Source of the DNA: Bradyrhizobium sp. OK095 | Lineage (GTDB): Bacteria; Pseudomonadota; Alphaproteobacteria; Rhizobiales; Xanthobacteraceae | NCBI RefSeq assembly: GCF_900109945.1 | Contig: NZ_FOBX01000002.1 | Span: 496,001 to 560,000 of the forward strand | Length of the DNA: 64,000 nt | Direction: 5' to 3' | Shown here: piece after piece, positions 1-64,000 of the stretch | Layout: the number at the start of each line of letters is the position of its first letter | How positions within the stretch are numbered: the stretch's first letter is position 1 | Notes under the pieces: model-generated | The model's database searches: none | What the model was told of the DNA's origin: nothing | What the model saw: only the letters and a program-made list of their open reading frames with translations | Made by a program: the position numbers and the translations under genes

Positions 1-1316
1 GCCACGCCCATTCCGATAAGCCAACGACCGTCGCGCTGCTTGCCGGGCTCGGCATTCCGCTTGTTCCAGCCGAAGCGCTCCGCGCCGATCCGCATGCATT
101 CGACGAGTTGCCGCTGAGAGAACGGACGATTCGGATGCTCGGGATCGACCTGGGTGTCGTTGCGCGCACGAAATTCGATGGGGTCGAGACCCAGCCGCTC
201 TGCCATCTCGTCCATGGCGATCTCCAACGCCATCATGCCCGGCGCCTCGCCGGGCGCGCGCATGGCGTTGCCCTCGGGCAGATCGAGCATGGCGAGACGC
301 AGCGCCGTCATCCGGTTCTCGCCGGCATAGAGCAAACGCGTCTGTTGGACCGCCGTCTCCGGCCTGCCCTCCGGCAAATTGCCCGACCAGCTCTCGTGTC
401 CGATCGCCGTGATCTTGCCGTCCCTGCCAGCACCGATACGAATGCGCTGGATCGTCGCCGGACGATGCGTCGTGTTGTTGAACATCAGAGGCCGCTGCAT
501 GGCGACCTTGACCGGACGGTTGGCGGCGCGGGCGCCTAGCGCTGCGAGGACGGCATCGGCGCGAAGGAATAGTTTGCCGCCGAAGCCGCCGCCGATGAAG
601 GGCGAAATCAGGCGAACGTTTTCCTTGGGCAGGCCTAGCGTCTTCGCAACGTCCCCGGTGGTCCAGGCAATCATCTGGTTGGAGGTCCAGAGCGTGAGCT
701 TGTCCCCTTCCCACGCCGCCATCGACGCGTGCGGCTCCATCATCGCATGGGCCTGATCCGGCGTAGTGTAGGTCGCATCGAGCTGTACCGGCGAAGACGC
801 GAAGGCACCGGGAAAATCACCGACGGTCGTGTCCGGCTGATCGTCACCGCGTCCGGGAGGCTTGGCGGCCCCGTCCCGTCCGGCGGAAAGGTCGAACGAA
901 CCCTTCGCTGCGGCGTAATCGACCTTGACGAGCTGGGCTGCGGCGCGGGCTTGCTCGAATGTTTCGGCGACGACGACCGCGACCGCCTGATGATAATGGT
1001 CAATGTCGGGCCCGCCGAGCAGCTTTGCCGTGTTGTAATTGCCTTTACCGAGCTTGCCGGCATTCTCCGCCGTGACGATCGCGATGATGCCGGGCGCGGA
1101 CCTGGCACGAGACAGATCCATCGAAGCAATCCGGCCCTTGGCGATGGCCGCCCCAACAATGTAGCCGTAGGCGGGGCTGGCGGGACGATCGTGCCACTCA
1201 TAGGCATAGGTCGCCCGTCCCGTGGTCTTCAGCGGGCCGTCGATCCGGCTGGTCGCATGACCGATGACCTTGAGCTGATCGATCGGGTTGGTGGTCGCAG
1301 GCGTGTCGAACTTCAT
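1..1316 (-). CDS. Molybdopterin-binding subunit of xanthine dehydrogenase family (PaoC-like), partial
   Basis: Large subunit of a molybdenum hydroxylase that oxidises aldehydes or N-heterocycles. An open frame runs from ATG at 1316 to the window edge without a stop, so only about the first 438 residues are present; the C-terminal part with the catalytic glutamate is outside. The start reads MKFDTPATTNPIDQLK, followed by the family's RIDGPLKTTGRATYAYEW segment and later a glycine-rich FIGGGFGGK molybdopterin-contact stretch. It follows the FAD subunit by 3 bases and the [2Fe-2S] subunit lies before that, which is the paoA-paoB-paoC order of the E. coli periplasmic aldehyde oxidoreductase. Substrate cannot be read from the sequence. 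Confidence 0.9.
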   Translation of the reverse strand, partial: MKFDTPATTNPIDQLKVIGHATSRIDGPLKTTGRATYAYEWHDRPASPAYGYIVGAAIAKGRIASMDLSRARSAPGIIAIVTAENAGKLGKGNYNTAKLLGGPDIDHYHQAVAVVVAETFEQARAAAQLVKVDYAAAKGSFDLSAGRDGAAKPPGRGDDQPDTTVGDFPGAFASSPVQLDATYTTPDQAHAMMEPHASMAAWEGDKLTLWTSNQMIAWTTGDVAKTLGLPKENVRLISPFIGGGFGGKLFLRADAVLAALGARAANRPVKVAMQRPLMFNNTTHRPATIQRIRIGAGRDGKITAIGHESWSGNLPEGRPETAVQQTRLLYAGENRMTALRLAMLDLPEGNAMRAPGEAPGMMALEIAMDEMAERLGLDPIEFRARNDTQVDPEHPNRPFSQRQLVECMRIGAERFGWNKRNAEPGKQRDGRWLIGMGV

Positions 1317-1319
1317 GGC

Positions 1320-2270
1320 TCAACCTTTCGCTTCGGTCAGGACCGCGCCCAGGGTTCGCTCCACCAGCGAAAGCTTGAATGCATTTTCTTTCGTCGGGCT
1401 GGCTCCTTCGAGCAGATGCGCGGCAACGGCTTTCGCACCGTGCGGCATCTCGGCTTCGGCCGCTTCGACCCGCCACGGCTTGTGAGCGATGCCTCCGACG
1501 GCAACGCGTCCCGTCCCGTCGCGCTGGACGATCGCTCCGACCGAGACCAATGCGAACGCGTAGGAGGCGCGGTCGCGGACCTTCCGGTAGATATGCGTTC
1601 CGCCAACGGGCTTGGGCAGCGTTACGGACGTGATCAGTTCACCTGAGGTCAGCGTCGTCTCGATGTGCGGGGTATCGCCCGGCAGACGGTGGAGATCCGC
1701 GATCGGAATGTCCCGGATCGAGCCGTCCGGGCGCGCGGTCTGAACAGTCGCATCGAGCGCACGCATGGCAATCGCCATGTCGCTCGGATGCGTCGCGATG
1801 CAGGCATCGCTCGCACCGATCACCGCATGCTGGCGGGTCACGCCGCCGATGGCGGCACAGCCGCTGCCGGGGTTACGTTTGTTGCAGGGCTGATTGGTGT
1901 CGTAGAAGTATGGGCAACGTGTCCGTTGCAGCAGGTTGCCGGCAGTGGTCGCCTTGTTGCGCAATTGTCCGGACGCGCCGGCAAGCAACGCACGTGACAG
2001 CAGGCCATAGTCACGCCGGATCCGCGCATCGGCCGCGAGCGCCGTGTTGCGCACCAGCGCGCCGATGCGAAGTCCGCCGTCGGACGTCGGTTCGATCTTG
2101 TCGAATCCCAGGCCGTTGACGTCGATCAGATGAGACGGCGTCTCGATTTCGAGCTTCATCAAATCGAGCAGATTGGTGCCGCCGGCAATGAATTTTGCAT
2201 TGCTGTTGCTGACGACCGCGGATGCCGCCGCCGCGGGTGAACTCACCTTCTCGTAGGTAAAGGACTTCAT
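1320..2270 (-). CDS. FAD-binding subunit of xanthine dehydrogenase family (PaoB-like)
   Basis: 316-aa FAD subunit passing electrons between the iron-sulfur and molybdenum subunits. The N-terminal FAD loop [13 protein letters not shown] is visible, and near residues 120-150 a cysteine cluster ([16 protein letters not shown] then PGSGC) matches the extra [4Fe-4S] loop known from E. coli PaoB, which ordinary xanthine dehydrogenase FAD subunits lack. The ATG at 2270 overlaps the stop of the upstream gene as ATGA. The frame stays open further upstream, but that part is a shadow of the iron-sulfur subunit. Translational coupling supports one heterotrimer. Confidence 0.9.
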
Positions 2271-2923
2271 GCGCGCCTCCCGGCAACTTCGGTGATTGCC
2301 TCGGCGATGTTGGAATAGGCGCCGCAGCGGCAGATGTTGCCGCTCATGCGCTCGCGCAATTCGGTGTTGGTCAGCTGCGGAGCGGCATTGAGATCGCCCG
2401 TGACGTGACTTGGAATTCCGGCCTTGATCTCGTCGAGCACCGCCACGGCCGAGCAAATCTGACCCGGCGTGCAATAGCCGCACTGAAAGCCATCGTGCTT
2501 GACGAAGGCGGCCTGCATCGGATGCATATGCTCCGGCGTACCGAGCCCCTCGATGGTCGTGACGGTCTCGCCCTCATGCATGACTGCAAGTGTCAGGCAC
2601 GAATTGATCCGCTGCCCGCCGACGATCACGGTGCAGGCGCCGCATTGACCGTGGTCACAGCCCTTCTTGGTGCCGGTGAGATGGAGATGCTCGCGCAGAG
2701 CGTCGAGGAGCGTCGTGCGGGTGTCCAGCTTCAGCGCGCGGACCTCGCCGTTGACGCTGAAGGACACCGTTGCCATCGCCGGCGTTCCTTCCGCGGCGGC
2801 CGGAAGCGTGGTGGCGGAATTTTGAGCTCTGGCCGCGCGCGAAGCAGCTCCGATCGCTACCGACGAGGCGGTTCCAATCAAGAGGTTCCGCCGCGACATT
2901 TCGAATGCGCTGGGTTTTCGCAT
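2267..2923 (-). CDS. [2Fe-2S] subunit with Tat signal (PaoA-like)
   Basis: Small iron-sulfur subunit of about 218 aa. A twin-arginine signal ([17 protein letters not shown]) starts near residue 9, so the assembled complex is probably carried folded to the periplasm. The plant-type cluster motif [11 protein letters not shown] and a second set, CGYCTPGQ and CRCGAY, bind two [2Fe-2S] clusters. ATG 2923 is chosen because GAGGGA lies about 11 bases upstream and it keeps the whole Tat region; the frame extends further up without a better start. It heads the three-gene paoABC-like operon. Confidence 0.88.
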
Positions 2924-3134
2924 GGTTGGGCATATCCCTCGCTGCAGCAGCGCCCATCGGCGCACTGGATAGAAGTCGTCCAACCGAAGTTAGTTTCTAG
3001 ACACGAGCGGGATTAGCCAGTCACGCGCGCATGAGCCTATGAGCGTCCTTCATGAATGAGGGCTCTGCGGCCTGTCGAAGCCCCGAGGTCGCGGATCCGT
3101 GACGTCACGTCGATTTGCGCGGCACGTCGTCAGT

Positions 3135-3773
3135 TCAGTAACGCAACACCCTCGAGCCCACCGCAGCACCGATCGCCGTCACCAATGCGGTTGCGATCGT
3201 ATACCAGGTCGCCACGAACAGCGGCGAGTCATCGGTGCAATGCGAGGCGTAGAGCGTCGCCGCCAATCCGGCGGACAACAGACCGGCCAGCGCGCCGGCC
3301 AGTGCCGGGCGCGACGGGGCACCATGGCGCAGGCCGAACAGTGCACCCGCAAGAAGCGGCAGCGACATTGCGGGGATCGCCGACAGGCACCACCGCGAGT
3401 TCTTGCCGACAAGCCGCATCGTCATCGGCATGGCCGGCGCCATCATCGCCTCGCTGCCGATCGCGACGGCAAGCAGGCCGACGGGCAGCAGCAGCAGCCA
3501 GCCCCAGCCGCGCATCAGGGCTTCGGGCCGCGACAGATGCAGGCTGACGATGATTGCGGGGATCGCGAGCGACAGCGTGACCGCGAACTTCGTATCGAAG
3601 AACGGGTTGTGCATGGCCGTCATCACGTCGGGCCGCACGCCGAGGAAGGTAGCGAAGATCAGGATCGAGAACGGGGCCGCCACCAGCAGCGCCATCGTCA
3701 ACACGGCGCCGACGCGCGGGGCTCGGCGGGCATTGTCGGCCGCGAGCGAACGAATGAGTTGATCGGTATCCAT
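3135..3773 (-). CDS. NrsF-type (DUF1109) membrane anti-sigma factor
   Basis: 212-aa integral membrane protein with about six hydrophobic segments and a short polar N-terminus (MDTDQLIRSLAADNARRAPRVG), the form of the NrsF / DUF1109 family. Members hold a partner ECF sigma factor at the membrane until a signal arrives. It starts 2 bases after the stop of the sigma gene, so the two are almost certainly co-transcribed. Family assignment rests on the N-terminal pattern, topology and the sigma neighbour. Confidence 0.85.
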   Translation of the reverse strand: MDTDQLIRSLAADNARRAPRVGAVLTMALLVAAPFSILIFATFLGVRPDVMTAMHNPFFDTKFAVTLSLAIPAIIVSLHLSRPEALMRGWGWLLLLPVGLLAVAIGSEAMMAPAMPMTMRLVGKNSRWCLSAIPAMSLPLLAGALFGLRHGAPSRPALAGALAGLLSAGLAATLYASHCTDDSPLFVATWYTIATALVTAIGAAVGSRVLRY

Positions 3774-3775
3774 GA

Positions 3776-4336
3776 CTAGTGGTCCCGCAGTTTGGCAGTC
3801 AGCGCTGCAAGTCCGCGATGCAGCGCGACCCGCACCGCACCTTCGCTCATCGAAAACTTTGCCGCCGTGTCCTTGATCGAGGCAGCCTCGACCGCGATCG
3901 ATTGCAACACGTCGCGCTGGCGCTGCGGCAGCGCGCCCAGCTGCGTCGCCACCTCGGCCGGCGAAGCGGTCTCCTCCGGCATCTCGCCCGGCAGCGTCTC
4001 GGCGAAATCGTCGATGTCGACGAAGATGCGCCTGCCGCGCCGCCTCAACGTGTCGATCAGCTTGTTGCGGGCGATCGCAAACAGCCACGGCGCGAAGGGG
4101 GCTTCGCTGTCCCAGGTGTGCCGCTTCAGATGCACCGCCAACAAAATCTCCTGCACGATATCCTCGGCCTGATCAGGAGGCTGCCCGGCCCGCGCCAAGC
4201 CACGCCTCGCGGCAGCGCGCAGCACGGGCGTGACCGCCTTCAACAGGCGATGATACGCCGCATCATCGCCTGCCATGGCCGACCGCATCAGGCCGGTCCA
4301 CTCGTCCTCACGTCCGCGCACGCGCGCCCTCACCAT
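3776..4336 (-). CDS. ECF sigma factor (SigF-like)
   Basis: 186-aa RNA polymerase sigma factor of the extracytoplasmic function type. Region 2 is seen around residues 20-95 (DQAEDIVQEILLAVH, then FAPWLFAIARNKLIDTLRR) and region 4 around 130-180 (LPQRQRDVLQSIAVE, ending with the SMSEGAVRVALHRGLAAL helix-turn-helix). Pairing with NrsF points to the SigF/EcfF class, which in Caulobacter and Bradyrhizobium relatives answers metal, oxidant or aldehyde stress; which signal acts here is unknown. AAGGAG lies 12 bases before the ATG. A 20-bp palindrome sits just upstream. Confidence 0.9.
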   Translation of the reverse strand: MVRARVRGREDEWTGLMRSAMAGDDAAYHRLLKAVTPVLRAAARRGLARAGQPPDQAEDIVQEILLAVHLKRHTWDSEAPFAPWLFAIARNKLIDTLRRRGRRIFVDIDDFAETLPGEMPEETASPAEVATQLGALPQRQRDVLQSIAVEAASIKDTAAKFSMSEGAVRVALHRGLAALTAKLRDH

Positions 4337-4378
4337 GCAATTCGGCCGCTCCTTCAGTTTGTTACGCCGGCGCCTGTA

Positions 4379-4398
4379 CGATCACGAATTCGTGATCG
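4379..4398. promoter_or_regulatory. 20-bp perfect palindrome, candidate operator
   Basis: CGATCACGAATTCGTGATCG equals its own reverse complement over all 20 bases. It lies 43 bases upstream of the ECF sigma start and 211 bases upstream of the exported-protein gene on the other strand. A perfect dyad of this size in a divergent region suits a dimeric repressor, but no regulator gene is adjacent. Confidence 0.5.
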
Positions 4399-4609
4399 AT
4401 GCCGGAGCCACTGTCTGCGCGGCCGTCAAAAATCTGCGACGGCTCATAACACCGATCGGTCCCGTCCGCACCCGGCGGACGGTCGCGAAGGGGTGGCTTG
4501 CCCCGTTTTTGCCAAGTGTAGCCCGAAGATTCCCATTTTCTGCCCCGCTCTCGTCACGCCTCGGCGTCTCTGTTCGATCCGGGATGGGTGGATTGGGGAG
4601 ATCGTCAAC

Positions 4610-5266
4610 ATGATGAAAGCGAGCGGGCGCACCGCCCTGATTCTTCTGGCCGGGCTTTTCCTGCTGTTCGGAGGCGCCGCACAGGCGGCGCCGAGTTCGG
4701 CTGCGAGCGGCAAACCGGACAGCGCGGGCAAGCAGGCCGACGCCGTCAGGCCGGACAAGCACCGGCGTCACATGTCTCGCCGCACCGGCAGCAAGACGGC
4801 GCAGAAATCCTCCGACGACAAGGCCGGCAAGACCGACGTCGCGGCAAAGGCCGACAAGGCGAAGTCGGACGAGACGAAGGCCGATAACGACATCCCGGCC
4901 TCGAGCCAGATGCCGCCCGAAATCGCCAACGCCCATGCGCAGCTCGCCGCCGCCGATACGCCCGCGGCTGCGGCCTCCGCCATGACAGGCCGCGCCACCG
5001 ACAACGTCCAGGCAGCGGCCGATAATACCGCCACGCCGAATGCCGAGAACCAGGCCACGGCCCCCGATCAGCTCAGTGATCCCGACCCTGCGCCCGCGCA
5101 GAAGGCGGTGATCGCCGCAACCGACGCGCAGCCGCGGCCGGCACCTGTCATGGCGAGCAGCCAGCACAGCTCGGCCTGGGACCAGAGCTCCATGATCGGC
5201 AAGATCTTCATCGGAATCGGCACGCTGCTGACGCTGGCCTCCGCCGCACGCATGTTCATGGCCTAG
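4610..5266 (+). CDS. Hypothetical secreted or anchored Ala/Lys/Asp-rich protein
   Basis: 218-aa protein of unknown function. It has an N-terminal signal peptide (hydrophobic ILLAGLFLLFGGAAQAA), a long low-complexity middle rich in Ala, Lys, Asp and Pro without predicted fold, and one C-terminal hydrophobic stretch (IGKIFIGIGTLLTLASAARMF) that could anchor it. GGGGAG lies 9 bases before ATG 4610; a second ATG follows directly. The low-complexity middle suggests a linker or surface-exposed tether. It diverges from the sigma factor gene across the palindrome at 4379-4398. Confidence 0.75.
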   Translation: MMKASGRTALILLAGLFLLFGGAAQAAPSSAASGKPDSAGKQADAVRPDKHRRHMSRRTGSKTAQKSSDDKAGKTDVAAKADKAKSDETKADNDIPASSQMPPEIANAHAQLAAADTPAAAASAMTGRATDNVQAAADNTATPNAENQATAPDQLSDPDPAPAQKAVIAATDAQPRPAPVMASSQHSSAWDQSSMIGKIFIGIGTLLTLASAARMFMA

Positions 5267-5378
5267 CTTTTGGCCTGAAGGGCCTCGTCCGGGACGCGCC
5301 AGCCGCGCGTTCCGGCCCCCTTGAAGCCATCCGCGCCAGCAGGCACATTGCCCGCCCAATCAAAAGCGTGGGTGGAGC

Positions 5379-6158
5379 ATGAGCACGTTCGAACACATCA
5401 TCGTCGAAAGCATCGGTGCGGTCGGCATTATCAAGCTGAACCGGCCGAAGCTGCTCAACGCGCTTTCCTTCGGCGTCTTCCGCGAGATTGCCGCCGCCGT
5501 CGACGATCTCGAGGGCGATGACGCCATCGGCTGCATCGTCGTGACCGGCAGCGAGAAGGCCTTTGCCGCCGGCGCCGACATCAAGGAGATGCAGCCGAAG
5601 GGCTTCATCGACATGTTCTCCGAGGACTTTGCCGCGATCGGCGGCGATCGCGTCGCACGCTGCCGCAAGCCGACCATCGCGGCGGTTTCGGGCTACGCCC
5701 TCGGCGGCGGCTGCGAGCTCGCCATGATGTGCGACTTCATCATCGCAGCCGACACCGCAAAATTCGGCCAGCCTGAAATCACGCTCGGCACCATTCCCGG
5801 GATCGGCGGCACCCAGCGCCTGACGCGCGCGATTGGCAAGGCCAAGGCGATGGACCTCTGCCTGACCGGCCGCATGATGGATGCCGCGGAAGCCGAGCGC
5901 TCAGGCCTCGTCAGCCGCATTGTGCCCGCTGACAAGCTCATGGATGAAGTCATGGCCGCAGCGGAGAAGATCGCTTCGATGTCGCAGCCCGCCGCGGCGA
6001 TGGCCAAGGAAGCGGTCAACCGCGCCTTCGAGACCACGCTCGCCGAGGGCATGAGCGTCGAGCGCAATCTGTTCCACGCGACCTTCGCGCTGGAAGACCG
6101 CTCCGAGGGCATGGCGGCGTTCATCGAGAAGCGCAAGCCGGTGAACAAGAACCGGTAA
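5379..6158 (+). CDS. Enoyl-CoA hydratase
   Basis: 259-aa crotonase-fold enzyme that hydrates trans-2-enoyl-CoA in beta-oxidation or a related acyl-CoA route. The oxyanion segment [11 protein letters not shown] (about residues 62-72) and the two catalytic glutamates expected in hydratases, in [12 protein letters not shown] and [13 protein letters not shown], are all present, so it should be an active hydratase rather than another crotonase. Full family length. It is not in an obvious operon with fatty-acid genes here. Confidence 0.93.
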
Positions 6159-6346
6159 TCCCGGCGAGCGGTAAGGCTGGTGTAAGGCTCTGACGCCTTC
6201 TCGCAAAATCCCTGTGACGTACCTGCAACAAGCACGGAATACATGGGGGTTTCCCCCGCGGCAGTTTGCCTGCGGGACCCCGGCTGGTTAAACAGTTAAG
6301 AGGCCACCGTCGGCGGGGGCGGACAGCCGGGGTTTTGCGGGATTAC

Positions 6347-7777
6347 ATGATTGGGCGTGCCGCCAGAGCTGGTCGCGAGATGACGCGGCGTCGATCGGGC
6401 GTGGGTCCTGTGCTTGCGACATGGACCACGCTGGCGCTCTGCTGCGCCCTGCCCTCCGCCGCATCGGCCGAAGCCCTGCCGGAGGCATTGGCAAAAGCCT
6501 ACCAGACCAATCCGCAGCTCAATGCCGAGCGTGCGCGCCAGCGCGCCACCGACGAGAACGTGCCGCAGGCGCTGGCCGGCTACCGGCCGCAGATCGTGGC
6601 GAGCCTCAGCGCCGGCCTGCAATCGGTGCGCAACCTTTTGCCCGACAACACCATCCAGACCGCCAATCTGAAGCCGTGGATCATCGGCGTCACCGTGACG
6701 CAGACCCTGTTCAACGGCTTCCGCACCGCCAACAATGTGCGCGCCGCCGAACTCCAGGTGCAGTCAGGCCGCGAGGCGCTGCGCAATGTCGGCCAGGGCG
6801 TGCTGCTCGACGCCGTCACCGCCTACACCAACGTGCTGGCGAACCAGTCACTGGTCGAGGCGCAGCGCTCCAACGTTGCGTTCCTGCGCGAGACGCTGTC
6901 CGTCACCCAGCGCCGCCTCAACGCCGGCGACGTCACGCCGACCGACAGTGCCCAGGCCGAGGCGCGCCTCAGCCGCGGCCTTTCCGATCTCAATGCCGCG
7001 GAAGTCGCGCTTGCGATCAGCCAGGCGACCTATGCGCAGGTGGTCGGCAATCCGCCATCGCAGCTCCGTCCCGCCGAAGTGGTCGACCGCTATCTGCCGA
7101 AGAGCCGCGAGGATGCACTGACCATGGCGATCCGTCAGCACCCGGCGGTGATGGCGGCCGGCTTCGACGTCGACGTCGCCTCCACCAACATTCGCGTTGC
7201 CGAAGGCGCGCTGCTGCCGAGCGCCAACCTCCAGGGCAGCGCCAGCAAAAGCCGCAACAACGATCCGACGCTCGGCACCTTCGCCGAGGACCAGGCCTCG
7301 ATCGTCGCCAATGTCACCGTGCCGATCTATGACGGCGGCCAGGCGGCGGCGCAGACCCGGCAGGCCAAGGAAATCACGGCGCAGAGCCGACTCGTGCTCG
7401 ACCAGGTGCGCAATCAGGCACGTACGGCGGCGGTGAGCGCCTGGGTCGCCAATGAAGGCGCCAAGATCGCGGTCTCGGCCTCGGAGTCCGAGGTGAAGGC
7501 GGCGACCGTCGCGCTCCAGGGCGTGCAGCGCGAGGCCGCCGGCGGACAGCGCACAACGGTGGACGTGCTGAACTCGCAAGCCGACCTGATCCAGGCCAAG
7601 GCCCGCCTGATCGGCGCGCTGCGCGACCGCGTGATCGCCTCCTACACCCTGCTCAGCGCCGTCGGCCATCTCGACGTCAAGACCTTGAGCCTGAACACGC
7701 CGGACTATTTGCCCGAAGTGCACTACCAGCAGGTCCGCGACGCCTGGCACGGCCTGCGCACGCCGTCCGGGCAATAG
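6347..7777 (+). CDS. TolC-family outer membrane efflux protein
   Basis: About 476-aa outer membrane channel of the TolC family, serving type I secretion or RND-type pumps. After a basic N-terminus and signal peptide (TTLALCCALPSAASAEALPEAL) come two repeats of long helices and strands typical of TolC, with ALAGYRPQIVASLSAGLQ and NGFRTANNVRAAE in the first half and VPIYDGGQAAAQTRQAKE in the second. The start is uncertain: ATG 6347 or 6380 both precede the signal peptide and neither has a strong ribosome site. No pump gene is directly beside it; the nearest is the CzcAB pair at 10.2-14.6 kb on the other strand. Confidence 0.87.
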   Translation: MIGRAARAGREMTRRRSGVGPVLATWTTLALCCALPSAASAEALPEALAKAYQTNPQLNAERARQRATDENVPQALAGYRPQIVASLSAGLQSVRNLLPDNTIQTANLKPWIIGVTVTQTLFNGFRTANNVRAAELQVQSGREALRNVGQGVLLDAVTAYTNVLANQSLVEAQRSNVAFLRETLSVTQRRLNAGDVTPTDSAQAEARLSRGLSDLNAAEVALAISQATYAQVVGNPPSQLRPAEVVDRYLPKSREDALTMAIRQHPAVMAAGFDVDVASTNIRVAEGALLPSANLQGSASKSRNNDPTLGTFAEDQASIVANVTVPIYDGGQAAAQTRQAKEITAQSRLVLDQVRNQARTAAVSAWVANEGAKIAVSASESEVKAATVALQGVQREAAGGQRTTVDVLNSQADLIQAKARLIGALRDRVIASYTLLSAVGHLDVKTLSLNTPDYLPEVHYQQVRDAWHGLRTPSGQ

Positions 7778-7805
7778 TCGTTTCAAATCTATTGGCCTGG
7801 TACCG

Positions 7806-8363
7806 ATGAAAAGCTGCCGCATCCATCTGATGGGAGCTTCGGGCTCCGGCGCGACGACGCTTGGTCGCGCGCTCGCGGGTAAGCTCGCGCTGCCGCATCA
7901 CGACACCGACGATTATTTCTGGCTGCCGACTGCGCCGCCCTACCAGACGACACGCCCCGCCACCGAGCGCCTGCGCCTGATGCGCGAGATGTTTCTGCCG
8001 CGTCTGGATTGGGTGCTGAGCGGAACCGTCACCGGTTGGGGCGACGAACTCATCCCGCTCTTCGATCTCGTTGTCTTCGTGACCACGCCGCGCGAGCTTC
8101 GCATGCGGCGACTGCGTGCCCGCGAGGCTTCGCATTTTGGTGCCGATGCCGTCGCACAGGGCGGCTGGCGTCATGACGAAACGGAGTCGTTCGTCGCATG
8201 GGCTTCGCACTACGAAGCCGGCGACCGCGAAGGCCGCAGTCTCGCAAAAGACGAGGCGTGGCTCGCGGGCTTGCCCTGCCCGGTGGTGCGCGTCGACGGC
8301 TCACGCCCGCTTGCGGAGCTTGTCGAGCAGCTATGCAGCGAAGCGGAGCGGCTGCCGGGCTGA
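7806..8363 (+). CDS. P-loop NTPase, adenylate-kinase-like, with non-standard Walker A
   Basis: 185-aa small nucleoside-phosphate-kinase-like protein. The P-loop at residues 9-18 reads GASGSGATTLGR: it has the glycine frame of Walker A but alanine where the ATP-binding lysine normally sits. A lid-like basic stretch (ELRMRRLRAREASHFG) follows at about residues 98-113. Related proteins with Thr at this site are known among unassigned adenylate-kinase-like ATPases, so this is a lineage feature rather than clear decay. Substrate unknown. It starts 28 bases after the TolC-like gene. Confidence 0.75.
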   Translation: MKSCRIHLMGASGSGATTLGRALAGKLALPHHDTDDYFWLPTAPPYQTTRPATERLRLMREMFLPRLDWVLSGTVTGWGDELIPLFDLVVFVTTPRELRMRRLRAREASHFGADAVAQGGWRHDETESFVAWASHYEAGDREGRSLAKDEAWLAGLPCPVVRVDGSRPLAELVEQLCSEAERLPG

Positions 8364-8414
8364 TGTGATACCGTCGCGGCACCACTGCCAACAATAAAAA
8401 CAGGGGGAGAAACC

Positions 8415-9377
8415 ATGCTCGACCGACGCAGCGTCCTGCTCGCCTCTCTTGCCGCCGGAGTAGCCATGACCAGCAAAGCCCACGCCCGCGCGTCGCAGCC
8501 TGCGACGCCGGTGAATTTCGACGTCCCGGCGCATGCCTGCGACTGCCACACCCACATTCATGGCGATCTCGAAAAGTTTCCGTTCTTCGCGGGACGCGTC
8601 TACACGCCGGAGCCCGCGAGCCCCGAAGAAATGGCCGCGCTACACAAGGCGCTGCATATCGAGCGCGTGGTGATTGTGACGCCGAGCGTCTACGGCACCG
8701 ACAATTCCTCGACGCTGTTCGGCATGAAGGCGCGCGGCGCGAATGCGCGCGGGGTTGCGGTGATCGACGACAAGACGACCGAAGCCCAGCTCGATACGAT
8801 GCAGCAGGAAGGTTTTCGCGGCATCCGCATCAACCTTGCGACCGGCGGCATCAGCGATCCCAATGTCGGCCGGGCCCGCTTCACCGCGGCCGTCGAGCGC
8901 ATGAAAGCGCGCGGCTGGCACGTGCAGCTCTACACGACGCTGCCGATGATCTCCGCGATCAAGGAGTTGGTGCTGGCTGCGCCCGTACCCGCCGTGTTCG
9001 ATCATTTCGGTGGCCTCGACGCTTCGCTCGGCGCGGAACAGCCGGGATTTTCCGATCTTGTCGCCCTCGTCAAATCCGGCAAGGCCTATGTGAAGATCTC
9101 CGGCGCCTATCGCTCGTCGAAGCTCGCGCCTGACTATCAGGACATGGTGCCCTATGCGCGCGCGCTGATCGCGGCCAATCCGGACCGCATCGTCTGGGGC
9201 ACCGATTGGCCGCATCCGGATTCTGCGCAGATGCCAGGACGCAAGGCCACCGACATCGCACCGTTCTATCCGATCGACGACGGTCGCCTGCTCAACCAGC
9301 TTCCGGTGTGGGCACCTGATACGGATGTGCGCAAGAAGATCCTGGTCGACAATCCCGCGCAACTCTACGGGTTCTGA
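8415..9377 (+). CDS. Tat-exported amidohydrolase (2-pyrone-4,6-dicarboxylate lactonase-like)
   Basis: 320-aa metal-dependent hydrolase of the amidohydrolase_2 / LigI-like TIM barrel group. The N-terminus LDRRSVLLASLAAGVAM is a twin-arginine signal, so it acts in the periplasm, unlike LigI itself. Visible motifs are DCHTHIHG (metal site, about residue 40), FDHFGGLD in the middle and WGTDWPHP near residue 260. GGGGGAGA lies before ATG 8415. Probably hydrolyses a lactone or cyclic ester or amide; the substrate cannot be stated. Confidence 0.83.
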   Translation: MLDRRSVLLASLAAGVAMTSKAHARASQPATPVNFDVPAHACDCHTHIHGDLEKFPFFAGRVYTPEPASPEEMAALHKALHIERVVIVTPSVYGTDNSSTLFGMKARGANARGVAVIDDKTTEAQLDTMQQEGFRGIRINLATGGISDPNVGRARFTAAVERMKARGWHVQLYTTLPMISAIKELVLAAPVPAVFDHFGGLDASLGAEQPGFSDLVALVKSGKAYVKISGAYRSSKLAPDYQDMVPYARALIAANPDRIVWGTDWPHPDSAQMPGRKATDIAPFYPIDDGRLLNQLPVWAPDTDVRKKILVDNPAQLYGF

Positions 9378-9577
9378 GTCGCGACACGCGCAAATAGGTT
9401 CAACGAAGCGACGCAGTTCCATGTTCGAATCGTGGAACTGTTGTCGCAAGATCACAACGACGTCGGACTCACACGAACGTGTTCGCGTTTCCTTTTGCTT
9501 TTCACCCTTTCGGTTGAGGCACGGACTCTCGCATCCCGGTACGCACACGTGCAGATTTCATATGTTCGTGCGGGTGC

Positions 9578-10207
9578 ATGCCTTTATCGCATTATCTTGC
9601 CGCGCTTTTCTCCGGCATCGGAATTGGTTTCACCGTCGCCGCTCCCATCGGGCCCATGGGCATGCTGTGCATTCAGCGCACATTGGCATCCGGCATGGCC
9701 ACAGGCCTTGCAACCGGCTTCGGTGCGGCGACTGTGCATCTCACCTACAGCGCCCTTGCGGTGTTGGGACTTGGCTCGCTCGCACAGCCATGGGTCGAGG
9801 CGAATGCGGCGGTCTTCGGAATTGTCTCGGCCTTTACACTGCTGTGGTTCGCAATCCGCACGCATCGGTGTTCCATCGTGCTCCAGGACGCCGGCGAGAT
9901 CGACAGAGTGCGGCTGGCGCGCGCCTATCTCAGCGCCATCGCGCTCGGGCTGACAAATCCGCTGACGGTCATCCTGTTTCTGGCCGCGCTGCATGCGTTT
10001 TCCACGCAGGCCGCAACAACACCGCTCGTCGCGGGCGTGTTTGTGGGCTCTGCAGTCTGGTGGATGATGCTCAGCACCATCGTCGCAACCGCGCGATCAC
10101 GGCTAACACCACGGGTGCTGTCGCTCAGCAGCCGGTTCGCGAGCCTGATGCTGCTCGGGCTCGGCACCACCATGCTGGTGCGGATCGCGCAGCGGGCGCT
10201 GGGTTAG
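9578..10207 (+). CDS. LysE-family exporter
   Basis: 209-aa inner membrane protein with about six membrane segments and the family signature near the N-terminus (FTVAAPIGPMGMLCIQRTL) followed by GLATGFGAATVHL. A repeat of the same half occurs around residues 125-150 (GLTNPLTVILFLAAL). LysE/RhtB proteins export amino acids or similar small molecules. Its last bases overlap the end of the convergent czcA-like gene by 4. No neighbouring regulator was seen. Confidence 0.88.
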   Translation: MPLSHYLAALFSGIGIGFTVAAPIGPMGMLCIQRTLASGMATGLATGFGAATVHLTYSALAVLGLGSLAQPWVEANAAVFGIVSAFTLLWFAIRTHRCSIVLQDAGEIDRVRLARAYLSAIALGLTNPLTVILFLAALHAFSTQAATTPLVAGVFVGSAVWWMMLSTIVATARSRLTPRVLSLSSRFASLMLLGLGTTMLVRIAQRALG

Positions 10208-13200
10208 CGCGCGCGGCGGGAGAAGAAGGAGATCAGGACCGGCAAGGTCACGAGGATCACGATCGGCGCCAGCATCATGCCGGTGACGACGACGACCGCG
10301 AGCGGCTTCTGCACCTGCGAGCCGATGCCCTCCGACAGCGCAGCGGGCAGCAGGCCGACGCCGGCGACGACGCAGGTCATCAGCACGGGCCGGAGCTGAA
10401 GCTCGCCCGTACGGATCACCGCGCTCATGCGGTCCATGCCTTCCTCGATCAGCTGGTTGAACTGCGACAGGATGATGATGCCGTCCATCACCGCGATGCC
10501 GAACAGCGCGATGAAGCCGATCGCCGCGGAGACGCTAAAGGCGGTGCCGGTGATCAACAACCCGAGCACGCCGCCGAAGATCGCCATCGGGATCACGCTC
10601 ATCGCGAGCAGCGTGTCGGTCATCGAGCCGAAATTGAACCAGAGCAGCACGCCGATCAGCGCCAGCGAGATCGGCACCACGATTGACAGCCGCCGGATCG
10701 CATCCTGGAGATTGCCGAACTCGCCGACCCATTCCATGTGCGCGCCGGGCGGCAATTGCACCTGATCGGCGATCTTCTGCTGGGCCTCGCGGATCGCGCT
10801 GCCGAGATCGCGCTCGCGCACCGAGAACTTGATCGGCAGGTAGCGTTCCTGCTGCTCGCGATAGATATAGGCCGCGCCCGAGACGAGGCTGATGCTGGCG
10901 ACTTCGCTCAACGGAATCTGCGTGACGATACCGTTGGGCCCGGGCGCGCCGATACGCAAATTCTGAATCACCTCCGCGCTCCGCCGGAATTCCGGCGCCA
11001 GCCGAACGATGATCGGGAAATGGCGATCGGAGCCGGGCTCGTAGATATCGCCGGCGGTGTCGCCGCCGATCGCGACCTTGATGGTGGCGTTGATGTCACC
11101 CGGCGCAAGGCCATAGCGCGCGGCCTTGGCCCGGTCGATGTCGATCTGGATGGTCGGCTGCCCGAGCGAAGTGAACACCGCAAGGTCGGTGACGCCCTGC
11201 ACGGTGGCCAGCACCTGCTTCATCTTGTTGGCGGTGTCGGTCAGGGCCTGGAGATCGCTGCCGAACAGCTTGATCGAATTCTCGCCCTTCACACCGGACA
11301 CGGCTTCGGAGACGTTGTCCTGGAGATATTGCGAGAAGTTGAATTCGACGCCAGGGAAACGGTCGTCGAGCTGCTTGAGCAGTTGCGCGGTCAGCTCTTC
11401 CTTGTCGTGGGTGCCGGGCCATTGGCTGGCGGGCTTCAGCGGTGCGAAGAACTCGGCGTTGAAGAAGCCAGCCGCATCGGTGCCGTCATCGGGACGGCCG
11501 TGCTGCGACACCACGGATTCGACCTCGGGCCGGGCGCGGATCACCTTGCGCATCTCGTTGACGTAGCTGTTGCCTTCCTGGAGCGAGATGGTCGGCGGCA
11601 GCGTGGCGCGGATCCAGAGATTGCCCTCTTCCAGCTTGGGCAGGAATTCGAGGCCGAGCAGCCGACTGAGTGCAACCGTCATCAGCACGAGACCGACGGC
11701 GCCCCCAAGCATGATGCCGCGATTGGCGACCGCCCAGTTCAGCAACGGCATGTAGAGCCGATGCAGGATCCGCATCACCCTGGTCTCGGTCTCATGGACA
11801 TGCGCAGGCAGGATGATCGCTGATAGCGCCGGGGTAACGGTGAATGTCGCAAGCAGGCCGCCGGCCAGCGCATAGGCATAGGTGCGCGCCATCGGTCCGA
11901 AGATATTGCCCTCGACACCTGATAGCGTGAACAGCGGCAGGAAGGCTGCGATGATGATGGCAGCGGCGAAGAAGATCGAACGCGACACGTCGGCCGCGGC
12001 GCTCAGGATGGCGTGGCTCTTCATGCCGAACAGCGTCTCGGGCGACATATGGTCGGCTTCCGAGACTGGCGTCGTCTGCGTCAGGCGCCGGAAGATCGCC
12101 TCCACCATGATGACGGTGGCATCGACGATCAGACCGAAATCGATCGCGCCGACCGACAGCAGGTTCGCCGATTCCCCGCGCAGCACCAGGATGATCACGG
12201 CGAAGAACAGCGCGAACGGAATGGTGGCGCCGACGATCAGCGCGCTGCGCAAGTCACCCAGGAATATCCACTGCAACAGCACGATCAGAAAAATGCCGAC
12301 CACCATGTTGTGCAGCACGGTGTGAGTGGTGAGCTCGATCAGGTCGCCGCGGTCATAGATGCGCTCGATGCGCACACCGGGCGGCAGGATGCTGGAGTCG
12401 TTGATGGTTTGAACGAGCTGATGGACGCGCTTGATGGTCGGCGAGCTCTGCTCGCCGCGGCGCATCAGCACGATGCCCTGCACGATGTCGTCGGAATCGT
12501 CGATGCCGGCAATGCCGAGGCGGGGCTTCTGCCCGACGGTGACGGTGGCGACGTCCTTGACCAGCACCGGATTGCCGTTGGTCTGGGCAATCATGGTGTT
12601 GGCGAGGTCGTCGATCGAGCGGATCAAGCCGACGCCGCGCACCACGGCCGATTGCTGGCCGATATTGACGGTGTTGCCGCCGACATTGACGTTGGAATTG
12701 CTGACGGCCTGGAGCACTTGCGGCAGCGTCAGGCCGTTGGCGACCAGCTTGTTGTTGTCGACCTGGAGCTCGTAGGTCCTGCTCTTGCCGCCCCAGCCGG
12801 TGACGTCGATGACGCCAGGTACGGCACGGAAACGACGCTGGAGGACCCAGTCCTGGATGGTCTTGAGGTCGAGCACGCTGTAGTTCGGCGGGCCGACCAG
12901 ACGGTAGCGGAAGATCTCACCGATCGGGCTGAGCGGCGATATCTGCGGCTGCACGTTGCCGGGCAGCGGCGCGAGTTGCGCCAGGCGGTTCAAGACCTGC
13001 TGCAGCGCCTCGTCATAGGTGTAGGCGAAGGAGAACTGGAGTTTGACGTCGGACAGGCCATAGAGCGAGATGGTGCGGATGGTCGTCAGGTTCTTCAGAC
13101 CCGCGACCTGGGTCTCGATCGGGATCGTGATGTAGCGCTCGATCTCTTCCGCCGACAGGCCCGGGCTCTGCGTCACGATGTCGACCATCGGCGGGGTCGG

Positions 13201-13320
13201 ATCCGGATAGGCCTCGATGTTGAGCTGGTTGAACGCAATCAGGCCGCCGATCATTACGGCGACGAACATCCCGACCATCAGGAAGCGCCGGTTGACGGCA
13301 AGGGCGACGAGGCGATCCAT
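10204..13320 (-). CDS. Heavy-metal RND efflux pump, CzcA/CusA family
   Basis: 1038-aa inner membrane pump of the heavy-metal-efflux RND class, full length. The N-terminus (MDRLVALAVNRRFLMVGMF) and INIEAYPDPTPPMVDI-type porter entry are typical. Transmembrane helix 4 carries DFGLIVDATVIMVEA, keeping the Asp, Asp and Glu expected for proton and metal movement, although the usual DGA is DAT. It uses proton flow to expel divalent or monovalent metal ions with the adaptor encoded directly upstream. No dedicated outer membrane channel gene is in this pair. Confidence 0.92.
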   Translation of the reverse strand: MDRLVALAVNRRFLMVGMFVAVMIGGLIAFNQLNIEAYPDPTPPMVDIVTQSPGLSAEEIERYITIPIETQVAGLKNLTTIRTISLYGLSDVKLQFSFAYTYDEALQQVLNRLAQLAPLPGNVQPQISPLSPIGEIFRYRLVGPPNYSVLDLKTIQDWVLQRRFRAVPGVIDVTGWGGKSRTYELQVDNNKLVANGLTLPQVLQAVSNSNVNVGGNTVNIGQQSAVVRGVGLIRSIDDLANTMIAQTNGNPVLVKDVATVTVGQKPRLGIAGIDDSDDIVQGIVLMRRGEQSSPTIKRVHQLVQTINDSSILPPGVRIERIYDRGDLIELTTHTVLHNMVVGIFLIVLLQWIFLGDLRSALIVGATIPFALFFAVIILVLRGESANLLSVGAIDFGLIVDATVIMVEAIFRRLTQTTPVSEADHMSPETLFGMKSHAILSAAADVSRSIFFAAAIIIAAFLPLFTLSGVEGNIFGPMARTYAYALAGGLLATFTVTPALSAIILPAHVHETETRVMRILHRLYMPLLNWAVANRGIMLGGAVGLVLMTVALSRLLGLEFLPKLEEGNLWIRATLPPTISLQEGNSYVNEMRKVIRARPEVESVVSQHGRPDDGTDAAGFFNAEFFAPLKPASQWPGTHDKEELTAQLLKQLDDRFPGVEFNFSQYLQDNVSEAVSGVKGENSIKLFGSDLQALTDTANKMKQVLATVQGVTDLAVFTSLGQPTIQIDIDRAKAARYGLAPGDINATIKVAIGGDTAGDIYEPGSDRHFPIIVRLAPEFRRSAEVIQNLRIGAPGPNGIVTQIPLSEVASISLVSGAAYIYREQQERYLPIKFSVRERDLGSAIREAQQKIADQVQLPPGAHMEWVGEFGNLQDAIRRLSIVVPISLALIGVLLWFNFGSMTDTLLAMSVIPMAIFGGVLGLLITGTAFSVSAAIGFIALFGIAVMDGIIILSQFNQLIEEGMDRMSAVIRTGELQLRPVLMTCVVAGVGLLPAALSEGIGSQVQKPLAVVVVTGMMLAPIVILVTLPVLISFFSRRAR

Positions 13321-13361
13321 TCAGGTCTTCAGTCCGGCTTTTCAGTTTCTTGGGTCGTCGA

Positions 13362-14606
13362 TCAGCTACCGGACGCCGCGCGGTCGATGAACAGGCTGCC
13401 CTTGACGACAATCTGCTCGCCGGGTTTCAGGTTGCTCGTGACTTCGACGAGGTTGCCGTTGATGAGGCCGATCTTGATCTCGCGCAGCTCGACCGACTTG
13501 TCCTCGCGCGCGACCCAGAGCCGGACCTTGTCGGCTTCATAGATCAAGGCCTGCTTCGGCACCGCCGGCGCGGCGCGGTCGCCGGCCGAATAGATCGTGA
13601 CGTTGGCGAACATTTCCGGCTTCAGCAGGCCGTCCTTGTTGTCGATGGTGGCGCGCACCAGCAGGCGACGGGTGCTCGGATCGATCGCGGCGGCAACGTA
13701 GTTGATCTTCGCGGTCAGCGGGCGGCCCGGCAGCGCCATCACGTTGACGCTGATGTCCTGCCCGATGCACACGGCGGCCGCGTCGCTCTCGCGCACGAAG
13801 GCGGTGAGCCAGACTGTCGAGAGATCACCGACCACGAAGACCGGATCGCTGGCGCCGGAATTGACGTATTGGCCGGGGCCGATCTTGCGCTGCACGACCG
13901 TCCCCGCGATCGGCGAGTAGATCGTGATCTCCCGATCGATGACGCCCTTGTCCTGGAAGACCTTGATGGTCTCGTCGGTGAAGCCGAGAATGCGCAGCTT
14001 GTTGCGCGCGGCCTCCAGCGCCGTCCCCGACGAGCGCATGTCGTTCTGCGCCTGGACCTGGGTCGCCTCCGCCTGCTGATAGTCCTTCAGCGGAATGGCG
14101 TGGCCTTCATAGAGGTCCTTGGCGCGCTTGAACTGGATGTCGGCAAGGTCGATCGCCGACTTCGCCTTGTTCTGCGAGGTCATTGCCGCGATGAAATCGT
14201 TCTGGGCCTGCACGGTGTCCGCGGCCTCGATCGTGAACAGCGGTTGACCTTGCTTGAGCATCTCGCCCGGCTTGGCGAGCAGCTTGGTGACCCGGCCCGC
14301 ATAGGGCGAGAACACCGGCGTCGAACGGTCTTCGTCGACCGCGACCTTGCCCTCGGTGACATATTCGGCCCGGAAGGTCTTGGCCTTGACCGGCTCGATC
14401 GTCAGCGTCGCCCATTCGGACGGCGTCGGCGTGAAATTCTGCGCATTCCTGCGCGACTGGCTGGAGATCTCGGAGTGGCTCTTGTCCTTGGTCCCCGCAT
14501 AGAGGAAGCCATAGGCGCCGGCGCCGGCGAGTGCCAGTAAAACTACGGATGTGATCACCCGTTGTTTTGTAAGCACCTGCAATCGCTTGGTATTTTCAAC
14601 TACCAT
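13362..14606 (-). CDS. Periplasmic adaptor of heavy-metal RND pump, CzcB/CusB family
   Basis: 414-aa membrane fusion protein. One N-terminal membrane anchor (ITSVVLLALAGAGAYGFLYAG), then a barrel/lipoyl hairpin domain (VFSPYAGRVTKLLAKPGEML) and a second half motif (IYSPIAGTVVQRKIGPGQYV). It links the CzcA-type pump to an outer membrane channel. It precedes the pump gene by 41 bases in the same direction, so the two form an operon. No CzcC is present locally; the TolC-like gene at 6.3 kb could serve but is on the other strand. Confidence 0.9.
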   Translation of the reverse strand: MVVENTKRLQVLTKQRVITSVVLLALAGAGAYGFLYAGTKDKSHSEISSQSRRNAQNFTPTPSEWATLTIEPVKAKTFRAEYVTEGKVAVDEDRSTPVFSPYAGRVTKLLAKPGEMLKQGQPLFTIEAADTVQAQNDFIAAMTSQNKAKSAIDLADIQFKRAKDLYEGHAIPLKDYQQAEATQVQAQNDMRSSGTALEAARNKLRILGFTDETIKVFQDKGVIDREITIYSPIAGTVVQRKIGPGQYVNSGASDPVFVVGDLSTVWLTAFVRESDAAAVCIGQDISVNVMALPGRPLTAKINYVAAAIDPSTRRLLVRATIDNKDGLLKPEMFANVTIYSAGDRAAPAVPKQALIYEADKVRLWVAREDKSVELREIKIGLINGNLVEVTSNLKPGEQIVVKGSLFIDRAASGS

Positions 14607-14751
14607 GGGGCCTGGTCATATCTGCGACGATCTCGGCAAACGACTGCCTCATCGGTCGCGCTAATAGTGCTGAATTGGGATTTCAAACAACCTAAAAAAC
14701 GCCGGGCGTCTTTCGATCTGAGTTAAAATTCTGCAACGCGTCAGCTTCACG

Positions 14752-16152
14752 TCAGCTTTGCTGCGGCCATTGCGGCGGATGACTGCCGAGCGGCATCGCC
14801 GGACGGATCCATCGCGCCGGCGTCTTCGACAGCAGCGCCGAATGATGCACCGCCTTCAACGTGCCGAAGCCAGATGGCACGCTCTCGATGAACGCAGAAT
14901 GTACGGCTTCGCCCGTAAGATCCGGGGTATTCAGCCCGCCGTCGAGCCGGCCGAGATTCCACAGCCAGCGCCCGGTCTGGGCCAGCGACACGCGCACGTG
15001 CCAGCTGCCGCCTTCGCTGGCCTGGCGGAGCTTGGCCATCATCGCGCCGAACGCCATCAGATAGCCGGTGGCGTGATCGAGCATCTGCGCCGGCAATTCC
15101 TTGGGACCGTCGATGCCGGCGGCCTGCCCCTCCGCATGGTTGAAGCCGGTCGTGGTCTGCACCAGCGAATCGAAACCGCGCCTCTCGGCCCACGGGCCGG
15201 CATGGCCATAGGCCGACAACGTGACATAGACGATGCCGGGATTGATCTTCGCGGCCTCCTCGGGCGAAAAACCGAGGGCGGCAAGCGCACGCGGGCGATA
15301 GCCTTGCGAGAAGACGTCGGCTTCTTTCAGGAGCTCACGCATTTGCGCCCTGCCCGCCTCGCTCTTCAGCGCGATGAACGTCGTGAGCTTGCCGCGGCCG
15401 GTGTCGATGGTGAGCCAGGGAATCGCTGGCAGCTCCGGCCCTGAGATCAGCAAAACATCCGCGCCATGCGCCGCGAGCGTGCGGCCCGCAACGGGCCCTG
15501 CGATGACGCGGGAGAGGTCGAGCACGCGGAGGCCCGCGAGCGGACGATCGCCTTCAGGCCACGGCTTTGGTGGGGCATCACCGATCTTCTCGATCGAGAT
15601 CAGCGGCAGTTCGGCAAGCGCGCGCGCCTGAGGCAGCGCCGACCATTCGTCGTAGCTCCGCATCAGGGCAACGACACCGCCGGCGGCATAAGCCGCAGTC
15701 TCAAAATCCTCGCCCTTCCATTGCATCAACGCGGCCTGCACTTTCTCGCGCTCGGGCTCGCAAGCCAGCACCTTGCAGACGGCGTCACGATGATGCAGGA
15801 AATTGGTGTGGCAGCGGACGAAGCGGTTGTCGCCGGTCCTGTAGACGCCGGCGATGGCGTCCCAGGCGGGAGGCGGCGGCTTGTCGTCGAGGCGCAAATA
15901 ACGCTCGGAGCGGCATTCGGCGACGGCATGGCGCATGTCGACGGTGACGTCCTGCGCCTCACCGCTGCGCAGCCGCCAGATCTCGGCGGCGGCGAGGCCA
16001 GCCGCGGCAATCGCCGTCTGTCCAGCGACGGCGACGCGAAACGAGGACGGGATCTGGGGCTCCTCCCCGGTCAGCCGCACGCGGTCGAGCGCAGCCTTAT
16101 CGCCGCCGGCGGAGGTCCAGATATCCCTGAGAATGTTGGCGGGGCTTTGCAT
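14752..16152 (-). CDS. CaiB/BaiF family CoA-transferase
   Basis: About 466-aa class III CoA-transferase. Visible family segments are PLAGLRVLDLSRVIAGPVAGRTLAAHGADVL mid-protein, DVFSQGYRPRALAALGF and YVTLSAYGHAGPW. The N-terminal 190 residues are a second related module. ATG 16152 is preferred over longer starts because AGGGAG lies 9 bases before it; the longer frame overlaps the divergent small gene. Catalytic Asp position could not be fixed by eye, and the acyl substrate is unknown. Confidence 0.85.
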   Translation of the reverse strand: MQSPANILRDIWTSAGGDKAALDRVRLTGEEPQIPSSFRVAVAGQTAIAAAGLAAAEIWRLRSGEAQDVTVDMRHAVAECRSERYLRLDDKPPPPAWDAIAGVYRTGDNRFVRCHTNFLHHRDAVCKVLACEPEREKVQAALMQWKGEDFETAAYAAGGVVALMRSYDEWSALPQARALAELPLISIEKIGDAPPKPWPEGDRPLAGLRVLDLSRVIAGPVAGRTLAAHGADVLLISGPELPAIPWLTIDTGRGKLTTFIALKSEAGRAQMRELLKEADVFSQGYRPRALAALGFSPEEAAKINPGIVYVTLSAYGHAGPWAERRGFDSLVQTTTGFNHAEGQAAGIDGPKELPAQMLDHATGYLMAFGAMMAKLRQASEGGSWHVRVSLAQTGRWLWNLGRLDGGLNTPDLTGEAVHSAFIESVPSGFGTLKAVHHSALLSKTPARWIRPAMPLGSHPPQWPQQS

Positions 16153-16207
16153 GTCCGCTTCTCTCCCTTTAGTTTGCAGCCATCGCATTAGCACATAAAG
16201 GAATGCA

Positions 16208-16495
16208 ATGGCCGCCATCGATCCCCTCACCGCAGGAGCCGTGTTCATCGCAACGGCGGCCACCGACGCAGTCTATGTGATGTTCACCTCCGCCGTGATC
16301 GCGCGAAAACGCGTGCCGGCCGCGAACTGGAGCGCGGTCTGGTACATGCTCTCCTCCTACGCGGTGATCAGCTACACCGAGAACGCGTTCTATGTCGCGT
16401 TCGCGGCGATCGGCTCCTGGGCCGGCGCCTACGCCTCGCTGACTTTCCTGCACCGCCCGCCCGGTGGCCCGCCTGTGGGCGCTGCGCCGGAGTGA
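16208..16495 (+). CDS. Small membrane protein, unknown function
   Basis: 95-aa protein with about three hydrophobic segments (AGAVFIATAATDAVYVMF, WYMLSSYAVISYTENAF and AFAAIGSWAGAYASLTFL) and a short proline-rich tail. AAAGGAA lies just upstream of ATG 16208. Its start is 55 bases from the start of the divergent CoA-transferase. No family recognised beyond small conserved membrane protein. Confidence 0.7.
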   Translation: MAAIDPLTAGAVFIATAATDAVYVMFTSAVIARKRVPAANWSAVWYMLSSYAVISYTENAFYVAFAAIGSWAGAYASLTFLHRPPGGPPVGAAPE

Positions 16496-16519
16496 GGCGG
16501 CCCCGCCTTTTCTCCACGT

Positions 16520-16607
16520 CGTCATTGCGAGGAGCTCTTGCGACGACGCAATCCCGACTATCTCCGCGGATGCATCTCTGGATTGCTTCGCTGCGCTCGC
16601 AATGACG
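16520..16607. repeat. Palindromic intergenic repeat, family 1
   Basis: Long inverted repeat with 12-base perfect outer arms CGTCATTGCGAG (16520-16531) and CTCGCAATGACG (16596-16607); inner parts (GCAATC ... GATTGC) also pair. This is the form of mobile palindromic repeats scattered between genes in Bradyrhizobium and Rhodopseudomonas. It lies between the small membrane protein and the SDR gene. Confidence 0.8.
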
Positions 16608-16676
16608 AATTGGAGAGTTCAGCATATTTCCCGAAGCAGCTACACTCCCTGCACCAACAAAAAGGAAAACCAAACA

Positions 16677-17447
16677 ATGGATCTCGGTCTCAAAGGCAAG
16701 AACGCCATCGTGCTCGGCGGCACGCGCGGCATCGGGCGGGCGATTGCGGCGACGCTGGCCGGTGAAGGCGCCAATGTTGCGGTGTGCGCGCGCAATGCGG
16801 ATCAGGTTGCGGCCACGGTGGCCGAGCTGAAGGCGAACGGCATCAGCGCGACCGGCGGTCCGGTTGACGTCACCGACGGCGCGGCGCTGAGAGCGTGGGT
16901 CGAGGGCGCCGCAAAAGAGCTCGGCGGCATCGACATGCTGTTCTCCAATGCCGGCGCGATGGCGCAGGGCGGCGATCCCGCGTCCTGGGAGCAGAATTTC
17001 CGGCTCGACGTGCTCGGCGCCGTGCATGCGTTCGACGCGGCACGGCCGTTCCTCGAGGCCAGCGGCGAGACAAGCGGCGACGCCGCCTTCGTCATCATCT
17101 CCTCGATCGCCGCGGCTCAGGCCGATTTCGCGAGCTCCTACGGCCCGATCAAGGCGGCGCTGATCCACATGGCCAAGGGCCTGGCACGGCAATACGCAAA
17201 GAAGAAGATCCGCGTGAATGTCGTGTCGCCCGGCACGGTCTATTTCAAGGGCGGCGTCTGGAACATGATCGAACAGAACATGCCCGAGCGTTACAACGAC
17301 GCGATGAAGCGCAACCCGACGGGCCGGATGGCAACGCCACAGGAGATCGCGAGCGCGGCGGTGTTTTTGGCGAGCCCGGTGTCGGGGTTCACCACGGGAT
17401 CGAATCTCGTGGTTGACGGCGCGATCTCGAACCGGGTGAATTTTTAG
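16677..17447 (+). CDS. Short-chain dehydrogenase/reductase (SDR)
   Basis: 256-aa NAD(P)-dependent oxidoreductase of classical SDR type. Cofactor loop GGTRGIGRAIA at about residues 14-24, NAG at about 90, the catalytic serine in IISSIAAAQ and the YxxxK pair as YGPIK, plus the C-terminal GSNLVVDGAI segment. AAAGGAAAA lies 7 bases before ATG 16677. Substrate not inferable; neighbours do not fix a pathway. Confidence 0.9.
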   Translation: MDLGLKGKNAIVLGGTRGIGRAIAATLAGEGANVAVCARNADQVAATVAELKANGISATGGPVDVTDGAALRAWVEGAAKELGGIDMLFSNAGAMAQGGDPASWEQNFRLDVLGAVHAFDAARPFLEASGETSGDAAFVIISSIAAAQADFASSYGPIKAALIHMAKGLARQYAKKKIRVNVVSPGTVYFKGGVWNMIEQNMPERYNDAMKRNPTGRMATPQEIASAAVFLASPVSGFTTGSNLVVDGAISNRVNF

Positions 17448-17471
17448 CAGGCACGCGCGTCCCTGCCAGTT

Positions 17472-17605
17472 CCGTCATCCTGAGGTGCGAGCCATGCGGC
17501 GCAACGCGACGCATGGGAAGCCTCGAAGGATGCTCGGCCCTACTGCTACAGCCGGGCCGTCGCCCTTCGAGGGCCGCTGAAGGAGCGGCCACCTCAGGGT
17601 GACGG
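17472..17605. repeat. Palindromic intergenic repeat, family 2
   Basis: Outer arms CCGTCATCCTGAGGTG (17472-17487) and CACCTCAGGGTGACGG (17590-17605) pair over 16 bases with one mismatch; an inner GAAGGATGCTCGG ... CCCTTCGAGGGCC region folds further. Different in sequence from the repeat at 16520. It separates the convergent SDR and dnaE2 genes. Confidence 0.8.
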
Positions 17606-17631
17606 TGAAAGAGTTGTCGGCGGGGATCGCC

Positions 17632-20600
17632 TCAATGAAAATCCCGCGACGGCGGCAGGATGCGGACGTTGCGGGGGTGACGGATTTTTTGCGCGGGCAT
17701 ATCCGCGAGGGCGCGGGGGTCTTCGTTGAGGGGCTCGATCACCGTGGCGCCTGCCGGCACCGGGTGCTTGCGGCTCAGCGCATCGTTGGCGAGGCCGACC
17801 AGATCGTGCGAGCGATCGATCATGCGCTGGGCGATGAGATGCGTCACCTTTTCGGGGCTGCTCTGGATATAGCCCTGAACCTCGATGAGGCGCGCGCCCA
17901 TCACCTCTTTCCGGTATTGCTCCATGATTTTTGGCCACACCACGACATTGGCGATGCCGGTTTCGTCCTCCAGCGTCATGAACACGACCCCGCTGGCGCT
18001 GCCCGGCCGCTGCCGCACCAGCACCACGCCGGCACAGCGAACGCGGCGTCGCTCGTTGTCGTGGCTGATCTCCTTGCAGGCGACGACACGCTCGCGCGAA
18101 AACATCTCGCGCAAGAATTCCATCGGATGGCCCTTCAGCGATAGCCGGATAGTCTGGTAATCCGCGACCACCTGCTCGGCGCGCGGCATCACCGGCAGCG
18201 GCTTTGCGTGCTCGTCCGGCTGCTCGCGCGCCGTCGCCGCTTCGAACAGCGGCAATGCGACGTCGTCGGGCAGCCGCCGCACCTGCCACAGCGCCTCGCG
18301 GCGATCGAGCCCGAGCGAGCGGAACGCGTCGGCGTCGGCGAGCAGAATCAGCGCGCGCTTGGGCAGGCCGGTGTCGCGGGCAAAATCTTCGAGCGAGGTG
18401 AAGGAACGGCGATTGCGCGCGTCGATGATAAGATCGGCCCAGTCTTTCTGACTGACATATTCCTTGCCTTGTCGCTTCACCTGCTCCTTCTTGAGGAACT
18501 CCTCATCGGGATCAAGCCAGTGAAAACCGTCGATCTGACGGAAGCCAAGACGGACGGCGCAATATCTTCCATCGGCATTCTCCAGCGTGTTCTGCGCAAA
18601 ACTGTAGGACACGTCGATCTCGCGCACCTCGACGCCGTTCTTGCGGGCATCGCTGACGATTTGCGCCGGCGCGTAAAAACCCATCGGCTGCGAGTTCAGC
18701 AGACCGCAACAGAAGGCGTCGGGGTGATAGTGCTTCAACCATGAAGAGATGTAGACGAGCTGCGCGAAGCTCGCGGCGTGGCTCTCCGGGAAGCCGTAAG
18801 AGCCAAAGCCCTTGATCTGCTCAAAACAGTTTTTGGCGAATTCCGGCGCATAGCCACGCGTGATCATGTTGCCGATCATCTTGTCTTCGAACTTGCCGAT
18901 GGTGCCGACATTGCGGAACGTCGCCATCGAGCGCCGCAGGCCGTTGGCCTCCTCGGACGTGAACTTGGCCGCCTCAATCGCGATGCGCATCGCCTGCTCC
19001 TGGAACAGCGGGACACCGAGCGTCTTGTGCAGCACTTTATAGAGCTCGTCCGGCTCTCCATGATCTGGCGACGGCGCCGGATAGTTTACTTTCTCGATCC
19101 CGTTCCGTCGCCGCAAATAGGGATGCACCATGTCGCCCTGGATCGGCCCCGGCCGCACGATCGCAACCTCGATGACGAGATCATAAAAAGTCCGCGGCTT
19201 CAGGCGCGGCAGCATGTTCATTTGCGCGCGGCTCTCGACCTGGAATACGCCGAGGGACTCTCCATCACACAGCATGTCGTAAACCTTGGGATCGTCCTGT
19301 GGGACGCTAGCCAGAACCCAGCGCTCGCCCTTGTGTGCATCGATCAGATCGAAACATTTCCTGATGCAGGTCAGCATGCCCAGCGCGAGCACGTCGACCT
19401 TCATCATGTTGAGCGCATCGACATCGTCCTTGTCCCATTCGATGAAGGTGCGGTCGTCCATCGCGGCGTTGCCGATCGGCACATAGGTATCGAGCCGGTC
19501 CTGCGTCAGCACGTAGCCGCCGACATGCTGGGAGAGATGACGCGGAAATTCGATCAGCTCGGTCGCAAGCTCGACCGCAAGGTTGATCATGGGATTTTGC
19601 GGATCGAGCCCGGCCTGCCTGACCTGCATGTCGTTGAGGCCCTTGCCCCAGCTGCCCCAGACGGTGTCGGCGAGCGCGGCGGTGACGTCCTCGGTCAGTC
19701 CCAGCGCCTTGCCGACGTCGCGGATGGCGCTGCGCGGGCGGTAATGGATGATCGTGGCGATGATCGCGGCGCGGTGCCGGCCATAGCGGCGATAGACATA
19801 TTGCATCACCTCCTCGCGCCGCGAGTGCTCGAAATCGACGTCGATGTCCGGCGGCTCCAGCCGCTCCTTGGAGATGAAGCGCTCGAACAACAGATCGACC
19901 TTGGTCGGGTCGACCGAGGTGATGCCGAGTACGTAGCACACGGCTGAATTCGCCGCCGAACCGCGGCCCTGGCACAGAATGTTCTGGCTGCGCGCGTAAT
20001 GCACGATGTCGTGCACGGTGAGGAAGTAATGCGCGTATTTCAGCTCGGCGATCAGCGCGAGTTCTTTTTTCAGGGTGGCGCGCAGCTTGTCGTCGATGTC
20101 GCCGCCGAAATATTTTTGTACGCCCGCCCGGGTCAGATCCTCCAGATGCCCTTGCGCGGTCTTGCCCGGCGGCACCGGCTCGTCTGGATATTGATAACTG
20201 AGCTGACTGAGCGAAAACTCGATCTTGTCCGCAAAGCGCATGGTCTCCGCGATCGCCTCGGGGAAATCGCGGAACAGCCGCGACATTTCTTGCGGGGTCT
20301 TCAGAAAACGCTCGGCATTGGCCTCAAGCTTCCGTCCGACCGCCTCGATCGTGGTCTTTTCCCGGATGCAGGTGAGCACGTCCTGAAGCGGACGGCGACC
20401 GGGATCGTGATAGAGCACCTCATTGGTCGCAAGCAGTGGCACGTTTGCTTTGGCGGCGAGATCGTCGAGCCCTGCCAGGCGGCGCCGATCATCGCCGCGA
20501 TAGATCAGGCTCGCCGCCAGCCACACGCCCTCGGCGCGGCTCGCTCTCAGCTTTGCAAGAACATCCAGCGCCTGCGCGGGCTCGAAGCGATGCGGCAGCG

Positions 20601-21006
20601 TCAAGACCAGGAGCTGGCCCTCCGAGAACTCCACGAGATCAGCGAAGGCGAGATGGCACTCGCCTTTTTCGATCCGCGTGATCTCGTCGCCGCGCTTGCC
20701 CCGGGTGAGAAGCTGGCACAGCCGGCCATAGGCGGCGCGGTCGCGCGGGTAGACAAAAATGTCGGGCGTGCCATCGATGAAGACGATGCGCGTACCGATC
20801 AGCAGCTTTGGCTTGTGCAGTACCTCTTTATTGTCGAGCTCCTTCCAGGCGCGCACCACGCCGGCAAGCGTGTTGTGGTCGGCAATGCCGATCACGGGGA
20901 TACCGAGCTTGCTCGCCTGATGCACATAGGCACGCGGATCCGAGCCGCCGCGCAGGAAGGAGAAGTTTGTAGTGATGCCGATCTCGGCATAAGCAGGCGT
21001 AGTCAT
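17632..21006 (-). CDS. dnaE2: Error-prone DNA polymerase DnaE2 (ImuC)
   Basis: 1124-aa alpha-family polymerase for SOS mutagenesis and translesion synthesis. It begins with a PHP domain (AEIGITTNFSFLRGGSDP, then GIADHNTLAGVVRAW), followed by the polymerase core with SPDIDVDFEH-like DIDVDFEHSRREEVMQYV around residues 390-410, and a C-terminal OB fold (VRCAGVVLVRQRPGSASGVVFM). Length is right for DnaE2 rather than replicative DnaE. ATG overlaps the imuB stop as ATGA, so it is translationally coupled and the last gene of imuA-imuB-dnaE2 under the LexA box at 23329. Confidence 0.96.
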   Translation of the reverse strand: MTTPAYAEIGITTNFSFLRGGSDPRAYVHQASKLGIPVIGIADHNTLAGVVRAWKELDNKEVLHKPKLLIGTRIVFIDGTPDIFVYPRDRAAYGRLCQLLTRGKRGDEITRIEKGECHLAFADLVEFSEGQLLVLTLPHRFEPAQALDVLAKLRASRAEGVWLAASLIYRGDDRRRLAGLDDLAAKANVPLLATNEVLYHDPGRRPLQDVLTCIREKTTIEAVGRKLEANAERFLKTPQEMSRLFRDFPEAIAETMRFADKIEFSLSQLSYQYPDEPVPPGKTAQGHLEDLTRAGVQKYFGGDIDDKLRATLKKELALIAELKYAHYFLTVHDIVHYARSQNILCQGRGSAANSAVCYVLGITSVDPTKVDLLFERFISKERLEPPDIDVDFEHSRREEVMQYVYRRYGRHRAAIIATIIHYRPRSAIRDVGKALGLTEDVTAALADTVWGSWGKGLNDMQVRQAGLDPQNPMINLAVELATELIEFPRHLSQHVGGYVLTQDRLDTYVPIGNAAMDDRTFIEWDKDDVDALNMMKVDVLALGMLTCIRKCFDLIDAHKGERWVLASVPQDDPKVYDMLCDGESLGVFQVESRAQMNMLPRLKPRTFYDLVIEVAIVRPGPIQGDMVHPYLRRRNGIEKVNYPAPSPDHGEPDELYKVLHKTLGVPLFQEQAMRIAIEAAKFTSEEANGLRRSMATFRNVGTIGKFEDKMIGNMITRGYAPEFAKNCFEQIKGFGSYGFPESHAASFAQLVYISSWLKHYHPDAFCCGLLNSQPMGFYAPAQIVSDARKNGVEVREIDVSYSFAQNTLENADGRYCAVRLGFRQIDGFHWLDPDEEFLKKEQVKRQGKEYVSQKDWADLIIDARNRRSFTSLEDFARDTGLPKRALILLADADAFRSLGLDRREALWQVRRLPDDVALPLFEAATAREQPDEHAKPLPVMPRAEQVVADYQTIRLSLKGHPMEFLREMFSRERVVACKEISHDNERRRVRCAGVVLVRQRPGSASGVVFMTLEDETGIANVVVWPKIMEQYRKEVMGARLIEVQGYIQSSPEKVTHLIAQRMIDRSHDLVGLANDALSRKHPVPAGATVIEPLNEDPRALADMPAQKIRHPRNVRILPPSRDFH

Positions 21007-22580
21007 GCGAAGAGACCGTGCACATACCAGCCGGGAGACGCAGGCTTACCGTCGCCGTCGAACACCTCGCCCTCGTAAAGACCGTCGCGAAAGATCCAGA
21101 AGCGCAGGCCTTCGGCGTCCTCGATCCGGAAATAATCCCGCGTCAGCTGCTTGCCGTCCTGCCGCCACCATTCCATCGCGATGCGCTCGGGCCCTTCCAC
21201 CCGCACCACCGCATGTTTCGCGCGCCGCCAGGTGAATTGATGCGGCGGGCCGTCCGGCACGGTCGCGAACGGCACCGTGACCGGCTCGGGCTTGTCGAAC
21301 AGCCGCAACGGGCGCAGCGGCGGCTCACTCTCGGCGCGCACCGGCCATTCCGCTTGCATGGCGGCGGCGAGATGATGCTGCGCCGGCGCGGCCAGCACCG
21401 CGCATTCGGGGATGTGGGTATCCTCAGGCAAATGCACGACGACGCGTTTTCCGCCGATGCGTGCGGCGATGCGATCGATCAGCGCGGCGAGTTCGTCATT
21501 GTCGTGGACATGGGCGTCGAGATCACGTTGCTCCTGCACCACGATCTCGGTGCGGCTCGCCGACAAGCGCACCATGTCGAAGCCGAAACCGGGGTCGAGG
21601 GGATCGGCCAGCGCATCGAGGCGCTCGCGAAACAGACGGTCAATGACCGCGCTTCGCGTCACCGGACGTCCGGTCTCGACCATGATCGCGCGCACTGCGC
21701 CGTCGGTACGGAAAAACGCAGCCTCCAGCCGCCGCGCACCTTTGCCCTGCTTCTCCATCGAGGCAATCAACGTGTCCGCCAGTCGCGACAGCGTCATCGC
21801 GATCATGGTGTCGGTCGCGATCGGCTCGGCGAAACGTTGCTCGACGATGTAGTCGGGCAGCGGCTTGCGCGGGTTGATCGGCGCATCGCCCCGCCCCAGC
21901 GCATGCGCGAGCAACGTGGAGAACCGTGCACCGAACCGTGCCGTGATCTCGCCCGGCGCGCGCGAGGCGACATCGCCGATGGTCTTCAGGCCGGCACGGC
22001 GCAAGCCAGTGGTGATGGCCTCGCCCGCACCGAGTGCTGACACCGGAAACCGGTCGATCGCCGCCGCCTCCCCGCCATCGGCCACGATGGTGCCGGAAGA
22101 TTGCCGCGTCAGCGTGCGCGCGCAGACCGAGGTGCCGGCGATCGCTGCGCTGACTGCAAACCCTTGCCGGGCAAGCGCACGAACCAGCGTTTGCAACAAC
22201 GCGGCTTCGCCGCCGAACAGATGCGCGCAGCCGGTGATGTCGAGGAACAGCCCGTGCGGCGCATCGAGCGCCACCAGCGGCGTAAAGCGGTCGCACCAGT
22301 CGGCGATGTCGCTGAGCGTCTTCGCATCGGCCACGACATCGGCGTCGAACACCTTTAGATCCGGACACATCGCCCGCGCATTCGCCAAGGGCTGACCGAT
22401 ATGCAGCCCGAGGCGCTCGGCGGCCTCATCCAGCGCATGGATCACCAGCGCATTGCTGTCCTTGATGACGACGATGCTGGGATCACCCAGCGCGCCGAAG
22501 AACCGCTGGATCCGGTCGATGGGCAGGCGCGGCAGCCATAGGCTGAGGATACGCCGACGGTTCACTGAACTGGCACTCAT
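21003..22580 (-). CDS. imuB: ImuB, inactive Y-family polymerase subunit of the mutasome
   Basis: 525-aa Y-family-like protein. The N-terminus ILSLWLPRLPIDR replaces the DxD metal-binding start of active Y polymerases, the hallmark of ImuB, which acts as the bridge between ImuA, DnaE2 and the beta clamp. LDITGCAHLFGGEAALL and a helix-hairpin-helix region (LKTIGDVASRAPGEI) are visible. ATG 22580 is chosen with GGAGA 5 bases upstream. The start lies inside imuA, a 98-base overlap, and the stop overlaps the dnaE2 start. Confidence 0.93.
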   Translation of the reverse strand: MSASSVNRRRILSLWLPRLPIDRIQRFFGALGDPSIVVIKDSNALVIHALDEAAERLGLHIGQPLANARAMCPDLKVFDADVVADAKTLSDIADWCDRFTPLVALDAPHGLFLDITGCAHLFGGEAALLQTLVRALARQGFAVSAAIAGTSVCARTLTRQSSGTIVADGGEAAAIDRFPVSALGAGEAITTGLRRAGLKTIGDVASRAPGEITARFGARFSTLLAHALGRGDAPINPRKPLPDYIVEQRFAEPIATDTMIAMTLSRLADTLIASMEKQGKGARRLEAAFFRTDGAVRAIMVETGRPVTRSAVIDRLFRERLDALADPLDPGFGFDMVRLSASRTEIVVQEQRDLDAHVHDNDELAALIDRIAARIGGKRVVVHLPEDTHIPECAVLAAPAQHHLAAAMQAEWPVRAESEPPLRPLRLFDKPEPVTVPFATVPDGPPHQFTWRRAKHAVVRVEGPERIAMEWWRQDGKQLTRDYFRIEDAEGLRFWIFRDGLYEGEVFDGDGKPASPGWYVHGLFA

Positions 22581-23262
22581 CACATCTCCATTCCATGATC
22601 CACCGGCCGCACGGGCCATGACGATTGCGCAACAACTCGGCATCGAAGCGCGGCGCGCCCCAGGCGCTCCACGCGGAGCCCGGCGGCGACTGCGCGGCGC
22701 GGAGCATCCACCGCGTTTCCGCAGTCGAGGCCAGCGGCTGCGCCGCCATCCGCAGCAGCAGACCGGTGACGCCGGACGATTGCGCGGCGAGTGTCAGTTT
22801 GCGGCTCGCGACGAGATCGAACTGCCTGGTCTCGCCCCAGAGCTCGAGCACGACGGCGCCCAGCGCATCGCAGGCAAGCGCGTCGGCCGCGGTGCGCAGC
22901 GCGCTCTCGACATCGGCGGCGCGCACCATCACCACGCGGCGGGGATCGAGGCCGAGCTCGGCGAGCCCGCTCATCGACAGCGCGCCGGTCTCGCGTTCCG
23001 AAAAATCCTGCCGCACCCACAGCAGCGGTTTGCGCGCGGTCACCCGGCCCGCAAGCCCACTGACAAAACCCGTCGCGGCCGTCCCCTGCCGCCCCTCGCA
23101 AAACACCTCGTGGATTGCCGCGCGCGCGAGCCCGCCCTTCAGCACGGCGTCGGCTTCGCCATGGCCGAGCGCGACGCGATCGTGCTGATGCACGACCTCC
23201 GCCGTCTCGATGCGCTCGATCTGGCCGCGCAAGGTCGCAAGCGCGCTGATGCGTGCGCTCAT
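22483..23262 (-). CDS. imuA: ImuA, RecA-like mutasome protein
   Basis: 259-aa protein of the ImuA group (RecA/SulA-related), first gene of the mutasome operon. Seen are GGLARAAIHEVFCEG near residue 45, PLLWVRQDFSERETGAL near 80 and a C-terminal GPCGRWIMEWRCDECQF. Start at ATG 23262 leaves the LexA box 67 bases upstream. The 3' end runs 98 bases into imuB in another frame, ending in a Pro/Ala-rich tail (PQPMAAAPAHRPDPAVLRR) not part of the core fold. Confidence 0.88.
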   Translation of the reverse strand: MSARISALATLRGQIERIETAEVVHQHDRVALGHGEADAVLKGGLARAAIHEVFCEGRQGTAATGFVSGLAGRVTARKPLLWVRQDFSERETGALSMSGLAELGLDPRRVVMVRAADVESALRTAADALACDALGAVVLELWGETRQFDLVASRKLTLAAQSSGVTGLLLRMAAQPLASTAETRWMLRAAQSPPGSAWSAWGAPRFDAELLRNRHGPCGRWIMEWRCDECQFSEPSAYPQPMAAAPAHRPDPAVLRRAG

Positions 23263-23328
23263 GCTCGCCGCTCCTTCAGGGGTGATTGCCGAGGCTCTCA
23301 AAAATAAGAACCTGCGGCTGGCTCATTT

Positions 23329-23343
23329 GTTCATGATATGTTC
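23329..23343. promoter_or_regulatory. LexA (SOS) box between divergent DNA-damage operons
   Basis: GTTCATGATATGTTC fits the alphaproteobacterial LexA operator GTTC-N7-GTTC exactly. It lies 67 bases from the imuA start and 83 bases from the radical SAM gene start on the opposite strand, so one LexA dimer could repress both operons. Confidence 0.9.
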
Positions 23344-23425
23344 TAATATAAAGCTAACGGGGCGGCTTGAGTCAATCGAATTGGCGCTTCGTCAGATTCA
23401 GCAGTGGAATCAAAGGGATTTAGGC

Positions 23426-24661
23426 ATGGACGTGCAACGCAAGCTGGAGATTCTGGCGGACGCCGCAAAGTACGACGCGTCCTGCGCCTCCAGCGGCACC
23501 GAGAAGCGGGATTCCAGCGACGGCAAGGGCATGGGCTCGACCGCGCCGGGCATGGGCATCTGCCATTCCTATGCGCCTGATGGACGCTGCATCTCACTGC
23601 TCAAGGTGCTGCTGACCAACGCCTGCAATTACGATTGCCTCTATTGCGTCAACCGCGCCTCCTCCAACGTGCCGCGCGCCCGCTTCACCGTCGACGAATT
23701 GGTCAAGCTGACGCTCGACTTCTACCGGCGCAATTACATCGAAGGGCTGTTCCTCTCCTCCGGCATCATCCGCAACCCCGACTACACGATGGAGCAAGTG
23801 GTGGGTGTCGCGCGAAAACTGCGCGAGGAGCATCACTTCCGCGGCTACATCCATCTGAAAACCATTCCCGAGGCCGACGACGCGCTGATCGCGGAGGCCG
23901 GCAAATACGCCGACCGCCTCTCCATCAACATCGAGATGCCGGACGAGACCAGCCTCCAGAAATTCGCGCCGGAGAAGGATTTGCGCGCGATCCGCCGCAC
24001 CATGGGCCGTCTCAGGCTGAAGCTCGACGAGGCCGAGGAAGGCCGCGCCGCGAAGACAAAGACAAAACCGCAACGCTTCGCGCCGGCCGGGCAAAGCACG
24101 CAGATGATCGTCGGCGCAGATAGCGCCTCCGACCACACCATTCTGCACACCAGCGCCAATCTCTACGGCTCCTACCGGCTGCGGCGCGTCTATTATTCCG
24201 CGTTCAGCCCGATCCCCGATGCGAGCCGCGCACTTCCCCTGCGCCCGCCGCCGCTGCTGCGCGAACACCGGCTCTACCAGGCCGATTGGCTGATGCGGTT
24301 CTACGGTTTTGACGTTGCGGAGATCGTCGACGACAGCGCGATGCTGCCGCTCGACATCGATCCAAAACTCGCCTGGGCGCTGCGCCATCGCGACCGCTTT
24401 CCGCTCGACGTCAACCGCGCCAGCCGCGAGGAATTGTTGCGTGTGCCTGGCTTCGGCACCAAGGCGGTCGAACGCATCATCGCGACGCGGCGCACCACCA
24501 CGATCCGCCTCTCCGATCTCGCGCGGCTGCACGTGCCCCGCAACAAGGCGCTGCCGTTCATCGTCCTCAGCGATCATCGCCCCTCATCGCATCGCCTCGA
24601 TGAGGCGCGGCTGATCGAGCGGTTCAAGCCGAAGGCAACACAATTGGGGTTTGGCTTCTGA
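23426..24661 (+). CDS. Putative DNA modification/repair radical SAM protein (TIGR03916 type)
   Basis: 411-aa radical SAM protein. The cluster motif CNYDCLYC (Cys67, 71, 74) binds the [4Fe-4S] that cleaves SAM; a helix-hairpin-helix DNA-binding motif lies near residues 335-355 (ELLRVPGFGTKAVERIIATR). This arrangement is the TIGR03916 family, regularly found beside DUF4130 (TIGR03915) and UdgX proteins; its reaction is unknown. AAAGGGA precedes ATG 23426; longer frames run through the LexA box and are unlikely. Stop and next start share one base (TGATG). Under the LexA box at 23329. Confidence 0.9.
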   Translation: MDVQRKLEILADAAKYDASCASSGTEKRDSSDGKGMGSTAPGMGICHSYAPDGRCISLLKVLLTNACNYDCLYCVNRASSNVPRARFTVDELVKLTLDFYRRNYIEGLFLSSGIIRNPDYTMEQVVGVARKLREEHHFRGYIHLKTIPEADDALIAEAGKYADRLSINIEMPDETSLQKFAPEKDLRAIRRTMGRLRLKLDEAEEGRAAKTKTKPQRFAPAGQSTQMIVGADSASDHTILHTSANLYGSYRLRRVYYSAFSPIPDASRALPLRPPPLLREHRLYQADWLMRFYGFDVAEIVDDSAMLPLDIDPKLAWALRHRDRFPLDVNRASREELLRVPGFGTKAVERIIATRRTTTIRLSDLARLHVPRNKALPFIVLSDHRPSSHRLDEARLIERFKPKATQLGFGF

Positions 24662-26103
24662 TGCAGTACATCACCCTCGACACCGAAACCGATTTCGCCG
24701 GCTGGCGCAAAGCTGCGCGTCACCTCGTGCTGCATCATGTGCAGCCCACCGATGTCACCTGGACCGTGCAAGGCGGCGAAGCGGAGTTGTTCGCACCGCC
24801 CGCACCGTCTCCGCTGCCTGAGGTGAGCGATGGCACTTTCACTGTCTCCGCAAAATTCGTCGAGCTCGCCCAGGCCGCAATCCTGCATCGCGATGGCGAG
24901 CGCTTCGCCATCCTCTATCGCCTGCTCTGGCGATTGAAGGACCATCACGACCTCATCGAGGTCGCGACTGATCCTGATGTCGCGCAGGTCATTGCGATGG
25001 CAAGAGCGGTGCATCGCGACGAGCACAAGATGCACGCCTTCGTGCGCTTCCGCGAGATCGGCCGGGAACGCGCAGCGCACTACGTCGCATGGTTCGAGCC
25101 GGAGCATCACATCGTCGAGCTCGCCGCGCCGTTCTTCGCAAAACGCTTTGCTGACATGCCCTGGTCGATCCTCACACCCGACCTCTGCGCGCACTGGGAC
25201 GGCCACGCCCTCACGTTCACACCGGGCGTCAGCAAGAACGAGGCGCCGGGCGAAGACCGGCTGGAGGAAACCTGGCGGCGTTACTACGCCAGCATTTTCA
25301 ATCCGGCCCGGCTGAAGGTGAAGGCGATGCAGACGGAAATGCCGAAGAAATACTGGAGGAACCTGCCCGAGGCTTCGATCATTAAGCCCCTAATCGAGGA
25401 TGCCGAGCGCATGACCGGCGCCATGATCGCCAATGCCGCAACCGATCCGCACAAGCCTCAGAAGCGGCCGGAGGCTCCGATGACACGCAAGATCGCCACC
25501 GATGATCTCGAAGCGCTCCGCGAGGAGGCCACGCATTGCCGCGCCTGCCCGCTCTATAAGGACGCGACCCAGACCGTGTTCGGCGAAGGGCCGAAGAACG
25601 CCACCATCATGCTGGTCGGCGAGCAGCCCGGCGACAAGGAAGACCTCGCCGGCCATCCCTTCGTCGGCCCGGCCGGCCAGATGCTCGACCGTGCGCTCGC
25701 CGAAGCCGGCGTCGACCGCAAGACGGTCTATGTCACTAACGCGGTGAAGCATTTCAAATTCGTACCGCGCGGAAAGATCCGCCTGCACCAGAAGCCGGCG
25801 ACGCCGGAGATCAAAGCGTGCCGACAATGGTATGAGCGGGAAGTTTCGGCAATCCAGCCCGAGCTCATCGTCGCGATGGGCGCTACCGCCGCGCAAAGCG
25901 TGTTCGGCAAGATCACCCCTGTCGGCAAGACCCGCGGCCGGTTGATCGATCTTCCCGACGGACGCAAGGCGCTCGTGACAGTGCATCCGTCCTATCTGCT
26001 GCGACTGCCCGATCCGGAGGCGAGAGCGCTGGAATATCAGCGCTTTGTCGAAGAATTGAAGATCGCCGCCGGCTTGCTGAAAAAAGCCCCGCGCGCCGCC
26101 TGA
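24661..26103 (+). CDS. DUF4130 (TIGR03915) - UdgX fusion, uracil-DNA cross-linking protein
   Basis: 480-aa two-domain protein. Residues 1 to about 270 match the TIGR03915 / DUF4130 repair-associated family. Residues about 285-475 are a UdgX-type uracil-DNA glycosylase: CRACPLY (Cys293, Cys296) and KACRQWY for the iron-sulfur cluster, GEQPGDKEDLAGHPFVGPAG for uracil contact (from residue 320), the loop RGKIRLHQKP with His376 at the place of the histidine that bonds covalently to DNA in UdgX, and VHPSY at 441-445. It should excise or trap uracil in DNA. The radical SAM gene is directly coupled upstream. Confidence 0.9.
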   Translation: MQYITLDTETDFAGWRKAARHLVLHHVQPTDVTWTVQGGEAELFAPPAPSPLPEVSDGTFTVSAKFVELAQAAILHRDGERFAILYRLLWRLKDHHDLIEVATDPDVAQVIAMARAVHRDEHKMHAFVRFREIGRERAAHYVAWFEPEHHIVELAAPFFAKRFADMPWSILTPDLCAHWDGHALTFTPGVSKNEAPGEDRLEETWRRYYASIFNPARLKVKAMQTEMPKKYWRNLPEASIIKPLIEDAERMTGAMIANAATDPHKPQKRPEAPMTRKIATDDLEALREEATHCRACPLYKDATQTVFGEGPKNATIMLVGEQPGDKEDLAGHPFVGPAGQMLDRALAEAGVDRKTVYVTNAVKHFKFVPRGKIRLHQKPATPEIKACRQWYEREVSAIQPELIVAMGATAAQSVFGKITPVGKTRGRLIDLPDGRKALVTVHPSYLLRLPDPEARALEYQRFVEELKIAAGLLKKAPRAA

Positions 26104-26227
26104 CAGGACCCGGATGCACGGCAACAAGCCGTGGAGAACTCACGACATTTTAATTGCCTGTCCGCCATTTCAACTGGCTGTCACATGACGCGCGCAAAAT
26201 CGGGCTCTTGGGACAGGAGAATTTCCA

Positions 26228-27850
26228 ATGAGTGACGTTGCTTTGCCAGGCTCCATCGAGCCGGCCTTGCGTAAGGGGCCCGACCTTGAAGGCGGATTCC
26301 ACCCACTGACCGGCATTATCTATATGGGGGTTATCGCTGCCGCCCTGCTCTTCGTTGCCTACAGCATCTGGATCGACATCGATGCGACCGGCACGCAGGT
26401 CAAGAGCATCGCCCCCTTCCTCATGCTCTTCGTCGCGCTTTTGATCGCGCTCGGCTTCGAGTTCGTGAATGGCTTCCACGACACCGCCAACGCGGTCGCG
26501 ACCGTGATCTACACCCGTTCACTACCCGCCAACATTGCCGTGGTGTGGTCCGGCATGTTCAACCTCTTTGGCGTGCTGCTGTCCTCGGGCGCGGTGGCGT
26601 TCGGCATCGTCTCGCTGCTGCCGGTCGAGCTGATCCTTCAGGTCGGCTCCAGCGCCGGCTTCGCGATGGTGTTCGCGCTGTTGATCTCCGCCATCATCTG
26701 GAACGTCGGCACCTGGTATTTCGGTCTGCCGGCCTCGAGCTCGCACACCCTGATCGGCTCGATCATGGGCGTCGGCATCATGAACGCGATCCTGCACGGC
26801 CGCAGCGGCACCTCGGGCGTGGACTGGTCGCAGGCCACCAACATCGGCAAGGCGCTGCTGCTGTCGCCGCTGTTCGGCTTCGCGCTCGCCGCGGTCCTGC
26901 TACTGATCCTGCGCAACGTTCTGCTGGGCGTCACGCCCGCTCTGTTCGGCGAGCCGAAGGGCGATCAGCCGCCGCCGTTGTGGATTCGTGGCATCCTGAT
27001 CCTCACCTGTACGCTGGTGAGCTTCTTCCACGGCTCCAATGACGGTCAGAAGGGCATGGGCCTGATCATGCTGATCCTGATCGGCACCGTGCCAACGGCC
27101 TATGCGCTCAACCGCGCAATGCCGGCGAGCGAGATCGAACATTTCGTCACGAACTCGGCCTCGGCCAGCAAGATCATCGAGGGCAAGGCGGCCGGCTACA
27201 ACGTGCTCGGCAATCCGCGGCCCGCGGTCACCAGCTACGTCGCCACGCGCGAAGTGACCGGCGGCACGTTCCCGTCGCTCGCCGTGCTCGTGCGCGATAT
27301 CGCCAAGCAGGTCACGACCTACGGCTCGCTCGCCAAGGTGCCGGCCGACGTTGTCGGCAACACCCGCAACGACATGTACCTCGCCTCCGAAGCGCTTCGC
27401 TTCCTGATGAAGGACAAGGAAGCCGAGCTCAACGCCGACGACGTCGCCGTGCTCAACGCCTACAAGGGCTCGCTCGATAGCGCCACGAAGTTCATCCCGG
27501 GCTGGGTGAAGATCGTGGTCGCCATCGCGCTCGGCCTTGGCACCATGGTCGGCTGGAAGCGCATCGTGGTCACCGTCGGCGAGAAGATCGGCAAGACCCA
27601 CCTGACCTACGCGCAAGGTGCTTGCGCCGAGATCACCGCTGCTGCCACCATCGCCGCCGCCGATATCTACGGCCTGCCGGTCTCGACCACCCACGTGCTG
27701 TCGTCCGGCATCGCCGGCACCATGGCCGCCAACGGTTCTGGCCTGCAATGGTCTACGATCCGCAACATCGCCATGGCTTGGGTGCTGACCCTGCCGGCCG
27801 CGATGATCATCTCCGGCTCGCTCTACTACTTCTTCTCGCACGTGTTCTGA
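26228..27850 (+). CDS. Inorganic phosphate transporter, Pit family
   Basis: 540-aa low-affinity phosphate permease. Both family repeats are seen: EFVNGFHDTANAVATVIYTRSL near residue 80 and FFHGSNDGQKGMGLIM near 265, with VSTTHVLSSGIAGTMAANG near 485. About ten to twelve membrane segments. A polar insert between the halves (about residues 295-415) is typical for this longer Pit subgroup. It ends before a strong hairpin terminator and no PhoU-like partner gene is adjacent. Confidence 0.93.
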   Translation: MSDVALPGSIEPALRKGPDLEGGFHPLTGIIYMGVIAAALLFVAYSIWIDIDATGTQVKSIAPFLMLFVALLIALGFEFVNGFHDTANAVATVIYTRSLPANIAVVWSGMFNLFGVLLSSGAVAFGIVSLLPVELILQVGSSAGFAMVFALLISAIIWNVGTWYFGLPASSSHTLIGSIMGVGIMNAILHGRSGTSGVDWSQATNIGKALLLSPLFGFALAAVLLLILRNVLLGVTPALFGEPKGDQPPPLWIRGILILTCTLVSFFHGSNDGQKGMGLIMLILIGTVPTAYALNRAMPASEIEHFVTNSASASKIIEGKAAGYNVLGNPRPAVTSYVATREVTGGTFPSLAVLVRDIAKQVTTYGSLAKVPADVVGNTRNDMYLASEALRFLMKDKEAELNADDVAVLNAYKGSLDSATKFIPGWVKIVVAIALGLGTMVGWKRIVVTVGEKIGKTHLTYAQGACAEITAAATIAAADIYGLPVSTTHVLSSGIAGTMAANGSGLQWSTIRNIAMAWVLTLPAAMIISGSLYYFFSHVF

Positions 27851-27871
27851 GCCACAACGCGACACAAGACA

Positions 27872-27902
27872 AAAAGGGCCCGTGCTATGCACGGGCCCTT
27901 TT
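27872..27902. terminator. Bidirectional rho-independent terminator
   Basis: A perfect 14-bp stem, AAAAGGGCCCGTGC pairing with GCACGGGCCCTTTT, with a three-base loop (TAT). It has A-rich and T-rich flanks on both strands and sits between the convergent Pit and M20 genes, so it can stop both. Confidence 0.92.
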
Positions 27903-27925
27903 CCGTTACGCTTGGCCCTGAGGGC

Positions 27926-29098
27926 TTACGACGCCGCGAGCTGTTCCTCGACCAGCTTGACCCAGTACGAGGTGCCGAACACGATCGCCTTGTCGTCAAA
28001 ATTATAGGCGGGGTGATGCAGGCCGGCGCTGTCGCCATTGCCGCAGAAGATGAAAGCGCCGGGGCGCGCTTCCAGCATGTAGGCGAAATCCTCGCCGCCC
28101 ATCAGCGGCGACATCTCGTGCACGTTGGCGTCGCCCGCGACCTGCATGGCGATGCGCCGCGCCACTTCCGTCTCCGCGGCGTGGTTGTTCACGACGGGAT
28201 AGTTGCGCTTGTAGCGCAAATCGATCTTGGCGCCGGTGATCTGCGCCACGCCCGCGACCACCTCGTGCACGCGCTTCTCGACCAGCTTGCGCACTTCCGG
28301 CGAGAGCGTGCGGATGGTGCCCCTCAACGTCGCGGTCTGCGGAATGACGTTGCGGGCGTTGCCGGCGTGGAATTCGCAGATCGAGATCACCGCCGATTCC
28401 AGCGGATCAACGCTGCGCGCGACGATCGACTGCAACGCCGTGATCACCTGTGCGCCCACCAGCACGGAGTCGATGCATTTGTGCGGACGCGCGGCATGGC
28501 CGCCGAGGCCCTCGATGTTGATGTCGACCTCGTCGGTCGCCGCCATGATCGGACCCGGCCGGATCGCAAACGAGCCGACCGGGATGCCAGGGCCGTTGTG
28601 CATGCCGTAGACCTGCTCGATGCCGAAGCGCTCCATCATGCCGTCCTTGACCATGGCCAAGCCGCCGGCGCCGCCCTCCTCGGCCGGCTGGAAGATCACG
28701 ACCGCATCGCCGGCAAAGTTGCGGGTCTCCGCGAGGTAGCGCGCAGCGCCAAGCAGCATCGCGGTGTGACCGTCATGGCCGCAGGCGTGCATCTTGCCGG
28801 GAGTCTTGGAGGCGTAAGGCAGGTTGGTCTGCTCGTCGATCGGCAGCGCGTCCATGTCGGCGCGCAGTCCGATGGCCTTGAGGCCCTCGCCCGCCGGCTT
28901 GTTGCCCTTGATCACGCCGACCACGCCGGTCTGGCCGAGGCCGGTCACGACCTCATCGCAGCCGAACTCACGGAGGCGATCCGCGACGAATGCTGCGGTG
29001 CGGTGAACGTCGTACAGCAGCTCGGGATGCTCATGGATGTCCCGGCGCCAGGCCTGAATATCGGGTTGAAGGTCGGCGACACGGTTCACGATGGGCAT
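27926..29098 (-). CDS. M20-family amidohydrolase (hippurate hydrolase-like)
   Basis: 390-aa zinc or manganese amidase of the M20D group, which cleaves N-acyl amino acids or similar amides. The metal-binding segment MHACGHDGHTAMLLGAA lies near residue 100, IFQPAEEGGAGG with the catalytic glutamate near 135, and MGGEDFAYML near 350. The dimerisation domain lies between. ATG 29098 (MPIVNRVADLQPDI) fits family starts better than the upstream TTG. Substrate unknown. Confidence 0.9.
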   Translation of the reverse strand: MPIVNRVADLQPDIQAWRRDIHEHPELLYDVHRTAAFVADRLREFGCDEVVTGLGQTGVVGVIKGNKPAGEGLKAIGLRADMDALPIDEQTNLPYASKTPGKMHACGHDGHTAMLLGAARYLAETRNFAGDAVVIFQPAEEGGAGGLAMVKDGMMERFGIEQVYGMHNGPGIPVGSFAIRPGPIMAATDEVDINIEGLGGHAARPHKCIDSVLVGAQVITALQSIVARSVDPLESAVISICEFHAGNARNVIPQTATLRGTIRTLSPEVRKLVEKRVHEVVAGVAQITGAKIDLRYKRNYPVVNNHAAETEVARRIAMQVAGDANVHEMSPLMGGEDFAYMLEARPGAFIFCGNGDSAGLHHPAYNFDDKAIVFGTSYWVKLVEEQLAAS

Positions 29099-29273
29099 GG
29101 AAGGTCTCAAGCTTTGTTGAAAATACAGGACTGTCTACCATGCAAGCGCCAGTCCACCCAACTGCCGGGGATCGGGGCCTAGCCCTGTCCATCCGGCATG
29201 GCCGGACTTGTCCCAATCCGCTGCGTCTGCCTATTAGGACGGAACGTCAAGTGACCATCCGGGTGGAAGCAGA

Positions 29274-30893
29274 ATGCCAAGGCGGCTCGAAGGTGAGTTT
29301 GACTATATCGTCGTCGGGGCCGGCACCGCCGGCTGCATCGTCGCCAACAGGCTCTCGGCCGTTCCCGGGAACCGCGTCCTCATCCTCGAAGCCGGCGGCG
29401 ACGACAACTGGATCTGGTTCCACATCCCTGTCGGCTATCTCTTCGCGATCGGCAATCCGCGCTCGGACTGGATGTTCAAGACCGAGGCCGAGCCCGGCCT
29501 GAACGGCCGCTCGCTGGCCTATCCCCGCGGCAAGGTGATCGGCGGCTCTTCGGCGATCAACGCCATGATCTCGATGCGGGGCCAAGCAGCCGATTACGAT
29601 CATTGGCGCCAGCTCGGCATGACCGGCTGGGGCTACGACGACGTGCTGCCGCTATTCAGGAAGCTCGAAGACCACTTCCTCGGCGCCAGCGAGCATCACG
29701 GCGCAGGAGGCGGCTGGCGCATCGAGGCGCCGCGGCTGTCATGGGATGTGCTCGATGCGGTCGGCGACGCCGCCGAGGAGATGGGCATCAAGCGCATCCC
29801 GGATTTCAACACCGGCGACAACGAAGGCACCAGCTACTTTCACGTCAATCAGAAGCGCGGCCGGCGCTGGTCGTCGGCGCGCGGCTTCCTCAAGCCCGCG
29901 CTGAACCGCTCCAATTTGCGGCTCGAGAAGAACGTGCTGGTCGATCGTCTGATCATCGAGCAAGGCCGCGCCGTCGGCGTGCGCTTCATCCAGAACGGCG
30001 AAACCATCGAGGCGCGTGCGAAACGCGAGGTGATCCTCTCGGCAGGCGCGATCGGCTCGGTGCAGGTGCTGCATCGCTCCGGCATCGGCCCCGCCGACTG
30101 GCTGTCGCCGCTCGGCATCGACATCGTCATGGACAGGCCCGGCGTCGGCCGCAATTTGCAGGACCATCTCCAGCAGCGCGCGATCTACAAGGTCGAGGGC
30201 GTGCGCACGCTGAACGAGACCTATTACAATCTGTTCCGCCGCGGTTTGATGGGGCTCGACTACGCCTTCCGCCGCCGCGGTCCGCTGACCATGGCGCCGT
30301 CGCAGCTCGGCATCTTCACGCGCTCGGATGCGACGCGCGCGCGCGCCAACATCCAATTCCATGTGCAGCCGCTGTCGCTCGACAAGTTCGGCGATCCCCT
30401 GCACCGCTTTCCCGCGATCACGGTCAGTGCCTGCAATCTCCAGCCGACCTCGCGCGGCACCGTGCGGCTGCGCGCGTCGACGCCGGACGAGAAGCCGATC
30501 ATCGCGCCGAATTACCTGTCGACCGACGACGACCGCCAGGTCGGCGCCGACGCCATCCGCACCACACGTCGCCTGATGCAGCAGAAGGCGCTCGCGAAAT
30601 ATCGCCCGAGCGAATATCTGCCCGGCCCCACCGTCGGCGACGACGATGCCTCGCTCGCGAAGGCGGCCGGCGACATCGGCACCACCATCTTCCATCCCGT
30701 CGGTACCGCGAAGATGGGCGCGCCGAGCGATCCGATGGCGGTGGTCGACGAACGGCTGCGCTTCTACGGCCTCGACGGCTTGCGCATCGTCGATGCCTCG
30801 ATCATGCCGACGATCACCTCCGGGAATACCAACACGCCGACCGCGATGATCGCCGAGAAGGGCGCGACGATGATTTTGGAGGATGCAAAGTAG
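29274..30893 (+). CDS. GMC-family FAD oxidoreductase (choline dehydrogenase-like)
   Basis: 539-aa glucose-methanol-choline oxidoreductase. FAD fold YIVVGAGTAGCIVANRL near residue 12, ILEAGGDD, the signature PRGKVIGGSSAINAMI near 85 and the second GMC signature GAIGSVQVLHRSGIGP near 260. C-terminal catalytic region has FHPVGTAKMG and SGNTNTPTAMIAEKGA. Oxidises an alcohol, not identifiable. The next gene begins 11 bases after its stop, so they may form a degradative pair. Confidence 0.92.
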   Translation: MPRRLEGEFDYIVVGAGTAGCIVANRLSAVPGNRVLILEAGGDDNWIWFHIPVGYLFAIGNPRSDWMFKTEAEPGLNGRSLAYPRGKVIGGSSAINAMISMRGQAADYDHWRQLGMTGWGYDDVLPLFRKLEDHFLGASEHHGAGGGWRIEAPRLSWDVLDAVGDAAEEMGIKRIPDFNTGDNEGTSYFHVNQKRGRRWSSARGFLKPALNRSNLRLEKNVLVDRLIIEQGRAVGVRFIQNGETIEARAKREVILSAGAIGSVQVLHRSGIGPADWLSPLGIDIVMDRPGVGRNLQDHLQQRAIYKVEGVRTLNETYYNLFRRGLMGLDYAFRRRGPLTMAPSQLGIFTRSDATRARANIQFHVQPLSLDKFGDPLHRFPAITVSACNLQPTSRGTVRLRASTPDEKPIIAPNYLSTDDDRQVGADAIRTTRRLMQQKALAKYRPSEYLPGPTVGDDDASLAKAAGDIGTTIFHPVGTAKMGAPSDPMAVVDERLRFYGLDGLRIVDASIMPTITSGNTNTPTAMIAEKGATMILEDAK

Positions 30894-30904
30894 CGCCTCG
30901 CACC

Positions 30905-31786
30905 ATGATCAGCACGCACCGCTTTTCAATCGGCCCCACTGATGCAGAGATCGCCATGTTGCAATGGGGCGAGAGCGGCAAGCCGCCTGCCCTGCTCGTG
31001 CACGGCACCGGCTTCGTTGCCGATGTCTGGGACGAGGTCGCGCGCGATCTTGCATCGACCTACACCGTCTACGCGCTCGACCGCCGCGGTCATGGCGCCA
31101 GCCACAAGCCCGGCGCCTATCATTTCCTGGATTATGCCGAGGATGTTTGCCGGGTGATCGATGCACTGGGGCTTCGCGACGTCTACGGGATCGGACACAG
31201 CGCCGGTGCGACCGATCTCCTGCTCGCTGCGAAACTCTCGCCGGGTCGCTTTACGCGCCTGTTCGTGATGGAGCCGACAGTGATGGACCCGCGCGCGGCA
31301 CGCTCCGGAGGATTGAACGACGAATCCCTCGCCCGCGTACAAAGCACCTTGCGCCGGCGCGCTGAGTTCGAGAGTGCCGACGCCGTGTTCGAGCGCTACC
31401 GCGCCGCGCCAGCATTTGCCGATTGGACCGAGAACTCGCTTCGAGCCTATGTCCGCCACGGCTTCACGACGCTTGACGATGGCCGGGTGCGGCTCTGCTG
31501 CACGCCCGAGATCGAGTCGGCAATCCTGCGTCCGATCTACGAGGCAATGGAGCAGGTCTATGTTGGCGATGCCCGCGGCAATCCGTTTGCCTCGCTCGCC
31601 GAGATCGACTGCCCGGTGCGCGTCACGACCGCAGCGAAGTCGGGGCCGATCTACAAGGAGATGGCGCGACGTGCCGTGTCACTGATACCGCACGTGAGCA
31701 CATTAGTCTTCGAAGAAGCCGGGCACTGCGTGGCGCAGGAAGTGCCGGAGTACGTGGTCGAAGCGATCCGGGAGTTCGCGAAGTAG
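30905..31786 (+). CDS. Alpha/beta hydrolase
   Basis: 293-aa alpha/beta-hydrolase-fold enzyme. Oxyanion-hole HGTGF near residue 36, nucleophile elbow GHSAGAT near 98 and the C-terminal catalytic histidine in EAGHCVAQE near 275. The acid residue was not fixed. It starts 11 bases after the GMC oxidoreductase gene. Probably an esterase, lactonase or C-C hydrolase; function beyond fold is unknown. Confidence 0.87.
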   Translation: MISTHRFSIGPTDAEIAMLQWGESGKPPALLVHGTGFVADVWDEVARDLASTYTVYALDRRGHGASHKPGAYHFLDYAEDVCRVIDALGLRDVYGIGHSAGATDLLLAAKLSPGRFTRLFVMEPTVMDPRAARSGGLNDESLARVQSTLRRRAEFESADAVFERYRAAPAFADWTENSLRAYVRHGFTTLDDGRVRLCCTPEIESAILRPIYEAMEQVYVGDARGNPFASLAEIDCPVRVTTAAKSGPIYKEMARRAVSLIPHVSTLVFEEAGHCVAQEVPEYVVEAIREFAK

Positions 31787-31915
31787 GTCTCGTGCCCCGG
31801 ACGCGCTGCAGCGTGCAACGCTGCTGCGCAGAGCCGGGGCCCAGACCCAGTGGCGTGGGTCCCGGCTCCGCGGCGCACCGCCAAGAGCCGCTGCACCGCG
31901 TCCGGGACACGAGAC
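31787..31915. repeat. Palindromic intergenic repeat, family 3
   Basis: Outer arms GTCTCGTGCCCCGGACGCG (31787-31805) and CGCGTCCGGGACACGAGAC (31897-31915) pair over 19 bases with one mismatch; inner parts (GAGCCGGGGCCCA ... TGGGTCCCGGCTC) pair too. A third sequence family beside those at 16520 and 17472. It follows the hydrolase gene directly. Confidence 0.82.
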
Positions 31916-32015
31916 CGAAATCCCCTCACGAAAACGTCATCACATCCGGGAATAAGACCCTCCCTCCCCCGATCACCTCCCCGAAGCCCAATTCAGGGCG
32001 AAGTGGAGACGTGCG

Positions 32016-32960
32016 ATGAGCGGACACGATCACGGGGAAGACGGCGTCAGCCGCCGCAAGGTGCTGGAATGCATGACCTGGGCCGGCACCGGAGTGCTCT
32101 GGACCATCACGGGCGGCGTGCCGCGCTCGCTCGGCATCATCGATTCCGCGCAGGCTGCGACCGCGGCGGCGCCCGGCATGACCTTCCTCCAGATCAGCGA
32201 CAGCCATGTCGGCTTCGACAAGCCGGCCAATCCCAACGCGCTGGGCACGCTGGAGGAAGCTATCAACAAGATCAACGCGATGCCGGCCAAGCCCTCCTTC
32301 ATGATCCACACCGGCGACATCACCCATCTGTCCAAGGCCGCCGAGTTCGATAATGCCGATCGCATCATCTCGCAGAGCAAGCTCGACGTGCATTACGTGC
32401 CCGGCGAGCATGACTTCCTCGACGAGGAAGTAAAATTCTATCGCGAGCGTTACGGTCGCGGCACCAAGGGTGCGGGCTGGTACTCCTTCGATGCCGGCGG
32501 CGTGCACTTTATCGGCCTCGTCAATGTCGTTGACCTCAAGGGCGGCGGCCTCGGCAATCTCGGCGCCGAGCAGCTCGCCTGGCTCGAGGACGATCTGCGC
32601 GGCAAGTCGAAATCAACCCCGGTCGTGCTGTTCGCCCACATCCCGCTCTGGACCGTCTATCCCGAATGGGGCTGGGGCACCGAGGACGGCGGCCGCGCGC
32701 TCGAATACGTCAAGGGTTTTGGCTCGGTCACCGTGCTGAACGGCCATATCCACCAGGTGATGCAGAAGGTCGAGGGCAACGTCACCTTCCACACCGCGCG
32801 CTCCACCGCCTTCCCGCAGCCGGCGCCGGGGACGGCTCCCTCGCCCGGGCCGATGAAGGTCGAGGACGCAAAACTGCGTTCCATGCTCGGCGTTGCCAGC
32901 ATCAACTTCAAGCAGAACGAGCAGCGGCTCGCGATCATCGACACGCCGATCCAGGGCTGA
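32016..32960 (+). CDS. Tat-exported metallophosphoesterase
   Basis: 314-aa calcineurin-type phosphoesterase. A twin-arginine region (SRRKVLECMTWAGTGVLW) starts near residue 11, so export folded to the periplasm is likely. Metal motifs in order are ISDSHVG (about 60), HTGDIT, GEHDF (GNHD with Glu for Asn), FAHIPLW and LNGHIHQV. It may hydrolyse phosphodi- or monoesters; the N to E change at the GNHD motif alters one metal ligand shell. First gene of a unit with cupredoxin, sigma factor and anti-sigma. Confidence 0.87.
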   Translation: MSGHDHGEDGVSRRKVLECMTWAGTGVLWTITGGVPRSLGIIDSAQAATAAAPGMTFLQISDSHVGFDKPANPNALGTLEEAINKINAMPAKPSFMIHTGDITHLSKAAEFDNADRIISQSKLDVHYVPGEHDFLDEEVKFYRERYGRGTKGAGWYSFDAGGVHFIGLVNVVDLKGGGLGNLGAEQLAWLEDDLRGKSKSTPVVLFAHIPLWTVYPEWGWGTEDGGRALEYVKGFGSVTVLNGHIHQVMQKVEGNVTFHTARSTAFPQPAPGTAPSPGPMKVEDAKLRSMLGVASINFKQNEQRLAIIDTPIQG

Positions 32961-32984
32961 TGCAAGGCTGAACGGAAGCTGACA

Positions 32985-33308
32985 ATGAAGACACTCAATC
33001 GCCGCGACTTCGGTGTCGCCGTGGCCGCGGCCATCCTGTTGCCCGCAACAACTGCCCGTGCCGACGACATGGAAGTTCATATCGACAACTTCGTTTTCCA
33101 GCCGGCCGAACTCACGATCAAGGTCGGCACCACCGTGAGCTGGACCAACCGGGACGACATCCCCCATACCGTGGTGTCGGCCGGCAAGTTCAGGTCCAAG
33201 ACCCTGGACACCGACGACAAGTTCACGTTCACCTTCACCAATGCGGGCGACTACAAATATTTTTGTTCGTTGCACCCGCACATGACGGGGATGATCAAGG
33301 TTGAGTAA
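32985..33308 (+). CDS. Exported cupredoxin (amicyanin/pseudoazurin-like)
   Basis: 107-aa blue-copper-type protein. An RR-type signal (LNRRDFGVAVAAAILLPA) directs export. The type 1 copper ligands are in place: His in IPHTVVSAG, and Cys, His and a possible Met in YFCSLHPHMTGMI. Single plastocyanin-like domain. Small electron carrier or copper-binding protein in the periplasm. Starts 24 bases after the metallophosphoesterase. Confidence 0.88.
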   Translation: MKTLNRRDFGVAVAAAILLPATTARADDMEVHIDNFVFQPAELTIKVGTTVSWTNRDDIPHTVVSAGKFRSKTLDTDDKFTFTFTNAGDYKYFCSLHPHMTGMIKVE

Positions 33309-33450
33309 CGTCTCCAACCAAGGCATCAACGTCTTGCCCGGCCGGTGGTCCCACGCCGGCCGGGCTCGTGTGCCTTCGGTCACACAAGCCGACCAAACGA
33401 ACAGGGACGAAACGGCGCGACGCGCAGAACAAGAGGCAAAGCGAGGAGCG

Positions 33451-33999
33451 ATGCCCGCCAACGACGATTTGCAGAAGGCGCAGCGCTTCCGCGAGGCGGC
33501 GCTGCCCTATCTCGACGACGTCTACACGCTCGCGCGCTATCTGCTGCGCGATGCTTCCGATGCCGAGGACGCGGTGCAGGAATGCTATCTGCGCGCGCTG
33601 AAGCATTTCGGCAGCTATCGCGGGCCGGCGATGAAGCCCTGGCTGTTCGCGATCCTGCGCAACGTCTGCAATGCAGAATATGCAAGGCGCGCCCACAAGC
33701 ACAGCGCGATCGAGGATACCCCCGGCGCCGCCGAGCAGACGCCGATATGGCAGGAGAGCGAGGCGAGCCCGGAAACCGAAGTGCTGCGCAGTCGCGATGC
33801 CGGCGCCATCCGCAAGCTGATCGACGCGCTTGCCGAACCGTTCAAGGAAACATTCGTGCTGCGGGAGATCAACAACCTGTCCTATCGTGAAATCGCCGAG
33901 GCCGCCGGCGTGCCCGTCGGCACCGTGATGTCCCGCCTCGCCCGCGCCCGCGCCATGCTGCGCGCGGCCTGGACGGCGGAAGAGGAGCAAGCAAGATGA
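33451..33999 (+). CDS. ECF sigma factor
   Basis: 182-aa ECF sigma factor. Region 2 has DDVYTLARYLLRDASDAEDAV and MKPWLFAILRNVCNAEY; region 4 has LSYREIAEAAGVPVGTVMSRLARAR near the C-terminus. The upstream TTG start is rejected because GAGGAG lies 3 bases before ATG 33451. The stop overlaps the anti-sigma start by four bases (ATGA). Lies in the same direction as the metallophosphoesterase and cupredoxin genes, which it may control. Confidence 0.9.
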   Translation: MPANDDLQKAQRFREAALPYLDDVYTLARYLLRDASDAEDAVQECYLRALKHFGSYRGPAMKPWLFAILRNVCNAEYARRAHKHSAIEDTPGAAEQTPIWQESEASPETEVLRSRDAGAIRKLIDALAEPFKETFVLREINNLSYREIAEAAGVPVGTVMSRLARARAMLRAAWTAEEEQAR

Positions 34000-34763
34000 C
34001 CTGCGACGAAGCAAAGATCCTGCTTCACGCGCTGCTGGACAACGAGCTCGATGCCGGCCACGCGCGCGAGGTCGAAGCCCATATCGCCGGCTGCCCGGAT
34101 TGCGCCGCTGAGCTTGCGGCACAGCGCGAGATGCAGCGCGTGCTCGCCGACACCAATCTGCGCTACACCGCGCCCGCCAGCCTGCGGAACCGGATCGAAG
34201 CGTCGCTGCCGCAACCGCAGCGCCAGCAACCGACCCGCCGCTCGGTGCTGCGCGGCTTTGCGATGGGCTCGGCCGTCTCCGCGCTCGCCGCCTCCGGCGT
34301 GGTCGCATTGGTGCTGCGCCAGGACGATCAGCAGCGCATCCTGTCGGAGGTCGTCTCCGCCCATCTGCGCTCGCTCCAGGCCGGCCACCTCATCGACGTG
34401 GTCTCGACCGACCAGCACACCGTAAAACCGTGGTTCAACGGCAAGCTCGACGTCGCCCCGCCCGTGATCGATCTCACCGCGCAGGGCTTTACGCTGGTCG
34501 GTGGCCGGCTCGACTATATCGACGCCCGCGCCATCGGCGCGGTGGTCTACAAGCGCCGGCAGCACGTGATCAATTTGTTCGTGTCGCAGACGTCGAGCAC
34601 CGAGCACCGTCCACCGAAGACCCAGACCATGCAGGGCTTCAATTGCCGCCGCTGGGGCGAGCGGGGCCTGAACTTCTGGGCCGTCAGCGATATCGGCGGC
34701 GACGAGCTCGCCGAGTTCGTCGACAAGTTCGAGGCGGCGATGAAGGCAAGTGTGGAGGGGTAA
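33996..34763 (+). CDS. Zinc-finger anti-sigma factor with membrane segment
   Basis: 255-aa anti-sigma factor. The N-terminal zinc-binding domain shows MTCDEAKILLHALLDNELD, His in EAHIAGC and the C-x2-C pair in GCPDCAAEL. One membrane segment (FAMGSAVSALAASGVVALVL, about residues 88-107) and a periplasmic domain follow. It sequesters the sigma factor encoded in the overlapping gene upstream. Signal unknown; the neighbouring copper-type and phosphoesterase proteins suggest an envelope or redox cue. Confidence 0.9.
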   Translation: MTCDEAKILLHALLDNELDAGHAREVEAHIAGCPDCAAELAAQREMQRVLADTNLRYTAPASLRNRIEASLPQPQRQQPTRRSVLRGFAMGSAVSALAASGVVALVLRQDDQQRILSEVVSAHLRSLQAGHLIDVVSTDQHTVKPWFNGKLDVAPPVIDLTAQGFTLVGGRLDYIDARAIGAVVYKRRQHVINLFVSQTSSTEHRPPKTQTMQGFNCRRWGERGLNFWAVSDIGGDELAEFVDKFEAAMKASVEG

Positions 34764-34869
34764 TTGCCGGCAGCGGGCGAAGCTCCGCGTCATGGTTCAG
34801 AGAGGTGACGCTTCTCACAGTCCTCGCGAGCGCAATCCGGCAGATTGCAGCTCCACAAGGAGGACAGAC

Positions 34870-35055
34870 ATGGTTCCGTCACTGATTATCTGCGCCACGC
34901 TCCCGTCGATGTTCGCGGCGGGCTGCGCTGCATTGCTGGCCTTCAAGGAGCGCAAGCAATGGATTTGGTTCGCGCTCCTGTCCGTGATTGCCGGCTTTGC
35001 AGGCCTAATCACGCTGAATATGCTTCATATCTGGGACTACGCCGGGCGTTGCTAA
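34870..35055 (+). CDS. 61-aa two-segment membrane protein
   Basis: Small protein with two hydrophobic stretches (VPSLIICATLPSMFAAGCAALLAF and FALLSVIAGFAGLITLNML) joined by a basic KERKQW loop. AAGGAGGA lies 7 bases before ATG 34870, among the best ribosome sites in the window, which supports translation. Function unknown; it follows the sigma/anti-sigma pair in the same direction by 106 bases. Confidence 0.68.
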   Translation: MVPSLIICATLPSMFAAGCAALLAFKERKQWIWFALLSVIAGFAGLITLNMLHIWDYAGRC

Positions 35056-35075
35056 TCGACGCAGTCGACGGAAGG

Positions 35076-36467
35076 TCAGGCCGACCGCCGCACCGCGTTG
35101 TCCACCAGCGTCTTGCCGAGCGACCAGATGGCACCGGGGACCTTGTGGCTGCCGGCGATGACGTCGTCGAACGCCTTCTCGATCCAGCCGCAGTCTTCCT
35201 CGGTGATGGTGAGCGGCGGCAGCAGCTTGATGGTGTGGCTGCCGTGGCCGGCGACTTGCGTCAGGATCTTGTGATCCTTGAACAGCGGCACGGTGATGAG
35301 CTGGCAGAACAAGCCCTTGTTGGCGGCCTCCAGCACGTTCCAGGAGGCCCGCAGGCGCAGCGATTTCGGCGGGCCGAACTCGATGCCGATCATCAGGCCC
35401 TTGCCGCGGACTTCCTTCAGCAACTCGTAGCCGGGCACCATGCGGGTGAGCGCGAGGCGAAGCTCGGCGCCGCGCTTGGCGGCACCCTCGATCAGCTTCT
35501 CCGATTCCATGATGTCGAGCGTGGCGATGCCGGCGGCCATCGCCAGATCGTTCTTGGAGAAGGTCGAGCCGTGCACCACGGCGCGGTCCATCTGGTTGAA
35601 AATCTTGTCGAAGATGCCCTTGCGCGTCAGCACCGCGCCGACCGGCACATGGCCGCCCGACAGCGACTTCGACAGCAGCACCATGTCGGGCTCGACGTTC
35701 CAGTGCTCGACCGCGAGGAAGCGGCCGGTGCGGCCCATGCCGGTCTGGATCTCGTCGGCGACGAACAGCGTGCCGTATTTCTTGCAGAGCGCGGCTGCGC
35801 CCGGCAGGAACTCGTCGGTGGGCATGTTGACGCCCTTGCCCTGGATCGGCTCGACGACGAAGGCCGCGACCTCGCGCGAGGCCAGCGCCTTTTCGAGGGC
35901 GGCCAGATCGTTGAACGGGATCGAGGTGCAGCCCGGCAGCAGCGGCTCGAAGCCGGTGCGGAAGTTCGAATCACCGGTCAGCGATAGCGCGCCATAGGTC
36001 AGGCCGTGATAGCCGTGGGCGCAATAGACGATGCCGGGACGGCCTGTAGAGCCACGCGCGAACTTGATCGCGGCCTCGACGCATTCGGCGCCGGAATTGG
36101 CGAAGAACACCTTGTCGAGATAGGGGACGTATTTCAGCAGGCGCTCGGCGAGCACGCCGGCGAGCACCGAGACGTCGAACTGGACGAGATTGGGCAGGTC
36201 GGCATCGAGCACGCTCTTGAGCGCCTCGCGCATGACCGGATGATTGCGCCCGATCGCAAACACGCCAAAGCCGGACAACAGGTCGAGATAGCGCGCGCCG
36301 TCGCGGTCGTAGAGGTACTGCCCCTGACCCTTCTGGAAGCCGACATCGTAGCCGATGGTCTTCAGTACCCGAACGAACTGCTCGTTCAGATACCGATTAT
36401 GCAGGGCGCTGCGCTGGGCCTGACGGTCCGCGAATAGCTCAGACATGTCTGGATTTGGGCTGTGCAT
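35076..36467 (-). CDS. hpnO: Hopanoid aminotransferase HpnO
   Basis: 463-aa class III PLP aminotransferase. PLP lysine is in LLSKSLSGGHVPVGAVL near residue 265, with VADEIQTGMGRTGRF before it. In Rhodopseudomonas, HpnO makes 35-aminobacteriohopanetriol from the ribosyl-derived hopanoid. Identity as HpnO rests on position one gene from hpnN and on family; a general ornithine-type aminotransferase is the alternative. A second ATG 24 bases in would trim the first eight residues. Confidence 0.82.
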   Translation of the reverse strand: MHSPNPDMSELFADRQAQRSALHNRYLNEQFVRVLKTIGYDVGFQKGQGQYLYDRDGARYLDLLSGFGVFAIGRNHPVMREALKSVLDADLPNLVQFDVSVLAGVLAERLLKYVPYLDKVFFANSGAECVEAAIKFARGSTGRPGIVYCAHGYHGLTYGALSLTGDSNFRTGFEPLLPGCTSIPFNDLAALEKALASREVAAFVVEPIQGKGVNMPTDEFLPGAAALCKKYGTLFVADEIQTGMGRTGRFLAVEHWNVEPDMVLLSKSLSGGHVPVGAVLTRKGIFDKIFNQMDRAVVHGSTFSKNDLAMAAGIATLDIMESEKLIEGAAKRGAELRLALTRMVPGYELLKEVRGKGLMIGIEFGPPKSLRLRASWNVLEAANKGLFCQLITVPLFKDHKILTQVAGHGSHTIKLLPPLTITEEDCGWIEKAFDDVIAGSHKVPGAIWSLGKTLVDNAVRRSA

Positions 36468-36608
36468 CCGCTACATACTTCGATTGAGGACCGTTTCGTC
36501 AACTGAAAACGGGCCGTTCCGGAAAACGGTCTGTGCGGCCTTTTGCCCTTTTTCGGACCATCTTCGCAAGCACAGCTTTAAACCATGTTGCACTGCCAAG
36601 GAACACTC

Positions 36609-37271
36609 ATGCGTTTGGCCCTTTACACCGGAATAATACTGGCTGCTGGTTACACCAGCCTGACCCCTGCGCTCGCCGCCGATCCCACCGGCGACTGGCG
36701 GGTCGCCGACGGCGTCGCCAATATCCGTGTCGCCCAGTGCAATGGCAGCATGTGGGGCGCCGTTTCCTGGGAAAAGCAGCCTGGCGGCCGCGACGAGAAC
36801 AACCCGGATGTCTCGAAAAAGAACAGGCCGACACTGGCCATGCCGACCCTGATCGACATGAAGAAGAAGCCCGGCGCCGATCAGTGGGAAGGACAGGTCT
36901 ATAACGCGCAGGATGGCCAGACCTACAGCGCGACCATCACGCCTGTTGGCACCGACCAGCTCGAGATCAAGGGCTGCGTGATGGGCTTCCTCTGCGGCGG
37001 CGAGACCTGGACCCGGGTTGGACCGCCAATCCCCTTGAGCCCCGCCAACGCCATGGCCAAGGGTGCGCCAAAGCCCGCCGGCGCGGCGCCGAAAGCCCAA
37101 GGGACCCAAGCAGCCCAACAAGGCACACCCGGCACGACGGGTGCCACAACACCAGCGCCCGCAGCAGTGGCCCCGAAGACGGCCGCCGCCGCCAAGCCCG
37201 GCCCGAAGGGCGTCGCCGACCCCGTCGGCGACATCTGCCTACTCCCTGAGATTGCGGGGTTTGCCCATTAG
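36609..37271 (+). CDS. Exported DUF2147 protein
   Basis: 220-aa periplasmic protein. Signal peptide LALYTGIILAAGYTSLTPALA, then a DUF2147 domain (DPTGDWRVADGVANIRVAQC ... WEGQVYNAQDGQTYSATI ... IKGCVMGFLCGGETWTRV) and a long Ala/Pro/Gly-rich tail from about residue 150. AAGGAA lies 6 bases before ATG 36609. The end overlaps the convergent hpnN end by 33 bases. Function of the domain is unknown. Confidence 0.83.
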   Translation: MRLALYTGIILAAGYTSLTPALAADPTGDWRVADGVANIRVAQCNGSMWGAVSWEKQPGGRDENNPDVSKKNRPTLAMPTLIDMKKKPGADQWEGQVYNAQDGQTYSATITPVGTDQLEIKGCVMGFLCGGETWTRVGPPIPLSPANAMAKGAPKPAGAAPKAQGTQAAQQGTPGTTGATTPAPAAVAPKTAAAAKPGPKGVADPVGDICLLPEIAGFAH

Positions 37272-39827
37272 GGCCGGCTGAAACAGCAGCACGGCGGCAA
37301 GCGTTGTCACCAGCGAGAGGGCGAGCAGCTTGCCCATGCTGGACGTTCCAGGATGGCTCGACAGCCAGAGGCTGCCGAACGCCGTTGCCGTCGTCAGCGC
37401 GCTGAAAAAGATCGCGCGTGTCAGGCTGGTCTGAAGCAGGTTTGTCCTGCCCGAACGCCAGGCCACGACATAATAGATCTTGAAGGCGACGCCGATGCCG
37501 AGCAGCAGCGGAAACGCGACGATGTTGGCGAAATTGAGCGGCAGGCCGATCAGCACGCATATCTCGAGCGTCACCGCACCGGCCACCAGCAGCGGCACCA
37601 GCGTCATCAGCACGTCGATGAACCGCCGCAGCGCGAGCCACAGCAACAGGCTGATCACCAGCAGCGCATAGATGCCGGCGTGGATGAACGCATTCACCAC
37701 AGTATCGCCGGATTTCAGGATCGAGACCGGGCCGCCGATCGCGGTCGGCTCGGCATTGAGCACCGCCGCCGCAAATTTGCGCAGCGTGTCGTTGTCGTTG
37801 GGATCGCCCTTCGGCTGCGCCTCGACGCGGATGATGCCGTCCTTGCTCTTCCAGGCACTGACGAGGTCCGGCGGAAGTGAGTTCAGGGTGACGGGACCTG
37901 CCTGCATCGCGTTCCTGAGCTGGTCGAACACGATCTTCAGCGGCGCGACGAACACGTCCTGGGCCTTGTTGCGCGTGGCCTCGTCGCCATTGCCGAGCTT
38001 TTCGAGCGCGTCCGCCAGCCGGCGAGAGGCGATAGCGCCCGGGCCCTTCGTGTCACCGGAGGTCCGGCGCAGATTGTCGACCGACGACTTCAGCGAATCG
38101 ACGTTTTCCTTGTCCGACGGCGCCGCATCGATCTGGTCGGGATTGAGCGCGGGGTTCAGCACCTTGGCGCCCTGCGCGATCAGCTTCAGCTTCGGCGGCT
38201 GATCCTCCGGCACGAAGCTGTTGAGCGACATCACGCGCAACACCTCAGGCACCTTCTCGAGCTTCGCCTCGACCTGCTTGGCCTGCTCTTCCGACGTGGT
38301 CATCACGTTGATGGCATTGGCGCCCGTGTTGGGATCCTTGCGCAAATCGAGGAAGGTCGCGATCGACTCGGCCTTCGGGTTGCGCAGGTTCATCGGGTTG
38401 AAGTCGAACTTCAGGAAGTAGAGCAGCGGCAGGCCTGCAATCGCCAGCAGCAAAGTGCCGCCCACAACCAGCACACGGTGCTTTTCCAGGAAGTCATCGA
38501 GCGGCGCCAGGAAGGCATAACCGACCGGCTCCATCTCGCCGGGCGGATTCAACAGCTTCAACATCGCGGGCAGCACCGTGATGCTGGAGATGAACGCCAC
38601 CAGCATGCCGACGCCGGCGATCTGGCCGAGTTCGGAGATGCCCCTGTAATCGGTCGGCAGGAAACAGAGGAAGCCGGCGGCGGTCGCCATTGCCGCCAGC
38701 GACAGCGGCACCGCGGAGCGCTTTGCGGCAAGCACCAGCGCGCCGGAGAGATTGTCGTGCTTGTAGCGCTCCGAGCGGTAGCGGACGCTGTACTGGATAC
38801 CGAAATCGACGCCGAGGCCAACGAACAGCACGGCGAACGCGATCGACAGCAAATTGAACGAGCCCACCATCATCAGGCCGGCAGCGGTCGTCAGCGCAAG
38901 GCCGACGAAAAGATTGATGAATACCGCGAAGATGATCTTCGACGAGTGCAGCGCCAGCCACAGGATGAGCAGCACGACCAGCACAGTTCCGATGCCGTTG
39001 ACGACGGCGCCTTCCTGGACGGTGGCGTATTCCTCATTGGCAATCGGGACCGGACCGGTCAGTCGCACCCGCGCCTGGTATTTGGTTGCAAAATCCAGAT
39101 CCACTGCCGCCTTGCGGATCGCGTCGGTGGCGCCCTTGCCGGGCTCCAGCGCGTTGTAGTCGAGGATCGGCTTGAACTCGATGAAGGCGCGCTTGTCGGC
39201 ATCCGTCAGCGGCTCGTCGCTGACGAGCTCGCGCCAGGAGAAGCTCGCATTGCCCTTGTTGAGCACGGTCTCGACCGTCTGCGCGATCATGTTGAAGGGA
39301 CGCTCGGTGTTGTCGAGCTTGACCTGGCCACGCTTGACGCCAGCAAGCCCCGTCTCCAGCGCGCCGGTCAGGCCGCGGATCGAGGGATCACCCGCCATGA
39401 TTTCGATCAGGGGCGCAGCGGATTCGAACTGGCTGGTGGTCTTGCCGACTTCCTCGGTCGGCAGGAACAACAGGCCATTCTTTTCGAAGAACTCGCCGGT
39501 GCCGAGCTGCTGTATCGACTGGAAGTCGGTCTTGTTGTCCTTCAGCTTTGCGAACAGCGCATCCGCTGCCGCAGTCGCCATCTCCGGCGTCCTGGCCTCG
39601 ACGACCGCGAGAATCGTCGCGTCGCGGTCGAAGGCGCGGTCGAACTGCTGGTCGCGCTTACGCCAGTCGAGATTTTGGGCAATCAGCGAGTTGATGTCGG
39701 TGTTGATGGCGAAGTGCTGCGATGTGTAATAGCCGGCCCCCACCGATAGCAGGAGCCCGAGAGCGACGACGAGGGAGGCAAACCGGGTGCAGGCCCTGAC
39801 GATGGCGACGACTACGCTTTGCAGCAC
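37239..39827 (-). CDS. hpnN: Hopanoid RND transporter HpnN
   Basis: 862-aa MMPL/RND transporter of the hopanoid group. Two sets of membrane helices with large periplasmic domains: TDINSLIAQNLDWRKRDQQF after TM1, FVGLGVDFGIQYSVRYR in the first repeat and the matching VAFPLLLGIGVAFKIYYVVA in the second. In R. palustris HpnN moves hopanoids from inner to outer membrane. Start is GTG 39827, no nearby in-frame ATG fits. It lies between hpnO and hpnH. Confidence 0.92.
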   Translation of the reverse strand: MLQSVVVAIVRACTRFASLVVALGLLLSVGAGYYTSQHFAINTDINSLIAQNLDWRKRDQQFDRAFDRDATILAVVEARTPEMATAAADALFAKLKDNKTDFQSIQQLGTGEFFEKNGLLFLPTEEVGKTTSQFESAAPLIEIMAGDPSIRGLTGALETGLAGVKRGQVKLDNTERPFNMIAQTVETVLNKGNASFSWRELVSDEPLTDADKRAFIEFKPILDYNALEPGKGATDAIRKAAVDLDFATKYQARVRLTGPVPIANEEYATVQEGAVVNGIGTVLVVLLILWLALHSSKIIFAVFINLFVGLALTTAAGLMMVGSFNLLSIAFAVLFVGLGVDFGIQYSVRYRSERYKHDNLSGALVLAAKRSAVPLSLAAMATAAGFLCFLPTDYRGISELGQIAGVGMLVAFISSITVLPAMLKLLNPPGEMEPVGYAFLAPLDDFLEKHRVLVVGGTLLLAIAGLPLLYFLKFDFNPMNLRNPKAESIATFLDLRKDPNTGANAINVMTTSEEQAKQVEAKLEKVPEVLRVMSLNSFVPEDQPPKLKLIAQGAKVLNPALNPDQIDAAPSDKENVDSLKSSVDNLRRTSGDTKGPGAIASRRLADALEKLGNGDEATRNKAQDVFVAPLKIVFDQLRNAMQAGPVTLNSLPPDLVSAWKSKDGIIRVEAQPKGDPNDNDTLRKFAAAVLNAEPTAIGGPVSILKSGDTVVNAFIHAGIYALLVISLLLWLALRRFIDVLMTLVPLLVAGAVTLEICVLIGLPLNFANIVAFPLLLGIGVAFKIYYVVAWRSGRTNLLQTSLTRAIFFSALTTATAFGSLWLSSHPGTSSMGKLLALSLVTTLAAVLLFQPALMGKPRNLRE

Positions 39828-40303
39828 TTCTTTTCTTTCTGCGGTTAACAGCTTGCCGAAAACGCCCGCTGTTTAACGGAGTTCCCGGGCGAAACCTATT
39901 GCTGTTTTGAGTGGCAACCGCCGGAACAAGGTTCGAGGTAAACGGCGGGCGGCCAAGAAAAAATCATTGCGGGGCAGTCGGTATAGCCGGGGAGATGAGG
40001 CGGGAAGGTGGCGAAGCCGTAAGCACAAATGCCGCCCTCTTGTGCCGCCCTTTTGTTCCATTGGCGGATTTACTATAATACCGGCCGAACGACTCGCCGT
40101 AGAACTCCAGCTGCATTCAACCTTTCCTTACTGCCGTTTTTTTGACAGAAAGTGCTGTACCTCCATACGCCGAAGCCTCGGATGGGTGGGCGGCTACCGC
40201 GCGGGCGAGCCAATGGTGCGGATTTTGCAGCTGATTGGTCAGTACCGGGGGTGCCGCTGGGGACTACGAAGCGGATTGGTGCAACTTGGGTGATGGGCGT
40301 CCA
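39828..40303. other. Non-coding stretch between hpnN and the ispH remnant
   Basis: No convincing gene. It must hold the promoters for hpnN (leftward) and hpnH (rightward). Short AT-rich runs (e.g. around 40128-40145) stand out from the GC-rich surroundings. No recognisable first half of ispH was found in any frame, although the second-half fragment begins right after. Confidence 0.5.
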
Positions 40304-40675
40304 ATGGAACTTATCGGGGCCCTCCAGGCCCGCTTTACAGATATTCAAGGTCCGGATATCCGGGATATCTGCTATGCGACACAGAGCCGCCAATCTGCGG
40401 TAAGGGACTTGAGCAAGCTGGTCGAATTGATCTTGGTGGTGGGCGCTGCCAATAGCTCGAACTCGAACCGGCTCCGCGAAATCGGCACTGAGGCCGGCGT
40501 CGCGCGTTATTTGATTACCGACGGCAGCAAGCTCAATCCGGAGTGGTTGAAAGATGCCAGGACCGTCGGCGTCACGGCCGGCGCCTCGGCGCCCGAGACA
40601 TCGAATTCAGGCTTCCGGCCCAATTGGCTGCGAGCTGACCCACCCGAATTCCAAGCCCAGAAAGAAACTTTGTAA
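40304..40675 (+). pseudogene. Remnant of ispH (HMBPP reductase), C-terminal part, coupled to hpnH
   Basis: An open frame of 123 codons whose start ([18 protein letters not shown]) and core match the last third of Isp[15 protein letters not shown] with the third cluster cysteine, [18 protein letters not shown] and [10 protein letters not shown]. The first two cluster cysteines and the N-terminal two-thirds are missing, and the tail after ASAPE is unlike IspH, so it cannot be a working reductase. The frame's stop overlaps the hpnH start (TAATG). IspH makes isoprenoid precursors; a copy beside hopanoid genes would fit the pathway. An upstream TTG at 40235 is in frame too. Confidence 0.8.
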
Positions 40676-41835
40676 TGGCTATCCCCTTCTTCAAGGAAAT
40701 GCGTATCGGCGGCTATTTGATCAAGCAGAAGCTGCTTGGCCGCAAACGCTATCCGCTCGTGCTGATGCTGGAGCCGTTGTTCCGCTGCAACCTCGCCTGC
40801 GTCGGCTGCGGCAAGATCGATTATCCGGATGCGATCCTCAACCGCCGCATGACCGCACAGGAGTGCTGGGACGCGGCTGACGAGTGCGGCGCGCCGATGG
40901 TCGCCATTCCCGGCGGCGAGCCGCTGATCCACAAGGAGATCGGCGAGATCGTGCGCGGCCTCGTCGCGCGCAAGAAATTCGTCTCGCTCTGCACCAACGC
41001 GCTGCTGCTCGAGAAGAAGCTCGATCTGTTCGAGCCCTCGCCCTATCTGTTCTTCTCCGTGCATCTCGACGGCCTGAAGGAGCATCACGACAAGGCGGTG
41101 TCGCAGAAGGGCGTGTTCGATCGCGCCGTCTCCGCGATCAAGGCGGCCAAGGCGCGCGGCTTCACCGTCAACGTCAACGCCACCATCTTCGACGGCCATC
41201 CGGCCGAGGAGATCGCAAAGTTCCTCGACCTCACCGTCGAGCTCGGTGTCGGCGTCTCGATGTCGCCCGGCTACGCCTATGAGCGCGCGCCGGACCAGGA
41301 GCACTTCCTCAACCGCACCAAGACCAAAAAACTGTTCCGCGACGTCTTCGCCATGGGCAAGGGCAAGAAGTGGAATTTCATGCATTCCGGCCTGTTCCTG
41401 GACTTCCTCGCCGGCAACCAGGAATACGAGTGCACGCCGTGGGGCATGCCCGCGCGCAACATTTTCGGCTGGCAGAAGCCCTGCTACCTGCTCGGTGAAG
41501 GCTACGCGAAAACCTTCAAGGAGCTGATGGACACCACCGACTGGGAGACCTACGGCACCGGCAAGTACGAGAAGTGCGCCGACTGTATGGCCCATTGCGG
41601 CTACGAGCCGACGGCTGCGACCGCAGCCATCAGCCACCCGCTGAAGGCGATGTGGGTGTCGCTGCGCGGCGTCAGGACCACGGGCCCGATGGCGCCCGAG
41701 ATCGACATGACCAAGCAGCGCCCGGCGCAGTACATCTTCTCGGCGGAAGTGCAGAAGCGCCTGTCGGAGATCCGCAAGGACGAAGCCGTCGCCGCGCAGG
41801 AGAAGGCGGCGCGGAAGGCTTCGACTGCGGCGTAA
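40675..41835 (+). CDS. hpnH: Hopanoid radical SAM protein HpnH
   Basis: 386-aa radical SAM enzyme that joins the 5'-deoxyadenosyl radical of SAM to diploptene, giving adenosylhopane, the first step of side-chain building. Cluster motif CNLACVGC at Cys38, Cys42, Cys45, followed by IPGGEPLIHKEIGEIV. C-terminal SPASM-like cysteines in YEKCADCMAHCGYEP. ATG overlaps the ispH remnant's stop. Partner HpnG is 12.8 kb away. A hairpin terminator follows. Confidence 0.94.
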   Translation: MAIPFFKEMRIGGYLIKQKLLGRKRYPLVLMLEPLFRCNLACVGCGKIDYPDAILNRRMTAQECWDAADECGAPMVAIPGGEPLIHKEIGEIVRGLVARKKFVSLCTNALLLEKKLDLFEPSPYLFFSVHLDGLKEHHDKAVSQKGVFDRAVSAIKAAKARGFTVNVNATIFDGHPAEEIAKFLDLTVELGVGVSMSPGYAYERAPDQEHFLNRTKTKKLFRDVFAMGKGKKWNFMHSGLFLDFLAGNQEYECTPWGMPARNIFGWQKPCYLLGEGYAKTFKELMDTTDWETYGTGKYEKCADCMAHCGYEPTAATAAISHPLKAMWVSLRGVRTTGPMAPEIDMTKQRPAQYIFSAEVQKRLSEIRKDEAVAAQEKAARKASTAA

Positions 41836-41857
41836 GCAAGCGAACCATCACGAACGA

Positions 41858-41892
41858 AAAAGGCCCGGTCGCCGATGGCGATCGGGCCTTTT
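41858..41892 (+). terminator. Rho-independent terminator after hpnH
   Basis: A 16-bp stem, AAAAGGCCCGGTCGCC with GGCGATCGGGCCTTTT (one G-T mismatch), loop GAT, then TTTTGTTTT. It is nearly the same 35-base sequence as the hairpin at 54571 after hpnG (three differences). Confidence 0.9.
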
Positions 41893-42702
41893 GTTTTGTC
41901 CGGCTCAAGCCCGGGAGGAACGGATCGATGCGCTGGCGATGCTCCCTTCCCTCATTGTCGGCTCGCGCTCCGGCAAAAAATGAAAAACAACCCCATGCAC
42001 AGTAGAAGCGCGATCGCTCACCGGCACGAAGTCCAATCGGTTGGGTCGTTGCAACGTCGAGCAAATCGGCAGCAAATCGGCACGGATCGCCCCGGGTGCG
42101 GCGCGGATTCGTTTTCGTAACCAGCCGCGCCGCCAGTCGACCGCGACTCAGATCGACACAATTTCGTATTTTACGAAAATCGGTTGACGCGTCGGGCAAA
42201 ACAATGGCACTATGCCATGCTAGCTCCTTCGGAAGACGGGACCGGCTAAGCGCTCGACCGCAGCACGCCGGCTCTCTACCTTCCCGAAATCCAATGGACG
42301 AGCGGCCCTCATTCCATGATTGCTTCGTCAAAGATCGGCAAAGCCGCACAGCACGCTTGAGAGCCGTCAGTTTGTAAGCCGTCGGAAACTGACGGTTCTT
42401 CCCTCTCGCTGCCACAGGTCATCCTCGGAATGCCTGTCACCGAGATTATCGTGTCTCACTTGAAGGGTGCAGTCCAGTCCAGCACTGTCACTGCAATTTT
42501 GTACGAGGGTCTTTTCTTCGCGGCGCGCGACACCGTGCGCTCGTGAGTGAAGTACGACATAGCTGCAGGACACAGCCATCAATGGCGACCACCGTCAAAT
42601 GCCGGTAGTTCAATTTCCGAATCCCGTCATCCATGTTGTCGATGAGCTACAGCCTACCTCTGCGTTACTCCTTAGGGTGAGTTTCAGCCCAAGGAGATTG
42701 AC
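41893..42702. other. Non-coding repeat-bearing stretch upstream of omp gene
   Basis: No supported gene in 810 bases. It holds two modules that recur at 46.8-47.0 kb: one at 41927-42010 (GCTCCCT, GCAAAAAA, AACAACCC blocks) and one at 42429-42503 (GTGTCTCACTT, GTGCAGTCC). A small hairpin, TTTCGTA TTT TACGAAA, is at 42162-42178. AAGGAG at the right end belongs to the omp gene. Confidence 0.5.
42429..42503 (+). repeat. Degenerate direct repeat, copy 1
   Basis: A stretch with GTGTCTCACTTGAAGGGTGC and CACTGTCACTGCAATTTTGT. Related copies lie at 45316-45380 and 46782-46830 in the same direction. All three can be read as a conserved peptide start (MPVTEIIVSHLKGAV here), so the repeat may be a decayed coding fragment. 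Confidence 0.6.
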
Positions 42703-43392
42703 ATGAAGTCCGCCCTGTTTGTTTTTGCTATCGTTGGCCTGGCGACAAGGACCGCATTCGCGGCCGACCTTGCGCCCTCACCCTACACAAAAGCTCCCGT
42801 TGATCAGGCTGCGTACAACTGGGCAGGATTTTACGCCGGCTTGAATGCCGGCTATGCGTTCGGCCACGAAACGATGGTGGTCGACGGCGTCGGTCTCGGA
42901 CGATTTGAAACATCGCGCGACCATGACGGGCTCTTTGGCGGCGGTCAGATCGGATTCAACTTCCAGTTCGGTGGCGGTTGGGTGCTTGGCGTCGAAGCCG
43001 ACATGCAGGCCGCGAGCATCGGCGGCACTTTTGATGCATTGGTCCCCGCAGCCGCCTTTGGCACCAACAAGCTCGACACGTTCGGAACGGCAAGAGGCCG
43101 CCTCGGCTATGCTTTCGACCGCTTGCTGGTTTACGGCACCGGCGGCTTCGCGGCGGGTCGTAATACTTTCCAGATTATTCAGGCGGCAAGCGCAACCGAG
43201 AGCGAGACCCACACGGGCTGGACTGCCGGTGGCGGCCTTGAATACGGCGTTGGACAAAACTGGAGCGTCAAAGCGGAGTACCTTCACGTCGATCTGGGTG
43301 ATAAGTCCTATTTTGTCATCCCAGGTGGGACGAGTTACGTTTCCAGGATGAAGTTTGACCTGGTTCGCACTGGTTTCAACTACCGGTTCTGA
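42703..43392 (+). CDS. Outer membrane beta-barrel protein (porin-family, Omp25-like)
   Basis: 229-aa barrel protein. Signal peptide (LFVFAIVGLATRTAFA), then YNWAGFYAGLNAGYAFG, the usual first strand of Bradyrhizobium Omp25/Omp31-like proteins, repeated glycine/aromatic strands such as FGGGWVLGVEADMQAA, and a C-terminal strand ending FNYRF with the terminal Phe needed for barrel insertion. AAGGAG lies 7 bases before the ATG. A terminator follows. Structural outer membrane protein, exact role unknown. Confidence 0.88.
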   Translation: MKSALFVFAIVGLATRTAFAADLAPSPYTKAPVDQAAYNWAGFYAGLNAGYAFGHETMVVDGVGLGRFETSRDHDGLFGGGQIGFNFQFGGGWVLGVEADMQAASIGGTFDALVPAAAFGTNKLDTFGTARGRLGYAFDRLLVYGTGGFAAGRNTFQIIQAASATESETHTGWTAGGGLEYGVGQNWSVKAEYLHVDLGDKSYFVIPGGTSYVSRMKFDLVRTGFNYRF

Positions 43393-43419
43393 AGTTGGGA
43401 TTAAACCCCATGATCGGAG

Positions 43420-43444
43420 AGCCCGGCTTTATGCCGGGCTTTTT
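43420..43444 (+). terminator. Rho-independent terminator after omp gene
   Basis: An 8-bp perfect stem, AGCCCGGC with GCCGGGCT, loop TTTAT, then TTTTTG. It lies 28 bases after the omp stop. Confidence 0.88.
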
Positions 43445-43581
43445 GTTCGACATTTTGTCGCATGCGAATTGCACGAACGCAATTCTGGACGTGTGGCTAT
43501 GCAATTGGCGGCCTCGCATGTCCCCGAACCTTGAGGGTATCCTCTCATGCGCGATACTTGAATTCACAGGCTGCGTTTGGA

Positions 43582-44655
43582 ATGGAAGTTGTCGATTTGA
43601 TCTACGAGGCGGCGTTTGTGCCGCATCTGTGGCCTGATGTCCTGCAGCAGCTTGCAAATCTGTCAGACTCGGTTGGCTCAACAGTATTCCTGTTTGAAGA
43701 GGCAATGCCGACCCGCGGCGTGACCCTCGGAAATTTGGATGATTTGCTGGGCGAGTTTCTCGCGACCGATTCGCTGCGGTTCTCAACCTCTGTCATGCGG
43801 ATGTACGGCCTCAAACCTCACAGCTTCGTCGAAGTGGACGCCTACCTCAGCGCCGAGGAGATCGAGAACGATCCGATCAGAATCAAGCTGCGTGACCTCG
43901 GTATCGGAAATCACATTTGCACGGCGATACCCATGCCGAGTGGCGAGCTCGTCATGTATGTCCTGCAAAGATCTCTGGCAAATGGCGGCTATCGTGACGG
44001 CAGCGTCCAAAAACTCAACGCGCTCAGGCCACATTTGGCGCGAGCCGGGTTGATCGCGACGAAAGTCGGTTTCGAGCGCGCGCGCAGCACTGTCGCGGCC
44101 ATGCAAGCGATGAACCTTCCGGCGGCGGTATGTAGTGACGGCAAAGTCATTGCGACCAATCCGCTCTTTCAGACGATACCGTCGACGATTTGTATCGGGA
44201 GCGGCGATCGCTTATCCAGCATCAACCCGACGACAGATGTATTACTGCAGAATGCCTTGATGACGGGACGCACGAGAGACACCTCCGACGTGCTGTCCAT
44301 ACCGATATCGAGCAGCGAGCGGCGCGAGCGTAGCGTCATGCACGTGCTGCCCTTGAAGCGTTCGGCGCGTGACCTGTTTTCCGGCGGCGATGTATTGGTT
44401 GTCCTGACAACGGTGAAAGCAACCGCGATCGTTCCTTCACCGGACATGCTCAGCGGGCTATTTGATCTCACACCCGCAGAGGCAGCACTGGCAATCAGCC
44501 TCGTTTCAGGGAAAACGCTGAAAGAGGGCGCCCTCGAAAGCGAGATCAAGGATAGTACTGCACGATCCTATCTGGAAAATATCTTCCGAAAAACTGCGAC
44601 CAACCAACAAAGTCAGCTCGTAGCGTTGCTGAAGAGCGCAAGCATCATTCGCTAG
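43582..44655 (+). CDS. LuxR-type HTH transcriptional regulator
   Basis: 357-aa regulator. The last 65 residues form a LuxR helix-turn-helix (FDLTPAEAALAISLVSGKTL, then DSTARSYLENIFRKTATNQQ). The N-terminal 280 residues have no domain I recognise by motif. ATG 43582 (MEVVDLIYEAAF) matches starts of this large alphaproteobacterial group; an upstream GTG/ATG in frame would add 40 odd residues. Base composition is visibly more A+T-rich than the neighbouring hpn and phn genes, in keeping with transfer. Targets unknown; the adjacent omp is a candidate. Confidence 0.8.
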   Translation: MEVVDLIYEAAFVPHLWPDVLQQLANLSDSVGSTVFLFEEAMPTRGVTLGNLDDLLGEFLATDSLRFSTSVMRMYGLKPHSFVEVDAYLSAEEIENDPIRIKLRDLGIGNHICTAIPMPSGELVMYVLQRSLANGGYRDGSVQKLNALRPHLARAGLIATKVGFERARSTVAAMQAMNLPAAVCSDGKVIATNPLFQTIPSTICIGSGDRLSSINPTTDVLLQNALMTGRTRDTSDVLSIPISSSERRERSVMHVLPLKRSARDLFSGGDVLVVLTTVKATAIVPSPDMLSGLFDLTPAEAALAISLVSGKTLKEGALESEIKDSTARSYLENIFRKTATNQQSQLVALLKSASIIR

Positions 44656-44691
44656 GCTGGATTACAGTGACACGATTTACAGTTACAGCTC

Positions 44692-44723
44692 GTAGGATGG
44701 GTTGAGCTCTTGCGAAACCCATC
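44692..44723. repeat. Left inverted repeat of the REP-type transposase unit
   Basis: GTAGGATGGGTTGAGCTCTT followed by GCGAAACCCATC; matches the reverse complement of 45281-45312 at 30 of 32 bases. It borders the transposase gene and resembles REP-like ends carried by such genes in Bradyrhizobium. Confidence 0.85.
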
Positions 44724-44749
44724 GCGCTTGTTTCGTGGTATCGTCCATC

Positions 44750-45271
44750 ATGACCGCGTACCGTCGCAACTTCGTTCCGGGTGGATGCTTCTTCTTCACC
44801 GTCAATCTGGCGGAGCGGAAGCTGTCGTTGCTGACGGATCATGTCGAGCTGTTTCGTGAGACGCACCGGCGCCATCCATTTGCGATCGATGCCATCGTGG
44901 CGCTGCCTGATGACCTTCACACCGTATGGATGTTAGCCGAAGGCGATGCCAATTTTGCGATGCGCTGGCAGTTGATCAAGTCCGCCGTTTCGCGCCGTCT
45001 GGCGCGGAACGAAAGAATCTCCCAAAGCCGTTCGGCCAAGGGGGAACGCGGCATTTGGCAACGCAGATATTGGGAGCATACCATTCGCGACGAAACCGAC
45101 CTCGCCCGGCATGTCGACTATGTTCACATCAATCCGGTCAGGCATGGGCTCGTCGACAGGGTGCACGACCGGGCGCCGTCCTCGTTTCATCGTCACGTGG
45201 AGCTTGGCAACTACCCAGCCGATTGGGCGGGCGATCAGTCAGATGATGGCCGCGATTACGGAGAGCGGTGA
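44750..45271 (+). mobile_element. REP-associated tyrosine transposase (RAYT, Y1 family)
   Basis: 173-aa protein of the REP-associated single-strand transposase family, coding on the plus strand from ATG 44750. Recognised from FVPGGCFFFTVNLAER, RWQLIKSAVSRRL, GERGIWQRRYWEHTIRDE with the nucleophile-side Tyr, and HVDYVHINPVRHGLV. The HUH metal motif normally reads HLH in this family (DHLH); here it is DDLHTVWML, so the first histidine is Asp and activity is doubtful. Flanked at both ends by 32-base inverted repeats. Confidence 0.88.
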
Positions 45272-45280
45272 CCGGGAAGA

Positions 45281-45312
45281 GATGGGTTTCGCAAGGGCTC
45301 AACCAATCCTAC
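45281..45312. repeat. Right inverted repeat of the REP-type transposase unit
   Basis: GATGGGTTTCGCAAGGGCTC followed by AACCAATCCTAC, the near-perfect reverse complement of 44692-44723 (two differences). The unit thus spans 44692-45312, about 620 bases. Confidence 0.85.
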
Positions 45313-45315
45313 GCG

Positions 45316-45380
45316 CTGTCACAGGAATTGCCGTGTCTCACTTACGGGGTGCAGTCCGGCACTGTCACCGTAATTTTGTA
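45316..45380 (+). repeat. Degenerate direct repeat, copy 2
   Basis: GTGTCTCACTTACGGGGTGC and CACTGTCACCGTAATTTTGT align with copy 1 at 42429 with about one change in five and a short gap. It begins three bases after the transposase unit's right repeat. Confidence 0.6.
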
Positions 45381-45414
45381 ATTTCTGCGCCGGCAGATCG
45401 GCGCTTGAGAGAAG

Positions 45415-46389
45415 CTATTGCGTTATTGCAAATGAACGGCTCACACCGACTCGAACAGTCTGGAGATCGATAGAGCCGCTCATCTGCGTCATGGTGGTAC
45501 AGGCAAGTCCGAGCGGGCATGGCGCGTAGGAAAAGGCATAGCGCTGGTCGAAGTTTCCGAAGCGGCTGAACCGGTATTCGGCATACAGCCTCCACGCATC
45601 ATCAATGCGTCGTTCCCAGCCGAGGCCAGCAGTCCAACCGGCGGCTGCAAAGTCAACGCGCGGAAAGGAGAATTGGTATGTGCCGCCAATACCGAAGCTG
45701 TTTATCGAGATGCCCGAGACCACGTGCGAAGTGAAGTCGCCGTAAGAAAAGCCCCCCAGCACGTACAGAAGATTGGCACTATCAGGTGTAAGCCAGCCGG
45801 CCTTCACCGTGGCCGATGCTATCCAGTTCGCGGTGAGCGAGCCTTGACCGCTGAAATTGAAACTGCTCACGCAAGCGGGATGATCGCATCGTCCGACAAA
45901 CAATTTCTGGTCGGCTTTGACCGCTGGAAAAAGCAAGTCTCCCTGAACACCGAGCAGCAACGAGGAAATTTGCGTCATATATCCCGCACGCAAATCGACG
46001 CCCGCGCCTGAGCCCTTGGCCGAATTACTAAGACTCGAAACGGTTTCCCCGCCTACGATGACGTTGGGATCGCCTCCCGGATCGCTGGTCAAACTACCAT
46101 TGCTGTTCGATTTGATGGACGCCGCAGCGGCGCCGATGCCAACGAACGCGCCATCCCATTTTCGTGCGCGACGCGGAGAAGCCGCCGTATCGATGGCCTT
46201 CGCAATGGGCGGCGGCCTGGAAGTCGATCCGTGCTTCTCCATTCCGACCGCGGCGTCAAAGCATGCCAGTCGTTCGGTCCCGTTCTTCAGCCGGGAACAG
46301 GCAGCGAGATCTTCAGGAATCGCGGCCTTCGCTTCTGAAGTGAACAGCAAAAGGCCGATCGACAAGAAAGCCGCAATGTAACGAAACAT
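45415..46389 (-). CDS. Outer membrane beta-barrel protein
   Basis: 324-aa exported protein. Signal peptide (YIAAFLSIGLLLFTSEAKA), then a short Cys-pair region (DLAACSRLKNGTERLACFDA) known at the mature start of several alphaproteobacterial proteins, a linker, and a barrel domain from about residue 80 ([17 protein letters not shown]) to the end (VRVGVSRSFAITQ). AAGGGGAG lies before ATG 46389. Similar in plan to the omp at 42703 but not a close copy. Function unknown. Confidence 0.82.
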   Translation of the reverse strand: MFRYIAAFLSIGLLLFTSEAKAAIPEDLAACSRLKNGTERLACFDAAVGMEKHGSTSRPPPIAKAIDTAASPRRARKWDGAFVGIGAAAASIKSNSNGSLTSDPGGDPNVIVGGETVSSLSNSAKGSGAGVDLRAGYMTQISSLLLGVQGDLLFPAVKADQKLFVGRCDHPACVSSFNFSGQGSLTANWIASATVKAGWLTPDSANLLYVLGGFSYGDFTSHVVSGISINSFGIGGTYQFSFPRVDFAAAGWTAGLGWERRIDDAWRLYAEYRFSRFGNFDQRYAFSYAPCPLGLACTTMTQMSGSIDLQTVRVGVSRSFAITQ

Positions 46390-46694
46390 GCTCCCCTTCC
46401 ACATCTGCTCACTTTATTTCGGCAAGTCCCGACGGGCGATCGATGCTGGCGGTCTAGAAGGACCGCGACGGTGCAGACTGTTGCGCCATTTGGCTATACC
46501 ACCGGAGAGCGAGTGACCAGCCAAGCCTCAACCAAGATGGCAAATTCCTGCGGGTGTGCCTTCGAAGGCACATCTAGAACTCCGATAGAAGTGCACTAAT
46601 CCGCCCGCGACGAGACTTTCCCGGATTGCGCTTCCGCCTTCGCTCTTCGAGCTATGGCAGACAAATCGCTCCATCGGGCGACGGACGACAAACG

Positions 46695-46725
46695 AAAGGC
46701 CCGATCGCGTCGCGAGCGGGCCTTT
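46695..46725. terminator. Terminator-like hairpin without strong T-tract
   Basis: AAAGGCCCGATCGC with GCGAGCGGGCCTTT (one mismatch), loop GTC. Same GGCCCG core as the terminators at 41858 and 54571, but only three T follow. No gene ends directly before it on either strand. Confidence 0.5.
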
Positions 46726-46781
46726 GGAGTTACGTTGACAGTGCACTAACTCGCTGGCCTTCACCAAGCCGGAATGCCAGC

Positions 46782-46830
46782 CACCGCAATCAGCGTGTCT
46801 CACTTCAGCGGCGCAGTCCAGCGCACCTGT
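46782..46830 (+). repeat. Degenerate direct repeat, copy 3
   Basis: AATGCCAGCCACCGCAATCA followed by GCGTGTCTCACTT and GCGCAGTCCAGCGCACCTGT; aligns with the start of copy 1. In the readable frame it gives MPATAISVSHFSGAVQ, close to MPVTEIIVSHLKGAV in copy 1. Confidence 0.6.
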
Positions 46831-47182
46831 CTCCCACGACCGGGCACTTCTTTTTGTTCAGTTCGAGCGCCAGCGGTGCGCAGGCGACGCTCCCTCCCCT
46901 CCCTCTCGCGTAGCGCCTTCGGCGCCCGCCCGCAAAAAAGTGAAGAACAACCCGTGCACGGTCGAAACGCGGCCACCGAACGGCGCAGCGTCCATTCGGT
47001 CAACCCATTGCTGTCCCGGGAAACTCAGCTGCGACACGCGCATCACCGCTGACGCCGACCGGCGCCGCTGAAGGAGAGCCCGAACCAGACGTTTGCGTTG
47101 AGGCCGCTGGAGCCATGACAATGCACTTAAGATGTGCAGAGACGTCGCAATCGAGGCGCGCCGTGCACAAAATCCGACATGT

Positions 47183-47200
47183 ACGTCACGGAAATGTCAT
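47183..47200 (+). promoter_or_regulatory. Candidate Pho box upstream of phnS
   Basis: Two heptamers ACGTCAC and ATGTCAT start exactly 11 bases apart, the spacing of PhoB direct repeats (consensus CTGTCAT). The second differs at one base, the first at three. It lies 53 bases before the phnS start, a fitting place for phosphate-starvation control. Confidence 0.35.
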
Positions 47201-47252
47201 TTAACAATATTGGTTCCCCTGCCCGGACGCAGCCAGCCCGCGGCGTCAATCG

Positions 47253-48302
47253 ATGGAGCCCGACATGAACCTGTGCACGACAAGCGGTCTGCAACGCGCG
47301 CTCGTGTCGCTCGCCGTTGCCATGTTCGGCCTCGGCACCGCAGCTCGCGCGGCCGACCTCACCGTTTACACAGCGCTGGAAGCCGACCAGATCAAGCCCT
47401 ACAAGGCCGCGTTCGAGAAGGCCAATCCGGGCATCAACATCCTCTGGGTCCGCGACTCGACCGGCATCATCACGGCGAAGCTGCTTGCGGAGAAGGCAAA
47501 CCCCAAGGCCGATGTGGTCATGGGCCTTGCCGCGACCTCGCTGATGCTGCTCCAGAAGGAGGGCATGCTGATGCCCTACGCGCCGGCTGGGCTCGACAAG
47601 ATCGACGCCAAGATGCGCGATCCCGCGGCGTCGCCGGATTGGGTGGGCATGGACGTGTGGGCATCGGCCCTGTGCGTCAACACCGTGGAATCGAGCAAGA
47701 AGAACCTGCCGGAGCCCACCTCTTGGGCCGATCTGACGAAGCCGGTCTATCAGGGACAGGTCGCCATGCCGAACCCGGCTTCTTCGGGTACCGGATTTCT
47801 GATGGTCTCTGCCTGGCTACAGCTGTTCGGCTGGGACGAGGGCTGGAAGTACATGGACGAGCTTCACAAGAACATCGCGGCCTATACGCACTCCGGCTCC
47901 AAGCCGTGCCGACAGGCCGGCGCCGGCGAATACGCGATCGGCCTCTCGTTCGAGTATCGCGCCAACAAGACCAAGAAGGATGGCGCGCCGATCAGCATTG
48001 CCCTGCCCAAGGAAGGTCTCGGCTGGGACATGGAGGCGATCGGAATCATGAAGGCCACCAAGGAGCCCGAGGCAGCGAAGAAGCTTGCCGACTGGGCCGC
48101 GACGCCCGAGGCCAACAAGCTCTACGCCGAAAACTACGCCATCGTCGCGCTGCCCGGCATCGCAAGCCCCATGGAGTTCGTCCAGGGCGACATCAACAAG
48201 ATGCTGATCAAGAACGACTTTGCCTGGGCTGCGGAGAACCGCGACAAGATCCTGGCGGAGTGGAGCAAGCGCTACGACGGCAAGTCCGAGCCCAAGAAGT
48301 AG
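47253..48302 (+). CDS. phnS: 2-Aminoethylphosphonate ABC transporter, substrate-binding protein
   Basis: 349-aa periplasmic binding protein with signal peptide (ALVSLAVAMFGLGTAARA) and the family start ADLTVYTALEADQIKPYKAAF, similar to iron/phosphonate binding proteins of the TIGR03261 AEP group. ASSGTGFLMVSAWLQLFGWD forms the hinge region. Captures 2-aminoethylphosphonate for import by the genes that follow. The next gene starts 76 bases after its stop. First gene of a six-gene run in one direction. Confidence 0.88.
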   Translation: MEPDMNLCTTSGLQRALVSLAVAMFGLGTAARAADLTVYTALEADQIKPYKAAFEKANPGINILWVRDSTGIITAKLLAEKANPKADVVMGLAATSLMLLQKEGMLMPYAPAGLDKIDAKMRDPAASPDWVGMDVWASALCVNTVESSKKNLPEPTSWADLTKPVYQGQVAMPNPASSGTGFLMVSAWLQLFGWDEGWKYMDELHKNIAAYTHSGSKPCRQAGAGEYAIGLSFEYRANKTKKDGAPISIALPKEGLGWDMEAIGIMKATKEPEAAKKLADWAATPEANKLYAENYAIVALPGIASPMEFVQGDINKMLIKNDFAWAAENRDKILAEWSKRYDGKSEPKK

Positions 48303-48378
48303 GGATCAAGAAACGAGGATATCGGGATCGACGAGGCCGGCGGTGCATGCGCGCCGCCGGACAATGCGGGACAGTGTC

Positions 48379-49479
48379 ATGGACAGCATGCCGACGACGG
48401 AGCCCTATCTCCGCATCCGCAATTTGTCGAAAAGGTTCGGTGCGTTCACCGCGCTGGACCGGGTCGACCTCGACATCATGCCGGGGGAGTTGATCTCGTT
48501 CCTCGGCCCGTCCGGCTGCGGCAAGACCACGCTGCTCCGGGCCATCTCCGGACTGGACGTGCAGACCACGGGGTCGATCCATCAGGCCGGGCGGGACATC
48601 TCGACGCTGCCGGTCGCCGAGCGCGACTTCGGCATCGTGTTTCAGTCCTATGCGCTGTTTCCGAACCTGACAATCAGGGACAACATAGCCTACGGCCTGG
48701 TGTCGGCGCGCAAAGCCCGCGCCGAGATCGACAAACGGGTCAAGGAGCTCATCGAGCTCGTCGATCTGCCGGAGCAGGCCGGCAAATATCCGGCCCAGCT
48801 CTCCGGTGGCCAGCAGCAGCGCGTCGCCCTTGCCCGCGCGCTGGCGCTGTCGCCCGGCCTTCTGCTGCTCGACGAACCGCTGTCCGCTCTCGACGCCCGC
48901 GTCCGGGCGCGCCTGCGCGGCGAGATCCGCGATCTGCAGCGTCGCCTCAGGCTGACCACCATCATGGTGACCCACGACCAGGAAGAGGCGCTCACCATGT
49001 CCGACCGGATCGTGGTGATGAGCAATGGCAGGATCGAGCAGGTCGGCACGCCCGACGAGATCTACGGCCGGCCCGCGACGGCTTTCGTCGCCGACTTCGT
49101 CGGCAAGATGAATTTCCTGGAGGGGCGCCTCGTCACCAGCAGGCGCGCCAATGTCAGGGGCGCCGTGCTCGACTTTTGCGAGGAAGTACCACTCGGCGAA
49201 GGCACGGCCGTCACAGTCTGCCTTCGGCCGGAGGACGTGGTGGTGCGCGACATCGACGAGCATGTGGACAATCGCCTGTCGGTCCAGGTCGGCGTCATGG
49301 AATTCATCGGCAATCATTTCGCAACGACATTGCATGCGAGTGGTACGGGACTGAACTTCTCTGCCGACTTTTCCATCAACGCCGTCCGCGACCTCGGCAT
49401 TTCGTCGGGTGCGACCATCGAGGTGGCGCTTCCGCCGAAGCGGTTGCGCGTGTTTGCCCAGCCGCCCTCTGCCGCCTGA
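48379..49479 (+). CDS. phnT: 2-Aminoethylphosphonate ABC transporter, ATP-binding protein
   Basis: 366-aa ABC ATPase. Walker A GPSGCGKTTLLRAI near residue 45, Q-loop FQSYALFPN, signature LSGGQQQRVALARAL, Walker B LLLLDEPLSALD and a C-terminal TOBE-type domain from about residue 240 (VCLRPEDVVVRD). Assigned to AEP import from its operon. ATG 48364 is a possible alternative start. Fifteen bases separate it from the permease. Confidence 0.88.
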   Translation: MDSMPTTEPYLRIRNLSKRFGAFTALDRVDLDIMPGELISFLGPSGCGKTTLLRAISGLDVQTTGSIHQAGRDISTLPVAERDFGIVFQSYALFPNLTIRDNIAYGLVSARKARAEIDKRVKELIELVDLPEQAGKYPAQLSGGQQQRVALARALALSPGLLLLDEPLSALDARVRARLRGEIRDLQRRLRLTTIMVTHDQEEALTMSDRIVVMSNGRIEQVGTPDEIYGRPATAFVADFVGKMNFLEGRLVTSRRANVRGAVLDFCEEVPLGEGTAVTVCLRPEDVVVRDIDEHVDNRLSVQVGVMEFIGNHFATTLHASGTGLNFSADFSINAVRDLGISSGATIEVALPPKRLRVFAQPPSAA

Positions 49480-49494
49480 CACGGGAAACCAGCG

Positions 49495-51213
49495 ATGGCG
49501 ACCGAGACATTGAGTCTGCCGGACCGCGCCGCCGCGGTGGCGCCCCTGAGGCAGAAGCTGGGGCGCGACGACTGGATCATGCGAGGCGCGGTCGTGGCGC
49601 TCGGCCTCTGGCTGATCGTCACCGTCCTGCTGCCGCTCTGGGCGCTGCTGTCCAAGAGCTTCCAGACGAGCGATGGCAGCTTCGTCGGGTTTGCCAATTT
49701 CCAGGCCTATTTCGCCAATCCGGCGCTCGCCTACTCGATCTGGCACTCGGTCTGGGTCTCGCTGCTGAGCACCGTCATCTGCGTTCTGCTCGCTTTCGTC
49801 TACGCCTACGGGCTCACCCGCAGCTGCATGCCGGCGCGAGGACTGTTCCGCATCATCGCGCAGATCCCGATTCTCGCACCCTCGTTGCTGCCCGCGATCA
49901 GCCTTGTCTACCTGTTCGGCAATCAGGGCCTGGTCAAATGGATGCTGCTCGGCGCGTCGATCTACGGTCCGATCGGCATCGTCATGGGCGAGGTGTTCTG
50001 GACCTTCCCGCACGCGCTCATCATCATCACCACGGCGCTGGCAATCTCGGACGCCCGTCTGTACGAGGCGGCGCAAGCCCTGCGGGCGTCTCCCAGCCGC
50101 ACCTTCTGGACGGTAACCCTTCCGGGGGCACGCTATGGCCTGATCAGCGCGATTTTCGTCGTCTTCACCCTGGTGATCACCGATTTCGGCGTCCCGAAGG
50201 TCATTGGGGGCAGATTCAACGTGCTCGCGACCGACATCTACAAGCAGGTGGTCGGGCAGCAGAATTTCCAGATGGGTGCGGTGGTCGGCCTGATCCTGCT
50301 GCTGCCCGCGGTGCTGGCCTTCGCCGTCGATCAGGTCATGCAGCGACGCCAGATGGCGCTGCTCACCGCGCGCGCGGTACCTTATGCGCCCAAGCCCGAC
50401 GCCACGATCGACCGCGCGATGCTGGCAATCTGTTCGCTGATCGCGTTCGCGATCCTGGTCATTCTTGGCGTATCCTTCTTCGCCTCGATCGCGACGTTCT
50501 GGCCGTACAATCTGACGCCCAGCTTCAAGAACTTCGACTTCGACATGATGGATGGCGGCGGCTGGCGCAGCTATCTCAACTCGCTCGTCATGGCCGGCCT
50601 CACCGCGCTGTTCGGCACCGCAGTGATCTTTGCCGGCGCTTATCTGGTCGAGAAGACCCCGCGCTTTCGCACCGTTCGCGGCTTCGTGCAGTTTCTCGCG
50701 CTGCTTCCATTGGCCGTCCCGGGCCTGGTGCTCGGTCTCGGCTACATCTTCTTCTTCAACAACCCGGCCAATCCGCTGCGATTCATCTACGGCACGATGG
50801 CCATTCTCGTTGTCTGCACGATCTCGCATTTCTACTCCGTCTCGCACCTGACCGCGGTGACGGCGCTCAAGCAGGTCGATCGGGAGTTCGAGACCGTTTC
50901 GGCATCGCTCAGAGTGCCGTTCTGGCGTACGTTCATGCGGGTGACCTTGCCGGTCTGCCTGCCGGCGGTGCTGGATATCGCCATGTATCTGTTCGTGAAC
51001 GCGATGACGACGGTCTCTGCGGTGGTCTTCATCTACGCACCGCACACGACGCTTGCGGCCATCGCCGTGCTCAACATGGATGACGCAGGCGACGTGGCCC
51101 CGGCGGCCGCCATGGCCATGGTCGTCTTCGCCACCTCCGCCCTGACACGAGCCATCTACATGCTGCTCACACGGGGCTACCTTGCGCGCGCGCAGATGTG
51201 GAGAAAGCGGTGA
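49495..51213 (+). CDS. phnU: 2-Aminoethylphosphonate ABC transporter, fused permease
   Basis: 572-aa permease with about twelve membrane segments in two halves, each with a permease (EAA-type) loop: EAAQALRASPSRTFWTVTLPG near residue 195 and ETVSASLRVPFWRTFMRVTLP near 465. The two halves are the usual PhnU and PhnV fused into one chain, as in the TIGR03262 group. Ends three bases before the FAD oxidoreductase start. Confidence 0.88.
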   Translation: MATETLSLPDRAAAVAPLRQKLGRDDWIMRGAVVALGLWLIVTVLLPLWALLSKSFQTSDGSFVGFANFQAYFANPALAYSIWHSVWVSLLSTVICVLLAFVYAYGLTRSCMPARGLFRIIAQIPILAPSLLPAISLVYLFGNQGLVKWMLLGASIYGPIGIVMGEVFWTFPHALIIITTALAISDARLYEAAQALRASPSRTFWTVTLPGARYGLISAIFVVFTLVITDFGVPKVIGGRFNVLATDIYKQVVGQQNFQMGAVVGLILLLPAVLAFAVDQVMQRRQMALLTARAVPYAPKPDATIDRAMLAICSLIAFAILVILGVSFFASIATFWPYNLTPSFKNFDFDMMDGGGWRSYLNSLVMAGLTALFGTAVIFAGAYLVEKTPRFRTVRGFVQFLALLPLAVPGLVLGLGYIFFFNNPANPLRFIYGTMAILVVCTISHFYSVSHLTAVTALKQVDREFETVSASLRVPFWRTFMRVTLPVCLPAVLDIAMYLFVNAMTTVSAVVFIYAPHTTLAAIAVLNMDDAGDVAPAAAMAMVVFATSALTRAIYMLLTRGYLARAQMWRKR

Positions 51214-51215
51214 GC

Positions 51216-52361
51216 ATGTCTGGAGACGAATTCGATCTGGCCGTTGTCGGGGGCGGCATCTGCGGTCTCGCCCATGCGCTTGCGGGCGTGCGCCGGGGCT
51301 TGCGGGTCGTGGTCATCGAGCGCGATGCAAGGGCGAACGGCGCCTCGATCCGCAATTTCGGCTTTATCACGGTCACCGGACAGCAGCGCGGCCCATGTTG
51401 GCAACGCGCGATGCGGTCGCGGCAGATCTGGGCCGAAGTGGCGGCGGCTGCCGGAATCAGGATCGAGCATTTCGGACTGGCGGTCGCAGTGCGACGACCG
51501 GAAGCTGTGGCCGTGCTCGAGGCGTTCAGATCAACCGAGATGGGCGAGGCTTGCGAACTTCTGAGCCCGACCGAGGCGGGTCGACGTTTCCCGATGCTGA
51601 AGACGGACCATCTGCAAGCCGTGCTGGCGAGCCCGCACGATTTGCGGGTGGAGTCGCGCATCGCGGTGCCGGCGCTGGCGCGGTGGCTCGCCGAGGTGCA
51701 CGGCGTCACCTTCCTCTATCAGACGCAGGTCAAGGCGGTGACGCCGCCGGTGATCGACACCACACGCGGGCCGGTCCGCGCCCGGCTCTGCGTGGTATGC
51801 CCGGGTGACGATTTTCTAAGCCTCTATCCGGAACGCATCAGCGCTTACGGGCTCGTCCGCTGCAAGCTGCATATGCTGCGGGTCGGATCGGCGGCCGCAA
51901 TGCCGCGGTTCAATGCGGCCGTGATGTCGGACCTTGGCCTGGTGCGCTATCTCGGCTACGCCGAATTGCCTGAGACTGCCGCGCTGAAGCAGCGGCTCGG
52001 GGCGGAGCAGGGCCAGCATCTGGCCAATGGCGTGCATTTGATCGCCGTGCAGAGCGAGGACGGCTCGCTCGTCGTCGGCGATTCCCATCACTACGACGCG
52101 ACGCCGGACCCTTTCGGTCCTGATACGGTGGACGAGTTGATCATGGACGAATTCCGCCAGGTGCTGGCATGGCCAACGCCGGTGGTCCGCGAGCGCTGGA
52201 TCGGCACCTACGCCTCGGCGTCCGACCGGCTGATGCTGATCGACCGGCCATCGGACGCCGTACGCCTGGTCATGATCACCAGCGGCACCGGCGCCAGCAC
52301 CTCGTTTGCGATCGCCGAGGAAGTGCTTGACGAATTGACGTCGGGGAGCCGGGCCACATGA
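51216..52361 (+). CDS. FAD-dependent oxidoreductase of phosphonate clusters (TIGR03364 type)
   Basis: 381-aa glycine-oxidase-like flavoprotein. FAD site FDLAVVGGGICGLAHALAG at the N-terminus, then SIRNFGFITVTGQQRGPCW, a segment typical of the TIGR03364 family linked to phosphonate operons, and ITSGTGASTSFAIAEEV near the end. Probably oxidises an amine carbon of an N-alkylated or free aminophosphonate to give phosphonoacetaldehyde; this is inferred from family and neighbours. ATG 51216 is chosen; 51198 in frame overlaps the permease. Overlaps phnX by four bases. Confidence 0.83.
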   Translation: MSGDEFDLAVVGGGICGLAHALAGVRRGLRVVVIERDARANGASIRNFGFITVTGQQRGPCWQRAMRSRQIWAEVAAAAGIRIEHFGLAVAVRRPEAVAVLEAFRSTEMGEACELLSPTEAGRRFPMLKTDHLQAVLASPHDLRVESRIAVPALARWLAEVHGVTFLYQTQVKAVTPPVIDTTRGPVRARLCVVCPGDDFLSLYPERISAYGLVRCKLHMLRVGSAAAMPRFNAAVMSDLGLVRYLGYAELPETAALKQRLGAEQGQHLANGVHLIAVQSEDGSLVVGDSHHYDATPDPFGPDTVDELIMDEFRQVLAWPTPVVRERWIGTYASASDRLMLIDRPSDAVRLVMITSGTGASTSFAIAEEVLDELTSGSRAT

Positions 52362-53173
52362 CCGATAAATTCGAGCACGTCCAGGCCGTGGTGTTCGACT
52401 GGGCCGGCACGACGGTGGACCACGGCTCGCTGGCGCCGATGGGCGTGTTCGTGGAGGCATTCGCGCGCTTCGGCATAGCGATCACCGTCGAAGAGGCGCG
52501 CGGGCCGATGGGCATGGCCAAGCGCCCCCACATCGCCGCCCTCCTGCGGTTGTCCCGGATCGCCGCCGCGTGGCGCGGCAAGTATGGGCGCGAGCCCACC
52601 GAAGCCGACATCGATGCGCTCTATGACGTGTTCGTGCCGATGAACGTCGAGGTCGCCGGGCGCTACGCCGACGTGATCCCGGGCGTGGCCGAAGCTGTCG
52701 CTGGCTTGCGACGCCGCGGCCTGAAGATCGGCTCGAGCACGGGCTACACGCGCGAGATCATGGCCGAAGTCATTCCGGTCGCGGCGGCGCAGGGCTATTC
52801 GCCGGACAATATCGTTTGCACCGGTGACACGCCCGACGGCCGCCCCACGCCGTTCATGCTGTACAAGGCCTTTCTGGAGCTCGAGGTCTGGCCGGCCTGG
52901 AGCTGCGTCAAGGTCGACGACACCGAGGTCGGGATCAAGGAAGGTCTCAACGGCGGCTGCTGGACCGTCGGCGTGGCTGTCACCGGCAACGTCTTCGGGC
53001 TGTCGCTCGCCGACACCGCGGCGCTGCCACCGAAAACCTTCGCCGAGCGGCGCGCGGCAGCTGCCGGCCGGCTGGAGGCCGCCGGCGCCCACTACGTAAT
53101 CGACGGCGTCGCCGATATCATGCCCGTGATCGCTGCGATCGAAAGCCGGCTGGCCAACGGAGAGCGGCCGTGA
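52358..53173 (+). CDS. phnX: Phosphonoacetaldehyde hydrolase (phosphonatase)
   Basis: 271-aa HAD-fold enzyme that splits phosphonoacetaldehyde into acetaldehyde and phosphate. The start VVFDWAGTTVDHGSLAP has the nucleophile Asp of phosphonatases, MGMAKRPHIAAL carries the Schiff-base lysine, and VKVDDTEVGIKEGLNGG the metal-binding acidic loop. Starts in an ATGA overlap and ends in a GTGA overlap, so coupled to both neighbours. Confidence 0.93.
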   Translation: MTDKFEHVQAVVFDWAGTTVDHGSLAPMGVFVEAFARFGIAITVEEARGPMGMAKRPHIAALLRLSRIAAAWRGKYGREPTEADIDALYDVFVPMNVEVAGRYADVIPGVAEAVAGLRRRGLKIGSSTGYTREIMAEVIPVAAAQGYSPDNIVCTGDTPDGRPTPFMLYKAFLELEVWPAWSCVKVDDTEVGIKEGLNGGCWTVGVAVTGNVFGLSLADTAALPPKTFAERRAAAAGRLEAAGAHYVIDGVADIMPVIAAIESRLANGERP

Positions 53174-54498
53174 GCGAGTCCGAGGGCGATGTCAATTTGT
53201 CGGCGGAGCGGCGGTCGTTTCACGAACGCCACCTCGATGCGCAGACCCAGGAATGGCTCGACGAGGACGAGCGCTGGTTCCTGCGGCAGTCGCTGTCGAC
53301 GCCCTGCCTGAACGTGGCCACCGCCGCCGAAGGATCTCATCTCGTCGATCTCCAGGGCCGGCGCATCCTCGATTTCCACGGCAACAGCGTGCATCAGGTC
53401 GGCTACGGTCATCCTCGCGTGGTCGCGGCCATCAAGTCGCAACTCGATACTTTGCCCTTCTGCCCGCGCCGCTACACCAACAGGGCCGCGATCGACCTCG
53501 CCCGGCGCCTCGCCGAATTGGCGCCCGCGCCGCTGGAGAAGGTGCTTCTGGCACCCAGCGGCTCGGCTGCGATCGGCATGGCGCTGAAGCTCGCCCGCTA
53601 TGCAACGGGGCGACACAAGACCCTGTCCATGTGGGATGCTTTTCACGGCGCCAATCTCGATGCGGTCTCGGTGGGTGGCGAAGCGCTGTTTCGGCGCGGC
53701 GCTGGCCCGCTGCTGCCGGGCACGGAGCATGTTCCGCCGCCAGGACTGGCCGCGCGCTTCTTCGGACAGGACGGCCATGCGCATGAGCGGCTCGCCGACT
53801 ACATCGACTATGTCCTCAAGGTGCAGGGCGACGTCGCAGCCGTGATCGCCGAGCCCATGCGGTGGACCACGGTCGAACTGCCGCCGCCCGGCTTCTGGCC
53901 CAGAGTACGCGCGAGCTGCGACCGGCACGGGGCTCTCCTGATCTTCGACGAGGTGCCGAGCTGTCTCGGCCGCACCGGAACCATGTTCGTCTGTGAGCAG
54001 GCCGAAACTGCACCTGATATTCTCGTGCTCGGCAAGGGACTGGGCGGCGGCGTCATGCCGATGGCGGCAATGGTGGTCCGGGCCGATCTCGACGTGGTGC
54101 CCGAGGGGGCACTGGGCCACTACACCCACGAGAAGAGCCCGGTCGGGTGCGCTGCAGCCCTTGCCACGCTCGATGTGATCGAGGAGGAAGGGCTGCTCGC
54201 CGCGGCGCGCGTCCTCGGCGCGCACGCCCTCGACCGGCTGCGATCGATGGCGCAGCGGCACCCCTTGATTTCCGAGGTGCGCGGGGCGGGTCTCTATCTC
54301 GGCGTCGAGATCGGTCTCCGCGACGAGGCCGAGGCCAACGCGCTCGCCGAGCGCCTGCTGTATCGCTGCCTGGAGGCAGGCCTGAGCTTCAAGCTCGGCG
54401 GTGGCAACGTGGTCACGCTATGCCCGCCGCTCACGATCTCGCGCGCCGAACTCGACCAAGCCCTCGATATCCTCGAAGAGGCGATGTCGGCCTTGTGA
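53170..54498 (+). CDS. Class III PLP enzyme of phosphonate operon (PbfA-like or AEP aminotransferase)
   Basis: 442-aa aminotransferase-fold PLP enzyme. PLP lysine in LVLGKGLGGGVMPMAAMV near residue 285, acidic loop IFDEVPSCLGRTG near 260. Starts at GTG 53170 overlapping phnX. In phosphonate clusters this family includes PbfA, the (R)-1-hydroxy-2-aminoethylphosphonate ammonia-lyase described from Vibrio; a true AEP transaminase is the alternative since PhnW itself (a different fold class) is absent. The enzyme would feed phosphonoacetaldehyde to PhnX. Last gene of the operon. Confidence 0.78.
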   Translation: MSESEGDVNLSAERRSFHERHLDAQTQEWLDEDERWFLRQSLSTPCLNVATAAEGSHLVDLQGRRILDFHGNSVHQVGYGHPRVVAAIKSQLDTLPFCPRRYTNRAAIDLARRLAELAPAPLEKVLLAPSGSAAIGMALKLARYATGRHKTLSMWDAFHGANLDAVSVGGEALFRRGAGPLLPGTEHVPPPGLAARFFGQDGHAHERLADYIDYVLKVQGDVAAVIAEPMRWTTVELPPPGFWPRVRASCDRHGALLIFDEVPSCLGRTGTMFVCEQAETAPDILVLGKGLGGGVMPMAAMVVRADLDVVPEGALGHYTHEKSPVGCAAALATLDVIEEEGLLAAARVLGAHALDRLRSMAQRHPLISEVRGAGLYLGVEIGLRDEAEANALAERLLYRCLEAGLSFKLGGGNVVTLCPPLTISRAELDQALDILEEAMSAL

Positions 54499-54570
54499 GC
54501 AGATCACGACGCGGATGAAGCTTCGGCTATGGCGCTCTCGGTCGAGCTGACGCGCAGATATCTCAACCAA

Positions 54571-54605
54571 AAAAGGCCCGGACGCCAATGGCGACCGGGC
54601 CTTTT
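54571..54605. terminator. Rho-independent terminator between phosphonate operon and hpnG
   Basis: AAAAGGCCCGGACGCC with GGCGACCGGGCCTTTT (one mismatch), loop AAT. A-rich left and T-rich right flanks let it act on both strands, ending the rightward operon and the leftward hopanoid operon. Nearly identical to the hairpin at 41858. Confidence 0.88.
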
Positions 54606-54630
54606 CTCTTTCGTCAAATCAAGAAACCGC

Positions 54631-55380
54631 TCAGGCCGCCTTCGACACCAGCGTCTCGCTCTCGACCAGCTCCGTCCCGATCAGGAAATCGCGACACCCC
54701 CGCAAGCTGCGCAGCGCGCGGTTGAAGTCGATGCCGGTCGAGACCAGCGCATGCAGCGTGGTCGGGTTGCGGACGATGCCGCGGAGCACGGCGGCGAGAT
54801 CGATCTGGCCGTTCGGCTTGATGGCGGCGCGGGCGAGCGCCGGCAGCGCGCGATGGGCGGGGTCGCTGATGACGCGGACTGCGGCGAACGGCAGCCCGGC
54901 CTCGGAGGCGTAGGCGGCCGCGATGTGGCTTTCCATGTCGACGGCGGAGGCGCCGGTTTCTGAATGCAGCGCCGCCTTGCTGGAGCGGCCCGTGACCACT
55001 TCCTCGGCGCCGGCGAGGCTGCCGCGCACCACACGGCGGCGGCCTGAGGTCAGGCGGTCGATGAGGTCGTTGCCGAGCGACAGGCCGGCGGCCCAACGGG
55101 TATCGCCGGAGAGCACCTCGGTTGCCAGCACGACGTCGCCGGAGCGCAGGGTCGGGTCGAGCCCGCCGGCCACGCCGAACGAGATCACGCCGCGAATCGT
55201 ATTGGGATCCATCACCGTCAGAAGCGCCCGCAACTGGGTGGGGCTGCTCGACGAGCAGATCACGGCCATCCCGGGCCCAGCCGCGATGCGGGCCTCCTGG
55301 ACCAGACCGGTCACGATCAAGATTGGCCGCGGATCAATGGCATTGCCCGCGGTGAGATAGTCCCCCGTCCCCAAAGTCAC
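54631..55380 (-). CDS. hpnG: Hopanoid nucleoside phosphorylase-like protein HpnG
   Basis: 249-aa protein of the purine nucleoside phosphorylase fold. It removes adenine from adenosylhopane made by HpnH, giving a phosphorylated ribosylhopane. Seen are GVISFGVAGGLDPTLRSGDVV near residue 75 and SAVDMESHIAAAYA near 140, the ribose/base-binding segment. The start is GTG 55380, overlapping the shc stop as GTGA; a longer frame lies inside shc. Last gene of hpnC-D-E-shc-hpnG. Confidence 0.9.
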   Translation of the reverse strand: MTLGTGDYLTAGNAIDPRPILIVTGLVQEARIAAGPGMAVICSSSSPTQLRALLTVMDPNTIRGVISFGVAGGLDPTLRSGDVVLATEVLSGDTRWAAGLSLGNDLIDRLTSGRRRVVRGSLAGAEEVVTGRSSKAALHSETGASAVDMESHIAAAYASEAGLPFAAVRVISDPAHRALPALARAAIKPNGQIDLAAVLRGIVRNPTTLHALVSTGIDFNRALRSLRGCRDFLIGTELVESETLVSKAA

Positions 55381-57344
55381 ATTCCGACCCCTACCACCCT
55401 GCTGTTGGTGTTCCTCAAGTTCCGGTACCGCGCCAACGCCCACAGCGGAAAGAACTTCGGGTAACCATGATATCGAAGGTAGAATACACGAGGAAAGCCT
55501 GTGGCGGTGTACCGCTGCTCGTCCCACAGCCCTTTTTCGTTCTGTGTGGCAATCAGGTACTCCACCCCGCGGGCGACGGCCGGGTGATCAACCTCGCCAG
55601 CTGCCATCAGGGCAAGCAAAGCCCATGCCGTTTGCGAGGCGGTCGAGGGAGCTGCCTCCCATCCCCGGTAGTCCAGCCGGTAGCTGACGGCGTCCTCGCC
55701 CCAGCCGCCATCCTTGTTCTGGATCGAGGCCAGCCAGCCGGCGGCTTTCCGCATCATCGGGTCGTCGTGGCGGACACCGGCCATGTTCAGGGCGCAGACA
55801 ACCGACCAGGTTCCATAGATGAAGTTCATGCCCCAGCGGCCGTACCAGGACCCTTCGGGGTGCTGGGTCTTCCGGAGGTAAGCGACCCCGTCGGCCACAT
55901 GCTTGCTGGTTGTCTCGGTCTCGCCGAGCTGGGCCAGCATCGAGATGCAGCGCGCGGTGACGTCCTCGGTCGGAGGATCGAGCAGCGCGCCATGGTCGGA
56001 GAACGGGATGTTGTTCAAATAGTATTCGAGATTGTTGACGTCGAAGGCAGCCCAGCCGCCGTCGTCGCTCTGCATGCCCTCGATCCACTCCCGGCCGCGA
56101 TCGATCGCGGCATCATAGCCGGTGGCGCCGTGCTCCCGCCGCATGCGGTCCATCGACATCACCACGACAGCCGTGTCGTCGAGATCGGGGTAGTGCGCAT
56201 TGTTGTACTGGAAAGCCCAGCCGCCCGGACGCACGTCGGGCCGCTTCACCGCCCAATCGCCCTTCACCTCGAGCTCCTGCTTCGGGATCAGCCAGTCGAG
56301 GCCCTGCTTGGCGGCAGGCACCGCTATGTCGCCGCCGGCTTCCAGCAACGCGTGCGCGGTCAGCGTCGTATCCCACACGGGCGAGACGCAGGGCTGGCAA
56401 TAGGCTTCGTCGTCCTTGATCACGAGCAGCTTGTCGATGCCCCGGCGCGTGATCGCGCGCGGCGGGAAATTCTCGTCCTTGCCGAGCGCGTCGTACATCA
56501 TGACGATGTTGGCCATCGGCGGATAGATCGCGCCCATGCCGTCCTCGCCGTTGAGCCGCTCTTCGGTGAAGGCGAGCGCCGCATCGATCGCGCGCTTGCG
56601 CAGGCTGTTCGGAAACATCGGCTCGACCACGCGCAAGATACCGTCGAGCGCGCGGAACAGCACGAACCAGGCCATGCTCTGGTGCGGCGCCTTCGCGGTC
56701 ATGCCGATTCCGCGCGGATCCTGCAGGAACAATTCGTCGATGCCGACGCCCTTCGGATTCTTCGCGAGCGGCTTCAGCGCGGCAAGCACCATCAGCGGCA
56801 CCATGGTGGTGCGCGCCCAATAGGAGATCTTGTTGATGTGGAACGGCGACCAGAACGGCAGCAGCACGATCTCGATCGGCAGCACCGGCACCGCGCGCCA
56901 GGTCACCACGCCGAACATCGCGAGCAGGAAGCGGGTGAAGACGTTGCTGTTGATGGCGCCACCGCGGGAATGCATCGCCTCGCGCGCACGCACCATATGC
57001 GGGCTGTCTGTGGAATCGCCGATCATCTTCAGCGCGAAGTAAGCCTTCACGCTGGCGCTCATGTCGAACTCGCCGTCATGCACCAGCGGCCAGCCGCCAT
57101 GGGCGCCCTGAACGCGGCGCAGATAGTTGGCGATCTTGGCTTCGAGCGCGGTGTCCACGGGCTCAGCCAGATAATGACGCAGCAGCACGTATTCGGCCGG
57201 GATCGTGCAATCGGCTTCGAGCTCGAACACCCAATGGCCGTCGGATTGCTGCAGGCCGACGACGCCTTGCGTGGCCGACGCAATGCTCGATTCCAAGACC
57301 TTCGATTCCAAAGCTTCGCGGCTGGTCGCGTTCACGGAATCCAT
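55377..57344 (-). CDS. shc: Squalene-hopene cyclase
   Basis: 655-aa cyclase that turns squalene into hopene and hopanol at the membrane. The catalytic acid motif is DLDDTAVV in the middle (about residue 370), QW repeats include QSDGHWVFELEADC, QSDDGGWAAFD, and QNKDGGWGED, and CVSPVWDTTLTAHALLEA follows near 325. Full length for the family. It follows hpnE by 80 bases and overlaps hpnG by four. Confidence 0.96.
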   Translation of the reverse strand: MDSVNATSREALESKVLESSIASATQGVVGLQQSDGHWVFELEADCTIPAEYVLLRHYLAEPVDTALEAKIANYLRRVQGAHGGWPLVHDGEFDMSASVKAYFALKMIGDSTDSPHMVRAREAMHSRGGAINSNVFTRFLLAMFGVVTWRAVPVLPIEIVLLPFWSPFHINKISYWARTTMVPLMVLAALKPLAKNPKGVGIDELFLQDPRGIGMTAKAPHQSMAWFVLFRALDGILRVVEPMFPNSLRKRAIDAALAFTEERLNGEDGMGAIYPPMANIVMMYDALGKDENFPPRAITRRGIDKLLVIKDDEAYCQPCVSPVWDTTLTAHALLEAGGDIAVPAAKQGLDWLIPKQELEVKGDWAVKRPDVRPGGWAFQYNNAHYPDLDDTAVVVMSMDRMRREHGATGYDAAIDRGREWIEGMQSDDGGWAAFDVNNLEYYLNNIPFSDHGALLDPPTEDVTARCISMLAQLGETETTSKHVADGVAYLRKTQHPEGSWYGRWGMNFIYGTWSVVCALNMAGVRHDDPMMRKAAGWLASIQNKDGGWGEDAVSYRLDYRGWEAAPSTASQTAWALLALMAAGEVDHPAVARGVEYLIATQNEKGLWDEQRYTATGFPRVFYLRYHGYPKFFPLWALARYRNLRNTNSRVVGVGM

Positions 57345-57407
57345 CTCGCTCGATTGCTCCGATAGTCGATTGAAATTGACGGGAATTTTTGCCCGTCAGG
57401 GCCGCTT

Positions 57408-57439
57408 TTCAAGATGTCTTGGCTTCAAGATGTCTTGGC
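57408..57439. repeat. 16-bp tandem duplication at the hpnE 3' end
   Basis: TTCAAGATGTCTTGGC occurs twice in direct succession (57408-57423 and 57424-57439). The hpnE stop codon lies in the right copy, so the left copy is outside the gene and the protein end is unaffected. Confidence 0.8.
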
Positions 57440-58681
57440 GGCCAAAACCAGATCTGCGGCACGATCACCAGATCGGACCGATCCCTCGATGGTTGCAGGC
57501 AATCCCGTAGCAGTCCAGTCGCCGGCGAGAAACAGGTTTTTCAGCGCAGTGACCGGCCCCGGACGCAGGGCATTCTGGGCCGGTGTGGCGGCAAAAGTGG
57601 CCCGGCGCTCGCGCACGATCTGCCACGGCGGCAGCTCGCCGGAAACCCCGCCCGCCTTGCAGACATCGTTCCAGATTTCCTGCGCGAGTTCCTCACGCGG
57701 CATGTCGACGAGGCGGTCGGCGTTGCTGATGGTCACCGAGAGCCGGTTCGGGAACGCGAACAGCCATTCCACGACGCCGCCGATCACACCCAGGATCGCC
57801 GGCGACCCCGGCGGCGGCTCAAACCGGAAGTGTGCATTGACGATGGCGCGGAATTCGGTCGGCGTCTTCACGCCGGGCAGCAGGCTCGCGGCAGCGCGCG
57901 GCGGCACCGCCATCACGACGACGTCGCCCTCACCGATCTGGATGACATCCTCGCCGCCGAAATTCAGCGCGCTCGCCTTGCCATCGCTGGTCACGAACGA
58001 TCGCAGCTCATGGCCGAGCTGAACGGTGTGGCCACGCTCAGCCAGAAACTTCACGGCGGGCTCGATCAGCACGGCGCTGAGGCCGTCGCGCGCGATCAGG
58101 GGACGGCAGGCCTGCCCGCCGGCAAGCAGTGTCTCGCGCACGATCGCACCCGCGAGACCGGCCGAACCCTCGGGCGGATCGACATTGAGCGCGGCGAGCA
58201 GCAGCGGCTGCACCAGGCGCTGATAGAGCGTGCCCTCGCAAGGAATGGATTTGCCGACCAGCGTCTGCTCCGACGCCCAGATCAACGGCGCCAGTTTCAG
58301 ATAATCGGTGAGCCCGGTGTCGGGAACGCGACGGCTTTCGTCGAGCACCCAGGTCGGCAATCGGCCGGCGCCAAGATCGATCTGCCAGCGCTGCCCGGTC
58401 GTGATATCGACAAAGGGAAACTGCGCGCTTTCGGGGCCAACGAGGCCGGCCTCGGTGCCGATCGCACGCGCATAGGCGCGCGCATGGCTGTTGCCGGACA
58501 GCAGCAGATGATTGCCATTGTCGATGGTGAGATTGGTGGCGGCGTCGAAATAGGAACGGCAGCGACCGCCGGCTTGCTGCGTCGCCTCGTGCACGGCGAC
58601 CTTGAAGCCGGCATTGGCGAGCCGCACGGCGGCGGAGAGGCCGGAAATTCCAGCACCGATGATGTGAGCTGTGTTTTGCAT
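57425..58681 (-). CDS. hpnE: Hydroxysqualene dehydroxylase HpnE
   Basis: 418-aa FAD-dependent amine-oxidase-type enzyme that reduces hydroxysqualene to squalene. N-terminal dinucleotide motif AHIIGAGISGLSAAVRLANAG, then GGRCRSYFDA and DNGNHLLLSGN, and C-terminal LFLAGDWTATGLPATIEGSV. ATG 58681 shares its first base with the hpnD stop; a longer frame reads through hpnD and is not coding. Middle gene of the squalene trio. Confidence 0.93.
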   Translation of the reverse strand: MQNTAHIIGAGISGLSAAVRLANAGFKVAVHEATQQAGGRCRSYFDAATNLTIDNGNHLLLSGNSHARAYARAIGTEAGLVGPESAQFPFVDITTGQRWQIDLGAGRLPTWVLDESRRVPDTGLTDYLKLAPLIWASEQTLVGKSIPCEGTLYQRLVQPLLLAALNVDPPEGSAGLAGAIVRETLLAGGQACRPLIARDGLSAVLIEPAVKFLAERGHTVQLGHELRSFVTSDGKASALNFGGEDVIQIGEGDVVVMAVPPRAAASLLPGVKTPTEFRAIVNAHFRFEPPPGSPAILGVIGGVVEWLFAFPNRLSVTISNADRLVDMPREELAQEIWNDVCKAGGVSGELPPWQIVRERRATFAATPAQNALRPGPVTALKNLFLAGDWTATGLPATIEGSVRSGDRAADLVLAAKTS

Positions 58682-59520
58682 CAGATGAAAGCGTAACGGA
58701 GCAGGATCAGGATGCGTGTGACCTTCGCCACACGTACCGGCTCGCGCGGCGCGTTGAAGCCGCGCGCGATCAGGAGGTCCAGAATGGCATGATAGTATTT
58801 CGACATCATGCGCGGCGCGCGCACCGCGCGGCGCCGATTGCGGCTCATGATCTCGTCCGACTTCTCGAAATACACCTTTGCGCGCTGTGCCAGCGGCAGA
58901 CAGACCTTTGGCAGCGCACGCTCGACGATCACGCGGTCCGGATCGTTGGAGGTGATCCCGGCATGCAGCAGCGCCTCGCGCGGCAGATAGAGCCGGCCGA
59001 GACCCGCGTCTTCGTCGATGTCGCGCAGGATGTTGGTGAGCTGGAGCGCGCGGCCGAGATGATGGGCGAGCTCGATGCCATCTTCCTCGGGCAAGCCGAA
59101 CACCCGCACCGACAACCGTCCCACGGCGCTGGCGACACGGTCGCAATAGAGATCCAGCGTCGCCATGTCGGGCGCGCGGATGTCCTGCGGCACATCCATC
59201 TCCATGCCGTCGACGATCGCAACAAAATCTTCGCGCTTCAGCCCGAAGGCCTTCACGGAGCCGACATAGTCGGCAAGGCGCGGCGGCGGATTGCCCTGGT
59301 AGAGCGCGTCGATATCGTTGCGCCATTCCTGCAGCGCGGCGAGCCGCTCGTCGCGCGGACCGTCGGAATCGGCGATGTCGTCGACCTGGCGGCAGAAGCT
59401 GTAGATCTGGAACATCGCTTCGCGCTGATCATGCGGCAGGATGCGCATCGCAGCGTAGAAGGAGCTGTTCGATGCGGTCGAGCCGTAATTGGCGCTGGGC
59501 GCGGCCGCCTCAAGCGTCAT
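58681..59520 (-). CDS. hpnD: Presqualene diphosphate synthase HpnD
   Basis: 279-aa trans-isoprenyl diphosphate synthase that joins two farnesyl diphosphates into presqualene diphosphate. First Asp-rich motif FCRQVDDIADSDG near residue 43, second QLTNILRDIDEDAGLGR near 165. ATG 59520 lies 11 bases inside hpnC. Length normal. Confidence 0.94.
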   Translation of the reverse strand: MTLEAAAPSANYGSTASNSSFYAAMRILPHDQREAMFQIYSFCRQVDDIADSDGPRDERLAALQEWRNDIDALYQGNPPPRLADYVGSVKAFGLKREDFVAIVDGMEMDVPQDIRAPDMATLDLYCDRVASAVGRLSVRVFGLPEEDGIELAHHLGRALQLTNILRDIDEDAGLGRLYLPREALLHAGITSNDPDRVIVERALPKVCLPLAQRAKVYFEKSDEIMSRNRRRAVRAPRMMSKYYHAILDLLIARGFNAPREPVRVAKVTRILILLRYAFI

Positions 59521-60394
59521 GTGCAGTCCCCGGTCTGGAAATGGCCTTGCGTCCGATCGCGCGGCGGCCGACTTCGCCGATCATGCCGGCGAGGCTGAAA
59601 GTGAGAAGCTCGAACTTGTTCAGATGCACGCGCTCGCGCAGGGGATCGCGCACCTTCAGCAGGCGCACGATGCGGTCGGCATAGGCCCGGATCACGGCAA
59701 CGTCGACGCCGAGGCGGACATCCCGGATCTCCGCGCTCAACGACCTGCCCTCGTCGAGCAGCGCCGCGTTGCGCACGGCGAGCCCCTGAAGACAGGCCAG
59801 CATCTCCGGCGGCGACTGCGTCAGCCCGAGCTGCTCGACCGAGGCACCACTCGCGGCCAGCGCGTCGCGCGGCAGATAAACGCGATTGAGCTCGCGGAAA
59901 TCCTTGCCGCAATCCTGGAGATGGTTGTTGATCTGGAGCGCCGCGCAGAGCGCATCCGATGCGGCCCAGGTCGAGGTGCTCTCACCGTGGACATCGAGCA
60001 TGAAGCGGCCGACCGGCATCGCCGAGTAGCGGCAATAATGGATGACCTCGTCCCAGTTCTCGTAGCGCAGCTTGGTCACGTCCATGCGGAACGCGATCAG
60101 CACGTCGAGCGCGTGGCGCGGCGCCATGCCGCGCTCGGCCAGCGCGCGCCGCAGGATGACGGCCTCAGTCTGGGTGTCGCCCTTGCCGAGCAGTTCCGCC
60201 TCGAACAGGTCGAGCAAGCGTAGCTTCTCGTCGGGCGGCAGGGTGGCGTGATCGGCGATGTCGTCAGCGGTGCGGACGAAATTGTAATACGCCAGGATCA
60301 GCGCACGATGACGCGGATGAATGATCCAGGACGCGACGGGAAAATTCTCGTCGCGGTCACCCTTGCCGGATCGCAATTCGCTCGCAGAGGTCAT
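59510..60394 (-). CDS. hpnC: Hydroxysqualene synthase HpnC
   Basis: 294-aa paralogue of HpnD that converts presqualene diphosphate to hydroxysqualene. Asp-rich motifs NFVRTADDIADHATL near residue 37 and INNHLQDCGKDFRELNRVY near 155, the latter shorter in acids than in HpnD, as is usual. It opens the hpnC-D-E-shc-G run. The 191 bases upstream to the next gene (60395-60585) must contain the operon promoter; none was assigned. Confidence 0.93.
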   Translation of the reverse strand: MTSASELRSGKGDRDENFPVASWIIHPRHRALILAYYNFVRTADDIADHATLPPDEKLRLLDLFEAELLGKGDTQTEAVILRRALAERGMAPRHALDVLIAFRMDVTKLRYENWDEVIHYCRYSAMPVGRFMLDVHGESTSTWAASDALCAALQINNHLQDCGKDFRELNRVYLPRDALAASGASVEQLGLTQSPPEMLACLQGLAVRNAALLDEGRSLSAEIRDVRLGVDVAVIRAYADRIVRLLKVRDPLRERVHLNKFELLTFSLAGMIGEVGRRAIGRKAISRPGTAHDA

Positions 60395-60585
60395 CGAGGG
60401 CTGGCTTACAATCGTTTGGACAGGAAGGGCTTTTTCGCTCGCGCGGGCTCATGCCGGCGATGCCGCCGCGGCCCCCATATAGGGGAATACGGCCGCAAAA
60501 CCAATCCTGTCTGTCGATGGCAGCCCTTCCGGATCCGGCCCGAAAAGGCGGCCCCAGGACCGCCTTTGTGGGCCAGTGGCCGAGC

Positions 60586-60819
60586 TTACTGATTGTGGCT
60601 CTTCAGGACCTGGTCGCAGGCCTGCGAGATCTTGGGCCGGTTCTCCTTGAGGCAGGCCAGGATCGTGAAATCGCCCTGGTCGATGACCGGGCGGCAGAAC
60701 TTCTGCACGTCGCGCGTGCAGGCCTTCTGCTCGGCGTCCGTGCCACGTCCTGCCTGGGCGAATGCCGCCGTGGAAAGGGTTGCCGACAGCAGGGTGAGAG
60801 CGACGAGAAGCTTACGCAT
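60586..60819 (-). CDS. Small exported cysteine-repeat protein
   Basis: 77-aa protein with a clear signal peptide (LLVALTLLSATLSTAAFAQA) and a mature part carrying four cysteines in ACTRDVQKFCRPVIDQGDF and ILACLKENRPKISQACDQVL, the cysteine-rich GLG1-type repeat pattern seen in small periplasmic proteins of this group. AAGGAA lies 7 bases before ATG 60819; the frame upstream is not coding. Function unknown. Confidence 0.8.
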   Translation of the reverse strand: MRKLLVALTLLSATLSTAAFAQAGRGTDAEQKACTRDVQKFCRPVIDQGDFTILACLKENRPKISQACDQVLKSHNQ

Positions 60820-61282
60820 TGTATTCCTTCGTTCTGACGGCAGAATCGCACCGATCCCGGACAGCACAGGGCGGACGGCCGGAACGGATTGTTCTGATGG
60901 CAAGTCGCCGCGGAAGTCGCGGCCGTGGGAGAAGGCACAAGCACTGGTAAATGCGGCCAAATTGGCGCCGCATCCACCAAATCAGGTCTTCCCTGGGTCT
61001 TCATTGGCAGATGTAAGGGTTTGATACTAAGTCATAATTCAGGCACTGCGCATTTTACTGCACGGCTGTTGCAGCGCTGCATCTCTCCGCCCCGCCGTTT
61101 GGGCCGGAAACATGCCGAAACACAACAAATTGCAGGGGTCCGGGCATGGCGCGGGCGCCCGGTGAACCGCCATCTCTGGCGGGCGGGCGTTGAACCTGAC
61201 ACTGGCTCGGAACACTAAACCTTCGATGTGGCGAGACGTCCCCGATGTTGAGCGGACGTCGTTCCAAAACGGGATATTTGTG
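60820..61282. other. Intergenic stretch with no recognised gene
   Basis: 463 bases between two divergently transcribed exported-protein genes. It must hold both promoters. No ORF with coding character, hairpin terminator or repeat was recognised. Confidence 0.5.
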
Positions 61283-61780
61283 ATGAAATTTTTTGGGCGA
61301 TCTGCACTGGCGATCAAGGCGGCCGGCATCGGGGCTGCGCTGCTCTTCTCGGTTTCGGCAAGCCACGCTCAGTCGGCCGGACCGTTTGCCGGTTTCGACG
61401 GCGCCTGGACCGGCACCGGCACGGTGTCGCTGTCCGACGGTTCCACCGAACGGATCCGCTGCAGGGCGGACTACAAGGTCGCCGGCACCGGTCTCAACCT
61501 CAAGCAGGCCCTGCACTGCGCGTCCGACAGCTACAAGTTCGACCTCACCAGCGATGTGACGAGCCAGGGCGAGCGGATCTCCGGCAACTGGAGCGAGACC
61601 AACCGCAACATCTTCGGCAATCTGCAGGGCACCGCCGGCGGCGGCTCGATCGAAGTGTTCGTCGAGGCCAACGGCTTCGCCGCCAATTTGTCGCTGCGCA
61701 CCAACGGCACCAAGCAGACGGTGCAGATCTCCTCCAAGGGCGAGATCCGCGGCGTCAACATCACGTTGACGAAGGGCTGA
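61283..61780 (+). CDS. Exported hypothetical protein
   Basis: 165-aa protein. Signal peptide (ALAIKAAGIGAALLFSVSASHA), then one domain with beta-strand character: GAWTGTGTVSLSDGSTERIRC, ALHCASDSYKFDLTSDV and SISGNW-like RISGNWSETNRNIFG. The pattern suits a small periplasmic beta-sandwich or lipocalin-like protein. ATG 61283 keeps the signal at the N-terminus. A terminator follows. Function unknown. Confidence 0.78.
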   Translation: MKFFGRSALAIKAAGIGAALLFSVSASHAQSAGPFAGFDGAWTGTGTVSLSDGSTERIRCRADYKVAGTGLNLKQALHCASDSYKFDLTSDVTSQGERISGNWSETNRNIFGNLQGTAGGGSIEVFVEANGFAANLSLRTNGTKQTVQISSKGEIRGVNITLTKG

Positions 61781-61806
61781 TTGCTCTTCCAGATCGATGG
61801 GAATAC

Positions 61807-61838
61807 AGCCCTCGGTTCTCGCGAGCCGGGGGCTTTTT
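61807..61838 (+). terminator. Rho-independent terminator after the exported protein gene
   Basis: AGCCCTCGG with CCGGGGGCT (one mismatch), a ten-base loop, then TTTTT. It ends 7 bases before the ATG at 61845, making that start a poor choice for the next gene. Confidence 0.78.
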
Positions 61839-61943
61839 GCTGACATGAACCATCTGCGCAGGCATCTGCTCAAAGCCGTCGGGCTCTTCGCCACCAGCCG
61901 CGCGTGGGCCAATGATCAACCGTCGATCCCAAGGGAGACGGAC

Positions 61944-62690
61944 ATGCAGCCGTCGTCAGTGAAGCCACGTCACGTGCTCTGCTTCCTTGGCAAGGACGAT
62001 AGCCTGCTACATCCGCCGAAGGCGGTGGCCAAAACGATCGCGGATTTCAACTTCGAGATCGATCGCACTTATTCGCAAGGGAAGCCCGATCCGCACATGG
62101 AGCGATCGTTCGGGGTGTCCTGGGACCGCGTCTTTCCCAATGCCTGGTCCGCTACGGACGAAGCTGCGGTGGCCAATCATAAGGCGGTGCTCTACGTGCT
62201 GAGCCCGCCACTGGAGCAGCAGAAATCAGTCGCCTATTCGGCAGCGGCCTTGCGCATCGTCGAGGAGATGATCGAGGCCGGCGCCACCGCCGTGAAGGGC
62301 GAAAGCGCCGGCGTTGCTCACGGCCTCGCGCGGTGGATGCAATTGGCCGCAGAGTGCAAGGCGGCGGCGAGGACGAACCAGGGGCTCGCCGTCACGGCTG
62401 CGATGAGCCGGACCTGCCGCCTCGCCTTCGCCAAGCGCCCGCTCGGCGGCAACAGCTACAACGAAAGCGTGGGCTTCCACCTCGTCGGGCTGCCGGAGGT
62501 CTATGTCGCGAAGTCGCGCGGCAGCGACCGGGATGCGGTGAAGCTGACGGACGAGATCGCCGACGCCATGGCGGAACACGGCGTCGATGCGAGCTTGCGC
62601 GAGCGCAAGCTCGCACTTTCGCAAGGGTCGCAATACGCCGACGACGATTTCAAGTTCAATCCGTACGGGATCGTTCGTATCGAGGCTTGA
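61944..62690 (+). CDS. Conserved hypothetical protein, unknown function
   Basis: 248-aa protein without a motif I can assign. Reads RHVLCFLGKDDSLLHPPKAV, MEEMIEAGATAVKGESAGVAHG-like EMIEAGATAVKGESAGVAHG near residue 110 and SYNESVGFHLVGLPEVYVAK near 170; a resemblance to DUF4261-type proteins is possible. ATG 61944 has AAGGGAG 6 bases upstream. ATG 61845 in frame would add a basic/hydrophobic leader (MNHLRRHLLKAVGLFATSRA) but begins inside the terminator region. Confidence 0.65.
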   Translation: MQPSSVKPRHVLCFLGKDDSLLHPPKAVAKTIADFNFEIDRTYSQGKPDPHMERSFGVSWDRVFPNAWSATDEAAVANHKAVLYVLSPPLEQQKSVAYSAAALRIVEEMIEAGATAVKGESAGVAHGLARWMQLAAECKAAARTNQGLAVTAAMSRTCRLAFAKRPLGGNSYNESVGFHLVGLPEVYVAKSRGSDRDAVKLTDEIADAMAEHGVDASLRERKLALSQGSQYADDDFKFNPYGIVRIEA

Positions 62691-62707
62691 GTGCGGGGCG
62701 CACCGCA

Positions 62708-63526
62708 TCAATCCTTGCGCGCGACGCATTCGCACCGGCATCTGAAATAGACTGCGTCCGGATCGGTTCCCCAGCCCTCCCATCCGGCAAGCGCGGCCTG
62801 AATCTCGTCGGCGGTCGCGAGCGCCTTGCTGAGAAGCTGCGGCCCGAGTCCGAGCAGGCTTCGCCGCGCATCCGCGACGGCTGCGCTGCGGCTCGCGGCA
62901 TCGGCGCTGTGGTTGACGTAGCTGGCCCCCGCCCAGACCGGCGCGAAACCGTGAGCACGAAGAATGGAGCCCTGCCGGCGGCCGAAGCGAATTGCTTCTG
63001 GATCGTCGTGCTCGTACCAGCGTTGCCAGAGATCAAGCGCGAGGCGTACGCCGTCGAGTTCGGGGTGAAGCACATTACCGCCGACATCGGCGTCACGTGT
63101 TGCGAGGAAGCCACCCGGCTTCAGCACCCGTCGGGCTTCCGCCAGCGTTCGGGTCAGTACCGCCTCGCTCTGATGGTAGAGCACCGCGTGAAAGAACACG
63201 GCGTCGAACGATCCATCCTCGAACGGCAGCGCGGTCATGTCGGCCTCGGCAAAGGCGAGGTTGGTCAAGCCCGCCTCCGCCGCGCGGGCGCTACCGGCGG
63301 CGATCGCCTTCGGCTCGATATCGATCCCGACCGCTTTTCCGACAACGCCCGCGAGTGCGGCCGTGATGGTCCCGGGTCCGCAACCCGCGTCGAGCAGGAT
63401 CGTGTCCGATGTCAGGAACGGAACGAAAAAGGCGGCTGAATCGCCGCCTCGCTTCTGCTGAAACTCCACGATGGAGCTGTCGTACCGCATCGGCCGCATC
63501 CTCGGCCGGAACTCCGGCGCAGTCAT
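62708..63526 (-). CDS. Class I SAM-dependent methyltransferase
   Basis: 272-aa methyltransferase. SAM site ILLDAGCGPGTITAAL near residue 45, acidic GIDIEPKAIAAG after it, MTALPFEDGSFDAVFFHAVLYH (motif IV) and RRVLKPGGFLATRDADVGG (motif V/VI), the UbiE-type plan. Substrate unknown. Convergent with the unknown gene at 61944 (17 bases between stops). Confidence 0.88.
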   Translation of the reverse strand: MTAPEFRPRMRPMRYDSSIVEFQQKRGGDSAAFFVPFLTSDTILLDAGCGPGTITAALAGVVGKAVGIDIEPKAIAAGSARAAEAGLTNLAFAEADMTALPFEDGSFDAVFFHAVLYHQSEAVLTRTLAEARRVLKPGGFLATRDADVGGNVLHPELDGVRLALDLWQRWYEHDDPEAIRFGRRQGSILRAHGFAPVWAGASYVNHSADAASRSAAVADARRSLLGLGPQLLSKALATADEIQAALAGWEGWGTDPDAVYFRCRCECVARKD

Positions 63527-63565
63527 TCAGACTGCGCCGATTCCATGTCCGATGGATGAAGCCGC

Positions 63566-64000
63566 TCAGATCGCCGGCTTATCAGGACCTTGCAGCTTGG
63601 CGTGCAGGTTGATCAGCCACATCGCCGTCGGCCGCAGGATGAAGAGGTCGGCGACGAGCGCCATCACCATCGAGAAAGCGCTGAGCCAGCCGAACAGCCG
63701 CAGTGACGGCAGATCGGAGAACACGGTGACGACGAGGCCGCAGGCCAGCACCAGCGTGGTCAGGATCAGCGCCGGGCCGACCAGCACGGTCGCGCGCTCC
63801 ACCGCGAGCGCCGAACCGACGCCCGGCTTGCTCTCCAGCCTGAGGCGATTGAGGAAGTGGATGGTGGCGCTTAAGCCCAGGCCGAACGAGACGGTCAGTG
63901 CCACGACGCTGGCGAATTGCAGCCCCTCGCCCATCGCCCAGAGCACCGTTCCCGACATCACCACCGGGAAGATGCCCGGCAGGATGCAGGCGAACATCAC
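63566..64000 (-). CDS. MMPL/RND-family exporter, C-terminal part (partial)
   Basis: Last 144 codons of a membrane transporter whose start lies beyond the window. Hydrophobic helices typical of the final MMPL bundle: FACILPGIFPVVMSG, VALTVSFGLGLSATIHFLNRL (with the conserved Gly-x-Gly and His), VGPALILTTLVLACGLVVTVF and LFGWLSAFSMVMALVADLF. Resembles the HpnN class of RND lipid exporters, but is a separate gene. Stop at 63566. Confidence 0.85.
   Translation of the reverse strand: MMFACILPGIFPVVMSGTVLWAMGEGLQFASVVALTVSFGLGLSATIHFLNRLRLESKPGVGSALAVERATVLVGPALILTTLVLACGLVVTVFSDLPSLRLFGWLSAFSMVMALVADLFILRPTAMWLINLHAKLQGPDKPAI

Follow-up and report, generated by a model that had tools for sequence, protein, structure and literature searches.

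A decaying second ispH copy before hpnH in Bradyrhizobium, with a frozen nucleotide stretch in its remaining third

Gene content of the locus

The window analyzed here, a stretch of 64,000 nt from Bradyrhizobium sp. OK095, carries a short open reading frame between a divergent transporter gene and an intact hpnH. Sequence features of the region, in window coordinates, are as follows.

37239..39827, minus strand: hpnN-like RND/MMPL transporter gene, the divergent neighbour (Pfam MMPL, 1.5e-22; the neighbour in relatives also)
40142..40147, plus strand: TTGACA, a -35-like box upstream of ispH2 (present in 7/7 broken copies; candidate by sequence)
40304-40675, plus strand: ispH2 remnant, open frame of 123 codons (open-reading-frame list and Pfam match)
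40304..40312, plus strand: ispH2 codons 1-3 with the native ATG, joined in frame to codon ~175 onward (alignment with intact copies)
40313..40597, plus strand: codons ~175-269 of ispH2, frame unchanged, protein constraint gone (Pfam, alignment, dN/dS)
40334..40348, plus strand: TTTACAGATATTCAA, ispH2 codons 182-186 (codons mostly non-preferred; 4/5 near-invariant in intact copies)
40358..40405, plus strand: frozen core, ispH2 codons 190-205 (27-mer at 40358-40384 unchanged; one substitution beyond the 27-mer)
40598..40675, plus strand: shifted-frame tail of 25 codons and TAA, after a 79-nt deletion (alignment with relatives)
40659..40666, plus strand: AGAAAGAA, conserved motif before hpnH, possible ribosome-binding site (35/35 genomes)
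40675..41835, plus strand: hpnH, radical SAM, intact (Pfam; strong purifying selection)

The initial annotation had read the frame at 40304-40675 as a truncated ispH in contact with hpnH, and both observations are confirmed: the 123 codons are open, and the remnant TAA overlaps the hpnH ATG in the letters TAATG at 40673-40677. Residues 2-99 match the LytB/IspH family (PF02401) over profile positions 162-257 of 267 (E 1e-28), and E. coli-type IspH structures match the remnant as well (E 9e-26); a chance match is excluded. A second, complete ispH (ispH1) is present elsewhere in the genome as a 344-codon open frame (E 4e-91). The divergent transporter, which Pfam identifies only as MMPL, we take to be hpnN. 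The downstream gene hpnH is under strong constraint, with dN/dS of 0-0.08 in the pairs tested, and its product is adenosylhopane synthase according to PMC12583986.

Origin of the remnant

In most Bradyrhizobium copies ispH2 has 308 codons and precedes hpnH, with hpnN diverging upstream. Comparison of the junction in relatives, proposed in the initial annotation, finds full-length ispH2 before hpnH, its stop lying 34-81 nt upstream of the hpnH ATG in 29 relatives. Alignment with intact copies identifies the ATG at 40304 as the native ispH2 start with its upstream context kept. Because this is the original start codon, the remnant is the product of internal deletion and not of a lost 5' end. A 513-nt in-frame deletion, found in the window genome only, removes codons 4-174 and joins codon 3 to codon ~175; a 79-nt frame-changing deletion follows codon 269, beyond which the authentic last 39 codons of ispH2 cease to encode IspH residues. 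Remnant residues 99-123 come from out-of-frame reading of the 3' end of ispH and of its spacer to hpnH, through the old ispH TGA still present at 40636-40638. The frame is not, as first described, the last third of IspH: the tail is in a shifted frame, the start is native and the deletion is internal. The stop-start contact is real, but the stop is not ispH's own.

Among 19 aligned copies, the stop-start overlap occurs only in the window genome (G000) and in Bradyrhizobium sp. 1 inoc1_57 (G215). Relatives, G005 and G008 among them, already have the letters TAATG in their spacer, in another frame. Because they pre-exist there, the overlap arose by accident and is a by-product of the 79-nt deletion common to G000 and G215. 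The other deletions form a series: 180 nt in G215 and B. betae Opo-243 (G022), 9 nt in G022, 45 and 3 nt in G215, 513 nt in G000, and 81, 327, 12 and 6 nt in G223. G215 retains more of the N-terminal part than the window genome and represents an intermediate stage.

Distribution among congeners

A search of 265 congeneric genomes with an intact ispH2 as query yielded 253 full-length-scoring copies (E below 1e-176; about 100 of the 253 without coordinates shown), seven broken copies and five genomes assigned to neither class. An intact ispH once preceding hpnH, as initially supposed, is indeed the ancestral state according to these relatives. The seven copies broken inside a contig belong to G000, G215, G022, G223, G070, G009 and G120, and all seven of these genomes have a full-length hpnH; in G175, G183, G193 and G250 ispH2 is cut by contig ends or incomplete. 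Beyond the genus, ispH2 precedes hpnH in 26/26 genomes examined from other genera of the family, all picked by DNA similarity to the core described below. The last of the five genomes in neither class, G204 (placed in the genus, 4.3 Mb, 95% complete), gives no ispH match and, for hpnH, nothing beyond a weak radical-SAM hit.

On a tree of hpnH from 35 genomes, G000, G215, G022 and G223 share a clade of 11 with seven genomes whose copies are intact; the tree does not separate G000, G215 and G022 from the intact copies, and several forks there are open. Set against the shared deletions, this implies either a poorly resolved tree or, possibly, exchange of the ispH2 region. Exchange is possible because the synonymous divergence of ispH2 in the G000/G215/G022 pairs (0.045-0.11) is lower than that of hpnH (0.13-0.18).

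In G070 (L041/L065) one base lost from a G run splits ispH2, while its nearest neighbour on the hpnH tree, G069, is intact, and the event is either a very recent loss or a sequencing error. G009 (L069) and G120 (L070) share an identical one-base loss near ispH2 codon 245 without being sisters on the hpnH tree, possibly through recurrent slippage or exchange.

Loss of protein constraint

The dead copies are no longer constrained at the protein level. Between them dN/dS is 1.18 (G000-G215, on 3.5 synonymous and 12.5 non-synonymous changes), 1.21 (G000-G022) and 0.92 (G215-G022), with 16 to 58 changes per pair, against 0.01-0.10 between intact ispH2 copies and 0.01-0.06 for hpnH in the same G000/G215/G022 pairs. 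Dead copies compared with intact ones give 0.25-0.42 over the gene, as expected of mixed histories in which part was still constrained; for G223, which has no dead sister, this is the only kind of dN/dS available. The 104 private substitutions of the four dead copies are spread over codon positions 1/2/3 as 35/37/32. The earlier reading of good motif keeping as a sign of protein function is not supported, given this flat distribution and the dN/dS values, small as their counts are.

One of the three IspH cysteines is kept (in DICYAT), the GFCAG and NATCP segments having been deleted; the Fe-S cluster cysteines of E. coli IspH are C12, C96 and C197. The VRHE, SAHG and GHPEVEG segments, which we take to be N-terminal active-site segments of IspH, all lie inside the 513-nt deletion, and the PF02401 domain of the remnant is not full length. 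Protein constraint is lost, orthologues are intact in 253/265 congeners and the ispH1 paralogue is complete, as in a pseudogene. Because constraint, two of the three cysteines and the active-site segments are gone, the remnant protein would have no enzyme activity, and an Fe-S protein is not a plausible reading of it either.

Maintenance of the reading frame

Within the clade of G000, G215, G022 and G223, nine of ten deletions are multiples of three (P = 3.6e-4); the ratio is 7/8 when doubtful G223 events are merged (P = 0.0026) and 4/5 for large events only (P = 0.045), and some small in-frame indels sit in short codon repeats, a bias towards multiples of three. In all four copies the frame opens at the native start and ends 36 nt or less before hpnH, or inside the hpnH start. 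Outside the clade the frame is broken before an intact hpnH: by 1 nt in G070, by 8, 1 and 1 nt in G009, and by 1 nt in G120, which has also lost its native start. The resulting stops lie 511 nt, 202 nt and ~200 nt before hpnH, respectively. Together with a 3-nt loss in G120, one of six indels in these three genomes is in frame, and over all seven broken copies the count is 10/16 (P = 0.016); the start-removing deletion of G120 enters no in-frame count. The proposal that the open frame is retained is therefore borne out in the clade, where the frame is open beyond chance, but not elsewhere.

Avoidance of polarity is a fair reading for the G000/G215/G022/G223 clade and no general rule. An operon-internal pseudogene can be kept in frame because of polarity, and the window resembles such a case in its dead protein, open frame and intact downstream gene; it differs in that frame-keeping is confined to one clade and that a frozen nucleotide stretch is present in the relic as well. 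Selection against nonsense codons was considered separately and dropped, the absence of stop codons in the remnants being not significant (1.9 expected, P(0) = 0.14).

A frozen stretch in ispH2

Synonymous diversity was measured in 84 distinct intact copies, obtained by deduplicating 98 copies of exactly 308 codons, with other lengths excluded. They were drawn from the best 80 of 436 named loci by protein similarity, one of them titled Frankia, and from 35 loci comprising the window and 34 others chosen mostly by hpnH DNA similarity, of which 7/35 are broken. Five of the 80 named loci fell outside the ORF filter (L083, which is G215, L153, which is G022, and L136, L144 and L162). Codons 190-205 show a synonymous diversity of 0.010-0.012 against a gene mean of 0.22, a level reached by 0/20,000 column permutations. 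Together with codons 182-186, they include TTT, ACA, CAA, TCT, GTA and AGG, each a minority codon in both ispH2 and hpnH. In a comparison of the lowest-diversity windows over 1,556 codons of ispH2, hpnH and hpnN (70-71 copies), codons 190-205, with a codon preference of 0.41, are by far the most frozen window of low preference; the remaining windows with diversity <0.06 lie in hpnH and have preferences of 0.97, 0.99 and 0.59. Whole-gene codon preference is 0.64 for ispH2, 0.85 for hpnH and 0.81 for hpnN. The hpnH window of middling preference (0.59) covers its codons 5-20, at about 40687-40734 of the window, with a synonymous diversity of 0.059.

The paralogue provides a control. In 35 genomes, the minimum of synonymous diversity in ispH1 falls at this position too (0.056 vs 0.217); in 25 matched genomes the values are 0.078 vs 0.224 for ispH1 and 0.020 vs 0.290 for ispH2. 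Because ispH1, which does not precede hpnH, is also lowest there, part of the freeze may be due to ispH coding; the rest points to the nucleotides themselves. Codon bias for translational accuracy fits ispH1 and most of the hpnH windows, where the codons are preferred ones, and was rejected for ispH2. In the cysteine-loop region of ispH1 (L001, L238-L271) the preferred codons and different letters amount to an opposite codon choice between the two paralogues. A multi-copy element kept by gene conversion was also considered and found unsupported, with one match per genome among the genomes listed (G000 and congeners, two to three candidates scored in each).

The 27-mer of codons 190-198 is unchanged in 7/7 broken and 80/84 intact copies, and the full 48-nt core in 5/7 and 75/84; the core has one changed base in the window copy and four in G215. 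Across the four drifting copies, differences number 5/192 within the 48-nt core, four of the five in G215, vs 59/1,069 beyond it (P = 0.057), and the 27-mer has 0/108 vs 59/1,069 downstream (P = 0.003, with a boundary chosen after seeing the data). Codons 182-205 are untouched by any deletion (P = 0.002-0.016 under a model of uniform placement, with the size of the G120 deletion assumed). In broken copies, 308-390 nt separate the stretch from hpnH. Farther upstream, a T-run and TTGACA are found in 77/84 intact and 7/7 broken leaders.

Outside Bradyrhizobium, the core is recognizable in 26 genomes of other genera, a sample biased by its selection for DNA similarity to the element. Third-position diversity in these other-genus copies is only mildly lower in codons 182-205 than overall (0.352 vs 0.455); in the DNA search of the family from which they were taken, 187/391 genomes gave no match.

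Discussion

We consider that the remnant probably shows a redundant ispH2, the first gene of an ispH2-hpnH unit, in the course of being lost, its remaining DNA serving as leader of the hpnH message. Co-transcription of the two genes we infer from their layout. With ispH1 able to cover the isoprenoid step, ispH2 in the line of G000, G215 and G022 probably lost its catalytic residues through the in-frame 180-nt deletion, which is seen in G022 and G215 and would be hidden in G000 by the larger 513-nt one. More deletions would have come next, among them the 79-nt one, which by chance brought the stop to overlap the hpnH ATG, and the protein sequence would now drift neutrally. The leader that is left would comprise the upstream -35-like box and the native ispH2 start, followed by the 3' third, in which the frozen stretch lies, and by the motif ahead of hpnH. 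Deletions may have been tolerated mainly where the leader stayed open to translation, with no polar effect on hpnH, and where the 3' third was kept. The staged deletions, the loss of protein constraint, the intact hpnH and the kept landmarks are matters of observation. We infer hpnH expression to be the reason for what was kept.

Three other accounts of the remnant fare less well. The initial annotation proposed that it delivers ribosomes to hpnH through the stop-start overlap. Such translational coupling would agree with the TAATG contact in the window and G215, in both of which the frame is open, but we find it improbable: the overlap is not ancestral, the ispH2 stop lying 34-81 nt from hpnH at the 29 related loci and the TAATG letters of G005 and G008 being in another frame; AGAAAGAA occurs within 25 nt of the hpnH start in 35/35 genomes examined; and in G070, G009 and G120, where the frame is shifted or the start lost, it ends far upstream of an hpnH that is nevertheless intact. 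The same annotation also raised a small Fe-S-related protein. Production of a small functional protein, of this or another kind, would explain an open frame with a native start and the surviving DICYAT cysteine, but is very unlikely given dN/dS of ~1, even substitution across codon positions, the deletion of the other two cysteines and the N-terminal active-site segments, and an out-of-frame C-terminus. Finally, an assembly error had been named as what might lie behind the truncation if relatives had an intact ispH. They do, and the 513-nt deletion is seen in the window genome alone, yet an assembly or sequencing error is scarcely credible. A search for the 79-nt junction among the 265 congeners finds one other genome, G215, that matches across it in one piece at 97%, and on this shared junction we rejected the error; G215 is a separate assembly of another species, its ispH2 copy and that of G000 have diverged from each other, and an 862-kb contig contains the junction far from its ends.

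A further possibility, which we put forward tentatively, is that the 3' third is kept for a cis-acting element of hpnH, the reading frame being irrelevant. In its simplest form the element would be a promoter of the extended -10 type within the gene, with TGCTATG as part of the near-invariant GATATCTGCTATGCGACACAG, or else an RNA element. The low diversity of codons 190-205, unmatched in the permutations, their standing as the most frozen low-preference window of the three genes, the unchanged 27-mer in all broken copies (on its post hoc boundary), the avoidance of codons 182-205 by deletions and the recognizable core in the similarity-picked genomes of other genera are consistent with it. An extended -10 of the form TGnTA has been described for B. 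japonicum (PMC4842269); the main text of that study of transcription starts has no occurrence of 'hpn', 'hopan' or 'ispH'. Against such an element stand the diversity minimum of ispH1 at the same place, although with preferred codons, the low codon preference of ispH2 as a whole, the lack of clear conservation of the full 48-nt core in dead copies, and the distance of the stretch from hpnH in broken copies. Scans were also negative: no sigma-70 promoter pair or terminator was found in 39800-40760, where TGCTATG is extended -10-like by eye only; an Rfam search of 39700-41000 gave no match up to E 1; and the fold of 40304-40680 is not unusual (z -0.64). It may be, though it is less likely than not, that ispH2 codons ~182-205 are an old nucleotide element, an internal promoter or RNA signal, controlling hpnH family-wide, and that the gene erodes around it once the enzyme is dispensable. 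If so, the broken copies would map, by natural deletion, a cis-element concealed within coding sequence, and with it hopanoid control in rhizobia. We regard an element as the most useful hypothesis, and a frozen-stretch element serving hpnH as our leading guess.

Returning to the loss of a redundant ispH2, a close comparison is the intact ispH2-hpnH pair found in Bradyrhizobium and in further genera of its family. It shares with the window its location, start codon and motif before hpnH; the window copy, however, lacks the C-terminus and most of the active-site segments, and ends in a stop that overlaps hpnH. The housekeeping ispH1 of the same genome belongs to the same enzyme family, with 42-43% identity to the remnant; unlike the remnant it is intact, has no hpnH within the 3.8 kb examined at its locus and uses preferred codons in the cysteine-loop region. 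A shc-hpnH-ispH cluster has been described in subdivision 1 Acidobacteria (excerpt of PMC5462960), likewise pairing ispH with hpnH in a hopanoid context in a distant phylum. In a small literature search on ispH or lytB together with hpnH or hopanoids, the excerpts returned mention neither an ispH decaying in front of hpnH nor a frozen stretch of this kind.

By itself the remnant is a commonplace case of a gene turning into a pseudogene; what is of moderate interest is the frozen stretch, together with the series of natural deletions. Seven broken copies, each followed by an intact hpnH, indicate the bases that selection may still require, and all of them keep the frozen stretch of non-preferred codons; the series makes hpnH control directly testable. 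In B. diazoefficiens, loss of hpnH inhibits symbiosis with Aeschynomene afraspera but not with soybean, as stated in an excerpt of PMC11005386.

One more feature is apparent farther along the window: a 47-nt inverted repeat, 87% complementary between its arms at 44677-44723 and 45281-45327. The repeat ends (44677-45327) enclose a frame of 189 aa (44702-45271) that has no Pfam match and resembles, by eye, a REP-associated tyrosine transposase.
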